The translations under genes were made by a program, and so were the position numbers. From an uncultured Acholeplasma sp. (lineage in GTDB: Bacteria; Bacillota_I; Bacilli_A; Acholeplasmatales; Acholeplasmataceae), in assembly GCA_937868795.1 (NCBI GenBank), contig CALMNM010000106.1:1-56975 (forward strand): 56,975 nt of DNA. Direction: 5' to 3'. The notes under the pieces were generated by a model. The model made no database searches, was not told where the DNA came from, and was given only the letters and a program-made list of their open reading frames with translations. Each line of letters starts with the position of its first letter. The stretch's first letter is position 1. Positions 1 through 56,975 of the stretch are shown piece by piece.

Positions 1-264
1 GACTTGTGCATTGCGCTTAGCAGTAAGAATGAATTTGTATTGATGTGGCGTTTTTTCTTGGGATGCTAGTTCTAAGATAATCTTGATTCCTGTGTTTTCT
101 GAGACAACAATTTCAAAGGATTCATGATTGTCATCTTGAATGGTTATTTTTATTGGATCTTGGAATTGGATGTTTTTTGGAATAATGAGTTTCTGATTTT
201 CAAACACAAAATCTTTAGGGAGTTTGGTTTGAACCTCATGATGTTTAATGACGATTTCTCTCAT
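1..264 (-). CDS. sufD: SufD-like Fe-S assembly scaffold, N-terminal part
   Basis: Partial gene running off the left edge; 88 codons are visible from the ATG at 264. The protein begins MREIVIKHHEVQTKLPKD and continues as a beta-rich stretch (DPIKITIQDD, SFEIVVSENTGIKIILEL), typical of the SufB/SufD beta-helix family start. It lies only 2 bases after the sufC stop on the same strand, the usual sufC-sufD order, so translation is probably coupled. SufD with SufB and the ATPase SufC forms the cytoplasmic scaffold that builds Fe-S clusters. The name rests mainly on context, because the conserved C-terminal core lies outside the window. Confidence 0.72.
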   Translation of the reverse strand, partial: MREIVIKHHEVQTKLPKDFVFENQKLIIPKNIQFQDPIKITIQDDNHESFEIVVSENTGIKIILELASQEKTPHQYKFILTAKRNAQV

Positions 265-266
265 GA

Positions 267-1031
267 CTATTCGCCTTCAACAAAGTCGATTCCTAGTTCA
301 TCCTTAATCCATTCATAACCTTGTTGATCAATTTTTCTAATCAATTCTTGACCGCCGCTTAAAACAATCTTTCCATCAATCATGATATGAACATTGGTGG
401 GTTTAATATAGTCTAGAATACGTTGATAGTGAGTGATTAAAATACAACCAAATTGGTCGTTAACCAACCCACTAACATTTTCACCAACGATCTTTAATGC
501 ATCGACATCAAGACCTGAGTCAATTTCATCAAGAATCGCAAACTTGGGTTTGAGAACCTTAAGTTGTAAAATTTCATTACGTTTTCTTTCGCCACCTGAA
601 AATCCTTCGTTCAAATAACGATGTGCGAGATCAGGACGCATTTTGAGTTCTTCAACCGTCTTTTCATAACGGATCGCAAATTCAAATAATCCGACATCTT
701 TTCCTGAAGTAGCCTTGAGGGCTTGCCGCATGAAATCAGCATTTGTGACACCTGGCACTTCTGCTGGATATTGCATCGCGAGAAATAACCCTGCTCTTGC
801 GCGTTCATCAACTTCCATGTCTAGTAAGTTTTCTTGATCAAGAAACGCTTCGCCTTCTGTGACTTCATATTTTGGATGGCCCATAAGAGCGCTAGCAAGT
901 GTGGACTTACCTGTACCATTAGGACCCATAATTGCGTGGACTTCACCGGAATTAACCTCAAGATTAACCCCTTTTAAAATCTCTTTACCTTCAATTGCTA
1001 CATGAAGATTATTTATTGTTAGTTTAGCCAT
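267..1031 (-). CDS. sufC: Fe-S cluster assembly ATPase SufC
   Basis: A 254-residue ABC ATPase, the normal SufC length. Walker A GPNGTGKST is at residues 36-44. The family-typical signature FSGGERKR and Walker B ILDEIDSGLD follow; the IDSGLD form is characteristic of SufC. The start is the ATG at 1031, because AAGGAGG lies just upstream; a longer frame back to 1070 would include that ribosome binding site. SufC powers the SufBCD scaffold that supplies Fe-S clusters, probably including those of the pyruvate:ferredoxin oxidoreductase encoded further right. It is the first suf gene here and is followed at once by sufD. Confidence 0.95.
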   Translation of the reverse strand: MAKLTINNLHVAIEGKEILKGVNLEVNSGEVHAIMGPNGTGKSTLASALMGHPKYEVTEGEAFLDQENLLDMEVDERARAGLFLAMQYPAEVPGVTNADFMRQALKATSGKDVGLFEFAIRYEKTVEELKMRPDLAHRYLNEGFSGGERKRNEILQLKVLKPKFAILDEIDSGLDVDALKIVGENVSGLVNDQFGCILITHYQRILDYIKPTNVHIMIDGKIVLSGGQELIRKIDQQGYEWIKDELGIDFVEGE

Positions 1032-1059
1032 ATTGACCTCCTTGAATTTACCATACCTA

Positions 1060-1065
1060 TTATAT
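1060..1065 (-). promoter_or_regulatory. -10 box of the suf promoter
   Basis: TATAAT on the minus strand lies about 29 bases upstream of the sufC ATG. No good -35 box is visible at 17 bases. The short leader leaves room only for the ribosome binding site. A cre-like palindrome (1129-1142, TGAAAACGTTTCCC on the minus strand, 13 of 14 consensus positions) lies about 65 bases further upstream and may or may not act on this promoter. Confidence 0.5.
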
Positions 1066-1165
1066 AACATCTCTCTTTATAATGCTATTTATATGATTAT
1101 TCGAAGGTTAATCAAACGGGTTTTTAAAGGGAAACGTTTTCAATGTAAAAGAATGTAAATTTTCA

Positions 1166-1193
1166 TTGTCTTTCATAATGACTGTGCTAAAAT
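1166..1193 (+). promoter_or_regulatory. Extended -10 promoter of the 1196-1350 RNA
   Basis: TTGTCT (1166-1171), a 16-base spacer and TAAAAT (1188-1193) preceded by TGC, an extended -10. Transcription would begin near 1199, at the first stem of the structured RNA. Confidence 0.5.
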
Positions 1194-1198
1194 AAGGG

Positions 1199-1350
1199 TG
1201 TATTAAGCTTGACCTTTTTCTTGCAAACTTAATACTCACGTATTTTTCTCCCAAAAAGCGCATACCTCGCTTCGTGACATCACCGGACTGCCATCCACTT
1301 TGATGTGACACTTAGGTACAATGAACAAGCTTCTTGTTGAAGCTTTTTTA
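1199..1350 (+). ncRNA. Candidate structured small RNA or leader ending in a terminator
   Basis: This stretch of the 404-base gap between sufC and the next gene has no convincing ORF but has RNA architecture. GTATTAAG (1200-1207) pairs with CTTAATAC (1228-1235). GTG-ACATCA (1274-1282) pairs with TGATGT-CAC (1301-1311, with a 2-base bulge). A terminator, AAGCTTC (1327-1333) and GAAGCTT (1339-1345), is followed by T residues. AAGCTTG at 1205-1211 can instead pair with CAAGCTT at 1326-1332, competing with both stem 1 and the terminator, as in a riboswitch or attenuator. I could not match it to a known riboswitch, SRP RNA, 6S RNA or tmRNA. Confidence 0.4.
1327..1350 (+). terminator. Rho-independent terminator of the candidate small RNA
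   Basis: 7-bp stem AAGCTTC/GAAGCTT with loop TTGTT, followed by a T run (1344-1349). The minus strand lacks a T run after the hairpin, so it acts on rightward transcription. Confidence 0.6.
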
Positions 1351-1403
1351 TTACCTTGGGATAAAATGTGTGAATCTCTGGTTTTTCATCTCTTCTGGTT
1401 TAC

Positions 1404-1432
1404 TTCAACCTCAAGATGTGATATGCTATTAA
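1404..1432 (+). promoter_or_regulatory. Promoter of the 1475 membrane protein gene
   Basis: TTCAAC (1404-1409), a 17-base spacer and TATTAA (1427-1432), about 42 bases before the ATG at 1475. This suggests the gene can be transcribed independently of the RNA terminated at 1350. Confidence 0.4.
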
Positions 1433-1474
1433 TTAATCAACACGACTATTTACAAATGGAAGGAAGGTCTTTTT

Positions 1475-2416
1475 ATGCTCAGTAGATCCAATCGCCCCAT
1501 GATGGGTAAGATTGCTGCGCTTTCGGGTGTCGTCTTACTCTTAGATATCTTTACGATTATCTCGAATCTCTTTGTTTCACCTGTTTTGGAAGGTTATGGA
1601 CTTCCCGATATTCTTATTTACGTGAAAACGGCCGTCTTTTTAGTGATTTTTGTCATTTCTCTTATCTGGTTGAAATTTGAGCATACCAAACTCTCCAAGA
1701 GCACTTTGAAACTGCTCATGATCATTGGTATCTCCATTATCGCAGCCTATTTCTTAAGTTTGTATTTGTACAAATACATCTTGATTGTCGACACCGCATC
1801 CATTATTAAAAATAAAGTTCTCACCGGAAATCCAGCATTAATCCTCGATTTCTCAGGTCAAAACTATAAAACACTCGAGTATATCACGACCATTTTCGGC
1901 GGATTTAACTCGGAAATTATCCTGTTTTTCCAAGCCATATTTTTCCAAATGAGCGTTTATGCTATCGATAAAATGGTGATTGAAGAAGAGCGTGTTCATG
2001 TCTATGATGCATTCTTATTCGATGTTTGGATTTTCCCTCTCTATAGTTTACTCGTTCTCTCATCTTTCCTTTCAATTAATATTTTTGAATGGCGTTATGA
2101 TTTGATTCGATCGATAGAAATGCTTGTTGCTATTGCAGGATTTACCGTCGTCCTTCCTGGATTGATCCCAGCGTTTACGATTTATAATCGACGAAATAAT
2201 GAATGCACTCGATCCTTCTTTATCGATACATATCGTCTTCTACTCATCACATCTATCTTAGGATTTGTCATATTTATCGGTCTTTTCATCACCAATCTAT
2301 ACCTTTCTTCACTTCAGATTGGCTCATATCGACTCATCACCTCGGTGATTGCCATTTTCTTATCCGCGATCATCTTCTACCGTGTTCGTCGAATCTTATC
2401 CTTAGAGAACAAATAG
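1475..2416 (+). CDS. Polytopic membrane protein of unknown function
   Basis: 313 residues with about eight hydrophobic segments (near residues 9-33, 42-62, 75-97, 145-165, 180-205, 218-240, 255-280 and 283-303) separated by short basic or acidic loops. I do not recognise the family, and no transport or catalytic motif is evident. The start has GGAAGGAAGG a few bases upstream of the ATG. It stands alone, behind a candidate small RNA or leader and its own promoter, and ends at a strong terminator. It could be a small-molecule transporter or a membrane-integrity protein, but the sequence does not decide this. Confidence 0.8.
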   Translation: MLSRSNRPMMGKIAALSGVVLLLDIFTIISNLFVSPVLEGYGLPDILIYVKTAVFLVIFVISLIWLKFEHTKLSKSTLKLLMIIGISIIAAYFLSLYLYKYILIVDTASIIKNKVLTGNPALILDFSGQNYKTLEYITTIFGGFNSEIILFFQAIFFQMSVYAIDKMVIEEERVHVYDAFLFDVWIFPLYSLLVLSSFLSINIFEWRYDLIRSIEMLVAIAGFTVVLPGLIPAFTIYNRRNNECTRSFFIDTYRLLLITSILGFVIFIGLFITNLYLSSLQIGSYRLITSVIAIFLSAIIFYRVRRILSLENK

Positions 2417-2431
2417 TCAAGTAAAATAGAA

Positions 2432-2461
2432 AAGCCTGAAGTTGAATTCAGGCTTTTTTTG
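2432..2461 (+). terminator. Terminator between convergent genes
   Basis: 9-bp stem AAGCCTGAA/TTCAGGCTT with loop GTTGAA and a run of eight Ts on the plus strand. The minus strand also has a T-rich tail, so it probably serves both the 1475 gene and the opp operon end. Confidence 0.85.
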
Positions 2462-3196
2462 TTATACGAAATTTTTGATTTGATCAATATGATATTTGTA
2501 ATACAAACTTGGAAAGTACGGATCTCCATAGAGAAGGATTGCTTTTGATGATGATGGATGCAATCCAACATTGACCGTGGAAATAATTCCACCATTGTGA
2601 TTGACGAAGACAATCTCTTTAATCTGTTCTTTCGTTTGATCATCAAGTTGATCAATGTATCGTACCTGTGTGATCATCATACGATCGATTTTTCGCTGTT
2701 CATTAAGTTCTTGTTGTTGAATACGTGCAATGTCATGATCCACTTCATCGAGATAAAACTCTTTGATATGATCTTGGATGAGCACAACAACCTCTAGAAC
2801 ATAACGTTTAATCAAGCGATTTTTTATCTCATCTTTCGTCACCTTATAAAAGGTGGTATGCTTTTTATCCAACATCAAGCGAGCAAACCCCATTTGACGT
2901 AATTGTTGTTCCAAAAGTTCAGGAGTTGATGCGTGATGAATGGATAATGGCTCACCTTGAAAATGTCTGATTTTCACCAGATAAGAAAGATGGGTAATGC
3001 GATCAAACGCTGTTTTATAAAGTGAAACAACGATGATCATGAGTAGTAAAATCCCAAAGTAAATGACATACTGAATGTTACCATCGGTCATTCTCGTACT
3101 CGCAAGAATCATTCCGATCACTGCACTTGCAACAAGCACAATGAATGTGATGAATAAAATGAGAAATTGACGGTTAATCTTGGCAACATCACTCAT
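2462..3196 (-). CDS. Membrane protein with soluble C-terminal domain, end of opp operon
   Basis: 244 residues. Two membrane segments (about residues 10-32 and 40-62) are followed by a mostly soluble domain rich in His, Asp and Glu. In that domain, a helical region (VVVLIQDHIKEFYLDEVDHD) leads to a C-terminal beta-like stretch (GGIISTVNVGLHPSSSKAILLYG). The gene overlaps its upstream neighbour by 4 bases (ATGA), so it is translationally coupled to it and, through it, to oppF. I do not recognise the family. Its position suggests a membrane partner or regulator of the peptide importer, which is inference from operon context only. Confidence 0.75.
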   Translation of the reverse strand: MSDVAKINRQFLILFITFIVLVASAVIGMILASTRMTDGNIQYVIYFGILLLMIIVVSLYKTAFDRITHLSYLVKIRHFQGEPLSIHHASTPELLEQQLRQMGFARLMLDKKHTTFYKVTKDEIKNRLIKRYVLEVVVLIQDHIKEFYLDEVDHDIARIQQQELNEQRKIDRMMITQVRYIDQLDDQTKEQIKEIVFVNHNGGIISTVNVGLHPSSSKAILLYGDPYFPSLYYKYHIDQIKNFV

Positions 3197-3558
3197 GACA
3201 ATGCCACCACAGAGAAAATATAGGACATGATGAGCACAATGAATGACGCGAGCAAGATTTCAAAAAAGATGGTTGTCTTGACTTTACCTGTCTTATCCTC
3301 TTTATAATCTTTGAATTGGGGATATTCCTTGCGAAATTGTGGATTAAGAATCACACGAGCCACATAGCGAATGCCATGGAATATTTCATAGGCTGCTGTA
3401 ATCGCCACCACGGATGGCAAGAAGAGAATGATACCTACCACAAAGAGTGCATTCGATACATTTTCTGCACTAAAACTAAAGCGATATACCGCAACATGAA
3501 CAAGGAAAGCAAGTGCAAGCATGCTCAGATAGAGCAAGATCAACCGAACGATCTTCAT
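3193..3558 (-). CDS. Small three-helix membrane protein coupled to oppF
   Basis: 121 residues with membrane segments near residues 5-25, 32-58 and 97-119; a basic loop (YVARVILNPQFRKEYPQFKDYKEDKTGKVK, about residues 65-95) separates the second and third. The start codon overlaps the oppF TGA stop as ATGA, and the next gene overlaps this one in the same way. Family not recognised. Tight coupling to the Opp ATPase gene suggests a role with the importer. Confidence 0.72.
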   Translation of the reverse strand: MKIVRLILLYLSMLALAFLVHVAVYRFSFSAENVSNALFVVGIILFLPSVVAITAAYEIFHGIRYVARVILNPQFRKEYPQFKDYKEDKTGKVKTTIFFEILLASFIVLIMSYIFSVVALS

Positions 3559-5030
3559 TTTTTGTTGATTTGAGCTTGATAACGTTCAAATTCTTCGGTG
3601 TTACAGAGCACAAAGTGACCTGGTTCAACTTCACGAAGTGTGGGGCTTTCCTTGGAATAATCATGATGTTCTGCAGGGTTGTAACGCACAGTCCGACCGC
3701 GACGCTTTTCATATTCGGGGTCAGGTAGTGGAATGGAGTCCATCAGTGAGAGGGTATAAGGATGAAGTGGGTTGTTAAACACTAATTCTTTTTCACCCAT
3801 TTCAACGATATGACCATAATACATGACTGCTAAACGATCGCTAAAGTATTTAACGACGGATAAGTCATGGGCAATGAACATAATGGTAATCCCTTTGGTT
3901 TCACGAAGTTCATTGAGTAAGTTAATGATTTGGGCACGAATGGATACGTCAAGTGATGAGATGGGTTCATCAGCGATGATGAATGAAGGCTCAACCACAA
4001 GCGCACGTGCAATCCCGATACGTTGACGTTGTCCACCAGAGAATTCATGAGGATAACGGCTAGCGTGTTCAGGAACAAGATTAACGGTCTTAAGGGCTTG
4101 GTTAACGCGTTCTTCGATTTCTTTTTCATTCTTAACGCCATTGATTCTTAACCCTTCAGCAATAATTTCCTTAACGGTCATTCTTGGGTTAAGTGACGCG
4201 ATTGGATCTTGGAAAATCATCTGCATACGGCGCATTAAAAGACGATTTTTGTGCGTCAAACTATAACGTAAATTATCGATATCTTGTTTCTTGCGAAGCG
4301 TGCTCAATTTAAGTTCTTTTTCATGCTTTTTGAGTTCTTCATTCAGTTCTTGTAACTTAACTTTTTCTAATCTTACTTGTTCTTTGTCACCGGACTGAAC
4401 GGCACGGTCCACATAGTCTTTTTGCTTATCAATTTTACTTAAGTATGTTTGAATTGCTTCAGTCGTCTCTTTATCATAACGAACATACTTTTCTAGAATT
4501 TGTTGATATTGAGGGAACGTTTCAAGCTGATTTTTAGCTTTCATACCTTCCACATCTTTAATGGTTTCAAAACGGCGATCACGCTTTGCCTGACGATAGA
4601 TTTCTTGAGCATCTTTTGCTTCATCGCTGTAGCGTTTAAGCATGCTTTCTTGACGTGAAGCAAAATCTTCTTGTGAAATGCGTCCACCATCTAAGAGCTC
4701 TTTGAGTTCAGCAGTCTCACGAAGTTTACCTTCGTTGATTTGGTCCATCTTGAGTTGGAATGCTTCCTTAGCTGCCTTTACATCACTAACGATACGTGTG
4801 CCATGAAAATAGACTTCACCACCTGAAGATTGATAAAGTTTGATAATGGTACGACCGGTGGTTGTTTTACCGCAACCAGATTCACCAACAAGGGAAAACA
4901 CTTCCCCTTTGTAGATGGAAAATGAGATATCATCAACGGCTTTGTTGACGAGTTTGTTACGTCCAGATCCGGACTTAAAATACTGTTTTAGGCCAACAAC
5001 CTTTAATATTTCTTCACGTTCTGTGTTCAC
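3555..5030 (-). CDS. oppF: Oligopeptide ABC transporter ATPase OppF with a large helical insert
   Basis: 491 residues against about 310-330 for a usual OppF. Walker A GESGCGKTT is at residues 49-57, the Q-loop Gln at 274, signature SGGQRQR near 331-337, and Walker B FIIADEPISSLD follows. The OppF-type C-terminal end (NNPLHPYTLSLMDSIPLPDP) is present. Residues about 83-265 are an insert rich in Lys, Glu and Gln, predicted helical, lying between the early beta region and the Q-loop. Its start overlaps the oppD stop by 4 bases. With OppD it hydrolyses ATP at the cytoplasmic face to drive peptide import. Family assignment is firm; the role of the insert is unknown. Confidence 0.93.
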   Translation of the reverse strand: MNTEREEILKVVGLKQYFKSGSGRNKLVNKAVDDISFSIYKGEVFSLVGESGCGKTTTGRTIIKLYQSSGGEVYFHGTRIVSDVKAAKEAFQLKMDQINEGKLRETAELKELLDGGRISQEDFASRQESMLKRYSDEAKDAQEIYRQAKRDRRFETIKDVEGMKAKNQLETFPQYQQILEKYVRYDKETTEAIQTYLSKIDKQKDYVDRAVQSGDKEQVRLEKVKLQELNEELKKHEKELKLSTLRKKQDIDNLRYSLTHKNRLLMRRMQMIFQDPIASLNPRMTVKEIIAEGLRINGVKNEKEIEERVNQALKTVNLVPEHASRYPHEFSGGQRQRIGIARALVVEPSFIIADEPISSLDVSIRAQIINLLNELRETKGITIMFIAHDLSVVKYFSDRLAVMYYGHIVEMGEKELVFNNPLHPYTLSLMDSIPLPDPEYEKRRGRTVRYNPAEHHDYSKESPTLREVEPGHFVLCNTEEFERYQAQINKK

Positions 5031-6598
5031 TTTTTCTCACCTTCACTTTCTGGTTTGATTCTGTGAGCACTCTTCAAGCGGTTCTCAATGACAACGCCTT
5101 CTTTAAGCTCTTGTTTATATCGTGCAACACGTTCTTGGAGAATCTTTGGCATTTCAATTTCTGGTGCATCTGGATGAAGCAACCACGTTGCTGCATAGTG
5201 CGTATCACTGACCTTAAAGAACGGTGGTTGTTCTTCAAAATCAATCTTTAAGGCAAACTGGTTACGATCTGCAAATGCATCTCCCTTTGGTGGGAATAGC
5301 ATATCTGGAGGTGTTCCAGGAATGGATAATAATTTATCTTTGGTATCAAGGTCAGGAACACTGGATAACAATGCCCAAGTATACGGATGTTTAGGTTCGT
5401 AGAAAATATCATGGAGAGTTCCATATTCTACGATTTTACCCGCATACATGACGGCGACACGATCCGCCATATTTGCGACGACACCAAGGTCATGCGTGAT
5501 GAAAATAACGGAAAGATCGCGTTCTTTCTTGATATCTTTAATTAGATTCAAAATTTGTCCTTGAATCGTTACGTCAAGCGCGGTTGTTGGTTCATCACAA
5601 ATCAAGAGTTCTGGATTTGCCGTGAGGGCGATCGCGATAACGATACGTTGTCTCATCCCACCAGAAAATTGGAATGGATACATATTGAATCGCTTTTCAG
5701 GTTCGGGAATACCGACTTCTTGCATGATACTGATCGCTTTTTCGTACGCTTCACGTTGAGTGACCTTAAAACGTCTAGTATACGCTTCGTGATTGTCACT
5801 GATCTTTGTACGAATTTCTTCAAGTTCTTTCATGCCACGAAGATACGCAGGATCACTCTTTTGCATTTGTGAAATTTGTTGTTTCTTCGCGTTATATTCC
5901 TGCTGAAGGATCGCAAATGCTTGATTCTTCTCTGCCGTTATGGCAGCTTTTTCTTGTGCAATTTGAGCTTTTGCATCAGCTTTTTTTGCTAGATAGCGCT
6001 TTTTAAGATCAGGAAGTTTGCTCTTAAATCCTTCAATTAATGTCGCGGTATGCTTTTTATAATTGGCGATTTTTTCTTTCTTTTGGTCACGTGTTAAATC
6101 ACCATCCATGTTGGTTTCATAGATTTTATTCTTTAAATCCTTTTTGGCGAGTTCAATACGTGTGACCATATTGAGATAGTCGTGATACTCGTTATGGAAA
6201 AGATCTTTAAATCGACCTTTCATTCTATCGCCATTGACGAGCATCGCTTCAGTAATCTGCTTACCAATCTTCATAATAGGGTTCAAACTTGAAAGTGGAT
6301 CTTGGAAAATCATCCCAATTTTGTTCCCACGAATAAGATGGAAGTTATCTTCAGAAAGTTTGGTTAAATCTTGGTTGCGATAAAGGATTTCACCATCATC
6401 CACGATAGCATTGCGCGCGAGAATGCCCATGATGGCACGGTTGGTGACCGATTTACCAGATCCAGATTCACCTACGATGGCTAAGGTTTCACCCTTATAG
6501 AGATCGAAGGAGACATCACGGACGGCACGGACCAACCCATTCGGTGTCTTAAACGATACCGTTAAATTCTTGACTTCTAATATTCTTTCTTTATTCAT
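5027..6598 (-). CDS. oppD: Oligopeptide ABC transporter ATPase OppD with a large helical insert
   Basis: 523 residues against about 330-360 normally. Walker A GESGSGKS is at residues 43-50, the Q-loop FQDPLSSLNP begins at 98, signature FSGGMRQR is at 311-318, and Walker B LLICDEPTTALD follows. Residues about 124-280 are a charged, Lys/Glu/Ala/Gln-rich helical insert after the Q-loop, inside the helical subdomain. OppF carries its insert before the Q-loop, so the two are not at the same place. The C-terminus has the usual YEPKHPYTWALLSSVPDLD region, then a longer tail. Starts 2 bases after the oppC stop. Confidence 0.93.
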   Translation of the reverse strand: MNKERILEVKNLTVSFKTPNGLVRAVRDVSFDLYKGETLAIVGESGSGKSVTNRAIMGILARNAIVDDGEILYRNQDLTKLSEDNFHLIRGNKIGMIFQDPLSSLNPIMKIGKQITEAMLVNGDRMKGRFKDLFHNEYHDYLNMVTRIELAKKDLKNKIYETNMDGDLTRDQKKEKIANYKKHTATLIEGFKSKLPDLKKRYLAKKADAKAQIAQEKAAITAEKNQAFAILQQEYNAKKQQISQMQKSDPAYLRGMKELEEIRTKISDNHEAYTRRFKVTQREAYEKAISIMQEVGIPEPEKRFNMYPFQFSGGMRQRIVIAIALTANPELLICDEPTTALDVTIQGQILNLIKDIKKERDLSVIFITHDLGVVANMADRVAVMYAGKIVEYGTLHDIFYEPKHPYTWALLSSVPDLDTKDKLLSIPGTPPDMLFPPKGDAFADRNQFALKIDFEEQPPFFKVSDTHYAATWLLHPDAPEIEMPKILQERVARYKQELKEGVVIENRLKSAHRIKPESEGEKK

Positions 6599-6600
6599 GG

Positions 6601-8505
6601 TTAGCTACCTCTTAATTGTGGATTAAGCGCGTCGCGCAACGCGTTACCAAACATGTTGAATGTAATCATAAGGATGGATGTAATAATGGTTGGGAAGATG
6701 ACTAACCAAAGGTTACCTGCGAAAATTTGTTGTTGACCATCGTTCAAAATAACCCCAATCGATGTACCCGTTAAGGTGATTGGCCCTATTTTTAGAGCTT
6801 GACCGTTACCAATACCAAAGCCTAAGAAGGAAAGGTTAACTTCAAGGAAAATAACCGATGGAATACTTAAGATAACACGGGTAATGATGGTACCAAGCGC
6901 ATTCGGTAAAATGTGCTTGAAGATAATTCTGCGGTCAGAAGCACCAAGGGTACGTGCAGCAAGCACATATTCACGGCCTTTATAGCGATAGAACTGCGAA
7001 CGCGTAATCTTCGCTGCACCTATCCAGCCATCATAGACCATGAAGATGAACAAGGCGGTAAAGCCTGGTCCAATAAGAACGGTAATGATCCCAATCATCG
7101 TAATCTGTGGGAAACTACCCCAAATATCGGTAAATCTTTCCATAAGAATATCGACTTGGCCACCATAATAAGCACTGGTTGCACCCCAGATGACACCGAC
7201 GATAATATTGACGACAGCGGCCATAAAGCCAAGGAGTAATGAGGTTCTAAGACCTAACCAAATTAAGGTGAATAAGTCTTGACCAAAGACGTTTGTTCCA
7301 AAGAGGAAGAACGGTGTGGTTTCAAATCCAAGTTCATAAGCACCATTCATCATGACCTTATAGTTGGTATACCATGTAGGTCCAATCTTGATTCTGTCGA
7401 TATCAGTGACAGCGGTTAAGGGGAATCCTTCACCAAATGTCCATGCGGTATCTGGATTTTCATCATCTAAGACAATGGTGTCAGCCATACCGGGATTTTC
7501 TTCTAGAATACGTAGGTATTCGACTTCACCAATCGTTCTTGGCTTATCCGCAAAAAGTGCCCCATACATATCATATCGGAAGGTTGCAACAGTCATCTCT
7601 GCATTTTTACGAAGATAACGACCATTTTCTAGTCCATTGCTTAAAGCGAATAAGGTAAATGTCGATAAGGGATAACCATCATAAATTTCTACAGGAGTTC
7701 CTTCACCGTTAAGGACAGAAACACTGTTTAATGAAATAACTTCGTTACCCGATGAAGATACAGCGGGTAATACGTGTTTTAAAATGAGGAATCCGGTTTG
7801 TCCATTTGATAGAACATCCATCGCATTGATAGTAGTCAATCCTACTGTATCAACAGTTCCTAGGAAAGTGAGTTCTGACCAATCGGTAAATGCAGAAGAT
7901 TGGTTACTTGTTGCAAAATACACTTCAAGTACCCCATTCGTATCCAATGCGTTAATATCAATTTCGATATAGTAGCCTGTAAAGAAACTAATCATTGCAG
8001 GTGATACGATCGAATACGCATTCTTTTCAGCATTAACGAATAATTCATTCGTCCCGCCAACATATTTGGCATCACGTTCACTACCTACGATGATACTGTT
8101 TGTGAGTGTATCGAGCTGAATAAAATCAATTTGGAAACCAGTGGTAGGATATCCTAATCCGGTTTCAGGATCGATGGTATCATAATCAATCGGTTGATCT
8201 TTAAATTCTTTTGAACCATCTAAAATTCCCAATTTTTCAAGTAAAGGTACCCGAGGAGGTAATGTGGTCAATGTCGAGTTTGTCTGTGTATAGAGTTCTT
8301 TTGGGGTAATGATCGGTGTAAAAATTGACATCAAAATAAAGATGACCAAAATCACGGTAGCGATCACGTTATACTTATTCTTCGTGAAACGAATCATCGC
8401 ATCTTGGAAATACGTGAGTTGTTTCGTCTTAAGGGGTTTGTCAAGGAGTCGCTCGTTTTCTTGAACGAGTTTAAACAAGTCTTTTGAGTATTCTTTTTGG
8501 CTCAT
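6601..8505 (-). CDS. oppC: Oligopeptide ABC permease OppC with giant extracytoplasmic insert
   Basis: 634 residues, about twice the usual 300. One membrane helix (residues about 46-66) is followed by about 335 residues (67-402) outside the membrane. This insert is rich in Thr, Asn, Asp and aromatic residues, with a beta-sandwich-like stretch (GYYIEIDINALDTNGVLEVY). The normal permease core then begins at GTNVFGQDLF (about 403). It includes the EAA loop (EYVLAARTLGASDRRIIFKH) that docks on the ATPases. The start overlaps the oppB stop by 1 base (TAATG). The insert could bind peptides, contact OppA or reach the cell surface; its fold is not recognised. Confidence 0.92.
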   Translation of the reverse strand: MSQKEYSKDLFKLVQENERLLDKPLKTKQLTYFQDAMIRFTKNKYNVIATVILVIFILMSIFTPIITPKELYTQTNSTLTTLPPRVPLLEKLGILDGSKEFKDQPIDYDTIDPETGLGYPTTGFQIDFIQLDTLTNSIIVGSERDAKYVGGTNELFVNAEKNAYSIVSPAMISFFTGYYIEIDINALDTNGVLEVYFATSNQSSAFTDWSELTFLGTVDTVGLTTINAMDVLSNGQTGFLILKHVLPAVSSSGNEVISLNSVSVLNGEGTPVEIYDGYPLSTFTLFALSNGLENGRYLRKNAEMTVATFRYDMYGALFADKPRTIGEVEYLRILEENPGMADTIVLDDENPDTAWTFGEGFPLTAVTDIDRIKIGPTWYTNYKVMMNGAYELGFETTPFFLFGTNVFGQDLFTLIWLGLRTSLLLGFMAAVVNIIVGVIWGATSAYYGGQVDILMERFTDIWGSFPQITMIGIITVLIGPGFTALFIFMVYDGWIGAAKITRSQFYRYKGREYVLAARTLGASDRRIIFKHILPNALGTIITRVILSIPSVIFLEVNLSFLGFGIGNGQALKIGPITLTGTSIGVILNDGQQQIFAGNLWLVIFPTIITSILMITFNMFGNALRDALNPQLRGS

Positions 8506-9605
8506 TATTTTCTAGCCCCCATTCTGATCTGTGGATCGATAATACCATATGATAGGTCCACAATTAGGACGGTTGTTAAACCGATAACGCCATAAAATGC
8601 ACTGGATGCCATAATAACGTTGTAGTCATAGTTACCTGCAGCAAGTGCCTGTAATGTGATACGTCCAACACCAGGAATTGCGTAAACGGATTCCAAAATG
8701 AAGGATCCACCAAGAAGACCTGCAAACGATCCAATGATGATGGGAACCATGGGAACGAGCGAGTTACGAATCGCATGTCTAAGCACCGCTTGTGTATGAG
8801 ATAATCCCTTTGTTTTCGCCAGTAAAACGAATTCAGAGGTTAAAACTTCCGATAATTCAGCACGTAAAATTCTCGTTAAGCCTGCAATGGATGGTAGACC
8901 AACAGCAAGCACGGGGATGACAAAGCCTTCAGCAATCTTCCAGAACGATTCGATACCGACCAGAGGAAAAAGGGACGGTAGGAAATTATCCATCTGATAA
9001 CTAAAGACGATAACCAAGACGAGAATGAATACGAGCGCAGGTACTGATAAGAAGACCATGATCAGGATCTGCATGATATTATCGACGATGGTATCCTTCT
9101 TTAACGCAGCAAGAATTCCGAAGAAGAATCCAAACGGCATGTAGAAGAATAGCGATGCCAAGTTCAAATAAAGCGTGATTGGCATGCGCTCGGCAATAAT
9201 GGTAAATGCTGGGACATTCACTCTGATTTTAGTTGATGTACCCCAGTTCCAATCGGTGATGACATTGTCTAACCAACGGAAATACTGTGTAATAATGGGA
9301 ACGCGGTAAAAGACCTTGATCACGTTACTGTCGCGAACAGGGGCAACGATAAACACCGTGCGGTTGATGTTAGGATTCGTGGTTCTAATGAGATCAACTT
9401 CTGCACGATCTTCTGGATCATTGATGTCATAGTACACCGACGTATAGAAACCGTCCGTGACTTGTTTTTCCAACCAAGTATCCTTTTCTTCGTTTTTTGT
9501 GGGTGGATATTCAGGAGCCAACTTCAGTAGCGTAAACGTAATCGTTAACGTGGTGAAGAGGATGATGAATATCCAGATGACTCTTTGAATAATGTACTTT
9601 GTCAT
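8505..9605 (-). CDS. oppB: Oligopeptide ABC permease OppB
   Basis: 366 residues. The first helix (about 9-30) is followed by an enlarged extracytoplasmic loop (about 31-135), then the permease core with five helices. The EAA-type loop reads EFVLLAKTKGLSHTQAVLRHAIRN, followed by the family-typical GSFILESVYAIPGVG. The upstream ribosome binding site is AAGGAAGTGATGAA before ATG 9605. It is separated from oppA by 241 bases holding a hairpin and a promoter-like region, so oppB-C-D-F may be expressed at a lower level than oppA. Confidence 0.93.
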   Translation of the reverse strand: MTKYIIQRVIWIFIILFTTLTITFTLLKLAPEYPPTKNEEKDTWLEKQVTDGFYTSVYYDINDPEDRAEVDLIRTTNPNINRTVFIVAPVRDSNVIKVFYRVPIITQYFRWLDNVITDWNWGTSTKIRVNVPAFTIIAERMPITLYLNLASLFFYMPFGFFFGILAALKKDTIVDNIMQILIMVFLSVPALVFILVLVIVFSYQMDNFLPSLFPLVGIESFWKIAEGFVIPVLAVGLPSIAGLTRILRAELSEVLTSEFVLLAKTKGLSHTQAVLRHAIRNSLVPMVPIIIGSFAGLLGGSFILESVYAIPGVGRITLQALAAGNYDYNVIMASSAFYGVIGLTTVLIVDLSYGIIDPQIRMGARK

Positions 9606-9639
9606 TTCATCACTTCCTTAGCTTAGAGTGTTTTTTTCA

Positions 9640-9735
9640 ATTATATCATACTTATATGTTATTACACCATAATTACTATAAGGATATGCGTAAATTTATC
9701 CATAGTATATGGATACACTAGCACATAAGTATGAT
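9640..9735 (-). promoter_or_regulatory. oppB promoter region with nested inverted repeats
   Basis: The minus strand has TATAAT at 9640-9645, 35 bases before oppB; the -35 is weak. An 11-bp inverted repeat (ATCATACTTAT 9645-9655, ATAAGTATGAT 9725-9735) encloses a second one (TATCCATA 9697-9704, TATGGATA 9708-9715). The outer left arm abuts the -10. They could be operators or RNA structure; no regulator can be named. Confidence 0.4.
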
Positions 9736-9796
9736 AAAAAAAGCGTAATAAGGGGGGCCATACTCAAATTGGATATCGTATGGCACCCCTCTTATT
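9735..9796 (-). terminator. Terminator-like hairpin between oppA and oppB
   Basis: Long stem between 9747-9763 (AATAAGGGGGGCCATAC) and 9778-9796 (GTATGGCACCCCTCTTATT) with one or two bulges. On the minus strand it is followed after 5 bases by a T run (9735-9742). It probably stops part of oppA transcription, giving more binding protein than permease. It could also protect the oppA mRNA end. Confidence 0.7.
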
Positions 9797-9846
9797 ACTA
9801 TTAAGTTAGGTTATCTTTGAGTTAAGATTTTTGAAGCAAATCTCGA

Positions 9847-12693
9847 TTATAACCAGTACCAACCAACGTAGTAATCACCGATGTGAAGAACTACGACAGC
9901 GTCTGTCCATTCATCATCCCAAGTCGTTGAGTATACTTCAACAAATTCAGCTGGAGCACCTACATGATCAGCAACGAGTGCAACAGTAGTTAACGTTGGG
10001 TAGCTACCAGAAATGTATGCATTGGCAGCAATTTGGGCATCCGTGAGTGGTCCTGAAGAAGCGGTTAATTCATAATTGCCATAGTTAGCAAAAATGTAAT
10101 TTTGAATTGCTTCTTCTGCAGATGTTGCAAGACCGAATTGATCGAACAAGCTGAATTGGTTATTTTCAGAAGAAATCACGTAAAGTACGTTCTTACCACT
10201 TTCAGTAACCACAATGCTTGCAACGAGCGAATCGAATCCTTCGTCTTCTGCGATATTGGCTAAGGTATCACCTAAGATGTATTCAGCAATGACTGAACCA
10301 TCAGAAGTTGAATCAAGAACTTCACCGGTCATATCAAGGTAAGCATTGATCAAATCGAGTTGGTTATCCCAAGCGACTTGTTCGCCACCATTCTTGACAT
10401 AAACTTTACCAGTGAGGGCTTCAATAAGAGCATTAAAGCTCCATTTTTCGTAAACAGTCTTACCTTCTAAGTTGTTATATGCAACTGGAATGTTTGCTGT
10501 TGATGTATCAATACCCCAGTTCAATGTGAATCCACCACGGTTGTCATCAGAGAAGACATCGAGGAAGCTTGGAGCATCAAGTAATGAACCGGAAATACCA
10601 CCAATACCAAGGTCCATCTTAGCAACCATCATGTAGTCATAATAGTTACCTGGGAATGCGACGTCATTGACATTGATTACGATTCTTACGAAGTTTACAT
10701 CATCAACTAATAGAGTTTCATATTGTTCCTTAAGGTTTGCAACCATTGCTTGAGCGGAAGTGTTACCAGAAGATGCCCAGTAAAGTTCTAAGGTAATGAC
10801 AGTATAATTCTGTGCAGTACCTGCTTCATAATGACCATCAGCGATTGCTTCAGCAACTGCTTGCTTGAATAGATCCACAGCAGCATCTGGGAAGTAACCA
10901 TTGGAATCTCCACCAAAGTCATCAACAATAGCTTGTCCTGCGTCAGTACCGCGAACGGATAGACCGGATTCACCATCGAGGAAGTATGTGGGTGCAAATA
11001 ATGTGTGAGCTGGTAAGTAGAGTTGTACGAGTTCAACAGCGGCATAGTATCTGTCGAAACCATAGTATAACGCTTGTCTGAATGGTAAGTATTGGAGGAT
11101 TGGTTCTGGAACCCAAGTTTCATCCAAACCGACTTCAGGATGTTCAGCGATATATGCATCACGATTTTCTTCAGATCCAAACATGTTGATCATAAGTCTC
11201 CAAGTCGTTGCGTCTGGAGCAGTCTTGACACGGGGGTCATTCGCGTAAGTAGTAACTTGTGAAGCAGGAACTGAAGCACTTTCGAGTCTACCTGCTAAGA
11301 ATTCAGCGAAAATGTTGTCTGAACCATTGACATAACGATATTGATAACCTGTGTACTTGTAAGTATCAGCATCGGGGTGCAATTCATTCTTCTTGAAAGT
11401 TAATAATTGTCCTGGTGTCCAAGAATCAAAGTAGTAGATACCACTTGATGCGACATCAGTTGGAGTTAGACCATAATCTTCACCAAGAGCTTCAAATAAT
11501 TCTTGGTTGATTGGTGTTAAGACAGCACCAGCAAAACCATACTTGATATCGAATGTGCTCTTTTGGTTAACATATTCGAGTTCGATAGTATTGGTTGTAC
11601 CTTCTGCTAAACGTAGACCAACTTGATCCCAAGTAACAGTACCATCTAAGAATTCAGCTGCATTCTTAATACCTTGGCTGACGAAGTCACCACCACCGGT
11701 TCTTGCTCTGAACCAGTCGTTTTCGAGGGCATAACGCCATGTCCATAAGTAGTCGGATGCATCAAGATCTTCGTAACCAGCGGGTAGGCCGGAAACATCA
11801 GTATCTGGATGGAACTTCCATTGGAGGTCATCTCTTAATTCAATTCTCCAAACCTTCGCATAGGTCTTACCATTGATCACTTCTGGGTCAACAGGGATAG
11901 GTTCTGACTTCGCTAATGAAGGAAGAATTTCATAACCTGTCTTAGTTTCATCGAAGAAGAAATCATAGAGGCCACCATTGAAATGGTCTGTGAATGTTGC
12001 AGTGTTGGAGTCATCAGCGTTCCATGGGTTGAGTGATGTTGGGTCTGTGTTGAATGATGCACGCCATGTGTATTCACCGGCTTGACCATATGTATCACCA
12101 AACATCAATACGGTGGAGTCATCAGCACTGAATTGGGAGAATGCAGTACCAAAGCCAAGAACACCATTATATTCTGGGCTGAATAACTGAACACGTGGAG
12201 AATACATTACGCGAGTTGCTCTTGTGTATAGTGGAACACCACCATAAACGTTTTCAATTAAGTAGCGTTCAGCTGCAGCAAACAGAATTGCTTTGTCTTC
12301 AGCTGGTAACTTAGATAAGTCAACACCACTTAAATATTGAGCAAGCGGATAATCTTGTTCGTCAAGTGCATTAACGGTAACAACGCGTGTAGCGGTAACC
12401 ACGTTACCTGCGCTGTCAGTAACTTCATAAACGACTGTGTAAGTACCAACGACTGTGTTGTCAACGTCATTAGACTTAACGACAATGCTACCAGTTAAGT
12501 TACCATCTTCAGCATCTGTAGCTGTAACGCCGGCTTCTGGATCGAACTCGTCATAGAGGTCAATACTGACAGCACCAACGCCACCAAATGTTGGATTAGC
12601 ATCTACTGGTGTAGGTTCACCTTCACAAGCGAAGAGCAATACGCTTGCGAGGAGAAGTGTAACAACAACTAGAAATCTTTTTGGAAATTTCAT
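9847..12693 (-). CDS. oppA: Oligopeptide-binding lipoprotein OppA, apparently circularly permuted
   Basis: 948-residue lipoprotein with signal peptide and lipobox LLFAC (Cys 23). Residues 32-108 form an Ig-like DUF5011-type domain (DEFDPEAGVTATDAEDG). Residues about 130-185 (DKAILFAAAERYLIENVYGG, VPLYTRATRV) match the helix-strand element that normally ends SBP_bac_5 proteins. The usual N-terminal strand (YTWRASFNTDPTSLNPW) starts only near 208. The core continues through the lobe II motif LLDAPSFLDVFSDDN (about 704) to about 780. An unrecognised tail of about 170 residues ends GDYYVGWYWL. RBS AAAAGGAGAG precedes the ATG. It captures peptides outside the cell for OppBCDF. Confidence 0.9.
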   Translation of the reverse strand: MKFPKRFLVVVTLLLASVLLFACEGEPTPVDANPTFGGVGAVSIDLYDEFDPEAGVTATDAEDGNLTGSIVVKSNDVDNTVVGTYTVVYEVTDSAGNVVTATRVVTVNALDEQDYPLAQYLSGVDLSKLPAEDKAILFAAAERYLIENVYGGVPLYTRATRVMYSPRVQLFSPEYNGVLGFGTAFSQFSADDSTVLMFGDTYGQAGEYTWRASFNTDPTSLNPWNADDSNTATFTDHFNGGLYDFFFDETKTGYEILPSLAKSEPIPVDPEVINGKTYAKVWRIELRDDLQWKFHPDTDVSGLPAGYEDLDASDYLWTWRYALENDWFRARTGGGDFVSQGIKNAAEFLDGTVTWDQVGLRLAEGTTNTIELEYVNQKSTFDIKYGFAGAVLTPINQELFEALGEDYGLTPTDVASSGIYYFDSWTPGQLLTFKKNELHPDADTYKYTGYQYRYVNGSDNIFAEFLAGRLESASVPASQVTTYANDPRVKTAPDATTWRLMINMFGSEENRDAYIAEHPEVGLDETWVPEPILQYLPFRQALYYGFDRYYAAVELVQLYLPAHTLFAPTYFLDGESGLSVRGTDAGQAIVDDFGGDSNGYFPDAAVDLFKQAVAEAIADGHYEAGTAQNYTVITLELYWASSGNTSAQAMVANLKEQYETLLVDDVNFVRIVINVNDVAFPGNYYDYMMVAKMDLGIGGISGSLLDAPSFLDVFSDDNRGGFTLNWGIDTSTANIPVAYNNLEGKTVYEKWSFNALIEALTGKVYVKNGGEQVAWDNQLDLINAYLDMTGEVLDSTSDGSVIAEYILGDTLANIAEDEGFDSLVASIVVTESGKNVLYVISSENNQFSLFDQFGLATSAEEAIQNYIFANYGNYELTASSGPLTDAQIAANAYISGSYPTLTTVALVADHVGAPAEFVEVYSTTWDDEWTDAVVVLHIGDYYVGWYWL

Positions 12694-12731
12694 TTTTTCT
12701 CTCTCCTTTTCTCCATAATTGATTTTGTATA

Positions 12732-12737
12732 ATTATA
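12732..12737 (-). promoter_or_regulatory. -10 box of oppA promoter
   Basis: TATAAT on the minus strand preceded by TGG (extended -10), about 39 bases upstream of the oppA ATG. There is no clear -35; the upstream stretch is A/T-rich. Confidence 0.5.
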
Positions 12738-12866
12738 CCAAAGAAAAACTAAAAAATATACATGCGATGATAAAATTGTGAAAATAAAAGCGTTTTCGAG
12801 GTCTCTTATTTACGAAATTTCTATGAATGATTTGTTTTTCAGAGACTTTCCATGAAAATTTTCATT

Positions 12867-15500
12867 TTAATTGAATATTTGTAATAAGGTATCGACATCA
12901 TAGATATCATCCACATTGATAACCACATCTGGTGGAATACCGAATTCGTTATGTTGATAAACATAAGGATCCTCGGTTGTGCCTGAACCTGTGCGGAATG
13001 CATTAATATTATTGGAACTCATGGTAAATGCGGTACCATTGGGTAATAAAATAGGTGTAATCGAACATGCCCCACCACCGGATTGAACACCGATGATCGT
13101 TCCTAGATCATTTTGCATGAAAATCGTTGCCATCTCATTGGCTGCACTAAAGGTGAGTGGTGTAATGAGTAATCCCCAATTGAGATATGAGTAATTAGGT
13201 ACGCCATCGATCTGAACATGATAGGTCGATTTACTTCCGGTTCCACGATTGATGTCGCTTACTGCGAAGGGTTGATCGGTAATAAATCCGACGATACGAT
13301 AGAGTGCGCCGACATTACCACCTGTATTCCACGATAAGTCAAGGATAACATTTTCAAGTCCTGGTGCTTCTGCTAAGATTTGATCGAAGACCATTTCCAT
13401 GAAAACTGCACTATCGCTTTGAACAGTATTATTGACATCGACTGTGAAAGGCCATGCATCAGTAAATGCTGCGGGTGCTTTATCGATAATGCCTAAATAG
13501 AAGAGATTAAATTCTTCATCGAATGCGATTTGCACCATATAGGTGACTGCTGGGACATCACCTGCTGCAGGAATGGTTAAGGTGTAATAGCCATTCTTCT
13601 TATCTTGGTTTGTGGTTTCTTCACTAACGAATGTATAACCTAGTGCAATGAGTAAGTTATGTACTGATGTGAGATAATCTGATGATAAACCTTTGACAAG
13701 GAGTTCTAACATATCGTTATCTTGGGTACTTGAATTATAGTAGAAATATTTCGTACCTCCACTGATTGTGGGAACCACCAAACTGATATCTGCTGCCTTG
13801 AGGGCATTGTTCGCTAAAAGTGCATCATAGGTACTGCTTTCCTCGATGTCTGCTGTGTAGAAGTCATCAAGAATTAACACTGCTGTCACTGCGTCTAAGA
13901 ACCAATAATCTGGGCGCGCAGGAGCACCCGCTGCCCAACCACCTTCGGGGTTGGTTCCCCATTTAGCTTCAATGGCATCGTCTACATCGACGAATCCTTG
14001 ATAATACCAAGATTGAAAACGAGTGCCATATGTCGCTAAACTATTGAGACCTAAATCTGATGATTTGAATGTTGTCTTATTGAAGTAAGATGGATAGCCA
14101 TAACTTGTATGGGGTTCATCAATGGTCTTTAATAAGAAATCACGTAAACCAAATTCAAAATCTTCAGCATCATCTGTTAGAAGTTTATTCTTTAGGGGTA
14201 ATAAGACATCATAATAATCTTCAACTTCCATGATATCCTTAAGTCCATAGAAATAATTCATGTTGAAGGCAAGCATATTGAAGTTATGAACCACTAAATC
14301 CGCAGGCATATCTGTATTATTCATCGTACTACGGCGAATGGTGTTATATTCAGTCGTTCCTTCATCTGGAAGTGAATAGATACCATAGAGTTTATCATTG
14401 TTATAGTAGACATTATAATAGCTCGATCCAGCAAATAACTGGTTCACTATATAATAAGGAAGAACGATTCCATCATCGTAGACCACGATATCCATCGCAT
14501 AGTCGTCTAAATCATAGACGATATTTTCGCCTTCTTCATAATAATTTTCTGGATGATCAGAGACATAATTGATGTGTCTACCATAATTGGTTTCTGTCGA
14601 ATAGACATACGCCCAATAGAATCCTGGATCATTGGTAGTGATGGTGTTTTCATTGGCATCAATGGTTAAGATGAGATCATAGAGTTCATCAAAATCTTCA
14701 TCATAATATTGATAAGAGATTTCAAGAGTACCGTCACCTTCTACAATCGTGAACTCGACTTCAGGATCAATGAACCCTTCAAGAAGGCCAAAGAAATCAA
14801 GGAGTTTGATATAAGGAACATAACCGTTTTCTTCGAAGTAGAGATCAACTGATCCGTTGGCTACTTCGTATTCTTCAGTCAAGTTTTCGAAAAGCACATT
14901 TCTTGTGGTTGCAAGAACGGTTTCTTCAAAGGGTTGAAGAGGAATGGTGAAGGTATGGTTGACTTTGACTCCATTTAAGGTGAATTCACCGACGATGTTT
15001 CCTTCGGATGCGGTTGAACCCTTAGGTAAAGTTAAGACAATACCTGCATTAGAAATATAATCAGATTGGCTGGTCCAACGAATCGTACTGCGATGAACGA
15101 GTCCGCGAATCGGAACGTTGAGCTGATAGGGATTATCAGATAGAATTGCAGCTTCCATGGCTTCGATATCTTCAGCAATCTTTTCTTGATCAGTAAGCTC
15201 TGTATTTTCTTCAATCCATAATGCATTGAGTGTCAAATCAGCTGTGACAGGTGTCGTAAAGACATACGCAGTTGCTGAATCTGATAAATACCAGTACTGG
15301 AAAACAAATCCTTCTTTTGTAGGATCTGCAGGTTCAGTGACAAGACCATTTTCATCCACGGTTTGACTTGTCACACTGCTACCACCATCGCTGTTAAATG
15401 TCACCGTATAGGTGGTCACTTCAGGTGTGGGTTCAGCAGGCTCTGTGCACGACATGAGCACGAGTGAGAATATGCTTAAAATAAGTAATAATTTTCTCAC
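12867..15500 (-). CDS. S41-family peptidase-like lipoprotein with Listeria-Bacteroides repeat
   Basis: 877 residues. Signal peptide with lipobox LVLMSC (Cys 18). Residues about 31-95 are an InlB-type repeat (Flg_new; YTVTFNSDGGSSV, PTKEGFVFQYWY). A middle region of about 300 residues carries a DEPHTSYGYP motif like the His-containing motif of S41 peptidases. The C-terminal S41 core contains ENVILDLSWNTGGNVG and LTFSAANEM with the probable catalytic Ser 785. The start is GTG with a perfect AAGGAGG six bases upstream. It probably cleaves or binds proteins at the outer face of the membrane. The lysine that completes the CtpA dyad is not obvious, so activity is uncertain. It lies next to the peptide importer on the same strand. 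Confidence 0.82.
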   Translation of the reverse strand: MRKLLLILSIFSLVLMSCTEPAEPTPEVTTYTVTFNSDGGSSVTSQTVDENGLVTEPADPTKEGFVFQYWYLSDSATAYVFTTPVTADLTLNALWIEENTELTDQEKIAEDIEAMEAAILSDNPYQLNVPIRGLVHRSTIRWTSQSDYISNAGIVLTLPKGSTASEGNIVGEFTLNGVKVNHTFTIPLQPFEETVLATTRNVLFENLTEEYEVANGSVDLYFEENGYVPYIKLLDFFGLLEGFIDPEVEFTIVEGDGTLEISYQYYDEDFDELYDLILTIDANENTITTNDPGFYWAYVYSTETNYGRHINYVSDHPENYYEEGENIVYDLDDYAMDIVVYDDGIVLPYYIVNQLFAGSSYYNVYYNNDKLYGIYSLPDEGTTEYNTIRRSTMNNTDMPADLVVHNFNMLAFNMNYFYGLKDIMEVEDYYDVLLPLKNKLLTDDAEDFEFGLRDFLLKTIDEPHTSYGYPSYFNKTTFKSSDLGLNSLATYGTRFQSWYYQGFVDVDDAIEAKWGTNPEGGWAAGAPARPDYWFLDAVTAVLILDDFYTADIEESSTYDALLANNALKAADISLVVPTISGGTKYFYYNSSTQDNDMLELLVKGLSSDYLTSVHNLLIALGYTFVSEETTNQDKKNGYYTLTIPAAGDVPAVTYMVQIAFDEEFNLFYLGIIDKAPAAFTDAWPFTVDVNNTVQSDSAVFMEMVFDQILAEAPGLENVILDLSWNTGGNVGALYRIVGFITDQPFAVSDINRGTGSKSTYHVQIDGVPNYSYLNWGLLITPLTFSAANEMATIFMQNDLGTIIGVQSGGGACSITPILLPNGTAFTMSSNNINAFRTGSGTTEDPYVYQHNEFGIPPDVVINVDDIYDVDTLLQIFN

Positions 15501-15604
15501 AAAAATCCTCCTTATATAACTATAGTTATGAATATCATATTACGCTTGGTGCTTGAAGTCAAGAATTTTCCCTAAAACTGTCTTAATTCTTACGATTTTT
15601 AACG

Positions 15605-15643
15605 AAAATTAAAAAGGTCTAACTTCGGGTGAAGTTAAACCTT
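15605..15643 (-). terminator. Terminator of the bcp-PFOR unit
   Basis: Minus-strand hairpin AAAGGT.TAACTTC / GAAGTTA.ACCTTT with a 4-base loop and one mismatch, followed by TTTTTAATTTT. It lies just after the PFOR stop at 15651. Confidence 0.85.
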
Positions 15644-15650
15644 TATGGTG

Positions 15651-18600
15651 TTATTCAGCGATGGCATAATCCATAGCAGCATAGCGTTGATACATCTTCC
15701 AACGACGTTTCGCATCGTTTAGGTTGGCTGCTAAAAGTTCTGCTGCATGATCAGGATTGATCTGTGCTAATTGTGAGTAACGAGATTCTGAAAGGAGATA
15801 ATCTTGGTATTTATCCCAAACAGGTTGCTTCGAATCGATAATGAAAGGATTCTTGCCTTCAGCTTCTCTTCTTGGGTCAAATCTAAAGGTTGGCCAGTAA
15901 CCACACTCAGTCGCAAGTTTCGCTTGAGCAAAGGTGTTTTGCATACCACCCTTAATGCCATGTTCAATACATGGTGCATAGCAGATGATAATGGATGGTC
16001 CTTCGTAGCTTTCAGCTTCTTTCATCGCACGGATGACTTGGGCTGGTGAAGCACCATGGGAGATTTGAGCGACGTAGACATGACCATAACTCATCGCGAT
16101 GGCTGCCAAGTCTTTCTTCTTCGTTCCTTTACCTGCAGCAGTGAACTTCGCAATGGAGCCCTTAGGTGCAGATTTTGAAGATTGTCCACCGGTATTGGAG
16201 TAAACTTCGGTATCAAGCACGATGATATTGACATCTTCGTTATTCGCGATCACGTGGTCGATACCACCGTAACCAATATCATAAGCCCAACCGTCGCCAC
16301 CCATGATCCATTGTGAGACTTTGACAAAATAATCTTTCATGGTGATAAGTTCTTTTGCATATGGTTTGTCAATCTTTTCAAGTAAGGGGAGAATTTCTTT
16401 TTGAATGCGACGTGTCACATCAACACTCTTGCGGTTAGCTACCCATTCTTCTGCAAGAGCCTTCACTGCTTCTGGCATCTCATCTAAGTGATCCACAAGG
16501 AGTGTTTGAACGCGGTCTCTCATCGTTTCATACGCAATCTTCATCCCAAAACCGAATTCTGCGTTATCTTCGAAAAGTGAGTTTGCCCATGCTGGACCAA
16601 AACCTTCAGGATTGGTGGTGTATGGGGTTGCTGGGAATGATCCTCCATAAATGGATGTACATCCTGTCGCGTTCGCGAAAATCATATGATCGCCATAGAG
16701 CTGGGTGAGTGCTTTAATATATGGGGTTTCACCACAACCAGCGCAGGCACCGGAGAATTCAAAGAGAGGTTGTTGGAAACTTAAGTTCTTCGCATTATCA
16801 GTTCCTAAATCCTTATAGGTGACTTCATTGAAGAAATAATTCGCGGTTTCTTGAGATCCCTTGGCGAGTTCATCCCCAATGGGTACCATGACGAGTGACT
16901 TGTTTGGTGTTGGACATACTTGAACGCAGACTCCACATTCGGTACAGTCAAGCGTAGACACTTGAATGGTGAATTTATATCCTTCCATGCCTTTACCCTT
17001 AGCTTGGAGCATCTTCGCACCTTCTGGTGCACCGGACGCTTCATTTTCATCAGCTAAGAAACCACGGATAACCCCGTGTGGACATGCGAAGACGCATTGG
17101 TTACATTGAATACAGTTCTCTGAACGCCATTCTGGGACATAATTGGCAATTCCACGTTTTTCATACGCTGCTGATCCGTTTTCCATGTGAGCATCTTCAT
17201 AACCTAAGAATGCAGAAACAGGGAGTGAATCACCTTCGATGGCATTGACAATGTCAGCAATCTTTCTAACGAAATCAGGACGATCGGTTTCAACTTTCGC
17301 TTCATCCTCTAGGAGTGCCCATTCTGGGTTGACTTTCACTTCAACGAGATGCTTATATCCAGCATCGATCGCGTTGTTGTTTAGTTCAACAATGGCTTCA
17401 CCTTTACGTCCATACGTCTTTTCAGCATATTTCTTCATATACGTATTCGCTTCTTCATAAGGAAGTAAATGTTCGTTTAATTTGAAGAATGCGGATTGCA
17501 TAATGGTGTTAATACGACGGCCTAAACCGATTTGATATGCTAAATCAACCGCATTGATAATGTAGAATTTTGCTTTCTTCATCGCGAGTTGACGCTTCAC
17601 CTTATTAGGAAGTAATTCTTCAATGTTTTCAGCAGGTGTTTGGGTATTGAGTAAGAAGGTTCCCCCTTCTCTTAAACCCTTGAGCATATCATACTTTCTT
17701 AAATAGGTATCTGTTGAACATGACACAAAGTGTGGATAGTTCACTAAATAGGTTGACTTAATCGGTTTGGGTGAGAAACGAAGATGCATACGTGTGACAC
17801 CACCGGCTTTTTTAGAGTCGTAGGAGGCATAGGCTTGTGAATAAAGCGTAGTTTTATCCCCAATGATCTTCGTAATATTTTTGGATGCACCGACAGTACC
17901 ATCTGAACCTAATCCAAAGAATAAGAGTTCAGTCGCATCTTTATCAGAGACATCGATTGTAGTATCAATCTTTAATGAGGTATGGGTGACATCGTCATTG
18001 ATACCTAAGGTGAATTGATCTTTTTGTTCTCCAGCCATGTTATCAAAGACAGCGACGAGCATGGCTGCTGTTGTATCCTTGGAGGAAAGACCATAGCGAC
18101 CGCCTAAAATGAGTGGTTGCTTTTCTTTACCATAATAAATCGATCTTACGTCTAGGTATAAAGGATCTCCTGTCGCACCAGGTTCAATGGTACGATCAAG
18201 AACAGTGATACGTTTGACGGATTCAGGCATTGCCTTTAAGAAATATTCAGCAGAGAATGGACGATAAAGGTGGACTGAAAGGAGACCTACCTTTTTACCT
18301 TGTTCACGCAAGTGATCGATCGTCTGTTGTGCTGCTTCGATGACAGAGCCCATCGCAATCACGACATCTGTTGCTTGTGGATCACCATAGTAAACAAACG
18401 GTGCATAGGGACGTCCTGTAATCTTAGATATTTCTTGCATGTAATCATTGACAACGTCAGGAATACCTGCATAATGGGATGCTTGAAGGACGCGAGTTTG
18501 GAAGTAAACATCGTCGGATTGTGCGGTTCCGCGTGTCACTGGATGCATGGGGTTTAAACCTTTTGCTCTAAACTTCGCGAGGGCTTCTTTATCAAGTAAG

Positions 18601-19181
18601 CGGTCAAATTCTTTATAATCAATGACTTCAATGGATTGAACTTCATGAGAGGTTCTAAATCCATCAAAGAAATGAACGAATGGAATACTTGATTTAATGG
18701 CAGATAAATGTGCTACACCTGCTAAATCCATGGCGGATTGAACAGATGTGGACGCGATCATTGCCCAACCTGTTTGACGTGCTGCCATGACGTCTTGGTG
18801 ATCACCAAAGATCGAAAGTGCCTGAGCAGCAATCGAACGTGCAGCAACATGCATCACCCCTGGTAACAATTGACCTGCGATCTTATACATGTTAGGAATC
18901 TTTAAGAGAAGCCCTTGGGATGCCGTGAACGTCGAGGTTAGTACACCCATTTGTAATGAACCGTGGACCGTTCCTGCAGCGCCTGCTTCACTTTGCATTT
19001 CGATGACCTTCACAGGCATTCCGAATAGATTCTTTTTCCCTTCAGATGCCCATAGATCAACATACTGTGCCATAGGTGAAGATGGTGTAATAGGGTAAAT
19101 CCCTGCAACTTCACTGAACGCATATGCACAATATGCGGCAGCTTCATTTCCATCCATGGACTTAATAACTTTTTTAACCAT
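15651..19181 (-). CDS. nifJ: Pyruvate:ferredoxin (flavodoxin) oxidoreductase
   Basis: 1176 residues, full length for the single-chain enzyme. N-terminal pyrimidine-binding domain: MDGNEAAAYCAYAFSEVAGIYPITPSSPM. Two 4Fe-4S motifs are CIQCNQCVFACPHG and CTECGVCVQVCP, with the proximal-cluster motif SGACAGCGETPY after them. The TPP-binding region contains GGDGWAYDIGYGG and LDTEVYSNTGGQSSKS. The enzyme oxidises pyruvate with CoA to acetyl-CoA and CO2 in the cytoplasm, passing electrons to ferredoxin or flavodoxin. The start is ATG 19181, because AGGAGG lies just before it; a frame from 19196 would include that site. It lies 19 bases after bcp. It implies anaerobic fermentative metabolism. Confidence 0.97.
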   Translation of the reverse strand: MVKKVIKSMDGNEAAAYCAYAFSEVAGIYPITPSSPMAQYVDLWASEGKKNLFGMPVKVIEMQSEAGAAGTVHGSLQMGVLTSTFTASQGLLLKIPNMYKIAGQLLPGVMHVAARSIAAQALSIFGDHQDVMAARQTGWAMIASTSVQSAMDLAGVAHLSAIKSSIPFVHFFDGFRTSHEVQSIEVIDYKEFDRLLDKEALAKFRAKGLNPMHPVTRGTAQSDDVYFQTRVLQASHYAGIPDVVNDYMQEISKITGRPYAPFVYYGDPQATDVVIAMGSVIEAAQQTIDHLREQGKKVGLLSVHLYRPFSAEYFLKAMPESVKRITVLDRTIEPGATGDPLYLDVRSIYYGKEKQPLILGGRYGLSSKDTTAAMLVAVFDNMAGEQKDQFTLGINDDVTHTSLKIDTTIDVSDKDATELLFFGLGSDGTVGASKNITKIIGDKTTLYSQAYASYDSKKAGGVTRMHLRFSPKPIKSTYLVNYPHFVSCSTDTYLRKYDMLKGLREGGTFLLNTQTPAENIEELLPNKVKRQLAMKKAKFYIINAVDLAYQIGLGRRINTIMQSAFFKLNEHLLPYEEANTYMKKYAEKTYGRKGEAIVELNNNAIDAGYKHLVEVKVNPEWALLEDEAKVETDRPDFVRKIADIVNAIEGDSLPVSAFLGYEDAHMENGSAAYEKRGIANYVPEWRSENCIQCNQCVFACPHGVIRGFLADENEASGAPEGAKMLQAKGKGMEGYKFTIQVSTLDCTECGVCVQVCPTPNKSLVMVPIGDELAKGSQETANYFFNEVTYKDLGTDNAKNLSFQQPLFEFSGACAGCGETPYIKALTQLYGDHMIFANATGCTSIYGGSFPATPYTTNPEGFGPAWANSLFEDNAEFGFGMKIAYETMRDRVQTLLVDHLDEMPEAVKALAEEWVANRKSVDVTRRIQKEILPLLEKIDKPYAKELITMKDYFVKVSQWIMGGDGWAYDIGYGGIDHVIANNEDVNIIVLDTEVYSNTGGQSSKSAPKGSIAKFTAAGKGTKKKDLAAIAMSYGHVYVAQISHGASPAQVIRAMKEAESYEGPSIIICYAPCIEHGIKGGMQNTFAQAKLATECGYWPTFRFDPRREAEGKNPFIIDSKQPVWDKYQDYLLSESRYSQLAQINPDHAAELLAANLNDAKRRWKMYQRYAAMDYAIAE

Positions 19182-19200
19182 GAAAATCCTCCTCAAAACA

Positions 19201-19656
19201 TTATTTCAATGCATTTAATATTTCTGATGCATTCTCACTTGGAGATGCTTTTTCAAACACGTGTGTAATGATCCCTTGCTCATCAATAATGAAGGTGCTT
19301 CGACTCATGCCCATGTATTTTTTACCATACATGCTTTTTTCAACCCACACTCCAAAATATTCAGCCACCTCTACGTTCTCATCACTTAAGAGAAGAAAGG
19401 GTAGTTGATATTTTTCGATGAACATTTTATGGCTCTCAGGACTATCTTTACTGATGCCGATGACTTTGATGCCAGCTTTTTTAAAGCCATCATAAGCATC
19501 TCTAAAGGCACATGCCTGGGTTGTACATCCTGGGGTATCATCTTTTGGATAAAAATAGATGACCACTTTTTGTCCTAAATAATCACTGAGCCGATGGATT
19601 GTATGATCGGCATCTGGTAAACTGAAATCACGAATCTTCGTTCCCACAGATAACAT
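19201..19656 (-). CDS. bcp: BCP-type thiol peroxidase
   Basis: 151 residues, typical for a BCP/PrxQ peroxiredoxin. The motif DDTPGCTTQAC holds the peroxidatic Cys 44 and a resolving Cys 49. YFYPKDDTPGC and a conserved Arg later (GMSRSTFIID) complete the active site. It reduces hydrogen or organic peroxides using thioredoxin. The start is ATG 19656, with GGAGG five bases upstream, rather than the in-frame ATG at 19668. It is the first gene of a unit with the oxygen-sensitive pyruvate:ferredoxin oxidoreductase, so it may protect that enzyme. Confidence 0.95.
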   Translation of the reverse strand: MLSVGTKIRDFSLPDADHTIHRLSDYLGQKVVIYFYPKDDTPGCTTQACAFRDAYDGFKKAGIKVIGISKDSPESHKMFIEKYQLPFLLLSDENVEVAEYFGVWVEKSMYGKKYMGMSRSTFIIDEQGIITHVFEKASPSENASEILNALK

Positions 19657-19668
19657 AGAAGCCTCCAT

Positions 19669-19813
19669 ATATTATTCTTTAATCCAGCATTTTTATTATA
19701 CTCTATAAGTCAAGAAAAATACACCCAAAAATAATGAAAACGGGTACATTGTAAACTTTGTAAATTAATGACCCATAAAAACCCATAATTGTACGTTATC
19801 TTTAGATATCTTC
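19669..19813. other. Intergenic region upstream of bcp
   Basis: A minus-strand -10 TATAAT lies at 19695-19700, with a weak -35 (TGTATT at 19718-19723), 39 bases before the bcp ATG. The rest holds short direct and inverted repeats of TTTACA, GTACA and ATGGGT words. I saw no ORF or clear operator there. Confidence 0.4.
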
Positions 19814-19850
19814 CAAAAAGAAAAAGAATGAACGAGGGTTCGTTATTCCT
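19814..19850 (-). terminator. Terminator after tRNA-Leu
   Basis: Hairpin GAATGAACGA (19826-19835) and TCGTTATTC (19840-19848) with a 4-base loop and one bulge. On the minus strand it is followed by TTTTTCTTTTT. Confidence 0.7.
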
Positions 19851-19891
19851 TTTCTCAATAAAAAGATTCAATTCTGAAAGGTTTCATTCAA

Positions 19892-19975
19892 TGGTGCGGG
19901 TGACAGGATTTGAACCTGCACGCCATAGGCGCTAGATCCTAAGTCTAGTGCGTCTGCCAATTTCGCCACACCCGC
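19892..19975 (-). tRNA. tRNA-Leu (anticodon UAG)
   Basis: 84 bases including an encoded CCA. Acceptor stem GCGGGTG/CACCCGC, TPsiC arm with GGTTCAAATCC, a long variable arm typical of class II tRNA, and anticodon loop CTTAGGA giving UAG. It is transcribed alone. Confidence 0.96.
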
Positions 19976-19984
19976 GCAAATCGA

Positions 19985-20013
19985 ATTATACCTTTTTTTT
20001 AGATGGGTGTCAA
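19985..20013 (-). promoter_or_regulatory. Consensus promoter of tRNA-Leu
   Basis: Perfect TTGACA (20008-20013), a 17-base spacer and perfect TATAAT (19985-19990), ending 10 bases upstream of the tRNA 5' end. This is the only full-consensus promoter I noticed in the window. Confidence 0.9.
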
Positions 20014-20026
20014 TTCTTTTTTGAAA

Positions 20027-21574
20027 TTAGGGTTTCTTATGTTTGATGATGAACCAAACACCGGTTCCTAACAGTGCTAATGCAGCTAAAGATGTAACAA
20101 TCCACATCCATGAAAGCCCTGATTCTTCATCGACGTTTATTAAAACTCTTGATGTGACTTCTTCTCCATCAAGCACGTAGGAAAGATAGACATAATACTC
20201 ACCTTCTTGGTCTTCACGTCCAGCATATTCGTTATAGAGAATGGAAACACTAGATACCGATAAACCTTGAGAAGCCGTGTGTTGGATAAACCAATCGATA
20301 ATGTCTTCATCTGACATAAGTTCTGCCGTTGAGCGTTCGATGATGTCACTCCCAATTTCGAAAGTAGGACCTTGGTGATCGATGACGTGAATGTAAACAC
20401 TAAAAGTGGTTGTGTTAAGTTGCGTATCTTGTGCTTGATAAGTGACTAAGTAACGTCCAGGTGTTTGAGTTTGCATATATTCATCTGTAGTTATTGTGAC
20501 TGTCACATTACTTAAATCAACAGCATCTGTAATCTCAAAATGATTTTTGATGTCATTTGTTGTTAAGGGGGTATCTGTGGTATATAAATAGATGGATGTC
20601 GGTCCATAAACTATAGGTGGGACATTGTCAACCAGATTAATCGTTACATTAATCGTTTCTTCGTTTCCAGAACTATCTACGGCTTTAAGTAATACGGCAT
20701 ATGTCCCTGGTGTGGTCGCGGCTGAATAAGTGTCCGAGATGACCATTAAATCAGAACTATCCAAATCATCAACGTTATCAGAGACAATAACATAACTCTT
20801 GATCGTGGAAATACTCCATTTACTAGCGATTGGAATATCCAATGGCGCTTCAACTGAAAGAACTGGCTTTGTGAGATCAAATATTTTAACGTCAAGATAG
20901 AATTTTTTACGAACATGATTATAAATGGTTTCAAAAACCATCCGATAGGTCCCAGGTGATTTATCCGAACTGCTATACGCATCCGATAATAATGTTTTCG
21001 TGATTTGATTCCCATAAGGATCTTTTGCAGTCACAAACGATTCAATGGTTGCTAACGAGGGTAAAGCATCATAATCTACAGGAAGCACACCACCATAACT
21101 CATCACCTCAGTTGGCATGAGATAGGGAACAAATCCACTAAAGTCCTGATATGTTCCTTGATACAGCATAATCTCATAGTTATTCACGTCAGATACAGGA
21201 ACATGATGCATATCGATGAGACCCGTCGTGGACTGAAATTCAATGTAGGCTCTTTGGTTGGTAGGGTCATTGACCAAATACGTTTCAAACGCATTCGATC
21301 CATCATTTTCGTCAAACGCAATGTAAAGATTTGCAATATCAGCGATATAATCAGAAAGATAGGTATGACTCATGACTAGGGTATACGTTTGATTAACCTC
21401 TAAACTAAGTGTTTCTGCGTAGTAGGCGACATCCGGATTGTACTTATACCCATTGAGTAATGAGAGATTTAAAAGATTAATTTCATTCAAGGGTATTGTT
21501 TCTTCAGCTCTGGATGTGACATGGAAACTAAAGGCAACAAACATCATTAAGACCAGCAATACGATTTTTTTCAT
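20027..21574 (-). CDS. Ig-like repeat surface protein with C-terminal membrane anchor
   Basis: 515 residues. An N-terminal signal peptide (about 1-23, no lipobox Cys) and one C-terminal helix (about 490-510) followed by KHKKP anchor it with the bulk outside. From about residue 165 there are at least three DUF5011/HYR-like repeats. Each has a proline-rich opener, an ITD or VSD.VD segment, and the PGTY..... motif (SPGTYRMVF, TPGTYAVLL, TPGRYLVTY) ending near a conserved QD or DSSGN turn. It resembles the Ig-like domain at the OppA N-terminus. Such domains usually mediate adhesion or spacing at the surface; no enzymatic motif is seen. RBS AGGAGGTAAG precedes the ATG. Confidence 0.8.
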   Translation of the reverse strand: MKKIVLLVLMMFVAFSFHVTSRAEETIPLNEINLLNLSLLNGYKYNPDVAYYAETLSLEVNQTYTLVMSHTYLSDYIADIANLYIAFDENDGSNAFETYLVNDPTNQRAYIEFQSTTGLIDMHHVPVSDVNNYEIMLYQGTYQDFSGFVPYLMPTEVMSYGGVLPVDYDALPSLATIESFVTAKDPYGNQITKTLLSDAYSSSDKSPGTYRMVFETIYNHVRKKFYLDVKIFDLTKPVLSVEAPLDIPIASKWSISTIKSYVIVSDNVDDLDSSDLMVISDTYSAATTPGTYAVLLKAVDSSGNEETINVTINLVDNVPPIVYGPTSIYLYTTDTPLTTNDIKNHFEITDAVDLSNVTVTITTDEYMQTQTPGRYLVTYQAQDTQLNTTTFSVYIHVIDHQGPTFEIGSDIIERSTAELMSDEDIIDWFIQHTASQGLSVSSVSILYNEYAGREDQEGEYYVYLSYVLDGEEVTSRVLINVDEESGLSWMWIVTSLAALALLGTGVWFIIKHKKP

Positions 21575-21630
21575 TTTTCTTACCTCCTGACCTATGTTAT
21601 AAAACAGGAGATAAATTTACTTTAATAAAT

Positions 21631-21651
21631 AAAAAAAGGAGTGATCTCCTT
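21631..21651 (-). terminator. Terminator of the Gln-Gln-His tRNA cluster
   Basis: 6-bp stem AAGGAG/CTCCTT with a 4-base loop, followed by a T run on the minus strand, 12 bases past the last tRNA. Confidence 0.85.
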
Positions 21652-21662
21652 ACATAGACTTA

Positions 21663-21736
21663 TGGCAGGGCTAGCTGGATTCGAACCAACGATCGAAGGG
21701 TCAGAGCCTTCTGCCTTACCACTTGGCTATAGCCCT
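21663..21736 (-). tRNA. tRNA-Gln (anticodon CUG)
   Basis: 74 bases including CCA. Acceptor AGGGCTA/TAGCCCT, anticodon stem GAAGG/CCTTC around loop CTCTGAC, giving CUG. Typical tRNA-Gln D arm AGCCAAGTGGTAAGGCA. A dedicated CUG tRNA beside the UUG one is a small luxury for a low-GC genome. Confidence 0.95.
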
Positions 21737-21762
21737 AAAACGAGCGGTTATCTAAAAAATAA

Positions 21763-21836
21763 TGGCAGGCCCAGCTGGATTCGAACCAACGATGAGGGAG
21801 TCAAAGTCCCTTGCCTTACCCCTTGGCTATGGGCCT
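21763..21836 (-). tRNA. tRNA-Gln (anticodon UUG)
   Basis: 74 bases including CCA. Loop CTTTGAC gives anticodon UUG. It is closely similar to the neighbouring Gln-CUG gene in the D and T arms, which suggests the pair arose by duplication. Confidence 0.95.
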
Positions 21837-21843
21837 ACCTTCG

Positions 21844-21920
21844 TGGGGCGGCTGATGGGAGTTGAACCCACCAATGTCGGAGCCACAATCCGATGCGTTT
21901 ACCGCTTCGCCACAGCCGCC
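21844..21920 (-). tRNA. tRNA-His (anticodon GUG)
   Basis: Acceptor GCGGCTG/CAGCCGC with encoded CCA. The extra 5' G (G-1, at 21920) pairs with C73 (21847), the tRNA-His identity element. Anticodon loop TTGTGGC gives GUG. It is first in the three-tRNA unit. Confidence 0.95.
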
Positions 21921-21939
21921 GTGTGATAGCGCAATTATT

Positions 21940-21967
21940 ATTATACAATATTATTCATATTTGTAAA
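21940..21967 (-). promoter_or_regulatory. Promoter of the His-Gln-Gln tRNA unit
   Basis: Minus-strand TTTACA (21962-21967), a 16-base spacer and TATAAT (21940-21945), 20 bases upstream of tRNA-His. Confidence 0.75.
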
Positions 21968-22047
21968 GTGAAATTGTGTTATTTTTTTTTATTGATTGAA
22001 TATCGAAACGAGATAAAGTAAACTATACAAAGAGAGGTGTGAGCAGC

Positions 22048-23034
22048 ATGTTAAAATGGGTTTTACGATTTTTTTATCTCATGATCATTATGGTTGCTAC
22101 CGTTTATGTCTACGGAAGCGCTAATTATAGTCGTTTGGAAGCGTATTATGCTGAATATATGAACGATTATGTTGATGACGAAGCAACATATTTAGAAGGC
22201 ATCAATACATTGATGAATATCGATTATCATCAGGAAAATCCAGCATATACCTATGTCGCAACGAGTGATACACATAAGTTTACGTTAAGTATTTATGCGA
22301 TTGGTGTGACACTTGATGACACATTGTATGATGGAATGATGATTTTTATCAATGATGTTGACATCACAGAGGATGGAACACCCGTAGAAAATCCTAAACT
22401 AAAAATTGAAGTGACGTTAAGTGATAACACATATTTATCTGGTGAAGAAAAGGTGAATACAGCAACAGTACTTCATGATCCAGAAAAGCCTTTCCCTTAT
22501 TCTTATGTTCCCGCACTCTTCTTGCTTTATGCTGATAATTATTTACAAATTCCTCAAGAAGAAGGTTCAACAGATCCCATTAGTTATGCCATGGTCGAAC
22601 AGATCAGTATTGCATACTCCAATGGAGAAACCGATGAAGATGGTGCATTAGTCTATAATGATACGTTATTGTTCATTGGTGCTGCATCTGAACTTGCGGA
22701 TGCCGCTTATAATAAACTTTCTACACTCACGATTGATAATGCCACCTTGCAGGTATCTGAAAATTTTGCAGGAAATCAACCCACAGACGATGAAATGACA
22801 ACGTTTGGTCTAAATGCAAATCGTGGTGATTTAACCGAGTTCAACAGTGTCATTTTTAGAACCATGGCGATTTATGTACTCATCGTCCTCGCCTTAACAT
22901 ATGTACTCTTCTTCCATAAGATGGTCATGGACAAAGTGAGATCAAGACGTATGGATGGGACCAATCAAAATAAACCCAAAGTTGAAGAGGCAATCTTCAA
23001 AGATATCGAATATCCTAAAGAGGATGGGAAGTAA
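22048..23034 (+). CDS. Bitopic membrane protein of unknown function
   Basis: 328 residues. One N-terminal membrane helix (about 3-23), a long acidic extracytoplasmic domain (about 25-270) rich in Asp, Glu, Thr and Tyr, a second helix (about 275-297), and a basic cytoplasmic tail. I do not recognise the family. The start is ATG 22048 because GAGAGGTG sits 8 bases before it; an in-frame GTG at 22039 overlaps that site. It is not obviously in an operon and lies between tRNA genes; its stop codon is inside a terminator hairpin. Confidence 0.8.
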   Translation: MLKWVLRFFYLMIIMVATVYVYGSANYSRLEAYYAEYMNDYVDDEATYLEGINTLMNIDYHQENPAYTYVATSDTHKFTLSIYAIGVTLDDTLYDGMMIFINDVDITEDGTPVENPKLKIEVTLSDNTYLSGEEKVNTATVLHDPEKPFPYSYVPALFLLYADNYLQIPQEEGSTDPISYAMVEQISIAYSNGETDEDGALVYNDTLLFIGAASELADAAYNKLSTLTIDNATLQVSENFAGNQPTDDEMTTFGLNANRGDLTEFNSVIFRTMAIYVLIVLALTYVLFFHKMVMDKVRSRRMDGTNQNKPKVEEAIFKDIEYPKEDGK

Positions 23035-23048
23035 TTTCCATCCTTTTT
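23021..23048 (+). terminator. Terminator overlapping the stop of the 22048 gene
   Basis: 10-bp stem AGGATGGGAA / TTTCCATCCT with loop GTAA and a T6 tail. Confidence 0.85.
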
Positions 23049-23062
23049 TCTTCATCTAATCA

Positions 23063-23092
23063 TTGCATTTTTGTTTTTGTCTATGCTATACT
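23063..23092 (+). promoter_or_regulatory. Promoter of tRNA-Trp
   Basis: TTGCAT (23063-23068), an 18-base spacer and TATACT (23087-23092) preceded by TGC, an extended -10. Confidence 0.6.
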
Positions 23093-23107
23093 TACTTATG
23101 CGCATAG

Positions 23108-23182
23108 AGGGGTATGGTGTCAACGGTAGCACAGCGGTCTCCAAAACCGTCAGTACGGGTTCGAATCCTGTTACCCCTGCCA
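23108..23182 (+). tRNA. tRNA-Trp (anticodon CCA)
   Basis: 75 bases with CCA. Acceptor AGGGGTA/TACCCCT; anticodon loop CTCCAAA gives CCA, which reads UGG only. With TGA stops in this window, this argues against the UGA-Trp code of most mycoplasmas. Confidence 0.95.
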
Positions 23183-23190
23183 TGAAAAAT

Positions 23191-23216
23191 AAAGTCCATT
23201 GCTGGACTTTTTTTGT
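23191..23216 (+). terminator. Terminator of tRNA-Trp
   Basis: 8-bp perfect stem AAAGTCCA/TGGACTTT, loop TTGC, followed by T7. It lies just before the convergent phoR stop. Confidence 0.9.
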
Positions 23217-23226
23217 TTTGTCATTA

Positions 23227-24924
23227 TTATTCTTGATGATCCTTGCTAAACTTGACAATAATGTGTGTCCCACGTGACATTGAACTCTTTAAATCGATGG
23301 TCCCTTCGTATTTCATCACAATGTGTTTCACAATCGCTAATCCTAAGCCAGTCCCCCCATCTTGTCGACCTTTATCGACACGATAAAAGCGTTCAAAGAC
23401 ACGTTGCTGGTGTTCGGGAGCAATCCCGATCCCCTGATCTTTTACTGAAAAGACAATATCATTAGCTTGTGCTTTGAGAATGACTTGGACTGTTTTTTGA
23501 TCTTCACTATACTTGATTGCATTTTCGATAAGATTTTTAAATAGTTTATGCATATCAATGGGGTCACAAAGATATTCGATGCGTGATAATGTTGGGTTTA
23601 TCGTGATATTTTTCGCATCAGCAAGCGGTTTAAGCTGACTTAAAACATCACTTAATATCTGTTCAAGATGGACGTTTTGATATGTTTTTTCTTTTAAATT
23701 CTCAAGTCTGGAAAGCATGAGCATATCCTCAACAAGCGCTGCCATCATTTCAGTTTGTTGAACGATATTATGAGCTGTTGGAGAAATCTCGTCGTGCGAA
23801 ATCAATCCATGTTCTATCAATTCTGCATACCCTCTGATCGCGGTTAATGGACTTTTAAGTTCGTGAGATGCATGACTGAAGAAATCACGTTTGATTTGTT
23901 CAATGGCACGTTCTTGAGTCACATCTTTAAAGGTGATAAGAACGGTTGCTTGTGACTTATTTCTTCCTTCAGCATTGACGTGAAACGCTTTAAACTCAAT
24001 CGTTTTTCCTTCCATTTTTGAATCAAACGTCACGTTGGTCTGTCCTTGATTGGTTTTAGTAATAGCCTCTTTGATTTGATTATCTCTAATCATGTAGTAT
24101 GAAGGTTTATCATAGGCTTCGTCGTTTAGATGGAATAGGCTTGCTGCATCATCATTAAAATAGACAAGTTCTTCACGGTCATTGAAAAGCATGACACCTT
24201 GTTTGAGCTCATTTAGAATTTCTTTGAGTTGTATTTGATAGGTTTCAATTGAACGTAGATTTTTATCCGTTTCCAAATTAATCCGGTTCATTTCATTCAG
24301 TAAATCATTAATCTCTGGATAGGGTGAAGTAAGAGCCATGACTTCATAGTTCCCTTCAGATAGTGCGGTCAAACCTACTTTAACTTTTTCCCATGGAGCC
24401 ATGACATTTTTATTGATTCTTACCAATCCCACATAATAGAAACCAATAAATCCAAAGGAGGTTAATATCAAAATCCAAAGGAGTCTGGAGTAGTATACTG
24501 ACTGCGAAGCGAGCGGGATTGATACCCTTAAAATGTTCTGGTCATCCATTCGCTTTGCCATATAAAAGAGTTCTTCTCCGATAGTTAATGAAGTGCGAAC
24601 TGACATGGATCCTAAGTTTCTAACCTCTGGTCTTTGACTCTTATCTTGGCCAGTTTCTTCATCATGTGAATCAGCAAGGACAATACCATCGGGATTAAGA
24701 ATGGTGATGCGTCTTCCTGTTTCAATTTGATATTCACTGACAAATTCTAATGGTGTTCCTTCATAAGATTCATATTCTAACTCAACTTCTGCAAGCACAA
24801 AAGAAACCAAAGCTTTTTGTTGGTTTTGTTGCAGTGTATAGATGCCGATAAAAACGATGATAAAAAAGATAATAAACGCGATCAGCATCAAGATGATGTT
24901 ATTTCTTATGAGTGCCTGTTTCAT
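23227..24924 (-). CDS. phoR: Phosphate-responsive sensor histidine kinase PhoR
   Basis: 565 residues. TM1 about 9-30, an extracytoplasmic domain to about 145, TM2 about 147-168, a HAMP-like linker to about 218, and a PAS domain about 228-335 (LKQGVMLFNDREELVYFND). HisKA carries the phospho-acceptor His 354 in ASHELKSPLTA. The ATPase domain has an N box (NLIENAIKYS), G1 (VKDQGIGIAP), F box (FERFYRVDKG) and G2 (GGTGLGLAIVKH). The start overlaps the response regulator stop by 4 bases. It ends the pst-phoU-phoPR cluster, so phosphate sensing through PstSCAB and PhoU is the likely input. Confidence 0.92.
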   Translation of the reverse strand: MKQALIRNNIILMLIAFIIFFIIVFIGIYTLQQNQQKALVSFVLAEVELEYESYEGTPLEFVSEYQIETGRRITILNPDGIVLADSHDEETGQDKSQRPEVRNLGSMSVRTSLTIGEELFYMAKRMDDQNILRVSIPLASQSVYYSRLLWILILTSFGFIGFYYVGLVRINKNVMAPWEKVKVGLTALSEGNYEVMALTSPYPEINDLLNEMNRINLETDKNLRSIETYQIQLKEILNELKQGVMLFNDREELVYFNDDAASLFHLNDEAYDKPSYYMIRDNQIKEAITKTNQGQTNVTFDSKMEGKTIEFKAFHVNAEGRNKSQATVLITFKDVTQERAIEQIKRDFFSHASHELKSPLTAIRGYAELIEHGLISHDEISPTAHNIVQQTEMMAALVEDMLMLSRLENLKEKTYQNVHLEQILSDVLSQLKPLADAKNITINPTLSRIEYLCDPIDMHKLFKNLIENAIKYSEDQKTVQVILKAQANDIVFSVKDQGIGIAPEHQQRVFERFYRVDKGRQDGGTGLGLAIVKHIVMKYEGTIDLKSSMSRGTHIIVKFSKDHQE

Positions 24925-25583
24925 TCAATTTGATAACCTATACCTCTGATCGTCACGATTTCAGCTGTGCTGTTTTGTGACTTGAGTTTTTCGCGAAGCG
25001 ATTTAATGTGCATATCCAAAGTTCGTGTCTCACCGATGAAGTCAGTTTCCCATACTTCCTTAAATATCGTTTCTTTTGAGACAACGTTTTTTTGGTTTTT
25101 CATCAGTAATTTTAATATTGAATATTCTTTATTGGTCAAATAAACATATGTGTTTTCCACTGTGAGTTGATGCTTCTTATCATCGAGGATGACATTACCA
25201 ATCGACCACTTTCGATCATCATTTAGTTTTCTCAATTTTGATTGAATACGGGAAGTTAATTCAAGTACACCGAAGGGTTTTGTCATGTAATCATCTGCGC
25301 CATGATCTAAAGCAATAACTTTGTCCATTTCGCTTTGTAAAGCCGATACAACCATAATAGGAATCGTTTGATCTTGTTTTCTTACCCACTGGAGAACATC
25401 GAGTCCTGAGCGATCCGGTAACATGATATCAAGTAATATCATGTCGGGTTTCTCTTCTTTAAATGCTCTCATAAATGATTCAGCAGTCTTAAACCCTTCC
25501 CCATCCATACCAGCATGAGCAATGGTTTTTTCGATAATATAACCAATGGCTTGATCATCTTCGACATAATATATTTTTGGCAT
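24921..25583 (-). CDS. phoP: Response regulator PhoP/PhoB, OmpR family
   Basis: 220 residues. Receiver domain with acidic pair EDD (8-10), phospho-acceptor Asp 52 (LLDIMLPDRSG) and the conserved Lys in YMTKPFG. The C-terminal winged helix contains LTNKEYSILKLLMKN and ends IRGIGYQIE. The start is ATG 25583 with CTAGGAGGGTG just before it, which excludes the long frame beginning at 25694. It probably binds the TTTACA repeats upstream of pstS. It lies 10 bases after phoU. Confidence 0.93.
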   Translation of the reverse strand: MPKIYYVEDDQAIGYIIEKTIAHAGMDGEGFKTAESFMRAFKEEKPDMILLDIMLPDRSGLDVLQWVRKQDQTIPIMVVSALQSEMDKVIALDHGADDYMTKPFGVLELTSRIQSKLRKLNDDRKWSIGNVILDDKKHQLTVENTYVYLTNKEYSILKLLMKNQKNVVSKETIFKEVWETDFIGETRTLDMHIKSLREKLKSQNSTAEIVTIRGIGYQIE

Positions 25584-25593
25584 AAACACCCTC

Positions 25594-26256
25594 CTAGAAA
25601 AGTAGTGTATTTTTGTGAGTTCCCTTAACCATAAAGATGATCCACTGTGCGATGTTGACCGCATGATCTCCCACACGTTCGAAGTATTTAGCAACCATCA
25701 AAATATAGATTGCTTCATTGGGATCAATGTTATCATTTTTGAGTTCTGTCGTCATTTTGTTAATCACTTGCTGGAAAAGCGAGTCCACTTCATCATCTTG
25801 ATCAATGACTTCTCTGGCTAGTTTTTCATCAACTTTTACAAGTCCATCAATGCTTTTTAATACCATTTGTTCAACGACTTCTGCCATTTTTGATGTCAGA
25901 GGCATGACGCGTTGATTACGTGAATCCGTTAGATGCAGTGTCATTTCAGCGACATCAGAAGCATGATCTCCGATGCGTTCAAGATCAGTAATGAGTTTAA
26001 GAATACCTGTCACAAGTCTTAGATCACTGGCGACTGGTTGTTCCTTCCAAATGATTTTTAACGCACTTTTGGCGATCTCTTCCTCGTACTTATCGACGTC
26101 TTCATCTTTATCGATAACTTCACGAGCAAGCACTAAATCATTCGTTTTAAATGCTTTTAATCCTTCTCTTAAATTGGCTAAGGCAAGATCTGCCATAGCT
26201 GCGACTTCCTTTTTGAGTTCTTCAATGGATGTCATTAATGATTGTCTTAATGTCAT
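25594..26256 (-). CDS. phoU: Phosphate signalling protein PhoU
   Basis: 220 residues, usual length, made of two helical PhoU repeats. Metal-site-like motifs are EVIDKDEDVDKYEEEI in the first and EVIDQDDEVD in the second, with the conserved LERIGDHA and FERVGDHA signatures. PhoU links the Pst transporter to the PhoR kinase and holds the response off when phosphate is ample. It lies between pstB and phoP on the same strand. The RBS is AAGGAGACAACACT before the ATG. Confidence 0.96.
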   Translation of the reverse strand: MTLRQSLMTSIEELKKEVAAMADLALANLREGLKAFKTNDLVLAREVIDKDEDVDKYEEEIAKSALKIIWKEQPVASDLRLVTGILKLITDLERIGDHASDVAEMTLHLTDSRNQRVMPLTSKMAEVVEQMVLKSIDGLVKVDEKLAREVIDQDDEVDSLFQQVINKMTTELKNDNIDPNEAIYILMVAKYFERVGDHAVNIAQWIIFMVKGTHKNTLLF

Positions 26257-26282
26257 AGTGTTGTCTCCTTCATTATATCATA

Positions 26283-27050
26283 TTATCCGAAGCGACCGGT
26301 GATGTATTCTTCTGTCTTCTTATGCTCTGGTGTTGAAAACATATGGGATGTATCGCCATACTCAATCAATTCACCTAAAAGGAAGAAGGCGGTTTTATCA
26401 GAGATTCTAGCAGCTTGTTGCATATTATGTGTCACGATAATAATCGTGTAATTCTTTTTAAGGTCCATAATGAGATCTTCAATTCTGGCGGTTGCGACAG
26501 GGTCTAGCGCTGATGTAGGTTCATCCATCAAGATGACTTCTGGTTTCATTGCAATCGTTCTTGCAATACATAACCGTTGCTGTTGACCCCCAGATAAAGA
26601 AAGAGCTGATTCCTTAAGACGGTCTTTGACTTCATCCCATAATGCCGCTTGTTTTAAGGATTCTTCAACGATTTCTCTTAAAGTGTTTTTATCTTTAATC
26701 CCTTGGCATTTGGGGCCATAGGTGATGTTGTCATAAATACTCATAGGAAACGGATTGGGCTTTTGAAATACCATGCCTACTCTTTTTCTCAATCCGATCA
26801 CATCAGTCATGGGTTCGTAGATATTTTCTTGATGAAATGAGACTTCACCTTCTATTTTACATGATTCGACTAAATCATTCATCCGATTGAGTGTTCTTAA
26901 AAAGGTTGATTTACCACATCCTGAAGGTCCAATGAGTGCGGTAACTTCTTTTTCATAGATGGGCAGTTCAATCGATTTTAGCGCTTGAGTCTGACCATAA
27001 AATAGATTTAATTCTTTGATGTTGAAGACAATGTTTTGTGTCTGATTCAT
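26283..27050 (-). CDS. pstB: Phosphate ABC transporter ATPase PstB
   Basis: 255 residues, usual length. Walker [10 protein letters not shown] at 41-49, the PstB-typical [12 protein letters not shown]-loop [16 protein letters not shown], signature [13 protein letters not shown] and Walker [14 protein letters not shown]. Its ATG overlaps the pstA TGA stop (ATGA), so it is translationally coupled. It drives phosphate import from the cytoplasmic side of the PstCA permease. Confidence 0.98.
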
Positions 27051-28255
27051 AAGTTTACACCATACTTTCTTCTAAAATTACGCGTGACGAATTTAATGGA
27101 GATATTTAAGGTTAAGACGATGATTAAGATAATGAGTGCTATCGTTGTTGATAAATCAATGTTTGCGGGTTCATCAGACATCATGGACCATATGTGAACA
27201 GCAAGTGAGGTCGATTGACCTGTGAGACTTACCTCATCTTTAATCGCTGTTCCTATCGCAAATACGAGAGCAGCACTTTCACCTATGATTCTGCCGATTG
27301 CTAGGAGTGTCGCGGTTAATATCCCTGGAAATGCATTAGGCAAGATTACCTTAAATGTTGTCTGTGTCTTACTTGCACCAAGGGCGAGTGATGCATAGCG
27401 ATAATCATCAGGAACCACTTTTAAACTCTCTTCTGTTGTTCTAATCACAACCGGCATCAAAATGACAGCGAGTGTCATCGCTCCTGATAAAATGTTACCT
27501 CCAGTAGCATCGGTGATTCTAACGATAAAAGGAACAAAGACCGCAAGACCCATCAAACCATAAATAATGGAAGGAACGCCTGTTAACGTTTCAATCAAAG
27601 AACGAACGAGTTGTGTAAAGCGATTCTTTTTCGCGTATTCATTGAGATAAATGGCTGCACCGACACCGATGGGTAGAGCAATGATGAGTGTAATAAATAT
27701 CAAATAAAATGTCGTGATGATGGATCCTCGAATTCCACCACCCGATGTGGTGAACTCAAGTTCTCTAATATGGTCCATTTCATTGAGTTCTTGAATCATG
27801 ATTTCTGATCCATAACGTGAGAGTGATGACGGACGATCATCATACGCAATTCGAATGATTGAATAATTAACACCTAAAGATAATCTTTGATCGCTTACAC
27901 CTTTGTTCACCATATCGTTAAGAGGTGAATTTTCATGAACATCATAAACTACCACAATATTTTTCCCAAGTAAGTCAATATCATCCTTTAAGGCAAGTCC
28001 CCATACCTCTGAGTAATAGACATCATCTGGATAATTTTGGTCAGCTGGACAGTTACATAAAGCGGTTTGATCATCAAATCCTGCAATATAGTTAACCGCA
28101 AGATAATTATTCGTGATCAAATCTTTGTTGAGTAATCTCACACCATGTGTAACAACATACCCAATAATCAATGACAAGATGACAAGGGTGAAAAGGGCTG
28201 AGCCATACGTAATCACTTGAAGAAAACCATCGCTGAATCTTCGTTTATTTGACAT
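27047..28255 (-). CDS. pstA: Phosphate ABC permease PstA with extended extracytoplasmic loop
   Basis: 402 residues against about 280-300 usually. TM1 (about 14-37) is followed by an insert of about 130 residues (about 40-175) outside the membrane, with a CNC cysteine motif and many Asp and Tyr residues. The normal core begins near [18 protein letters not shown] and includes the EAA-type loop [25 protein letters not shown]. The start is ATG 28255, which overlaps the pstC end by 11 bases, with GGTGG upstream; a GTG at 28264 is the alternative. With PstC it forms the phosphate channel. Confidence 0.93.
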
Positions 28256-29192
28256 CGATTCCACCCACTTTCTTCTTGATGGTGTTTAAGATGAAATTGG
28301 TAATTAGGATAACAGCCATAAGGATGATACCTACAGAGAAGCGGATATTATAATCGAGTCCCGCAGATTCTTTCATCCCCTCTAGCATGGTGGTTGTCAA
28401 TGTCGATGTGGTATCAAAAATGTTAAATGATAAGCCTGATCTTCGACCTCCTGCTACAAGGGATACAGCAGTCGCTTCACCTAATGCACGACCCACGCCA
28501 AGGATTGCCCCAGTGAAAATCCCGGATTTCGCCGCTGCTAGGACTACTTTGAAATAGGTCTGTGTTGGGCTTGCTCCTAAAGCGAGTGACCCATGGATTA
28601 ATGTGGAATCCACGGAACGAATCGCTACTTCAGCAACCGTCGTTATCGTGGGAATCGTCATGAGTGCAAGAATGATTACGGCAGATAAAACTGAGTTCCC
28701 ACCTTTCGATTGAAAGCCAAAAAGGGCTGAAAAATCATAGATAAACGGAAGAATAACGATTGCTCCAAAAAGCCCATAAATGATGGAAGGAATCGATGCG
28801 AGCATCTCGATGATGGTGCGGAAAATCTCTGCAATCCGTTTAGGTGCTATTTTAGCGATGAATAAAGCTGTTAAAACACCGATGGGAAATGAAATAAATA
28901 ATGATAAGAAAACCACATATATGGTCTGGATGATAATAAACCCTACACTGTATAAATTTGATTGGAATGTGGGTCCAATGAGCCAAGTATTTCCGGTTAA
29001 AAAAGGGATAAACGGGACTGCTCCTAATCCTCCATTATCCGTAATAAAGGGGGTAATCCCTTTGGCGAAGATGACCCCTGCTATGACAAAGATAAAGGAT
29101 GCTGATATGATGGCTAAACCTTTTAAAATCTGATGAACCGTCATGTCCACTAATGCATTCTTTTGAAACTTTTTCTTGATGGCATTTTGCAT
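28245..29192 (-). CDS. pstC: Phosphate ABC permease PstC
   Basis: 315 residues, usual length, six membrane segments. Family motifs are GILTALFIAKIAP, MLASIPSIIYGLFG and the ATPase-docking loop GSLALGASPTQTYFKVVLAAAKSGI. The RBS AAAGGAG lies 10 bases before the ATG. A hairpin (29219-29241) separates it from pstS, so expression may be lower than that of the binding protein. Confidence 0.96.
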   Translation of the reverse strand: MQNAIKKKFQKNALVDMTVHQILKGLAIISASFIFVIAGVIFAKGITPFITDNGGLGAVPFIPFLTGNTWLIGPTFQSNLYSVGFIIIQTIYVVFLSLFISFPIGVLTALFIAKIAPKRIAEIFRTIIEMLASIPSIIYGLFGAIVILPFIYDFSALFGFQSKGGNSVLSAVIILALMTIPTITTVAEVAIRSVDSTLIHGSLALGASPTQTYFKVVLAAAKSGIFTGAILGVGRALGEATAVSLVAGGRRSGLSFNIFDTTSTLTTTMLEGMKESAGLDYNIRFSVGIILMAVILITNFILNTIKKKVGGIDVK

Positions 29193-29214
29193 GGATGGAT
29201 AACTCCTTTCAACT

Positions 29215-29241
29215 AAAACAAGGGACCCAAAGGATCCCTTG
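29215..29241 (-). terminator. Attenuator-like hairpin between pstS and pstC
   Basis: 9-bp stem with one mismatch (CAAGGGATCC / GGTCCCTTG on the minus strand), followed by a short TTTT. The modest T run suggests partial termination or mRNA-end protection, giving excess PstS. Confidence 0.6.
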
Positions 29242-29261
29242 ATGTTTCAACTAATCAAGGT

Positions 29262-30197
29262 TTACGCGTTTGGAACATCGGCCCAAGTGGAATATGTTCC
29301 TTCATAAATCTTCTTTAATGTGTCAGCGGTCATATTGGAAATCGGGTTATTTAAATGCACGATTGCCACAATCGCATCCCATGCGAGTTGACCATATTGT
29401 TCAACAGTCACATTAGCGGTTTCTGTAGAGGTGAATGGACGTGATGCAAATCCAACATCTTTACCAACAGTGGTATCTTTAACTGCTGGATCATTGGTGC
29501 GTTTCCAACCATCTCCAGATCCTGTATGATCGTGTTCAGCGACGAAGTTACCAGCTTTTGCAGTAAATGCTGCTGTCAATGCTTCAGCTACCTTTTGAAT
29601 AGAATCTGAACCACCAAATCTAACGGTCACACCTGAGTTATCTTGTTGAGTGATCGGATGTTGAGCTTTAATGGAATCCCAAGTCGTTGTCGTAGATAAT
29701 GCAATCGCACCTGCATTATTGATAATATCTGCTGCGTCGGTTGTTCCTAGGAAAGCGACAAACGCATTGACGAGATCCTCAACTGCTTGAGAGGGGAAAT
29801 CACCATCGGCGCGAACCATCCAGTTGAAAGGACGCTTTAATGCATAAGTGTTATTAATAACGTTGGCTTCTGTAGGTGCAACACCTTCAAATTCTAGCGC
29901 TTTAATGGTGTCATTCACAGAGGATAATGAAACATATCCGATGCCATACTCATCAATAGACATCGCGTTTAGAATCGCGGTATTGTCTTTGATAACGAAA
30001 CCTTCAACAAGTAAATCATCACTCTTGGCTGCAGGACCAAAACCAATCCCGTTCATAAATCCATCTCGAGTTCCTGAGGTGGTATCACGTGTATATACCG
30101 TAATCGTACTTTCTAGATTAAACTCTGGCTCTGCTTGTGTACAAGCGACTAAAGTCAGAGTGAAGACAAGCATTGCTAATAAGACTAATTTTTTCAT
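29262..30197 (-). CDS. pstS: Phosphate-binding lipoprotein PstS, circularly permuted
   Basis: 311 residues; lipobox TLVAC (Cys 19). The two halves are in reverse order compared with ordinary PstS. Residues 31-170 carry what is normally the second half: TVYTRDTTSGTRDGF (34-48), GIGYVSLSSV (85-94), ALEFEGVAPTEANV and the NTYALKRPF strand. Residues 188-311 carry the normal first half: VTVRFGGSDSIQKVAEAL, HTGSGDG, VGFASRP, WDAIVAIVHLNNPISN, LKKIYEGTYSTWADV, where the protein ends. Total length equals one PstS, so nothing is duplicated. The start is ATG 30197 with AAGGAG upstream. Binding residues (SGTRD, GGSDS, TGSGDG) are kept, so phosphate binding is likely. Confidence 0.93.
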   Translation of the reverse strand: MKKLVLLAMLVFTLTLVACTQAEPEFNLESTITVYTRDTTSGTRDGFMNGIGFGPAAKSDDLLVEGFVIKDNTAILNAMSIDEYGIGYVSLSSVNDTIKALEFEGVAPTEANVINNTYALKRPFNWMVRADGDFPSQAVEDLVNAFVAFLGTTDAADIINNAGAIALSTTTTWDSIKAQHPITQQDNSGVTVRFGGSDSIQKVAEALTAAFTAKAGNFVAEHDHTGSGDGWKRTNDPAVKDTTVGKDVGFASRPFTSTETANVTVEQYGQLAWDAIVAIVHLNNPISNMTADTLKKIYEGTYSTWADVPNA

Positions 30198-30228
30198 ACA
30201 TAATCTCCTTTTTATATTTTCCATGTTC

Positions 30229-30294
30229 ATTATAGGTAAAATAGAATTTGTTAGAAATCATAAATCAGTAAGACTATTGTAAAGAAGATGTAAA
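30229..30294 (-). promoter_or_regulatory. pst promoter with Pho-box-like repeats
   Basis: Minus strand: two perfect TTTACA hexamers (30289-30294 and 30278-30283) with an 11-base period, and a weaker CTTACT one period on (30267-30272). Then TATAAT follows at 30229-30234. The -35 (TTTCTA, 30252-30257) is poor, as expected for an activator-dependent promoter. The pattern matches PhoP boxes of Gram-positive bacteria (TTAACA-like repeats every 11 bases). Confidence 0.7.
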
Positions 30295-30295
30295 A

Positions 30296-30323
30296 ACAAA
30301 AAAAGGAATCATTTTCTGACTCC
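30296..30323 (-). terminator. Terminator of the ABC exporter operon
   Basis: Minus-strand stem GGAGTCA / TGATTCC (one G-T pair), loop GAAAA, followed by T7. It sits between the exporter permease stop and the pst promoter. Confidence 0.8.
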
Positions 30324-30345
30324 TTCTTAAGTAAGTTTATGTTGC

Positions 30346-31209
30346 TTATTTACCCATTTTCTTACTCATATTGCGGTAACTAAAGTAAAGTAAGACAAAT
30401 CCGAGGATGAGTGATCCGAGCATGATCCAAATCATATTGACTTCCTGTCCAAAGATACCGATTTCCAGTGTTCCATAAAAAATCTCGATTTCTTGAACCA
30501 TTTGTATGGGTAATTCTGCATAGGGTTCTGCGAGCATCACATTTTTTAATAAGATGGTCATATGCGTGAAAGGTACAGCAGATGCGACAAATGACATGGA
30601 TTTTCCAAGGACAAATAAAGGCATATAAATTCCACTGATAAATCCGATTAAGGTACCCAAAACTCCTGATAAAGTCCCAAACGCATTCACTGACTTTAAT
30701 AATGTGGTTAAAAATATCATCAAAGTCGCTGAAATGAAGGTGAAGAATATGAGCAAGCCTGAAACCTTCATGATAGTAGCAAACGAATACCAGTAACCTG
30801 AGAAAATTCCTACATAGAGTATGGTCAAAACCCACATGACTAAGGTGAGAATTGAAGTGACTAAAATCGATGTTAAGTAATAGGATAAAATAATTTTATA
30901 TCGCTTAATGGGAGTCACTAGAAATGCATCAAGCTTCTTGTATTCCAGATCTGTAATCACATTCCCCATGACACCTAAGGATAAAGAAACTGTATTGATA
31001 ACAAGAACCCCACCCATAATGACACCGACAGAAATGAAAATCTTTAATTCATCACTGACTCCTTGTAAATCAGAAGTGTACTGACGTCCGATAAAAAGAA
31101 AGTAAAGTGCTAAGAGAATGATAATTGAGAGAAACGAAAAGAATACCGCTGTTTTATCTCGTAAAAACTTAAGGGTGTGACGTTTGACTAAACTCATCAA
31201 ATCATACAT
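30346..31209 (-). CDS. ABC-2 type export permease
   Basis: 287 residues with six membrane segments; the first follows the cytoplasmic VKRHTLKFLRDKTAVFF, a typical ABC-2 N-terminus. The start is ATG 31209, which overlaps the ATPase TGA stop (GTATGA), with GGAGGGG upstream. With its ATPase it makes a drug- or lipid-type exporter of the DrrAB/NatAB style. The substrate is unknown. Confidence 0.88.
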   Translation of the reverse strand: MYDLMSLVKRHTLKFLRDKTAVFFSFLSIIILLALYFLFIGRQYTSDLQGVSDELKIFISVGVIMGGVLVINTVSLSLGVMGNVITDLEYKKLDAFLVTPIKRYKIILSYYLTSILVTSILTLVMWVLTILYVGIFSGYWYSFATIMKVSGLLIFFTFISATLMIFLTTLLKSVNAFGTLSGVLGTLIGFISGIYMPLFVLGKSMSFVASAVPFTHMTILLKNVMLAEPYAELPIQMVQEIEIFYGTLEIGIFGQEVNMIWIMLGSLILGFVLLYFSYRNMSKKMGK

Positions 31210-32107
31210 GATTTTCCCCTCCAATCACTTGAATGAAGACATCATCCATCGTTCCTTTTACCATTTCAAATTGGGCAATGTTTTCTCTTAGTTGATTGAT
31301 CATCGTAATGGCTTCTTCAGCATCACTCACGATCATAATAAATTGATCGGCAATTTTCTCATAGGGTTTATTCATTTTTTCTAGTGCATCAATCAATGCT
31401 TTTTTATCTTTTGCGACGATTTTTAATCTGTCATAAGAATACTCATCTTTGAGTTGCGCTGGTGTACCCTCTGCGACGATCTTCCCCTTGTTAATAATGA
31501 CGACATGATCTGCATTCGCTGCTTCTTCCATATAGTGCGTGGTCAAAAAAATGGTCATGCCATGATTTTTCTTCAAATCTTCAATAACTTTCCAAACAAT
31601 TTGACGTGTTTCAGGATCGAGTCCTGTGGTCGGTTCATCTAGCAAAAGAATTTCTGGATTTGAAAATAATGCACGAGCAATTTCCGTACGTCGTTTTTGA
31701 CCACCTGATAATGTTTTATAACGTTGGTTTTCAAATTCGTAAAGATTAAGGTACTTCGCAAGTTCATCGTAACGCGCTTTAACTGCAACTTTATCCTTGA
31801 GATAAAGTGCTCCACGATAAATTAGATTTTCTTTCACTGTGAGATCTTCATCCAACACATTTCCTTGAAAAACGACCCCAATTTTATTTCTAAAATAGGC
31901 ATCATCGGTTTGTTCATTCAAAAAGACTTGACCACTGTCTTTATCAAGAAGTGTGGTCATGACATTGATGGTGGTGGATTTACCCGCTCCATTGGGTCCT
32001 AAAAAAGCAAAAAGACTCCCTCGTTTAACCTTGAAAGAGATGTCATTAACTGCTTTGATCTCCCCGTAGCTTTTCACAAGGTTTTCGACACGAACAATAC
32101 AGTCCAT
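31202..32107 (-). CDS. ABC exporter ATPase (DrrA/NatA type)
   Basis: 301 residues. Walker A GPNGAGKST at 37-45, Q-loop VVFQGNVLDEDLTVKEN, signature LSGGQKRRTEIAR, Walker B ILLLDEPTTGLDPETR and the H-loop LTTHYMEEA. A C-terminal domain of about 80 residues (DRLKIVAKDKKALIDALEK) is typical of DrrA-like exporters. The start is ATG 32107 with GGAGGG upstream. An extended -10 promoter (TGC-TATACT, 32144-32152) lies before it. Confidence 0.92.
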   Translation of the reverse strand: MDCIVRVENLVKSYGEIKAVNDISFKVKRGSLFAFLGPNGAGKSTTINVMTTLLDKDSGQVFLNEQTDDAYFRNKIGVVFQGNVLDEDLTVKENLIYRGALYLKDKVAVKARYDELAKYLNLYEFENQRYKTLSGGQKRRTEIARALFSNPEILLLDEPTTGLDPETRQIVWKVIEDLKKNHGMTIFLTTHYMEEAANADHVVIINKGKIVAEGTPAQLKDEYSYDRLKIVAKDKKALIDALEKMNKPYEKIADQFIMIVSDAEEAITMINQLRENIAQFEMVKGTMDDVFIQVIGGENHV

Positions 32108-32206
32108 TAAAAAACCCTCCAATCGTTTCTAATCTATTTCGGAGTATAGCACAAAAAGATTCATTTATAAAGACTTTATCGAATTGTTTTTGTAAGTTTT
32201 AAAAGA

Positions 32207-32572
32207 TTAGGCAGCACATTGAGTTAATGCAATCAATAAAATTGCAGCATATAAAACAACGGCACTTACTGGTGTGATCAAGATTCCAACAATGGTTTTA
32301 TAGATCTTCATCTTCACTACTTTTTTTCTAATTTGATGTATATAGTAAAAGATGCTGAAGAAACCAAAAAGAAAATGTGCAATATGATAATAAAACAAGT
32401 ACGTGGCAACATAGATGACAAATCGAGGTGTTGCCGTTACGGCACGAGCGAAAATCGCACCTATGGTATATAAAACGATACTGACTGGAATAAGTGCTAA
32501 AGAAATATGGAAATAAATCTGTTGTACTTTGATGATCTTGTCCGCTTTCGAAAGTGGTTGTGGTTGAACCAT
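32207..32572 (-). CDS. Small membrane protein of unknown function
   Basis: 121 residues with three membrane segments (about 22-46, 53-76 and 93-116) and a basic loop HQIRKKVVKMKIYK between the last two. No family recognised. It lies alone upstream of the exporter on the same strand, with about 100 bases between, and is preceded by AAAGGATGG. Confidence 0.65.
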   Translation of the reverse strand: MVQPQPLSKADKIIKVQQIYFHISLALIPVSIVLYTIGAIFARAVTATPRFVIYVATYLFYYHIAHFLFGFFSIFYYIHQIRKKVVKMKIYKTIVGILITPVSAVVLYAAILLIALTQCAA

Positions 32573-32692
32573 GGGGCTTCACCATCCTTTACTTTATTAT
32601 AGCGCTTTTATTTTGAAGTTCAAGATAAATAATGCAAATATGGTCCAATAAAAACACTCATTATCACGTATATTAAGTGAGGAGGTCTTAAC

Positions 32693-33205
32693 ATGTTATT
32701 AGAAAAACTCAATCATACCTATCGTGATCTCATCTCGATCTTTATCTTTTTGGATACCTTGTTTGTGTCTTTTGTCGTTTTATGGTTTTTTGGTTTTGAT
32801 GGAAATCTATGGCTAGGATTAGTGATTGCAACTGGCGGAACCCTAGGATTATGGATAATGACAATCGTTCGTTTTAAAGCGTATAAGCGTGAATTAAAAA
32901 AACGGAGATATTCGATTAACGATTTGCAATACAGATTGAATTATCCCCATTCTTTTATAAAAAAAATCCCTTACCCATCATTAGGTTTAGGACTCATCTA
33001 TAGGGTCAATGGAAAACGAATTCCCATGAAGTTTATCGGATTTGAAGAGGGTCATCGGGCTTACTTAATGAAAGAAATAGACCAAATCCACCGCATCAAT
33101 TTATATAAAGTCATTTTGATGCACCCACGATATGGTGCACTCATTGAAGATGTGAATCATCAAAAATATCTTATTGATATCAGAAATCTTTCAGTGATCT
33201 CTTAG
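32693..33205 (+). CDS. Small membrane protein of unknown function
   Basis: 170 residues. Two close membrane helices (about 16-35 and 40-61) form an N-terminal hairpin, then a cytoplasmic domain of about 105 residues, basic at first (RFKAYKRELKKRRYS). The RBS is a strong GAGGAGGT. Monocistronic, ending in a terminator shared with the convergent MFS gene. Family not recognised. Confidence 0.75.
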   Translation: MLLEKLNHTYRDLISIFIFLDTLFVSFVVLWFFGFDGNLWLGLVIATGGTLGLWIMTIVRFKAYKRELKKRRYSINDLQYRLNYPHSFIKKIPYPSLGLGLIYRVNGKRIPMKFIGFEEGHRAYLMKEIDQIHRINLYKVILMHPRYGALIEDVNHQKYLIDIRNLSVIS

Positions 33206-33221
33206 TTGAGATCACTTTTTA
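33193..33221 (+). terminator. Bidirectional terminator between 32693 gene and MFS gene
   Basis: Perfect 9-bp stem AGTGATCTC/GAGATCACT, loop TTAGTT, T5 on the plus strand. It overlaps both stop codons. Confidence 0.8.
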
Positions 33222-34389
33222 TTATCGGTTGCTTCATTTGTTTCATGTATTGATAAACCAAGAAACCTAATATCCATGTAATTGCCACCATGATTAGAGG
33301 ATAAATGGCGATAGTCGTTAATTGAAATAGTGCACCTGCAGCAGGTGTTAATAACCCGAAGCCTAAATACCCAATCCCCATTTGTAAGCTCATGATCTTG
33401 CTCAATTTCTCTTTAGAAAAAACGTGACTATTCAAATACATCATATTTGGATAAATCGGTGCAGCACCTAAACCTAAAATAAAGACGATGATGAAGTAAG
33501 CACTGAGTTTTTGAACACTGATCCAAAGCATGGGTGCAGCAATAATCATAAGCATTGATCCTATGACAATGAGTTTTTTTGCTGATATTTTCGATGATAG
33601 AAATCCACTCGTGAGTCTGCCAATCGTCAACGCTAAATAAAACGTGGTCGTAAATAGCGCAGCTGTGGCATAATCGACACCCTTGATAATATAAAAGTAA
33701 CTCGCAATCCAAACGCCAGCGAGTGACTCAATGTGAACATAAATCACAAAGATGATAATACTCACAACGGCACCCTTCGTGGTCAAAATCTGTTTGGTTC
33801 CAATGGTTGGATGGTGCATTTCGCGATGTTCCTTGGTTTCTTTAATCCAAAGCTTAAGTGATAAAAAGAGGAGAAATGCAATGAATAACAAAAGTGAGCC
33901 TACAATGATATATCCCATGCGCCACGAATTTTGTGATAATGTATAAGCCATAATCGAGGGTCCTGCGGTCACACCAATCCCATAAAATGAATGAAGATAG
34001 TTCATGTGTTTCGCTTCATAATGAGAAGCTAAGTAGTGATTGAGTGATACGTCAATCGCTCCTGCGCCAAGACCTAAGGGAATAGCAAAGAAGAGAATTT
34101 GATAGAATTGATTCACCTGAGAAATAAGGATTAGCGCAACCCCAGTAAAGATAACGCTGAACATCGTGATGTATTTTGTTTGGAAAATACGTAATAATCG
34201 TGGTGCGTTATAAGTAGCGAAAATGGACATGAGGTAAACTAAAACCGTCATCATCCCCAATGTTCCTAACGAGGTTTGAAGATCTGATCTGACTAAATTC
34301 CATGCTGAACCTAAAAGAGCATCGGGCAATCCGAGTGCGATAAAAGTGATATAGATGACGAGGAGTAACAATATCGATTTCTTCTTCAT
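33202..34389 (-). CDS. Major facilitator superfamily transporter
   Basis: 395 residues with about 12 membrane helices. It opens ITFIALGLPDALLGSAWNLVR and has LGLGAGAIDVSLNHYLA in the first half, a pattern seen in FucP-like and related sugar-permease MFS proteins. The central loop (SLKLWIKETKEHREMHHP) splits it into two six-helix halves. The start is ATG 34389 with GAAGAGG upstream. The substrate is not predictable. Confidence 0.85.
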   Translation of the reverse strand: MKKKSILLLLVIYITFIALGLPDALLGSAWNLVRSDLQTSLGTLGMMTVLVYLMSIFATYNAPRLLRIFQTKYITMFSVIFTGVALILISQVNQFYQILFFAIPLGLGAGAIDVSLNHYLASHYEAKHMNYLHSFYGIGVTAGPSIMAYTLSQNSWRMGYIIVGSLLLFIAFLLFLSLKLWIKETKEHREMHHPTIGTKQILTTKGAVVSIIIFVIYVHIESLAGVWIASYFYIIKGVDYATAALFTTTFYLALTIGRLTSGFLSSKISAKKLIVIGSMLMIIAAPMLWISVQKLSAYFIIVFILGLGAAPIYPNMMYLNSHVFSKEKLSKIMSLQMGIGYLGFGLLTPAAGALFQLTTIAIYPLIMVAITWILGFLVYQYMKQMKQPIIKSDLN

Positions 34390-34442
34390 ATGAACCTCTT
34401 CAAACATTCCACATTATAACATGGATTGGTTCAAAGAGCGTT

Positions 34443-34467
34443 AAAAAAAGAACCCTTAATAGGGTTC
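34443..34467 (-). terminator. Terminator of the 34476 gene
   Basis: Perfect 7-bp stem GAACCCT/AGGGTTC with loop TAAT (minus ATTA), followed by T7 on the minus strand. Confidence 0.88.
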
Positions 34468-34475
34468 ATTTCCTT

Positions 34476-34862
34476 TTATTTTATAGCTTGATTAATCTGT
34501 TCAATCATAGGACGACGTTTTCCCATGAAATACAGTTTGAAAAAATCTTTTTCAGTCGAAATTGTGAGTTGATTGTTTAAACCAAGAAATCCTTTTTTAA
34601 CCTCGTGTGCTGTAATAAATTCGAAGGATACTCTGAAACGTTCTTTTGTAGGTTTTGTTCCCATGATATTCGCATCAAAACATACCACTTGGTCTTTAAA
34701 TATACCAACAAATCCATCTGATCCAGCACCTTGAGTTCTACCAAACATAATATTGGCTGCTTGATGTGCTCCAGTATAGGCAATAACACATTTAGCAACT
34801 AATCCTCTTTCATCGCAAAGTTCTAAACTTTTAGCCAATTGAATCAAATCATTATTTCCCAT
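34476..34862 (-). CDS. Small soluble protein, possibly PH-like
   Basis: 128 residues, no membrane segment. After an N-terminal helix comes a beta-rich stretch (GSDGFVGIFKDQVVCFDANI, RFRVSFEFITAHEVKKGFLG, NQLTISTEKDFFKLYFMG) and a C-terminal helix (RRPMIEQINQAIK). This alternation resembles bacterial PH-like (YokE/GRAM) domains, but that is only a fold guess. Monocistronic, with its own terminator. Confidence 0.7.
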   Translation of the reverse strand: MGNNDLIQLAKSLELCDERGLVAKCVIAYTGAHQAANIMFGRTQGAGSDGFVGIFKDQVVCFDANIMGTKPTKERFRVSFEFITAHEVKKGFLGLNNQLTISTEKDFFKLYFMGKRRPMIEQINQAIK

Positions 34863-34929
34863 CGAATCACTCCTTTGGTTTTAGTTTATCGCTAAAACCC
34901 TGAAAGTGAAATAGTTTCTTTCAATTTTA

Positions 34930-36141
34930 TTAATTTTTCTTCTCTCTTGCAGCAAATTTCGCTGCAACATAGCCGCTTGACCATGCCCATTGGAGATTAT
35001 AGCCACCACAGATACCATCGATATCTAAAATCTCACCACAGAAAAACAGACCTGAGACTAATTTTGATTCTAGTGTTTGAGGATTCACATCGTTGATTTC
35101 AATCCCCCCCGCAGTCACCTGGGCATCATCAAAGTCTTTAGATCCAGTGATTTTAAATCGCCAATCATATAAGAGGTGGATAAGACGATTGATTTGGGGC
35201 TTAGGCACATCTTTAACTTGTGAGTCAGGATTGATATTGGCATCACTCAAAAGCGGTAAAATGAGCTTTTTATGCACCAATCCGACTAAACTGAAATAAG
35301 CTGTTTTATGCTCAAGTGTTAAAAATCGTTTGGCAAGTTCCCGACGATCTAGATGCTCAACCAAGATCACTTTGACTTCTGCTTCTTGTTCCAAACTCAA
35401 TAGTTCATTCGCTTTTCTGCTAAGTTGCAATATAGTGGGTCCACTGATGCCATATTTGGTAAAAAGGACGTCGCCTTTTTCAACTTGAAGGACTTGTCCG
35501 TATTGAAGCAACTCCACCGTCCCTTGTATTTTGACGCCATCTATTTGTTTTAAGTGAGGACTGTCCAACTCTAATTTGGTAAGAGCAGGGAACAATGTCG
35601 TGATCTTATGCCCAAAGGATTGTGCTAGTGTGTATCCTAAACCATCTGATCCTGATCTGGGCATCGCTTTCCCTCCGGTGGCTAGGATAACACGATCTGC
35701 GTGTAAACTTGTCCCGTTCTCTAAAGTGATTTCAAAATCATAGGGTTTAGTTAGTTGTGTTACTTTTGCATCAAAGATGACTGGAATTCCTAATCGTTCG
35801 ATTTCATAGACTAAAACATCCACGATCGATGATGCTTGTTCAGAGAATGGATATGCTTTGCCTAAATCTTCGATTCGTGCAGTCACACCGAGGTTCTCAA
35901 AATAATGAAGCGTCTTTTCTGGACTCATCTGTTCAAAGACAGGTTTGACAAAATAGGGATGATTGTATTGATATTCCGTGGCATCGATATTCATAAAATT
36001 GCACCTACCGTTACCGGTGGCGAGAATTTTTCTACCTAATTTTGGATTGCGTTCGATCAATGTCACATCAGAGCCTAATTCTTTTAAGGTGATGGCTGCG
36101 ATTAATCCGCTTGCCCCACCGCCAATAACGACAACTTTCAT
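34930..36141 (-). CDS. HI0933/BaiN-like FAD-dependent oxidoreductase
   Basis: 403 residues. The N-terminal FAD-binding motif is VVVIGGGASGLIAA, followed by GRKILATGNGRCNFMN, a signature of the HI0933/BaiN/YhiN family. Later come ILATGGKAMPRSGSDGLGY and the C-terminal FAD motif GLFFCGEILDIDGICGGYNLQWAW, SSGYVAA. A flavoprotein reductase of the cytoplasm; family members reduce unsaturated steroid or other substrates, but most are uncharacterised. The start is ATG 36141 with AGGTGA upstream; the longer frame to 36198 overlaps the upstream terminator. Confidence 0.9.
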   Translation of the reverse strand: MKVVVIGGGASGLIAAITLKELGSDVTLIERNPKLGRKILATGNGRCNFMNIDATEYQYNHPYFVKPVFEQMSPEKTLHYFENLGVTARIEDLGKAYPFSEQASSIVDVLVYEIERLGIPVIFDAKVTQLTKPYDFEITLENGTSLHADRVILATGGKAMPRSGSDGLGYTLAQSFGHKITTLFPALTKLELDSPHLKQIDGVKIQGTVELLQYGQVLQVEKGDVLFTKYGISGPTILQLSRKANELLSLEQEAEVKVILVEHLDRRELAKRFLTLEHKTAYFSLVGLVHKKLILPLLSDANINPDSQVKDVPKPQINRLIHLLYDWRFKITGSKDFDDAQVTAGGIEINDVNPQTLESKLVSGLFFCGEILDIDGICGGYNLQWAWSSGYVAAKFAAREKKN

Positions 36142-36171
36142 AGAATCACCTAATCCATTATAACATTTTCT

Positions 36172-36203
36172 AAAAAAAGAAAGATGCCAAGTTGGCACCT
36201 TTC
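36172..36203 (-). terminator. Terminator of the GH2-GPH operon
   Basis: Minus-strand hairpin GAAAGGTGCC / GGCATCTTTC with a 5-base loop, followed by CTTTTTTT-type tail (Ts at 36172-36178). Confidence 0.85.
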
Positions 36204-36206
36204 GAC

Positions 36207-37646
36207 TTATGCTTTAACTGAACGATCGTGGAGTTCTTGTTGGATACGTTTCATTTCTTCTCCATCAAGTTTATAAAACTTCATGGCGATGATCGATGCA
36301 ACCCACCCAAAGATGGGAACGAAGATAAAGAAAATCATACCAATCCAGAAGAGCTGAGGAGTTGCTGATTCACCGACTTGAGGCAATGTTTCGGTGTAAC
36401 CAATCATTGCGACAAAGGAACCTACAATGACAGTAGCAAGCGATGAAATCAGTTTATCGACAAATGAGAAGATTGTCCCAATCATCCCAGGGATATATTG
36501 TCCAGAACGATAGGTTTCATAGTCTGAGGTATCTGCAATCATCGGAATAACGATATTACCACCAATCGCAACCACACCACCGACGAGTGAAATCAAGATT
36601 AAATAGATCACAGTCGTCAGATTAATGGGATTTAAACTGATCGCAGTTAAATCGGCTAGTAATAAGTATGCAAAGAGCACTAAGCTTAAGATAATCGATA
36701 ACCAAGTTGCAAGCACATAGGCTTTTTTAATCCCTAAGCGACGTGCGTATTGAATACCAAATAACGTGATCAAGATGGTAGGAATCGTGGTAACGAGCAT
36801 GAGTTGTCCTGATAATGCATAGTTGGCAATCAAGATCCCATAAATAATGACTGTCGTTGTTGCATTTGATTTCACAGAGTTTGCAAGTTTGTCAGTAGAG
36901 GCGGAAATAATAAGCATTTGTAAAGGGCGATTACGCTTAATAACTGGCCAATAATCTCTAAAGCGTACCTTTTCAACTTCACCAGTTCCCCAATTTGCTG
37001 GAACATCTTTATTCCAAATCGACCATATTGCTAATATAGTGAATAGGAAAGATAGTGGAATCGCAATGAGTAATAAATCGTTGAAAAGTCCATTGGTAAA
37101 GCCACCGTATTTAGGAACCAAAACTGTAGATACAATCAATTGTAATCCAATGAATAAGACGGTATTGTAAATGGCATCAAAGAGGGTAAATAAAGGACGT
37201 TGTTTTGGATCATTGGTCAATACTGTTTGTGCAGATTTGGTTGTTGCAGTTTGGAATGTATAACCGATGATATATAAAACATAGATGAAAATAAAATAGA
37301 CTAAACGGAAGGCTTCAGGAAGCAAGTGTGTTGTTTTAAAAATGACGACTGCTGTGATCGCTAAAATAACATTCCCTAAAAGCATAAAGGGTCTAAATTT
37401 ACCTAACTTTGTTTTGGTTTTATCGATTAAAAAGCCAATGATGGGGTCAGTGATTCCATCAAAGATTCGCATTGCAGTCAAAATGGTTGAAACTGCAACG
37501 ACGAGTAATCCTGCAATTCCTGTTGCATAGTAAGAAATGAACATAAAGGCAAACATGTAAATATTGGTAGCCGTGTTGTTTAATGCAAAGAAGCCGATCT
37601 GCCATGGCTTAGCACGATTATACGTGACTGTTGATTGTGATTGCAT
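36207..37646 (-). CDS. GPH-family glycoside:cation symporter
   Basis: 479 residues, about 12 membrane helices. Family motifs are RIFDGITDPIIGFLIDKTKTKLGKFRPFMLLG near the N-terminus and IPMIADTSDYETYRSGQYIPGMIG, typical of glycoside-pentoside-hexuronide symporters (MelB/XynB/UidB group). There is no IIA-like regulatory domain, unlike LacS. It lies 23 bases after the GH2 gene, so it probably imports the sugar that the glycosidase cleaves in the cytoplasm. Confidence 0.93.
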   Translation of the reverse strand: MQSQSTVTYNRAKPWQIGFFALNNTATNIYMFAFMFISYYATGIAGLLVVAVSTILTAMRIFDGITDPIIGFLIDKTKTKLGKFRPFMLLGNVILAITAVVIFKTTHLLPEAFRLVYFIFIYVLYIIGYTFQTATTKSAQTVLTNDPKQRPLFTLFDAIYNTVLFIGLQLIVSTVLVPKYGGFTNGLFNDLLLIAIPLSFLFTILAIWSIWNKDVPANWGTGEVEKVRFRDYWPVIKRNRPLQMLIISASTDKLANSVKSNATTTVIIYGILIANYALSGQLMLVTTIPTILITLFGIQYARRLGIKKAYVLATWLSIILSLVLFAYLLLADLTAISLNPINLTTVIYLILISLVGGVVAIGGNIVIPMIADTSDYETYRSGQYIPGMIGTIFSFVDKLISSLATVIVGSFVAMIGYTETLPQVGESATPQLFWIGMIFFIFVPIFGWVASIIAMKFYKLDGEEMKRIQQELHDRSVKA

Positions 37647-37669
37647 ATTTTTCTCCTATCATTATTATA

Positions 37670-39931
37670 TTATTTTTTTATTTTTTGGAGTTCATCGTTT
37701 AGTTTAACGTAAGCTCCATATGGGAATGATTGCTTAGCTAACTCTCTTAGTTGTTCGAAACTCATGTTTTCCATCATCGAGAAGAAAGGATGATTTAATA
37801 GATCTGCAAGTAACGTTTCAGCGAGTATTTTTCCTTGAGCATGATTTAAGATGGTAGCTATCGTATCTTTGACAGATAAATTTAGTGGATTGATGGTAAG
37901 GGGTCTTTCTTGTTCAGAGATATCATCAAACCAATTCTTTGGGACATTCAAATTGAATACACCTTTATCTTTTTCTTCTGCTGGCATTTCATAAGTTGGA
38001 TTCTTTATATCGGTTAGGATAAATGTCGTTTCATCGAAAAGGCTGTTCGACAATGCTTTGATTGCGTTTTCTCCTGGGTTTAAAGATACATTGAACGTGT
38101 GAATAACACCATCGGTTTGTGATTTTTTGACTTGAGTTCCATTAACTTCAAGTGTGACATCTTTAAGGTTGCTATACACTTTCACTTCTATGTCTTTTTG
38201 ATTGCGTTCTTTAAAACGTTTCGCGCAGATGTGTAACACATCTTCTTTAGACCATCTTGCTTTGTAGTAGTAGAAAGCATCCTTTTTAATGGTTCGATCG
38301 AAGGTGACTAATCCTTTGTTGTTCATCCCTTTGGATCCACCTTCATCTCTGAAATCCGCTGCAAATGCAAACATATTCCAAACATATGTCCCCCAAATAT
38401 AGGGTGTATTAGAAAGGATCTCATATGCTTTTTCATGCCATAGAGCATGATATTCTTCACTGTAATCTTTTACTTGGGGAGTTTCTGTATGATAGGTATG
38501 AATCCCTTCAACTCCATATTCACTTAAGCAAAGTGGGCGCGTTGGGTTTTGTTGGCGGTAGTGATGGAGCCAAGTGTTGAAATCTTCAACTTTACCTCCA
38601 TACCATCCAAAATAATGATTGTAACCCATAACATCAGACAATGTCACTTGAATATCGTTGATTGGTAACATTGAGACGTGTGCCATGGTGGTGACACGTG
38701 TGGGATCGAGTTGTTTTGCTTTTTCATTTAACATCACCAATATGTTATCGAGGTTGTTTTTCTTCCCCCCAATTGTAATTTCATTGGAGATACCCCACAT
38801 GATAATGGATGAGTGATTAAAGTTTTGAATAATCAGTTCTTCAAGCTGTTCTAAAGCATTTGTTCCATTGTGATCTGTTTTCGATGTCATCGAAATATAT
38901 GGAATCTCTGCCCAAATGACAAATCCTTCTTGATCACAGAGCGAATAGAAATAATCTGCGTGTTGGTAATGGGCAAGACGAATGGAATTCGCACCAATTT
39001 CTTTAATCAATTTGATGTCTTCTTCATGCATCGTTTGGGTTAGAGCATTTCCTACATCTTTACGATCTTGATGTCTTGAGACGCCATTGAGTCTTGTCTT
39101 TATACCGTTTAAGTAAAAGCTTTCATGATCGAAAGAAAAATAGCGTAATCCTGTGGGTATAGAGCGTTGATCAAGCATGTTAGAGCCTTTAGAGATTTCT
39201 ACAACCACGGTATATAAGTAGGGATCATCTGTGCTTTGCCATAAATGTGGTTGATCCACACTGAGCTTAATTTGATGATGCTTTTGGTTGGATTCAATGA
39301 ATTTTTGTTCATTACTGACTACATGTCCTGTTTGATCTTTTACTTTTGAAGTCAATAACAATGTCTCATGATTTTGGGTAGATTGATTCAAATATATGTC
39401 TATTTTGAGAAGGGCTTGTTCCCTTGATACACGCTCTTGAGAGACATACACACCTTGTCCACCTTTATAGAGCAGATCAAAGGATAGATCATTGGTTTCG
39501 ACCAATGAGACAGAACGATAGATTCCTCCATAAAAAGTAAAATCAGCAGCGAGTGGATAAACATCTTCATGGTGTGTGTTGTCCACATAAACAATAAGTT
39601 GATTATTTTCTCTTTTTACGATATCTGTGATATCAAATCGAAAGGTTGAATACCCTCCATGATGGGTTCCTAGTTCTTCTCCATTCAAGATAACCGTTGC
39701 AATACTATTGACACCTTCAAATTCGATTAGTGTTCGAGCAAGTTGAGGTTCAAAATCGAATGTTTTCACATAGGTTGAAATTGTTCTATGATAATCATTT
39801 CCACCATCTTGGCCATCGATATTATTCCATGTATGAGGTAAATCAATCGTAACCCACGTCTGATGATCATCGGATGGCATCCATTTTTCTTTCGTAAATT
39901 TCCATCCCTTGTTTAATTGATGTTTGTTCAT
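37670..39931 (-). CDS. Glycoside hydrolase family 2 enzyme
   Basis: 753 residues. The GH2 N-terminal sugar-binding domain contains LPHTWNNIDGQDGG, FEGVNSIATVILNGEELGTHHGG and FYGGIYR; an Ig-like domain follows. The TIM barrel has acid/base Glu 384 (MWGISNEITIGG) and nucleophile Glu 471 (PLCLSEYGVEG). A C-terminal Ig-like domain and a helical tail end the protein. No signal peptide, so it acts in the cytoplasm on an imported glycoside. The GHF2 barrel fits beta-galactosidase or beta-glucuronidase, and sequence alone does not settle which. A cre-like box lies 36 bases upstream. Confidence 0.93.
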   Translation of the reverse strand: MNKHQLNKGWKFTKEKWMPSDDHQTWVTIDLPHTWNNIDGQDGGNDYHRTISTYVKTFDFEPQLARTLIEFEGVNSIATVILNGEELGTHHGGYSTFRFDITDIVKRENNQLIVYVDNTHHEDVYPLAADFTFYGGIYRSVSLVETNDLSFDLLYKGGQGVYVSQERVSREQALLKIDIYLNQSTQNHETLLLTSKVKDQTGHVVSNEQKFIESNQKHHQIKLSVDQPHLWQSTDDPYLYTVVVEISKGSNMLDQRSIPTGLRYFSFDHESFYLNGIKTRLNGVSRHQDRKDVGNALTQTMHEEDIKLIKEIGANSIRLAHYQHADYFYSLCDQEGFVIWAEIPYISMTSKTDHNGTNALEQLEELIIQNFNHSSIIMWGISNEITIGGKKNNLDNILVMLNEKAKQLDPTRVTTMAHVSMLPINDIQVTLSDVMGYNHYFGWYGGKVEDFNTWLHHYRQQNPTRPLCLSEYGVEGIHTYHTETPQVKDYSEEYHALWHEKAYEILSNTPYIWGTYVWNMFAFAADFRDEGGSKGMNNKGLVTFDRTIKKDAFYYYKARWSKEDVLHICAKRFKERNQKDIEVKVYSNLKDVTLEVNGTQVKKSQTDGVIHTFNVSLNPGENAIKALSNSLFDETTFILTDIKNPTYEMPAEEKDKGVFNLNVPKNWFDDISEQERPLTINPLNLSVKDTIATILNHAQGKILAETLLADLLNHPFFSMMENMSFEQLRELAKQSFPYGAYVKLNDELQKIKK

Positions 39932-39966
39932 AATGACACTCCTTTCACTAACATCATACCGTTTTA

Positions 39967-39980
39967 TGTAAATGTTTTCA
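39967..39980. promoter_or_regulatory. cre-like box between GH2 and araC-type genes
   Basis: TGTAAATGTTTTCA matches the cre consensus TGNAANCGNTNNCA at 13 of 14 positions (T for the central C). It sits 36 bases upstream of the GH2 start, where CcpA repression would act. Confidence 0.45.
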
Positions 39981-40014
39981 TCCTTATATTTGATATATTT
40001 TTATATATTTTTGA

Positions 40015-40020
40015 TATAAT
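40015..40020 (+). promoter_or_regulatory. -10 box of the AraC-type gene
   Basis: TATAAT 30 bases before the ATG at 40051. A TTGATA at 39990-39995 is a possible -35, but the spacing (19) is long. Confidence 0.45.
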
Positions 40021-40050
40021 TGTCCCGTATACATCAAAAAGGAGATTTCA

Positions 40051-41241
40051 ATGGAATCTATTGAACGAATCGTTAGTCATCTTCATCAATGGTTGAATGT
40101 TGGGATGCGAGTTTATCATCAAGATCAACTTATTAAAAATCACGCGGATGAGATGATGCCTAGTATTTTATACTCTTGGTATGATCAACTGATTTCAACA
40201 TTATTAAACACAAAGCCTATCCAAAAAGAGGCGATCATGGTTCAATATGATGACAGATATAACCTGTCGGGTGCAATCATTGATTTTCAAGATTACCGAT
40301 TGATTCTCGGACCTTATCTCGATGGGGATTATTCAGTGGAAGCTCTTAACCAGCTAAAAAAGGATCTTAAAGCAAACTCGAAGGAATCACTTATTCTATC
40401 TTCCTTTTTTGATCATATGTGCATCCTAAATCCTAATGATCTTAGGTTTATCTATGCCATACTTATTCAACATCCCACTTATGAACAAGATCTATCGATT
40501 CGAATGATACGGCAAAAAAAGAAAAAAGTGTCCAACGAACACATCGTTTCTAATGATGAGGATGAGCTTAAAATCGTTGAGCATAACTATGCGATTGAAA
40601 ACGAACTGATGCAAGCGATCAAACAAGGTGATCTCATAGAAATTAACCGTGTCATTAAAGTTTCTCGTGAAGTAAGAATCCCTGAACGTGTTCCACGTGA
40701 TTCATTACGCAATCAAAAAAACAGTTTGATCATACTTAATACACTCGCGACACGCAAAGCGATCGAAGGCGGACTTGATCATCTTCACGCTCATCGCTTG
40801 TCAACCATGCATGGAATCATGATTGAACAGATGAAGAGCAGTTTAGATATTGAGCGAATGACACGAGATATTATCGTTCACTTTGCTGAAGCGGTGCACG
40901 AATTCAATTCAAAACAATTACCACCACTTATCAAAAATGTTGTGCTTTATGTCCATCGTCATATCGGTGATGAAATTAAACTCGAAGACCTTGCAAAAAT
41001 CAATTTTGTGAGTATTGAACATTTATCACGGATGTTCAAAAAAATTATGGGTGTCAATTTTCACGAGTGGTTGATTCATATGAAAATGGTTGAAGCTAAA
41101 AAACTCATCGAGCAAAACGAATTACCCATGACAGATATCGCCAGTATGCTCGGTTTCTCTTCGGGTTCACATTTCTCAACACTCTTTAAAAAGCACACGG
41201 GTTATTCACCAAAACAGTATCAACAGATTAACCTCCAATAA
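40051..41241 (+). CDS. AraC-family transcriptional regulator
   Basis: 396 residues. The C-terminal 100 residues hold two HTH motifs: IKLEDLAKINFVSIEHLSRMFKK and MTDIASMLGFSSGSHFSTLFKK, then the family-typical TGYSPKQYQQI. The N-terminal 290 residues are a helical sensor-like domain, not recognised. It is divergent from the GH2-GPH operon and probably activates it in response to the sugar. RBS AAAAAGGAG precedes the ATG. Confidence 0.9.
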   Translation: MESIERIVSHLHQWLNVGMRVYHQDQLIKNHADEMMPSILYSWYDQLISTLLNTKPIQKEAIMVQYDDRYNLSGAIIDFQDYRLILGPYLDGDYSVEALNQLKKDLKANSKESLILSSFFDHMCILNPNDLRFIYAILIQHPTYEQDLSIRMIRQKKKKVSNEHIVSNDEDELKIVEHNYAIENELMQAIKQGDLIEINRVIKVSREVRIPERVPRDSLRNQKNSLIILNTLATRKAIEGGLDHLHAHRLSTMHGIMIEQMKSSLDIERMTRDIIVHFAEAVHEFNSKQLPPLIKNVVLYVHRHIGDEIKLEDLAKINFVSIEHLSRMFKKIMGVNFHEWLIHMKMVEAKKLIEQNELPMTDIASMLGFSSGSHFSTLFKKHTGYSPKQYQQINLQ

Positions 41242-41266
41242 AAAAGTGGACCTATGTCCACTTTGT
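41241..41266 (-). terminator. Terminator of the ula-ptsIH operon, shared with AraC gene
   Basis: Perfect 9-bp stem AAAGTGGAC/GTCCACTTT with loop CTAT. The T run is on the minus strand (TTTTTT), and a weaker one (TTTGTTTAATT) is on the plus strand. Confidence 0.85.
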
Positions 41267-41270
41267 TTAA

Positions 41271-41546
41271 TTATAATTCACCAAAGCCACTTTCAACTAA
41301 CTGTACAAGTGCTTCAACAGCTCTTTCTTCATCGACACCCTCTGCAGAGATTTCAATGGTTGTATCTCGTTTAATACCTAATGAGAGTACAAAGATAATC
41401 GATTTCGCATTGGCAACTTTATTCGGTTGGTCGATTTTAAATACTTTAATGTTTGAGTTAAACTTGGATGCTAAATTCACAAAATCAGAACCTGGACGTG
41501 CGTGAAGACCAGAAGGGTTTTTCACGAGTACTTGACGTTTAATCAT
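41271..41546 (-). CDS. ptsH: Phosphocarrier protein HPr
   Basis: 91 residues. His 15 in PSGLHARPGSDF is the phosphorylation site used by Enzyme I. The regulatory serine is Ser 49 in ANAKSIIFVLSLG, equivalent to Ser 46 of other Gram-positive HPrs, so HPr kinase control is expected. The ATG lies 2 bases after the ptsI stop. It is the last gene of the long operon. Confidence 0.97.
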   Translation of the reverse strand: MIKRQVLVKNPSGLHARPGSDFVNLASKFNSNIKVFKIDQPNKVANAKSIIFVLSLGIKRDTTIEISAEGVDEERAVEALVQLVESGFGEL

Positions 41547-41548
41547 AG

Positions 41549-43276
41549 TTAATCCTCCAATTTAAGTACGGATTGAACATATTCAATCACGTCTTTTTCT
41601 TTTGTTAAATTCAAGATATGGTGTGCTGCTTGACTAAACTTAACCATATCATGCGAGGTAATAATCTTTTTAATTTTGGCTACCGATGATTTTGCCATCG
41701 AGATTTTGCGCATGCCTAATCCTAAGAGAATAGGTGCTGCGATGGGGTCACCACCAAGTTCACCACATACGGAGATGGGCTTATGCTCTTTATTAAAGGC
41801 ATCGATTGCCATCTTGATAATACGAAACATCGCGGGTGAATAACTTTGGTAATAAGATGATACCAAGGGATTTAGACGATCAACAGCCGTTAAGTATTGA
41901 CATAAGTCATTGGTACCGATACTAGCGAAATCAACCATCTTTGCCACATGATCAGCGATCAAGATAAGGGATGGGATTTCGATCATGACACCTACTTTGA
42001 CATCAGTGCTATAGGGTATCTTTTCACTATCAAGGGATACTTTCGCTTGACTGACTGCATCGTGAATCTTTTCGATGTCATCGATGGATCCCACCATAGG
42101 AAACATCAACCAAAGATTACCATTGACTGAAGCCCGAAGTGCCGCACGTAGTTGTGTTTGTAAAATATCGGGATGTTCAAAACATAAGCGAATGGCGCGA
42201 CATCCTAAGAAAGGATTATCTTCTTTAGGTAATGCAAGGTAGGATAGCTCTTTATCGCCACCAATATCTAAGGTGCGTAAGATGACTGGTTTTTCACCAA
42301 AGGCTTTGAGGGCTTTCGCGTAGACTTGATATTGTTCATCTTCGGTCGGTAAATGATCGTTTTCCATGTAGAGAAACTCAGATCTAAATAGCCCGACTCC
42401 ATCCACATATGGCACGTAGGATAACTCTTCATCACTGGCTGAACCAATGTTTAATGTCACTTCCACTTTGATATTATCTTTAGTGATTGGCTTGAGTGGG
42501 AGATATGTTATTAATAGCGCTTGTTTTGCTTTATATTCTTTTCTCTTGATCTGGTACTCATCAATCAATTTTTCATCAGGATCGATAATGAGTTCACCTT
42601 TGATCGCATCCGCGATCACTGGTGTTCCATGTTTAACTTTTTTCATCACACCTTCGATTCCTAAAATCGCAGGTATTTCATAACTTTTCGCGATAATCGC
42701 CGTATGAGAGGTGACACCACCAATTTCGGTAATCAACGCTTCAACATAATTTCTATCTAAGGTTGCTGTATCCGAAGGATAGAGGTCATCAGCAATTATC
42801 ACTGAAGGTTCAGATAGACGTGATAGATTGGTTTCAGGAAGACCTTCTTCGATACGAAGCACCCGATTTTTAACATCTTTCAAATCCGCGACACGTTCTT
42901 TAATTAAATCATCTTCGACTTGAGAGATGATCTCGATAAACATATCGAATGCTTCATGAACTGCATATGCAATCGAAAAACGTTCTTGCTTGATGTATTG
43001 TTCAATCATTTCTTCGAGGGCGATATCATGCAAAATATCCAAATGTGCTTGGAAGATTTTGGCTTTATCATCACCTTTTTTCTCGAGTGATTCACGAATG
43101 CTATCGATTTCTTGATGGGCTTGTTGAAGGATTGAATGATAGCGTGCAAATGTGGTTTCTACATCTTTTTCATCGATATAGACAACCTTTTTTTCAGGTG
43201 TGTATCGGGTATAGACGAATGCACGACCAATCCCAATACCTTTGGACACTGCATGACCTTGTTTAATGCGTTCCAT
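41549..43276 (-). CDS. ptsI: PTS Enzyme I
   Basis: 575 residues, full length. Phospho-His 191 in GGVTSHTAIIAKSYE. The PEP-binding region includes GVGLFRSEFLYM, REIL-type LRTLDIGGDKELSY, FASIGTNDLCQY and the catalytic Cys in SVCGELGGDPIA. Enzyme I takes phosphate from phosphoenolpyruvate and passes it to HPr. Its ATG is 2 bases past the ulaE stop, so it sits in the ascorbate operon without a terminator between. Confidence 0.98.
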   Translation of the reverse strand: MERIKQGHAVSKGIGIGRAFVYTRYTPEKKVVYIDEKDVETTFARYHSILQQAHQEIDSIRESLEKKGDDKAKIFQAHLDILHDIALEEMIEQYIKQERFSIAYAVHEAFDMFIEIISQVEDDLIKERVADLKDVKNRVLRIEEGLPETNLSRLSEPSVIIADDLYPSDTATLDRNYVEALITEIGGVTSHTAIIAKSYEIPAILGIEGVMKKVKHGTPVIADAIKGELIIDPDEKLIDEYQIKRKEYKAKQALLITYLPLKPITKDNIKVEVTLNIGSASDEELSYVPYVDGVGLFRSEFLYMENDHLPTEDEQYQVYAKALKAFGEKPVILRTLDIGGDKELSYLALPKEDNPFLGCRAIRLCFEHPDILQTQLRAALRASVNGNLWLMFPMVGSIDDIEKIHDAVSQAKVSLDSEKIPYSTDVKVGVMIEIPSLILIADHVAKMVDFASIGTNDLCQYLTAVDRLNPLVSSYYQSYSPAMFRIIKMAIDAFNKEHKPISVCGELGGDPIAAPILLGLGMRKISMAKSSVAKIKKIITSHDMVKFSQAAHHILNLTKEKDVIEYVQSVLKLED

Positions 43277-43278
43277 AA

Positions 43279-44121
43279 TCAGATCACTCCTTCAATTTTA
43301 TCTCTCAAAAATGTTGATGCATGTAAGAGACGTTGTTGCCAGTCCTCTTCGCCATTATACCAAAATTCGCCGACAAATAAACGTACACCCTGGGAAATAA
43401 GCTCACTAATTAATACGGGATAATTGGTATGTCCCTCACCAAATGTGAGATTTCTAAAGATGTTCGGTTTTGTTTCTTTTAAGTGAGCAGCGATGATATG
43501 TCCCTGTCCTTGTTTTAAATCATGGACAACCTTAGCTGCATCTCCATCTTGCGCATTCGTTAAGTTCCCAATATCTGGATAGACGCCTAGGTAAGGGCTT
43601 TTTAAAGCATTGACGTAAACCATGGATTTCTCAACAGTATTCATAAATGGCGTTTCCATCGTCTCAAAACCTAAGACCACACCATAGGTGGCTGCAACCA
43701 AAACCGATTGTCTTAGACCATTCATAAACAATGCTTTTGTCTTCTCATTTGAAGGTTGGTAATATTCATCGTATCCTGCAATTTGGATATAACGAATTCC
43801 AAGTCTATAAGCAAGTCTGATCGCTTTGATCATGATCGAGAGACCTTGATCTCTGATTTCTTTAGACTCACTTCCAAGGGGAAAGCGACGATGTCCTGAT
43901 AAACAGATGGATTGAATAAAGACTTGATGATGTTCCATCAATTGCTTTAAAGATTCAATCTGCTTGTCTTCCCAATCGAGTCTTGCAAGTTTCTCATCGG
44001 TTTCATCGATGGATAATTCAAGGAAATCAAAACCTGAGAGTTTGGTCGTCACTAACTTCTCACTGAGAGTTAGTGTATTCGGCATGGCTTTCTCATAGAG
44101 ACCAAGACGGTATTTATTCAT
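43279..44121 (-). CDS. ulaE: L-xylulose-5-phosphate 3-epimerase UlaE-like
   Basis: 280 residues with the TIM-barrel pattern of the hexulose-phosphate isomerase / UlaE-SgbU family: LGLYEKAMPNTLTLSEKL, FDFLELSIDETDEKLARLDW, SICLSGHRRFPLGS, GYDEYY, LGFETMETPFMNTVEK, GVYPDIGNLTN. Metal ligands are Glu (FETME) and Asp (YPDIGNL) in these motifs. It converts L-xylulose-5-P to L-ribulose-5-P. The start overlaps the ulaF stop (ATGAATAA), so ATG 44121 is preferred over 44157. Confidence 0.93.
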   Translation of the reverse strand: MNKYRLGLYEKAMPNTLTLSEKLVTTKLSGFDFLELSIDETDEKLARLDWEDKQIESLKQLMEHHQVFIQSICLSGHRRFPLGSESKEIRDQGLSIMIKAIRLAYRLGIRYIQIAGYDEYYQPSNEKTKALFMNGLRQSVLVAATYGVVLGFETMETPFMNTVEKSMVYVNALKSPYLGVYPDIGNLTNAQDGDAAKVVHDLKQGQGHIIAAHLKETKPNIFRNLTFGEGHTNYPVLISELISQGVRLFVGEFWYNGEEDWQQRLLHASTFLRDKIEGVI

Positions 44122-44815
44122 GAGGTTTGCCCTGTCCATAATAAGCATTTTTGCCATGTTTTCTTAAATAGTGTTTATCAAGTAAATATTGGGGTATCGG
44201 TTTTGCTTGAGGGTTGATCATGGTGGTTAAAACATTCATATGCGCGACTTCTTCTAAAACGACCGCGTGATAGACTGCATCTTTAGCGCTTTTACCAAAC
44301 GTAAAAACACCATGACCTTGAAGGAGCACACCTGGAGTTGCTGTAATATCATTTTTCTTGAAATGATCGACGATGATCAATCCTGTATGTTTTTCATAAT
44401 CTGATTCAATCTCTTCTTTTTTCAAGACACGAAGACATTGGACGGGTCCATAAAAATAATCGGCATGGGTCGTCCCAAAAGCTAAGATAGGAAGACCTGC
44501 CTGAGCATAGGCTGTCGCATACGTACTGTGCACATGACAAATCCCTTTGATCTCAGGAAATGCTTTATAGACTTCAAGATGCGTCTTTGTATCAGATGAG
44601 GGGCGATAATTTCCTTGGATGATGTTGCCATCTAGATCAAGAACGACCATATGATTCACAGTAAGCTCATCGTATTCAACACCTGAGGGCTTGATGACGA
44701 TATAGCCTGTCGTTTCATCTCTTTCGGAAACATTCCCCCACGTGAATTTCACGAGTGATTGTTTGGGTAGGTCTTGATTGGCATTTAGTACATGAACTAA
44801 AGTTTCGTTTAACAT
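44114..44815 (-). CDS. ulaF: L-ribulose-5-phosphate 4-epimerase (UlaF/AraD)
   Basis: 233 residues, usual length for the AraD/UlaF family. Motifs include FTWGNVSERD, VIKPSGVEYDEL, HLEVYKAFPEIKGICHVHST (Zn-binding His pair) and YHAVVLEEVAHMN. It makes D-xylulose-5-P, which enters the pentose phosphate pathway. The start is ATG 44815 with GAGGTG upstream; the in-frame GTG at 44824 overlaps that site. Confidence 0.94.
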   Translation of the reverse strand: MLNETLVHVLNANQDLPKQSLVKFTWGNVSERDETTGYIVIKPSGVEYDELTVNHMVVLDLDGNIIQGNYRPSSDTKTHLEVYKAFPEIKGICHVHSTYATAYAQAGLPILAFGTTHADYFYGPVQCLRVLKKEEIESDYEKHTGLIIVDHFKKNDITATPGVLLQGHGVFTFGKSAKDAVYHAVVLEEVAHMNVLTTMINPQAKPIPQYLLDKHYLRKHGKNAYYGQGKPHE

Positions 44816-44827
44816 GCATTTCACCTC

Positions 44828-45865
44828 TTATTCAGTGACGACATAAACCGCGGCTTGATGAATCGTATTATTGGCAGCAATAATCAAATCTTTATCTGCT
44901 AAATTCACAACTTTGACGTTAGCAGGTCCGACATTCTTTTCAATATCAATGATCTGATATTGCTTAGTTTCATGGTTAAAAATCAAGTAAAACAATTCTT
45001 GGTTAAGTCTTCTGATCCCACAAACAAAAGCTTTTTGTCCACGAAGCGTCGTGCCTTCCATTGCATGGGCAAATTCAATGGGTCGATCCACAGTATAGAC
45101 GATCTGGTAGATACCATCGATCTTCTTATAGAGGTGCATCGTATTCCCGTGGAAAGGTTCAATCGATAAGATTTCATCTTCACCATCATCATCGATATCA
45201 AACACGGCAACATCACTTACACGTGTTTTAATGATGTGGTCAACATGCCATGTGTCTTTTGCTTTTTGAGGAGGTGTGAAAACAAAAACACCTTCATCAC
45301 TGGTAATATAAGCAGACATTTTTCCTTGATACGGTGCACGATAATACCCGTGGTTGTGATAAAGATGATGCATGATGGGAGTGACTGTCATTTTTTCGCT
45401 TAAATCTTTGGGTAAAACACCGACAAATACTTTACCTGGATCCGACCAATCTTCTCTTTCTGTCTTTGAGGTACAGAGTGTCGCTCCAATAAAGTAATGC
45501 GTGTCACCAACCGTAATAAGATCAAATCGGTGGAGATAGGGGAGTTCTAAAAAATCGCTGACGATAAACCCATCCCCTTCAGGTTTTACATGAACGACTT
45601 TTGCCGTTTTTGCATTAAACCCGGGAAAGAAGTTTCTCACCGCTAAAAATTCACCGTTTGTCTCTGGAATGGGAACGATAGACATCGTTCCGCCCTGGTC
45701 ATCCCAAAGAATCTTCTTTTCGGAAAAGTCTTTTCCGTGATAGGCAATCGCTTTTCCTTCAATGGCTTCACTTGCCACAATAATATGTAAGTCTTGATCG
45801 ATCGTTACGTGTCCTACAGCATAGGCACGATAAAAATCATCAAGAACAATTTTTCGTATGTTCAT
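44828..45865 (-). CDS. FG-GAP-like beta-propeller protein in the ula operon
   Basis: 345 residues, no signal peptide or membrane segment, so cytoplasmic. It is beta-rich, with a FG-GAP-like calcium-loop motif VAVFDIDDDGEDEILSIEPF and several short strand-turn units (YHGKDFSEKKILWDDQGG, GDTHYFIGATL, GKMSAYITSDEGVFVF). I read it as a possible six- or seven-bladed propeller. Overlaps the HAD gene by 4 bases and lies 12 bases before ulaF. No enzyme motif is recognised. Function unknown; the operon suggests ascorbate or sugar-acid metabolism. Confidence 0.8.
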   Translation of the reverse strand: MNIRKIVLDDFYRAYAVGHVTIDQDLHIIVASEAIEGKAIAYHGKDFSEKKILWDDQGGTMSIVPIPETNGEFLAVRNFFPGFNAKTAKVVHVKPEGDGFIVSDFLELPYLHRFDLITVGDTHYFIGATLCTSKTEREDWSDPGKVFVGVLPKDLSEKMTVTPIMHHLYHNHGYYRAPYQGKMSAYITSDEGVFVFTPPQKAKDTWHVDHIIKTRVSDVAVFDIDDDGEDEILSIEPFHGNTMHLYKKIDGIYQIVYTVDRPIEFAHAMEGTTLRGQKAFVCGIRRLNQELFYLIFNHETKQYQIIDIEKNVGPANVKVVNLADKDLIIAANNTIHQAAVYVVTE

Positions 45866-46719
45866 CGAATAACCTCGCTAAAAATCTCTTTGATCGCAAT
45901 TGCGATTCCTTCATCATCATTGGATTCGGTAACATAATGCGCCGCTTCCAAAGCTCTTTTACTGGCATTTCCCATAGCGATTGCTATGCCTGCCACTTCA
46001 AACATGCTGATATCATTGTCATAATCACCAAAAGCACAGATCTGATCCTGAGAAATTCCCATATAAGACGCAATTTTTACTAAAGCGTCACCTTTACTAA
46101 TGCCCTTTGCTGAAACATCAAGCAAATTCTTGTCACTCGTGGTATAGGTGAGTGCAGTTTGCTGATCGACAAATTTCATCATTTTATGTGTTTTTGAAAC
46201 ATTCATTTCTTGGACTAAGATCTTTTCAATATGATTCACGTCTTCAATCATGTGATCATAATACTTAATCTCAATCTTTTTGAGTCCCGATCTTTCTGCA
46301 ATCGCATTATACATCTCAAAACGTTGAACTCTTAAACTGTCTTTAACAAAATAACTAGGACCTCGTGTGAGTAGGCAACAATCTAAATGTTGATCTAAAC
46401 AATATTCAATCACGTGTTTCGCATCTTCAGCAGGTAAATATTGTCTTTCAACCGAAACGCCTTTATTTAAATCATCAATGGCGCCTCCATTGACAGAAAT
46501 GACAAAATCAGCACCACCCAAGGTATGCGAATAAGTTTCGAGCATCGTGAAAATACGCCCTGATGCAATCGCGATTTTTATCCCTTTTTCACGAAGCTTT
46601 TGAATGGCTAAAAGACTTAATTTTGAAATGGTGTGGTCACTTTTTAATAAGGTGCCATCAAGATCGAAAGCGACCAAGCGAATCTGATGACTTTTGGCTT
46701 TTAAATCATCTAACTTCAT
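45862..46719 (-). CDS. HAD superfamily (Cof-type) phosphatase
   Basis: 285 residues. Motif I AFDLDGTLLKSD holds nucleophile Asp 19 and Asp 21; motif II IAIASGRIFTM; motif IV CAFGDYDNDISMFEVAG. The C2-type cap domain between them places it in the Cof/YidA group, which dephosphorylates sugar phosphates. It overlaps the propeller gene by 4 bases. Its role in the operon may be to remove toxic sugar phosphates; that is inference. Confidence 0.92.
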   Translation of the reverse strand: MKLDDLKAKSHQIRLVAFDLDGTLLKSDHTISKLSLLAIQKLREKGIKIAIASGRIFTMLETYSHTLGGADFVISVNGGAIDDLNKGVSVERQYLPAEDAKHVIEYCLDQHLDCCLLTRGPSYFVKDSLRVQRFEMYNAIAERSGLKKIEIKYYDHMIEDVNHIEKILVQEMNVSKTHKMMKFVDQQTALTYTTSDKNLLDVSAKGISKGDALVKIASYMGISQDQICAFGDYDNDISMFEVAGIAIAMGNASKRALEAAHYVTESNDDEGIAIAIKEIFSEVIR

Positions 46720-46747
46720 GTTCTATTCATCCGGTTTCTTTGGGAAT

Positions 46748-46795
46748 AAGTGGACCTGTGGATGGCATTGTCTGCCACCCACAGGAGTCACTTTA
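46748..46795 (-). other. Stable hairpin between ulaB and the HAD gene
   Basis: Minus-strand arms AAGTGACTCCTGTGGGTGGCA (as plus complement 46775-46795) and TGCCATCCACAGGTCCACTT pair along most of their length around a 5-base loop, with no T run after. It is probably an mRNA processing or stability element separating PTS genes from the enzymes below, not a terminator. Confidence 0.6.
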
Positions 46796-46796
46796 G

Positions 46797-47102
46797 TTAT
46801 TTAGCGTATTTTTCAACAAGTCCAGCAGCGATCACTTTTTCTTTGCATTCTGCTTCAGACATGACATTTCTTAGACCGATGACGGTCTTTCCTGCTTTGA
46901 CAGCATGATCGAACATGTTCATGAAATTGAGTGGGCAAAATACAACATCAAATTGGGTTGCTGAACTCTTCCCTTCAGAAATCGAACAGTGATGAATGTT
47001 ATACACGGGAATGCCGAGTTGCTTCAACACTTTTTCTACGGTGAGTTTCATCAACAAGGATGTCCCTGCACCATTGGCGCATGATACTAACACTTTAATC
47101 AT
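46797..47102 (-). CDS. ulaB: PTS ascorbate-type EIIB (UlaB)
   Basis: 101 residues, usual length. Phospho-Cys 8 in LVSCANGAGTSLLM; the rest, with VYNIHHCSISEGKSSA, is typical of lactose/ascorbate-type IIB proteins. It passes phosphate from IIA to the sugar bound by UlaA. Follows ulaA by 25 bases. Confidence 0.93.
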   Translation of the reverse strand: MIKVLVSCANGAGTSLLMKLTVEKVLKQLGIPVYNIHHCSISEGKSSATQFDVVFCPLNFMNMFDHAVKAGKTVIGLRNVMSEAECKEKVIAAGLVEKYAK

Positions 47103-47127
47103 AAGTTCGTCTCCTTAAAAGATTATT

Positions 47128-48612
47128 TTATGCGTTTGCTTCTGCTGCTTTGTTTGCTTTGTATTGTTCGTAATCGTCAGTAACCAAGAAGTAATTCTTC
47201 TTGTCTGCACGATATTGAAGTTGAGGAATAAGCACGAGTACTGCGATAATGATGACGACACCTGCGTAGCTTAAGAACTTCATAAGCACGGTGAAGATTG
47301 GCCATACAACTGCCCAGTCCCACATACCAAGGTATCCACCATAGGCTGCCATACCAACCCAGCTTGCGATGAGTGCAGATCCGAAGACTTGCATTAAGCC
47401 GGCGATGAAGGGGAACAACATTGCGGCACGTACGCCACCCTTGTTGTTTGAGAAGACTGCGATAGTTGCATTATCGAAGAATACTGGAACGAATCCAGCG
47501 ATGACTAATACTGGGCTCTTCAATGCGATAAGTGCGAAGATCGCTAAGAATTGTCCAAGAGCACCGAATAAGAAACCGATGGTTACTGCGTTTGGAGAAC
47601 CGAAACCGTAAGATACGGCGCAGTCAACACCTGGGACAGCCCCTGGTAATAATTTTTGAGAAATACCTCTGAAAGATGCGGATAATTCAGTAACGAATGT
47701 TCTAACACCAAGTTGAAGAATGGTTAGGTAAACTGCGAAGTTAAGAGCGGTTGTCAAAATGTAGAAAAAGAATGATTTACCAGCGCCTAAGAAACCTGCA
47801 GTGGTCAAGTAATCTTTACCAAGTACCAATAAGATTGTACCAAAGAATACGACCATTAGGATGGATGTAGCGACAATATTTTCATTAAAAATTGATAAGA
47901 AGCCAGGGAATCTCATATCTTCAAGCTTTTTGGAGACATTTTTACCACTGTTCATCTTTTCAGCAAGTTTAGAGAAAATCGCTAAACCGAACATTTGTTG
48001 ATGGGCGATACTGAATCCTGCACCATCGGTTAAATCTTGTGTAATCTTAACTGTTAGGTTAGTACCTACTGCCCAATACAATCCAAGAATAAGACCCATA
48101 ATTAAAAGGATTAGTGGATCATTCAATGCTGGGAATGCAAAGAGAATTAGCCAGAATGCTGTAGATGCTTGCTGAACTTGTACGTGTCCAGTCGTGAAGA
48201 TTGCTCTCATCTTTGTCCACTTCTTGAAAGCTACAAGAAGAATGTTAAAGATAAAGGCAATCAGCAAGAGCACCATAACGGATGAGAACGCACGTCCGAA
48301 GACTTCGTTGACACCTGCAGTGACTGCATTTTGTCCGAAATAAGGGTCGATAACCATCGCGTCTAGGTTGAAGCGATCTTTAAGCCCTACTAAGATAGGT
48401 CTGAAGTTTCCAACGAGTCCGCCAGAACCGACGATTAAGATTAAGTAACCTGCGGTTGCTTTGACGAAGCCTGATAAGACTTCATACCATGGTCTCTTGA
48501 GCAACAAGTAACCGATGACGACCATCAAACCGATGAAGTAAGCTGGTTGGGTTAAAATGTTATTCGCGAAAAATTCCCAAATCGTTTGTAAAACATTTAA
48601 AAAGCCGTCCAT
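47128..48612 (-). CDS. ulaA: PTS ascorbate-type EIIC (UlaA/SgaT)
   Basis: 494 residues. About 11 membrane helices with the UlaA signatures FFANNILTQPAYFIGL, LIVGSGGLVGNFRPILVGLKD, FTTGHVQVQQAST and PALNDPLILLIMG. A PTS IIC that binds and imports L-ascorbate or a related sugar acid. RBS is TAGGAGAG before the ATG. It lies 17 bases after the IIA gene. Confidence 0.95.
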   Translation of the reverse strand: MDGFLNVLQTIWEFFANNILTQPAYFIGLMVVIGYLLLKRPWYEVLSGFVKATAGYLILIVGSGGLVGNFRPILVGLKDRFNLDAMVIDPYFGQNAVTAGVNEVFGRAFSSVMVLLLIAFIFNILLVAFKKWTKMRAIFTTGHVQVQQASTAFWLILFAFPALNDPLILLIMGLILGLYWAVGTNLTVKITQDLTDGAGFSIAHQQMFGLAIFSKLAEKMNSGKNVSKKLEDMRFPGFLSIFNENIVATSILMVVFFGTILLVLGKDYLTTAGFLGAGKSFFFYILTTALNFAVYLTILQLGVRTFVTELSASFRGISQKLLPGAVPGVDCAVSYGFGSPNAVTIGFLFGALGQFLAIFALIALKSPVLVIAGFVPVFFDNATIAVFSNNKGGVRAAMLFPFIAGLMQVFGSALIASWVGMAAYGGYLGMWDWAVVWPIFTVLMKFLSYAGVVIIIAVLVLIPQLQYRADKKNYFLVTDDYEQYKANKAAEANA

Positions 48613-48629
48613 TTTTCTCTCCTATTTTT

Positions 48630-49085
48630 CTAGTTTATTTCACCGGTGAGCTTTTTCAAGTCCTCGACCGATTGAACCGTAAGTAATGCTTCAAGTAGTG
48701 TTTCATCAGTCAACATTTCGAAAAGTTGTTGCATGTTTTCAACGTGTTGATCTTTATCTACTGAAGCGAGGGTAAAAAATACTTTGGCATCTTTTGATGA
48801 GTCATTGGGGTCAAAAGATACTGGTTTTTCTAATTTCATAAACGCAATCGCTGTTCCATGAACACCTACGGCATTTTCCGTAGAATGTGGCATCGCATAA
48901 TTAGGGAATAAAACGATGTAGGGTCCAAATTTATCAACACATTCAATGATGAGTTCTGCATAACTAGGATCAACTGTTCCATCGTTTTCAAGGGGTTTGC
49001 AACTCATGCGAATCGCTTCTTGCCATGAATCAACGTGATCTAAGAATAGATAATGATTTTTTTCAATAATCGTTTTTAGTAACAT
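48630..49085 (-). CDS. ulaC: PTS EIIA domain protein (UlaC)
   Basis: 151 residues, PTS_EIIA_2 type. Phospho-His 67 in PNYAMPHSTE; the rest has AELIIECVDKFGPYIVLF. The start is ATG 49085 with AAGGAG ACATTC upstream; the longer frame to 49250 reads into ulaG. It delivers phosphate from HPr to UlaB. Confidence 0.93.
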   Translation of the reverse strand: MLLKTIIEKNHYLFLDHVDSWQEAIRMSCKPLENDGTVDPSYAELIIECVDKFGPYIVLFPNYAMPHSTENAVGVHGTAIAFMKLEKPVSFDPNDSSKDAKVFFTLASVDKDQHVENMQQLFEMLTDETLLEALLTVQSVEDLKKLTGEIN

Positions 49086-49095
49086 GAATGTCTCC

Positions 49096-50157
49096 TTATA
49101 GCATGGATTTGAAAGGAATGTTTTGTTCTTCTTCGAAACAGTCTTCAAAACCACGGCGGTGATGATATTCACGAAGGTTGATGTCTGTTGGGTAAGTGTA
49201 TTTACCACCCACTTGCCAAATAAAGGGCTTAAATTGATATTGAAGGACATCTTTTTTCATATCATAGATGGCTAGAATTTCTTTTGGATCAGACATAAAA
49301 TTTGCCCATATGTCGTAATGCAGTGGAATAAGAACTTTTGCACGGAGTGCTTCTGCCATACGAAGTAAGTCAACGGAGGTTTGCTTGTCTGCAATGCCTA
49401 CTGGGTTTTCACCAAATGCACCAAAGCATACATCAATCTTATGTTTCTTGCCATGATCAGCAAAACTGATAGAGTAATGGGAGTCAGCAGCATCATAGAT
49501 GTTTCCACCTGAAGTCTTAAATAAATAGTTGACTGCTTTTTGATCCATATCGGGAATGGTTCCTGCAAGAGGTTCATATCCATTGGTTGTCACTAAACAT
49601 GTACGATCGAATGAATCTAAAGCGACAATTTCAACATCCTTGACTTTGATGACATCACCAGGTTTAACCACGATGCATCGTTCAGCGGGTACACCCCATT
49701 TGATCCAAAGATTGACTGATTCTTGTGGCCCAATGAAAGGAATGGGTTCTTTAATATTTTGTAGGACTGCTGCAGCAAAGTAGATGTCCATATGATCTGC
49801 ATGATAATGGGTCGCAACCACGGCATCGAGTTTTTTAACTTCAAAGGGATCGAGCACGTGTGGTTGTACGCGTAAATTAGGTTGTTGCAAACGTCCACCT
49901 GACATGTTGGCCATTTGATGACCTGGTAACATGTTGGCTGTTCGTGTCGTACGTTTACCACTACCAAACCATAGGTCAACGGCGATGTTTGTATTCTGAT
50001 CAGTCTTTAACCAAAATCCCATGCAACCTGTCCACCATAATGCCACGGTATTGGGTTTTACCACTTCATCTTCAATCAATTCGTTTAAGTATGTCCCCCA
50101 TTCAGGAAACATAGCCCGTAGCCATGTATCTTTTGTAATTTCATTGACTTTTGCCAT
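49096..50157 (-). CDS. ulaG: L-ascorbate-6-phosphate lactonase UlaG
   Basis: 353 residues, usual length for UlaG. A metallo-beta-lactamase fold with the metal motif THYHADHMD (His 117, His 119, Asp 121, His 122) and the UlaG-specific ALWWTGCMGFWLKT and TANMLPGHQMANMSGGRLQQPNL stretches. It hydrolyses ascorbate-6-phosphate to 3-keto-L-gulonate-6-phosphate. It is the first gene of the operon, behind a good promoter with cre-like boxes. Confidence 0.96.
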   Translation of the reverse strand: MAKVNEITKDTWLRAMFPEWGTYLNELIEDEVVKPNTVALWWTGCMGFWLKTDQNTNIAVDLWFGSGKRTTRTANMLPGHQMANMSGGRLQQPNLRVQPHVLDPFEVKKLDAVVATHYHADHMDIYFAAAVLQNIKEPIPFIGPQESVNLWIKWGVPAERCIVVKPGDVIKVKDVEIVALDSFDRTCLVTTNGYEPLAGTIPDMDQKAVNYLFKTSGGNIYDAADSHYSISFADHGKKHKIDVCFGAFGENPVGIADKQTSVDLLRMAEALRAKVLIPLHYDIWANFMSDPKEILAIYDMKKDVLQYQFKPFIWQVGGKYTYPTDINLREYHHRRGFEDCFEEEQNIPFKSML

Positions 50158-50185
50158 GTCGCTTCTCCTTTAATTATTTTGATTA

Positions 50186-50199
50186 TCAAAACGTTTTCT
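50186..50199. promoter_or_regulatory. cre-like box just after the ula transcription start
   Basis: TCAAAACGTTTTCT matches the cre consensus at 12 of 14 positions and lies right after the predicted start near 50201, where CcpA would block elongation. Confidence 0.4.
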
Positions 50200-50207
50200 C
50201 GAGTTTA

Positions 50208-50236
50208 ATTATATGATGTTTCGTTCATTTAAACAA
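50208..50236 (-). promoter_or_regulatory. Promoter of the ula operon
   Basis: Minus-strand TTGTTT (50231-50236), a 17-base spacer and perfect TATAAT (50208-50213), 51 bases upstream of the ulaG ATG. Confidence 0.75.
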
Positions 50237-50309
50237 TGCTTTTTGTATTTTATGTATGTTTTTATGGACTATATTTTCATATAATATCATTTTTATGCAC
50301 ATAAAACGA

Positions 50310-50346
50310 CGTAAACGTTTACATTTATGATTATTGGTGTTATACT
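50310..50346 (+). promoter_or_regulatory. Promoter of the TPR-membrane/DeoR unit with overlapping cre
   Basis: TTTACA (50318-50323), a 17-base spacer and TATACT (50341-50346). CGTAAACGTTTACA (50310-50323), which matches the cre consensus at 13 of 14 positions on the minus strand, overlaps the -35, so CcpA would block this promoter directly. Confidence 0.65.
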
Positions 50347-50387
50347 CAATTTGAACAATACTTTTCATATTTTAAAGGAGTCTACAC

Positions 50388-51158
50388 ATGTTTACATTAA
50401 AAAAGTTATTACTTGGGGAAAAAACTCGCTTATTCATGATGGTTGTAATCTTCATTGTGTTCATTGTTTTTACAACAAGGATTATTCTGCAAGAACCTAA
50501 AGTACTCAATCAAATTCTATATTTTGTCATTATGGGTTTCTTTGCTTTCTTCTTTGTTTTGTCTGAAGTCTTAAGATTTATGTATCAAAAAGGCATTGAA
50601 CAACTCGTTATCAAGTGTGATCCAGAAAGCGCTCTGACACTCATGAATAAGCTAAGAAAGATCGATATCATCAAAGGTTATCAACAATCCATGCTGGTGT
50701 TCATGTCACTTTATTATCGCGATCTTGGAATGTATGATGAGCTGAATACGTTGATCAATGATGCAATCTTTGAGCGTAGTGCAAGTTTGAAATTGGTCAA
50801 GAAAGTCAATCAATTTTACCTCTCCCTTCAAAAAGATGATTTGGAGTCAGCAACCAAATTGAATAAAGAAATAAATGACATTTACTTGGTAAAAACAAAA
50901 AAACGATATTCTGCTCGTCCAGTGTATAGTCTTAACCAACTAAATGCGGATTTCTTTTTAGCAAAAAACAACCTAAGCAAGGCACATGATGCCCTAAGGG
51001 ATATTAACGAACAATCGCTTAACCCACGCGAAAAAACATACTATTACATCAGCTATGCAAAATATTATCAATTAAAGAAACAAAATAAAGAGGAACTTAT
51101 GGTTAAACAAGCGAGAGAATTAGGACAACATCTCGCTCATGTCAAGAATTATCACTAG
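50388..51158 (+). CDS. Membrane-anchored TPR-like protein upstream of the DeoR gene
   Basis: 256 residues. Two membrane helices (about 15-34 and 43-65), then helical pairs rich in Leu, Lys and Tyr (DPESALTLMNKLRKID, YQQSMLVFMSLYYRDLGM, YSLNQLNADFFLAKNNLSKA), with the look of tetratricopeptide repeats. Family not recognised. It is the first gene of a unit with the DeoR regulator (9 bases between), under a cre-controlled promoter. It might anchor or sense something at the membrane for that regulator; this is inference. Confidence 0.75.
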   Translation: MFTLKKLLLGEKTRLFMMVVIFIVFIVFTTRIILQEPKVLNQILYFVIMGFFAFFFVLSEVLRFMYQKGIEQLVIKCDPESALTLMNKLRKIDIIKGYQQSMLVFMSLYYRDLGMYDELNTLINDAIFERSASLKLVKKVNQFYLSLQKDDLESATKLNKEINDIYLVKTKKRYSARPVYSLNQLNADFFLAKNNLSKAHDALRDINEQSLNPREKTYYYISYAKYYQLKKQNKEELMVKQARELGQHLAHVKNYH

Positions 51159-51167
51159 GGGGATATT

Positions 51168-51941
51168 ATGAGAAATAGTAAAGTAGCGATTGAAAAACGT
51201 CGTGAACGCATTTTGAAGTTGCTAGAGTTTCGCGATAATATGACGGTTGAAGAACTCGCAGAAGAATTGAAAACATCCGAAATTACGATTCGCCGTGATT
51301 TAGATCATTTTGAAGAGCAAAATTTGATTGATCGCCATCGTGGTGGCGCTTCACTCAATAAAAATAACTTCACAACGAATATTTTCAGTTCAAATTTAGC
51401 TATCAATAAGCATGCAATAGCAAAAGCTGCAGCACGATTTGTGGAAGATGGAGACACAATTTTTATCAACACTTCTTCTACTGCACTCCTAATGCTCGAA
51501 TACATTACTGCAAAACAAGTAACCGTAGTCACCAATAATGGACGAGCAATCTTTTGTGAATCCAAAGATAATCTCTTTGTCGTCCTCACAGGAGGAGAAC
51601 TCCGAATGCCCAAAGAATCCCTTGTCGGTGATTTCGCGATTAATAATTTGAACCGAGTGAAAGCTGCTAAATGTTTTCTCGGATGTAGTGGTATTTCCGT
51701 CAAAGGTGGATTTACGACTGCTGTACTTCAAGAAGTCGCCGTCAATGAAATCATGCTAAAAAATACAATTGGATTGAAATTTGTTTTAGCAGATACTAAT
51801 AAAGTAGGAAAAGAACATAGTTTCATCTCTGGTTCTGTTTCAGATTTAAACTATTTGATTACGGATACACAAGCCAACGAAATAGAGGTTAAAGCTTTAA
51901 GAAATGCTGGGCTAAAAGTCATACAGGTGCCTATCGAATAA
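51168..51941 (+). CDS. DeoR-family transcriptional regulator, probable ula repressor
   Basis: 257 residues. N-terminal winged HTH contains MTVEELAEELKTSEITIRRDL and FEEQNLIDRHRGGASL, the DeoR hallmark. The C-terminal sugar-phosphate sensor domain has INTSSTALLMLEYI, VTNNGRAIFCE and LTGGELRMPKESLVGD. E. coli UlaR is of the same family. The gene is divergent from the ula operon, so ascorbate-6-phosphate control of ula is the likely job. RBS AGGGGGATATT. Confidence 0.9.
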   Translation: MRNSKVAIEKRRERILKLLEFRDNMTVEELAEELKTSEITIRRDLDHFEEQNLIDRHRGGASLNKNNFTTNIFSSNLAINKHAIAKAAARFVEDGDTIFINTSSTALLMLEYITAKQVTVVTNNGRAIFCESKDNLFVVLTGGELRMPKESLVGDFAINNLNRVKAAKCFLGCSGISVKGGFTTAVLQEVAVNEIMLKNTIGLKFVLADTNKVGKEHSFISGSVSDLNYLITDTQANEIEVKALRNAGLKVIQVPIE

Positions 51942-51944
51942 TAT

Positions 51945-51968
51945 AAGGACTCAACCGAGTCCTTTTTT
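51945..51968 (+). terminator. Terminator of the DeoR unit
   Basis: Perfect 8-bp stem AAGGACTC/GAGTCCTT with a 4-base loop and a T run, just after the stop. Confidence 0.9.
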
Positions 51969-52043
51969 ATTGCTTGAAGAGCATCAGTTTAAACAACCTC
52001 ATACATAAAAATGATATAATGTTTGTTGATGAGGAGTGATGCT

Positions 52044-53396
52044 ATGCAGGCATATTTAGATCAACAAAGAAATTACTTTCTAACCGATGTAACCAAATCC
52101 TACGCATTTCGGATTGAACAGCTAAACAAATTAAAACAAGCCATCTTAAGCAATGAACAAGCCATCTTGGATGCACTAAAAAAAGATCTCAACAAATCAA
52201 GCTTCGAAGCGTATACAACTGAGATCGGTTTTACCTTGCTTTCCATCAAATCAGCGATTCGTTCCTTAAGACGTTGGATGAGAATTAAACGAGTTCCCAC
52301 CCCAATTTATCAACTCAATACACGATCCTATATAAAGAGTGAACCTTTAGGAAATGTGTTGATCATTGGACCTTATAATTACCCATTTCAACTCGTGATA
52401 GAGCCTTTAGTGGGTGCGATTGCCGCAGGGAATACTGCGATCATGAAACCCTCTGAGTTCACCAAAGAGACAGAAAAAGTCTTAGAGAAGGTGATCAATG
52501 AGACATTTGACCCCCACTATCTCAAAGTCATTACAGGTGATTATTTAGTCACAGGAGATCTAATAAAACTCAAATTTGATCATATCTTCTTCACAGGAAG
52601 CACACGTGTTGGACAAATCGTCTATGAAGCCGCAAGCAAAAACCTAGTCCCTGTCACTCTTGAACTTGGCGGAAAGAGTCCAACCATCGTCGATGAAACC
52701 GTGAATTTGAAAGTTGCTGCGAGACGAATTGCATTTGGTAAGTTTATCAATGCCGGTCAAACCTGTATTGCTCCTGATTATATTTACGTAAAAAAGGAAA
52801 TCCACGATCATTTTGTTAAAGAACTCAACCATGTCATCGAAACCATGTATAGCAATTATGAAGATTTTGGTCGAATCGTGAATGAACGGCACTTTAACCG
52901 ATTACTTAACCTGATCAACAAAGATCAAGTGGCTAATCACCATCATTACGACTTTAATGATCGCTTGATCAGTCCAACCGTGATGAAAAATGTGACTTGG
53001 AATGATCCCATCATGAAAGAAGAAATATTCGGACCCATTCTTCCAGTCCTTACGTATGATGATATCGATCATCTGATTGCAGAATTGAAATTTAAGGAAA
53101 GACCACTCGCATTATATTTATTCTCTAATGATAAAGAAACCCAAGATAAAGTGTTCAATCAATTATCGTTTGGTGGCGGTGCGATTAATGATACAATCAT
53201 GCACGTGAGTAATCCAGATCTTCCCTTTGGTGGAATCGGTCCATCAGGGATTGGTGCCTATCATGGAAAACACAGTTTTGAATTGTTTTCACACCAAAAA
53301 TCATACATTAAGCGTTCAACATGGTTAGATTTGCCCCTTGCTTATCCACCTTATTCAAGCAAAAAGGAAAAACTTGTGAGAAGAATAATGAAATAA
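52044..53396 (+). CDS. Aldehyde dehydrogenase (class 3-like)
   Basis: 450 residues. Motifs GPYNYPFQLVIEPLVGAIAAGN, FFTGSTRVGQIV, Glu 207 in TLELGGKSP and catalytic Cys 241 in NAGQTCIAPDY. Length and C-terminus (FGGIGPSGIGAYHGKHSFELFSH) match the class 3 type, which oxidises long-chain or aromatic aldehydes with NAD(P). The start is ATG 52044 with GAGGAGTG upstream; an upstream in-frame start would overlap that site. Monocistronic. Confidence 0.93.
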   Translation: MQAYLDQQRNYFLTDVTKSYAFRIEQLNKLKQAILSNEQAILDALKKDLNKSSFEAYTTEIGFTLLSIKSAIRSLRRWMRIKRVPTPIYQLNTRSYIKSEPLGNVLIIGPYNYPFQLVIEPLVGAIAAGNTAIMKPSEFTKETEKVLEKVINETFDPHYLKVITGDYLVTGDLIKLKFDHIFFTGSTRVGQIVYEAASKNLVPVTLELGGKSPTIVDETVNLKVAARRIAFGKFINAGQTCIAPDYIYVKKEIHDHFVKELNHVIETMYSNYEDFGRIVNERHFNRLLNLINKDQVANHHHYDFNDRLISPTVMKNVTWNDPIMKEEIFGPILPVLTYDDIDHLIAELKFKERPLALYLFSNDKETQDKVFNQLSFGGGAINDTIMHVSNPDLPFGGIGPSGIGAYHGKHSFELFSHQKSYIKRSTWLDLPLAYPPYSSKKEKLVRRIMK

Positions 53397-53416
53397 CCCT
53401 AACGGGTTTTTCTTTT
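53395..53416 (+). terminator. Terminator after aldehyde dehydrogenase
   Basis: Short 5-bp stem AACCC/GGGTT with loop TAAC, T-rich after. It begins at the stop codon; modest strength. Confidence 0.6.
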
Positions 53417-53457
53417 ATAAATTATTTCTAATTCAAAATATTTTTGTGCATATTGTT

Positions 53458-53486
53458 TTGCTATAAATAACGATGTAAATTATAAT
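53458..53486 (+). promoter_or_regulatory. Promoter of the amino acid ABC operon
   Basis: TTGCTA (53458-53463), a 17-base spacer and TATAAT (53481-53486), 31 bases before the binding-protein ATG. Confidence 0.6.
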
Positions 53487-53517
53487 AAAGATAACAAAAA
53501 TTAGGAGGAACATCCAA

Positions 53518-54330
53518 ATGAAAAAATTTTTACTATTAATGATCTTAGCTGTCACTAGCTTGAGTGTGGCTGCATGTGGACAAAACGATGATGTCTTACG
53601 GGTTGCGATGGATTTACGCTATCCACCTTTTGAAACGGTAACGACTAGTAACGATCCTGAAGGCATATCTGTGGATATAGCGTTAGCATTTGGTGAATTC
53701 TTGGGTGTTGAAGTGGAAATCGTCAATACAGAATTCTCGAGTATTATTCCCGCACTTGAAGCTGGTGAAGTCGATATCGCGATTGCATCGATGAGTATCA
53801 CTGAAGCGAGAAAAGTCTCTGTTGATTTTTCTGATCCATACTTCTACTTTAAGATTATTACATTGGTGAACAAGAATTTTGCCACCGCGAATGGACTTAC
53901 TGAAGATTCGACTGTTGAAGATATTCTCGCCATTGAAAATGCCCGTTATGTCGGTATTGCTTCTCAGGTTTCAGCTTCCATTCCCCAATCCTATGGTAAA
54001 GAAGTCACTGAAGCGACTGATCTTGGAACAGCGGTTGAATCCGTAGCTCAAGGAACTGCAGATGTTCTCTTGATGAGTGCAAACCCTGTGGTCGATGGTT
54101 TTAAAGCGAATCCCACAACTACGATGGTCGTTTGGGATCCATTTGTATCAAGTCCTATTGGTATGGCGGTGAAGAAGGGTAACACAGAACTCATTGAAAA
54201 GGCCAATGAATTTATCGCTACCTTCAATGATGATGGGGGACTTTACGACATCTTAAAGGAAACATGGGATGCTGTACTTCTCGATCGTCTTGGACGCTAT
54301 GGCTTAGATTTCTACATCGATGAAGAGTAA
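53518..54330 (+). CDS. Polar amino acid-binding lipoprotein (SBP_bac_3)
   Basis: 270 residues. Lipobox SVAAC (Cys 20). Cluster F binding-protein motifs in normal order: LRVAMDLRYPPFE, GISVDIALAFGEFLGVEVE, PALEAGEVDIAIASMSITEAR, VDFSDPYF, then KATD-type VESVAQGTADVLL and SSPIGMAVKKGN. A tail of about 25 residues (LLDRLGRYGLDFYIDEE) is longer than usual. It overlaps the permease start by 11 bases. It captures a polar amino acid or related molecule. Confidence 0.93.
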   Translation: MKKFLLLMILAVTSLSVAACGQNDDVLRVAMDLRYPPFETVTTSNDPEGISVDIALAFGEFLGVEVEIVNTEFSSIIPALEAGEVDIAIASMSITEARKVSVDFSDPYFYFKIITLVNKNFATANGLTEDSTVEDILAIENARYVGIASQVSASIPQSYGKEVTEATDLGTAVESVAQGTADVLLMSANPVVDGFKANPTTTMVVWDPFVSSPIGMAVKKGNTELIEKANEFIATFNDDGGLYDILKETWDAVLLDRLGRYGLDFYIDEE

Positions 54331-55051
54331 ATTACTCAGTTACATCTTAGCGATTTTTACCGTTATTGCCTTTATTGTTTTTGTCATCTTACGTCAAACC
54401 TCTGACTTTAGTCTTGTCTCTTTTAATGATTATCGTGAAATGATTTCAGAGGGTGTCTTAAACACGATTTTAGTATCCATATTGTCACTTCTTGGTAGTT
54501 TGGTATTAGGCTTTGTTTTCTATTTGTTTTCAATCTCAAAAGTCAAATATTTGAACGCATTAACCGATGTGTTTACAGAAATTATCTATGGAACACCTCT
54601 CTTGGTTTTAGTGGTGATCACTGCTTTTGTTATTGGACCAGCATTTGGAACGTTTAACCGAAATGCGCTCGGGTTCACCGCACTCGTCTTTTATATGACC
54701 CCTTACATGATGAATGTCTATAAATCGGCTTTCTCTAGTATTTCACGAGATCAGTATTTAACGATGGATTTATTTGGATTCACGCCTTATCAACGCTATC
54801 GTTATATTATTATCCCTCAAGTCATCCGGATCTTAATGCCACCGATGATGAATAACTTTTCTATGATCATTAAAGGAAGTGCACTTTTAAATGTGCTTTC
54901 CTACAATGAACTATATTATGCGATTCGTGTTGCACAATCCAAGACATTTGCTTTTGTTGAAGGGTATGTCTTAATGTGGATCTTGTATCTCATTATCACG
55001 ATTCCTTTATCACAGCTTACCAAATGGGTTCAAAGGAAGTGGGCACTATGA
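54320..55051 (+). CDS. Polar amino acid ABC permease
   Basis: 243 residues with about six membrane segments. HisMQ-type motifs are EMISEGVLNTILVSILSLLGSL and the ATPase-docking stretch FTPYQRYRYIIIPQVIRILMPP. The start codon lies within the end of the binding protein, so translation is coupled. Confidence 0.92.
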   Translation: MKSKLLSYILAIFTVIAFIVFVILRQTSDFSLVSFNDYREMISEGVLNTILVSILSLLGSLVLGFVFYLFSISKVKYLNALTDVFTEIIYGTPLLVLVVITAFVIGPAFGTFNRNALGFTALVFYMTPYMMNVYKSAFSSISRDQYLTMDLFGFTPYQRYRYIIIPQVIRILMPPMMNNFSMIIKGSALLNVLSYNELYYAIRVAQSKTFAFVEGYVLMWILYLIITIPLSQLTKWVQRKWAL

Positions 55052-55752
55052 AAATTCATTTAAATCAACTTTCTCATACCTATGATGTTGAAGTTTTGAG
55101 CGACCTTTCTTTGGATTTGGAAGGATATAGTTCTGTCGCGATTATCGGGGTATCGGGTTCAGGTAAATCAACCTTGATCCGCTTGATGAGTGGATTGGAA
55201 AAGCCTACATCAGGTTCAATTAGGATCAATGATCACGATGTTGATGAAGAAGATTACCGGAAAAAAATCGGTTTTGTGTTTCAAAACCACAATTTATTCC
55301 CTCACTTAACCTTAAAACAAAATATCACACTTGTGTTAGAAAAGACGCGAGGTTTTGAAAAAGCGGAAGCTGATCAAATCGCTGAGAAATATTTAGGTAT
55401 GCTTCATCTTGAAGATCAAACTCATAAACTTCCCAAAAACGTCTCAGGTGGTCAAGCACAACGCGCTTCGATTGCACGAGCGTTATCGGTGAATCCTGAT
55501 ATTATCTTTCTCGATGAACCCACCTCATCACTAGACCCAATATTAACCGATGAAGTCTTGAGGGCCGTTGAAGAACTTAAAGGGTTAGGAAAAGATTTTA
55601 TCTTCGTGACCCATGTGATGGGATTTGTTAGAGATTTTGCTGACTATGTGATCTTTATGGATAAAGGGAAGATTGTCGAACAAGGAAAACCAGAAATTCT
55701 TGATCATCCCCAAACCAAAGAACTTTATGAATTTATGCGAAAGGTGCGATAA
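55048..55752 (+). CDS. Polar amino acid ABC ATPase
   Basis: 234 residues. Walker A GVSGSGKST (34-42), Q-loop FVFQNHNLFPHLTLKQN, signature VSGGQAQRASIAR, Walker B IIFLDEPTSSLDP, H-loop FVTHVMGF. The start is ATG 55048, overlapping the permease TGA stop (ATGA); the long frame from 54976 overlaps the permease. Confidence 0.95.
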   Translation: MKIHLNQLSHTYDVEVLSDLSLDLEGYSSVAIIGVSGSGKSTLIRLMSGLEKPTSGSIRINDHDVDEEDYRKKIGFVFQNHNLFPHLTLKQNITLVLEKTRGFEKAEADQIAEKYLGMLHLEDQTHKLPKNVSGGQAQRASIARALSVNPDIIFLDEPTSSLDPILTDEVLRAVEELKGLGKDFIFVTHVMGFVRDFADYVIFMDKGKIVEQGKPEILDHPQTKELYEFMRKVR

Positions 55753-55754
55753 TC

Positions 55755-56618
55755 ATGACATCATGGATTAAACCTGCATTACTAGGCAATGCCTCCTCAC
55801 TGGGATACCATTGGATGTACAATGGTGATTATCTTGAAGAACTGGCAAAACAAAAATACCTATTATTTCAAGTTCCTAACAAGGAAGAATATGAGGTTGC
55901 TGGTCATTCTTACTACGCGTATCCAGATGCTAAACTCGGTGATGTTACTGTACAAGGACAAATGTTAACATGGCTTTATGAAGCGGTTTTAAAGCAACAA
56001 AACTTTGGAAAAACAGATTATCATCAACTCCTGTTTAATCAATTTCGCCCTGGTGGAACGTATCAAGGATACGTCGAAAGTTATGCAAAAAAATTAGTAA
56101 TTAATCAGTTGAACAACGATCTTCGTTTAGGTCTTCAGGAAGTCGAAAAAGATGATGATCATCTCGTAGGCTTTATTCCCTATTGGGTCAGCAAGGAACT
56201 CGACAAACCACTAACATGGGCGTTTGAACTGACGAATGTATTATCAACTCGTCTAGAATATAAAATGCTTTTTCAAATGTTTGATCAACTGTTTGTTGAA
56301 CTCCAATCCTATCCAATGAAGGATGCAATTCAGCGTTCACTTCATCTTGCACCAAAGGGATTGATTCATAAAATAGAAAAAGGACTTGAAATGAGTGATA
56401 CCAAGTCCTTTATTAAAACTTACTCAGGAACCGCTTGTTCCATCTATCAAGCTATTCCATTAATCTTCCATTTATTATCACATAGTGAAAGTGTTCAAGA
56501 CTTACTAGAACGAAATATCGTGATCGGTGGTGCCACGAGTGATCGTGCGATGGTTCTTCTTGCCATCTGGAATCAATACAAAGTCATTCCCCAATCTTTA
56601 TATGATAAAATCAAGTGA
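55755..56618 (+). CDS. ADP-ribosylglycohydrolase-like protein coupled to the ABC importer
   Basis: 287 residues, all-helical, no signal peptide. The N-terminus KPALLGNASSLGYHWMYN, the GDVTVQGQMLTWLYEA motif and the C-terminal IVIGGATSDRAMVLLAIW correspond in position to the GDA, GDQT-like and GGDTD metal motifs of ADP-ribosylglycohydrolase (DraG/crystallin J1) proteins, with changed residues. So the fold is plausible, but metal binding is altered. It begins 2 bases after the ATPase stop and is the last gene of that operon, so it may act on the imported compound. Confidence 0.75.
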   Translation: MTSWIKPALLGNASSLGYHWMYNGDYLEELAKQKYLLFQVPNKEEYEVAGHSYYAYPDAKLGDVTVQGQMLTWLYEAVLKQQNFGKTDYHQLLFNQFRPGGTYQGYVESYAKKLVINQLNNDLRLGLQEVEKDDDHLVGFIPYWVSKELDKPLTWAFELTNVLSTRLEYKMLFQMFDQLFVELQSYPMKDAIQRSLHLAPKGLIHKIEKGLEMSDTKSFIKTYSGTACSIYQAIPLIFHLLSHSESVQDLLERNIVIGGATSDRAMVLLAIWNQYKVIPQSLYDKIK

Positions 56619-56640
56619 ACCTCGCGAGAGGTTTTCTTTT
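56618..56640 (+). terminator. Terminator of the amino acid ABC operon
   Basis: Perfect 6-bp stem AACCTC/GAGGTT with loop GCGA, followed by T-rich sequence. It is right after the stop and may also serve the convergent DUF2085 gene. Confidence 0.75.
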
Positions 56641-56641
56641 T

Positions 56642-56975
56642 TTATAATAAAGAAACGATCCATGTTGAAAGGCTCATCATACCATAAATCATAAGATTCA
56701 CCATAAAAACGAGAAAAAGCCCAAACAGAGTCCCGGTTATCAAGCGTCGAAAATGATTGCTCATAAGGATTTGTTTTTGTTGTAGAATTCCATCGATCAC
56801 TAATGGAAAAGCTAAAAGCAGATAAACCCACCAAGGAAAGATGATTAAATAAGTGATCAACATCATTAAGATGCCTATATAGATGCCAGTGCAACGCATG
56901 CAGAGTACCAACACTCGGCCAAAAACGCGAGGTGAACGTTCTTTTTTTTGATGGAATCCGAAAAATAAGGCCAGA
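56642..56975 (-). CDS. DUF2085 membrane protein, C-terminal part
   Basis: Gene running off the right edge; about 110 codons are visible and the frame stays open to the boundary. The visible start reads ALFFGFHQKKERSPRVFG, followed by VLCMRCTGIYIGI, which is the DUF2085 signature (HQ..ERS...G.....C.RCTG.Y.G). Three membrane segments follow, then SNHFRRLITGTLFG. Function unknown; the Cys pair suggests metal or redox binding. No start codon should be called at the internal GTG (56914), since the conserved motif begins before it. Confidence 0.85.
   Translation of the reverse strand, partial: LALFFGFHQKKERSPRVFGRVLVLCMRCTGIYIGILMMLITYLIIFPWWVYLLLAFPLVIDGILQQKQILMSNHFRRLITGTLFGLFLVFMVNLMIYGMMSLSTWIVSLL

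Follow-up and report, generated by a model that had tools for sequence, protein, structure and literature searches.

Among substrate-binding proteins, circular permutation in nature is known from Treponema pallidum MglB-2 (Tp0684, 'Type Ic'), the tethered binding protein of an ABC importer, which still binds its ligand in the permuted form and for which its authors proposed tethering as the driver of the permutation (PMC4990184). Structural circular permutation has also been described among type II binding proteins, in the group of the glycine-betaine-binding (OpuAC/ProX) and molybdate-binding proteins (CPSARST; PMC2395249), where it concerns different families with less than 24% identity and is visible by structure alone. 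The crystal structure of Streptococcus pneumoniae PstS2 (SP_2084; PDB entry 4h1x, released in 2012) has a permuted order of halves, and our search, limited to the open-access literature, found no paper naming PstS or 4h1x as permuted. The first-pass annotation of the DNA studied here had known of no description of a permuted PstS; within the open-access literature this holds for PstS, whereas for binding proteins in general the phenomenon had already been described with MglB-2.

The stretch of DNA analysed here, referred to as the window, comprises 56,975 nucleotides of an uncultured Acholeplasma sp. and encodes a PstS that has both halves, the phosphate-binding motifs, the lipobox and the operon in common with ordinary PstS (4q8r and 4gd5; TIGR02136 and PF12849), but in which the two halves have changed places, the GGxD loop is absent and the lipid anchor would lie on the other lobe. 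In order and cut it is like S. pneumoniae PstS2, with about 25% identity and a shorter linker in PstS2. It resembles MglB-2 in being a natural permutant of a tethered importer-binding protein; however, MglB-2 has a sugar-binding type I fold, another cut and an extra hinge crossover (PMC4990184), and the type I sugar-binding fold with a fourth hinge crossover that characterizes Type Ic was not found in the model of the window PstS.

Chain order, cut site and operon of the window PstS

The open reading frame given by the first-pass annotation is upheld and lies on the minus strand (Table 1), and its 311 residues amount, as claimed there, to one PstS length with the binding motifs kept. The chain runs from the lipobox (LVAC19) through VYTRDTTSGTRDGF...YALKRPFNWMVR... 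and the linker to VTVRFGGSDS...TGSGDG...VGFASRP...DAIVAIVHLNNP...LKKIYEGTYSTWADVPNA and the stop codon, with the SGTRD half directly after the lipobox and the GGS/TGSGDG/WADV half at the chain end; an N-half preceding a C-half is not found. In ordinary PstS the segment concerned reads ...IYxGKITNWKEV-GGKDx-IxVVSRExGSGTR.... All of the permuted proteins that were read start just before the last strand of this segment and end just past the W of the first, which indicates that the chain was opened at the GGxD loop, between WKEV and the IxVVSRExGSGTR strand. The linker between the old ends comprises about 25 residues (by the HMM borders) with a conserved W in the clade of the window and 16–21 residues elsewhere, and an aromatic residue is found at a similar linker position in nearly all permuted PstS proteins.

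Table 1. Positions of the pst–pho features in the window (residue numbers refer to the encoded protein).
Feature	Position	Strand	Basis
Pho-box-like array TTTACA-N5-TTTACA-N5-CTTACT-N5-ATGATT, 11-bp period	30256..30294	minus	
pstS, 311 aa, circularly permuted phosphate-binding lipoprotein	29262..30197	minus	HMM, phmmer, AlphaFold, doubling test
Signal peptide with lipobox (...LVAC19)	30141..30197	minus	Read from sequence
PstS residues 31–168, normally the C-terminal half, now first (YTRDTTSGTRDGF ... LKRPF ... NNAGAIAL)	29694..30107	minus	
PstS residues 169–187, linker from old C-terminus to old N-terminus (STTTTWDSIKAQHPITQQD)	29637..29693	minus	
PstS residues 188–308, normally the N-terminal half, now last (GVTVRFGGSDS ... 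LKKIYEGTYSTWADV)	29274..29636	minus	
pstC	28245..29192	minus	TIGR02138, 213 bits, above cut-off
pstA, 405 aa, with extracytoplasmic insert	27047..28264	minus	
PstA residues 55–172, extracytoplasmic insert between TM1 and TM2, about 110 residues, beta-rich	27749..28102	minus	
pstB	26283..27050	minus	TIGR00972, 428 bits
phoU	25594..26256	minus	
phoP-type response regulator (true start probably inside the ORF)	24921..25694	minus	
phoR-type histidine kinase	23227..24924	minus	

The circular permutation put forward by the first-pass annotation is corroborated by swapped profile matches, by alignment to doubled sequences and by the AlphaFold model, which agree with one another. TIGR02136 matches the window PstS in two swapped stretches, with residues 30–165 falling on profile positions 162–293 and the remainder on positions 22–157; Pfam PBP_like_2 likewise matches in two stretches of swapped order, and the two half domains each fit PstS profiles when half-domain HMMs are used. 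In a phmmer comparison with PDB chains, the ordinary PstS proteins 4q8r, 4gd5 and 1twy align as two swapped pieces and 4h1x aligns as a single colinear stretch (residues 29–307), a result that is unchanged with a 56-sequence profile. The alignment to a doubled PstS that had been proposed as a check was carried out locally with six normal PstS proteins, both linear and doubled, and with shuffled doubles. The score rose from 130–180 with the linear sequences to 220–273 with the doubled sequences, over query residues ~29–311, with the shuffled doubles at or below 71; there was no gain on doubling in the normal–normal control (709/709), and the comparison with 4h1x was also flat (238/238). Being colinear with 4h1x and gaining score against doubled normal PstS, the window PstS is a circular permutant of the 4h1x type. 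Its AlphaFold model, built with 56 natural sequences (pLDDT 94.4, pTM 0.88), has the type II PstS fold with two long crossing strands, residues 102–109 and 249–262. Foldseek against the PDB placed 4h1x first (E 1e-23, TM 0.67/0.74), by far the best structural match, with OpuAC second and a runner-up E value of 4.5e-5.

The gene had been described in the first-pass annotation as heading an intact pst–phoU–phoPR cluster behind a Pho box and as probably functional, and a pstSCAB–phoU–phoPR arrangement is indeed what is found: pstS is followed by pstC, pstA, pstB, phoU, a PhoP-type regulator and a PhoR-type kinase. The encoded protein has the lipobox, the pstCAB–phoU neighbours and the Pho box expected of a PstS. 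Since the cluster is intact, the Pho-box-like array is kept 5' of pstS in about 30 relatives and the phosphate-site motifs SGTR, GGS.S (GS.S), TGS (GSG) and SR are invariant across 56 relatives, the window PstS is, as judged from sequence, very probably a working PstS. Like any other PstS, it would be held by its lipid anchor, trap phosphate by closing its two lobes around it and hand it to PstCAB, and the Pho box would turn the gene on at low phosphate. The window also encodes, at 20027–21574 on the minus strand and next to a tRNA cluster, a protein with bacterial surface Ig-like repeats that is either secreted or displayed at the surface.

Doubled, tripled and re-cut forms and the origin of the order

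Tandem C-N-C-N doubles of 593–678 aa are present as intact ORFs in five genomes, with one further, interrupted case. A triple PstS consists of three permuted units in one ORF of 910 aa (G314, L173:1281–4010, plus strand). The tandem copies are 79–97% identical, are joined by short inter-unit linkers and cluster by genome in the tree; this similarity and clustering indicate either that doubling occurred several times or that the copies were homogenized. In Mycoplasmatota bacterium zrk7 (L124:4046–5855, plus strand) a tandem PstS is frameshifted into overlapping ORFs of 123 and 497 aa, through either sequencing error or decay, and was left out of the count of intact doubles.

A second, different circular permutation was seen in one genome, G034 (L039:4846–5790, minus strand). 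After its own lipobox this PstS begins with the helix that comes behind the LKRPF strand, and it ends with LKRPFMFVTRY; its interior keeps a linker that is exclusive to the permuted form, GGIVLVTATDKSWDEVKENHP (SWDEVKENHPV..DNSD), before the N-half, which is followed by a non-GGxD junction, ISGDNLD. Both this PstS and its PstC-A-B proteins group with the permuted genes of Acholeplasma granularum (support 100/99 for PstS and 100/100 for the operon), in which PstS has the simple permuted form. The retained linker points to descent from a permuted ancestor, most simply through the trimming of a C-N-C-N tandem on either side. A surviving normal-order PstS is ruled out for G034 by the start at the C-terminal helix and by the retention of the permuted linker. 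Another unusual protein, of 497 aa, is encoded in G338 (L174:982–2472, plus strand), in which the last third resembles a normal-order PstS and follows a long unrelated N-terminal part.

The swap would have begun with the coding region of pstS being duplicated in tandem and in frame, after which the outer halves were lost, and this cycle would have been repeated at least once, when a permuted gene was redoubled and trimmed elsewhere to give the second cut of G034. We are largely confident that the window encodes a functional, circularly permuted PstS made by duplication and truncation of this repeated kind. As the extant tandems double the permuted unit, the first duplication, from normal to permuted, is proposed by analogy with them, and domain shuffling without a tandem intermediate may have been the route instead. 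What is new here is the series of PstS forms, namely normal, permuted, doubled, tripled and cut a second time, which fits repeated permutation by duplication and truncation.

The chances are about even that the same permutation originated twice, once in the lineage of the window, with a long PstA, and once in a Streptococcus/Clostridia/Treponema group with a short PstA. In the PstS and operon trees the permuted groups are parted by normal-order PstS, with at least two changes of order; a single permuted clade is weakly rejected on the PstC-A-B operon tree (p-AU 0.043) but is not rejected on the PstS tree (p-AU 0.21). The insert in PstA is confined to one of the permuted groups and the linkers differ in length (about 25 or 19 versus 16 residues), although the cut is identical, the linker aromatic is shared by nearly all permuted forms, and horizontal transfer combined with a reversal to normal order could yield the same pattern. 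A clear single origin is neither shown nor excluded by these two trees, and we lean slightly towards two origins at the same loop.

Membrane anchor and PstA insert

In ordinary PstS both chain ends lie in lobe I. The crossing strands of the model imply that both chain ends of the window PstS are in lobe II, and the order of secondary-structure elements suggests that the lipid anchor of PstS proteins of the window type has moved from lobe I to lobe II. This move of the anchor and chain ends would be the main mechanical difference from ordinary PstS.

The PstA insert, scored as a pre-core region of ~150–190 residues or an equivalent ORF length, is present in every operon read in which PstS belongs to the permuted lineage of the window, whether single, doubled, tripled or re-cut, and is absent, among the loci read, from the normal-order operons and from the 4h1x-like group; unlike in the window, PstA is without the insert in the close tree neighbours of 4h1x. 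The insert is predicted with good confidence to be folded and beta-rich. Searches with it against Pfam (PDZ included) and PDB profiles gave no significant match, and the matches of the whole PstA in Foldseek are dominated by the membrane part. A known domain is not established for the insert by the Pfam and PDB profile searches, and a profile–profile comparison with PDZ, at 49% probability versus 0.9% for a reversed control, is suggestive of an insert that is possibly PDZ-like. In two further loci (L034 and L214) the ORF with the PstA match is exceptionally long (653 and 593 aa, respectively), perhaps a PstC–PstA fusion, and the PstS sequences of these loci are on long branches.

A still broader reading would take PstS permutation as a running process, from normal to permuted, through repeated tandem doubling and tripling to one re-trimming, with the anchor hopping between lobes and with PstA extended by an extracytoplasmic domain in that lineage in which the other lobe carries the anchor; we offer this only tentatively and think it rather improbable as a whole. 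It seems somewhat more doubtful still that the move of the anchor to lobe II was adaptive and that the PstA insert is its counterpart, a domain that docks or caps PstS in a manner comparable to the P2 loop of MalF for maltose-binding protein. In the window's lineage the insert, predicted to be folded, does accompany permuted, tandem and re-cut PstS, and it is never seen in the normal-order operons among the loci read, but this association amounts to a single event on the tree, the 4h1x-type permuted PstS pairs with a short PstA, and in G034 the anchor would be back on lobe I and the long PstA is kept.

Distribution and annotation

The first-pass annotation had called such a permutation rare and had suggested a survey of PstS homologues across relatives. 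This survey showed that the order is widespread: the permuted order, scored as a colinear match to the permuted profile, is present in 114 of the 395 genomes sampled within the class, from which the phylum-level search was also drawn, and the same permutation and cut recur in S. pneumoniae PstS2, Treponema and Monoglobus. A permutation unique to the window genome is thus ruled out, and the description as rare does not stand. Named carriers include A. laidlawii, A. oculi, A. granularum, Peloplasma, Paracholeplasma, Izemoplasma and Erysipelotrichaceae MAGs. Other members of the class, and organisms beyond it, have normal-order PstS, and both orders coexist in a single genome (G242). On Treponema saccharophilum pTS2 (L233) and a Monoglobus pectinilyticus plasmid (L234), permuted PstS proteins head complete pst–phoU operons and are annotated just as 'substrate-binding domain-containing protein', without the PstS name.

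The whole-protein TIGR02136 score of the window PstS, 109.4 bits, falls below the cut-off of 206.6 because the halves are swapped, and annotation pipelines consequently under-name permuted PstS proteins. This low score is the sole point in favour of a chance or artefactual joining of two half genes, which is hardly credible, as the same order occurs in 198 ORF records (not independent, the same gene being read in several loci and some genes counted twice) and is shared by 114 distinct genomes, including isolates, and by a crystal structure. The frameshift or assembly junction that the first-pass annotation had named as fatal to its reading is likewise excluded, since independent assemblies, among them those of the isolates A. 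laidlawii, A. oculi and Peloplasma aerotolerans, have the identical order, as does the crystal structure.

The lasting interest of the window PstS is the series of permutation states to which it belongs and the fact that a widespread class of PstS is misannotated. Annotation models with a linear order miss this class of phosphate-binding proteins, including one that comes from a major pathogen and whose structure has been solved. Natural circular permutations are mostly known as end points, whereas PstS is found in ordinary, permuted, doubled, tripled and re-cut forms, and as the internal linkers of these forms record their history, permutation by duplication becomes open to stepwise study. 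These forms also raise a testable question, namely whether anchoring a binding protein in the membrane by one lobe or the other makes a difference.
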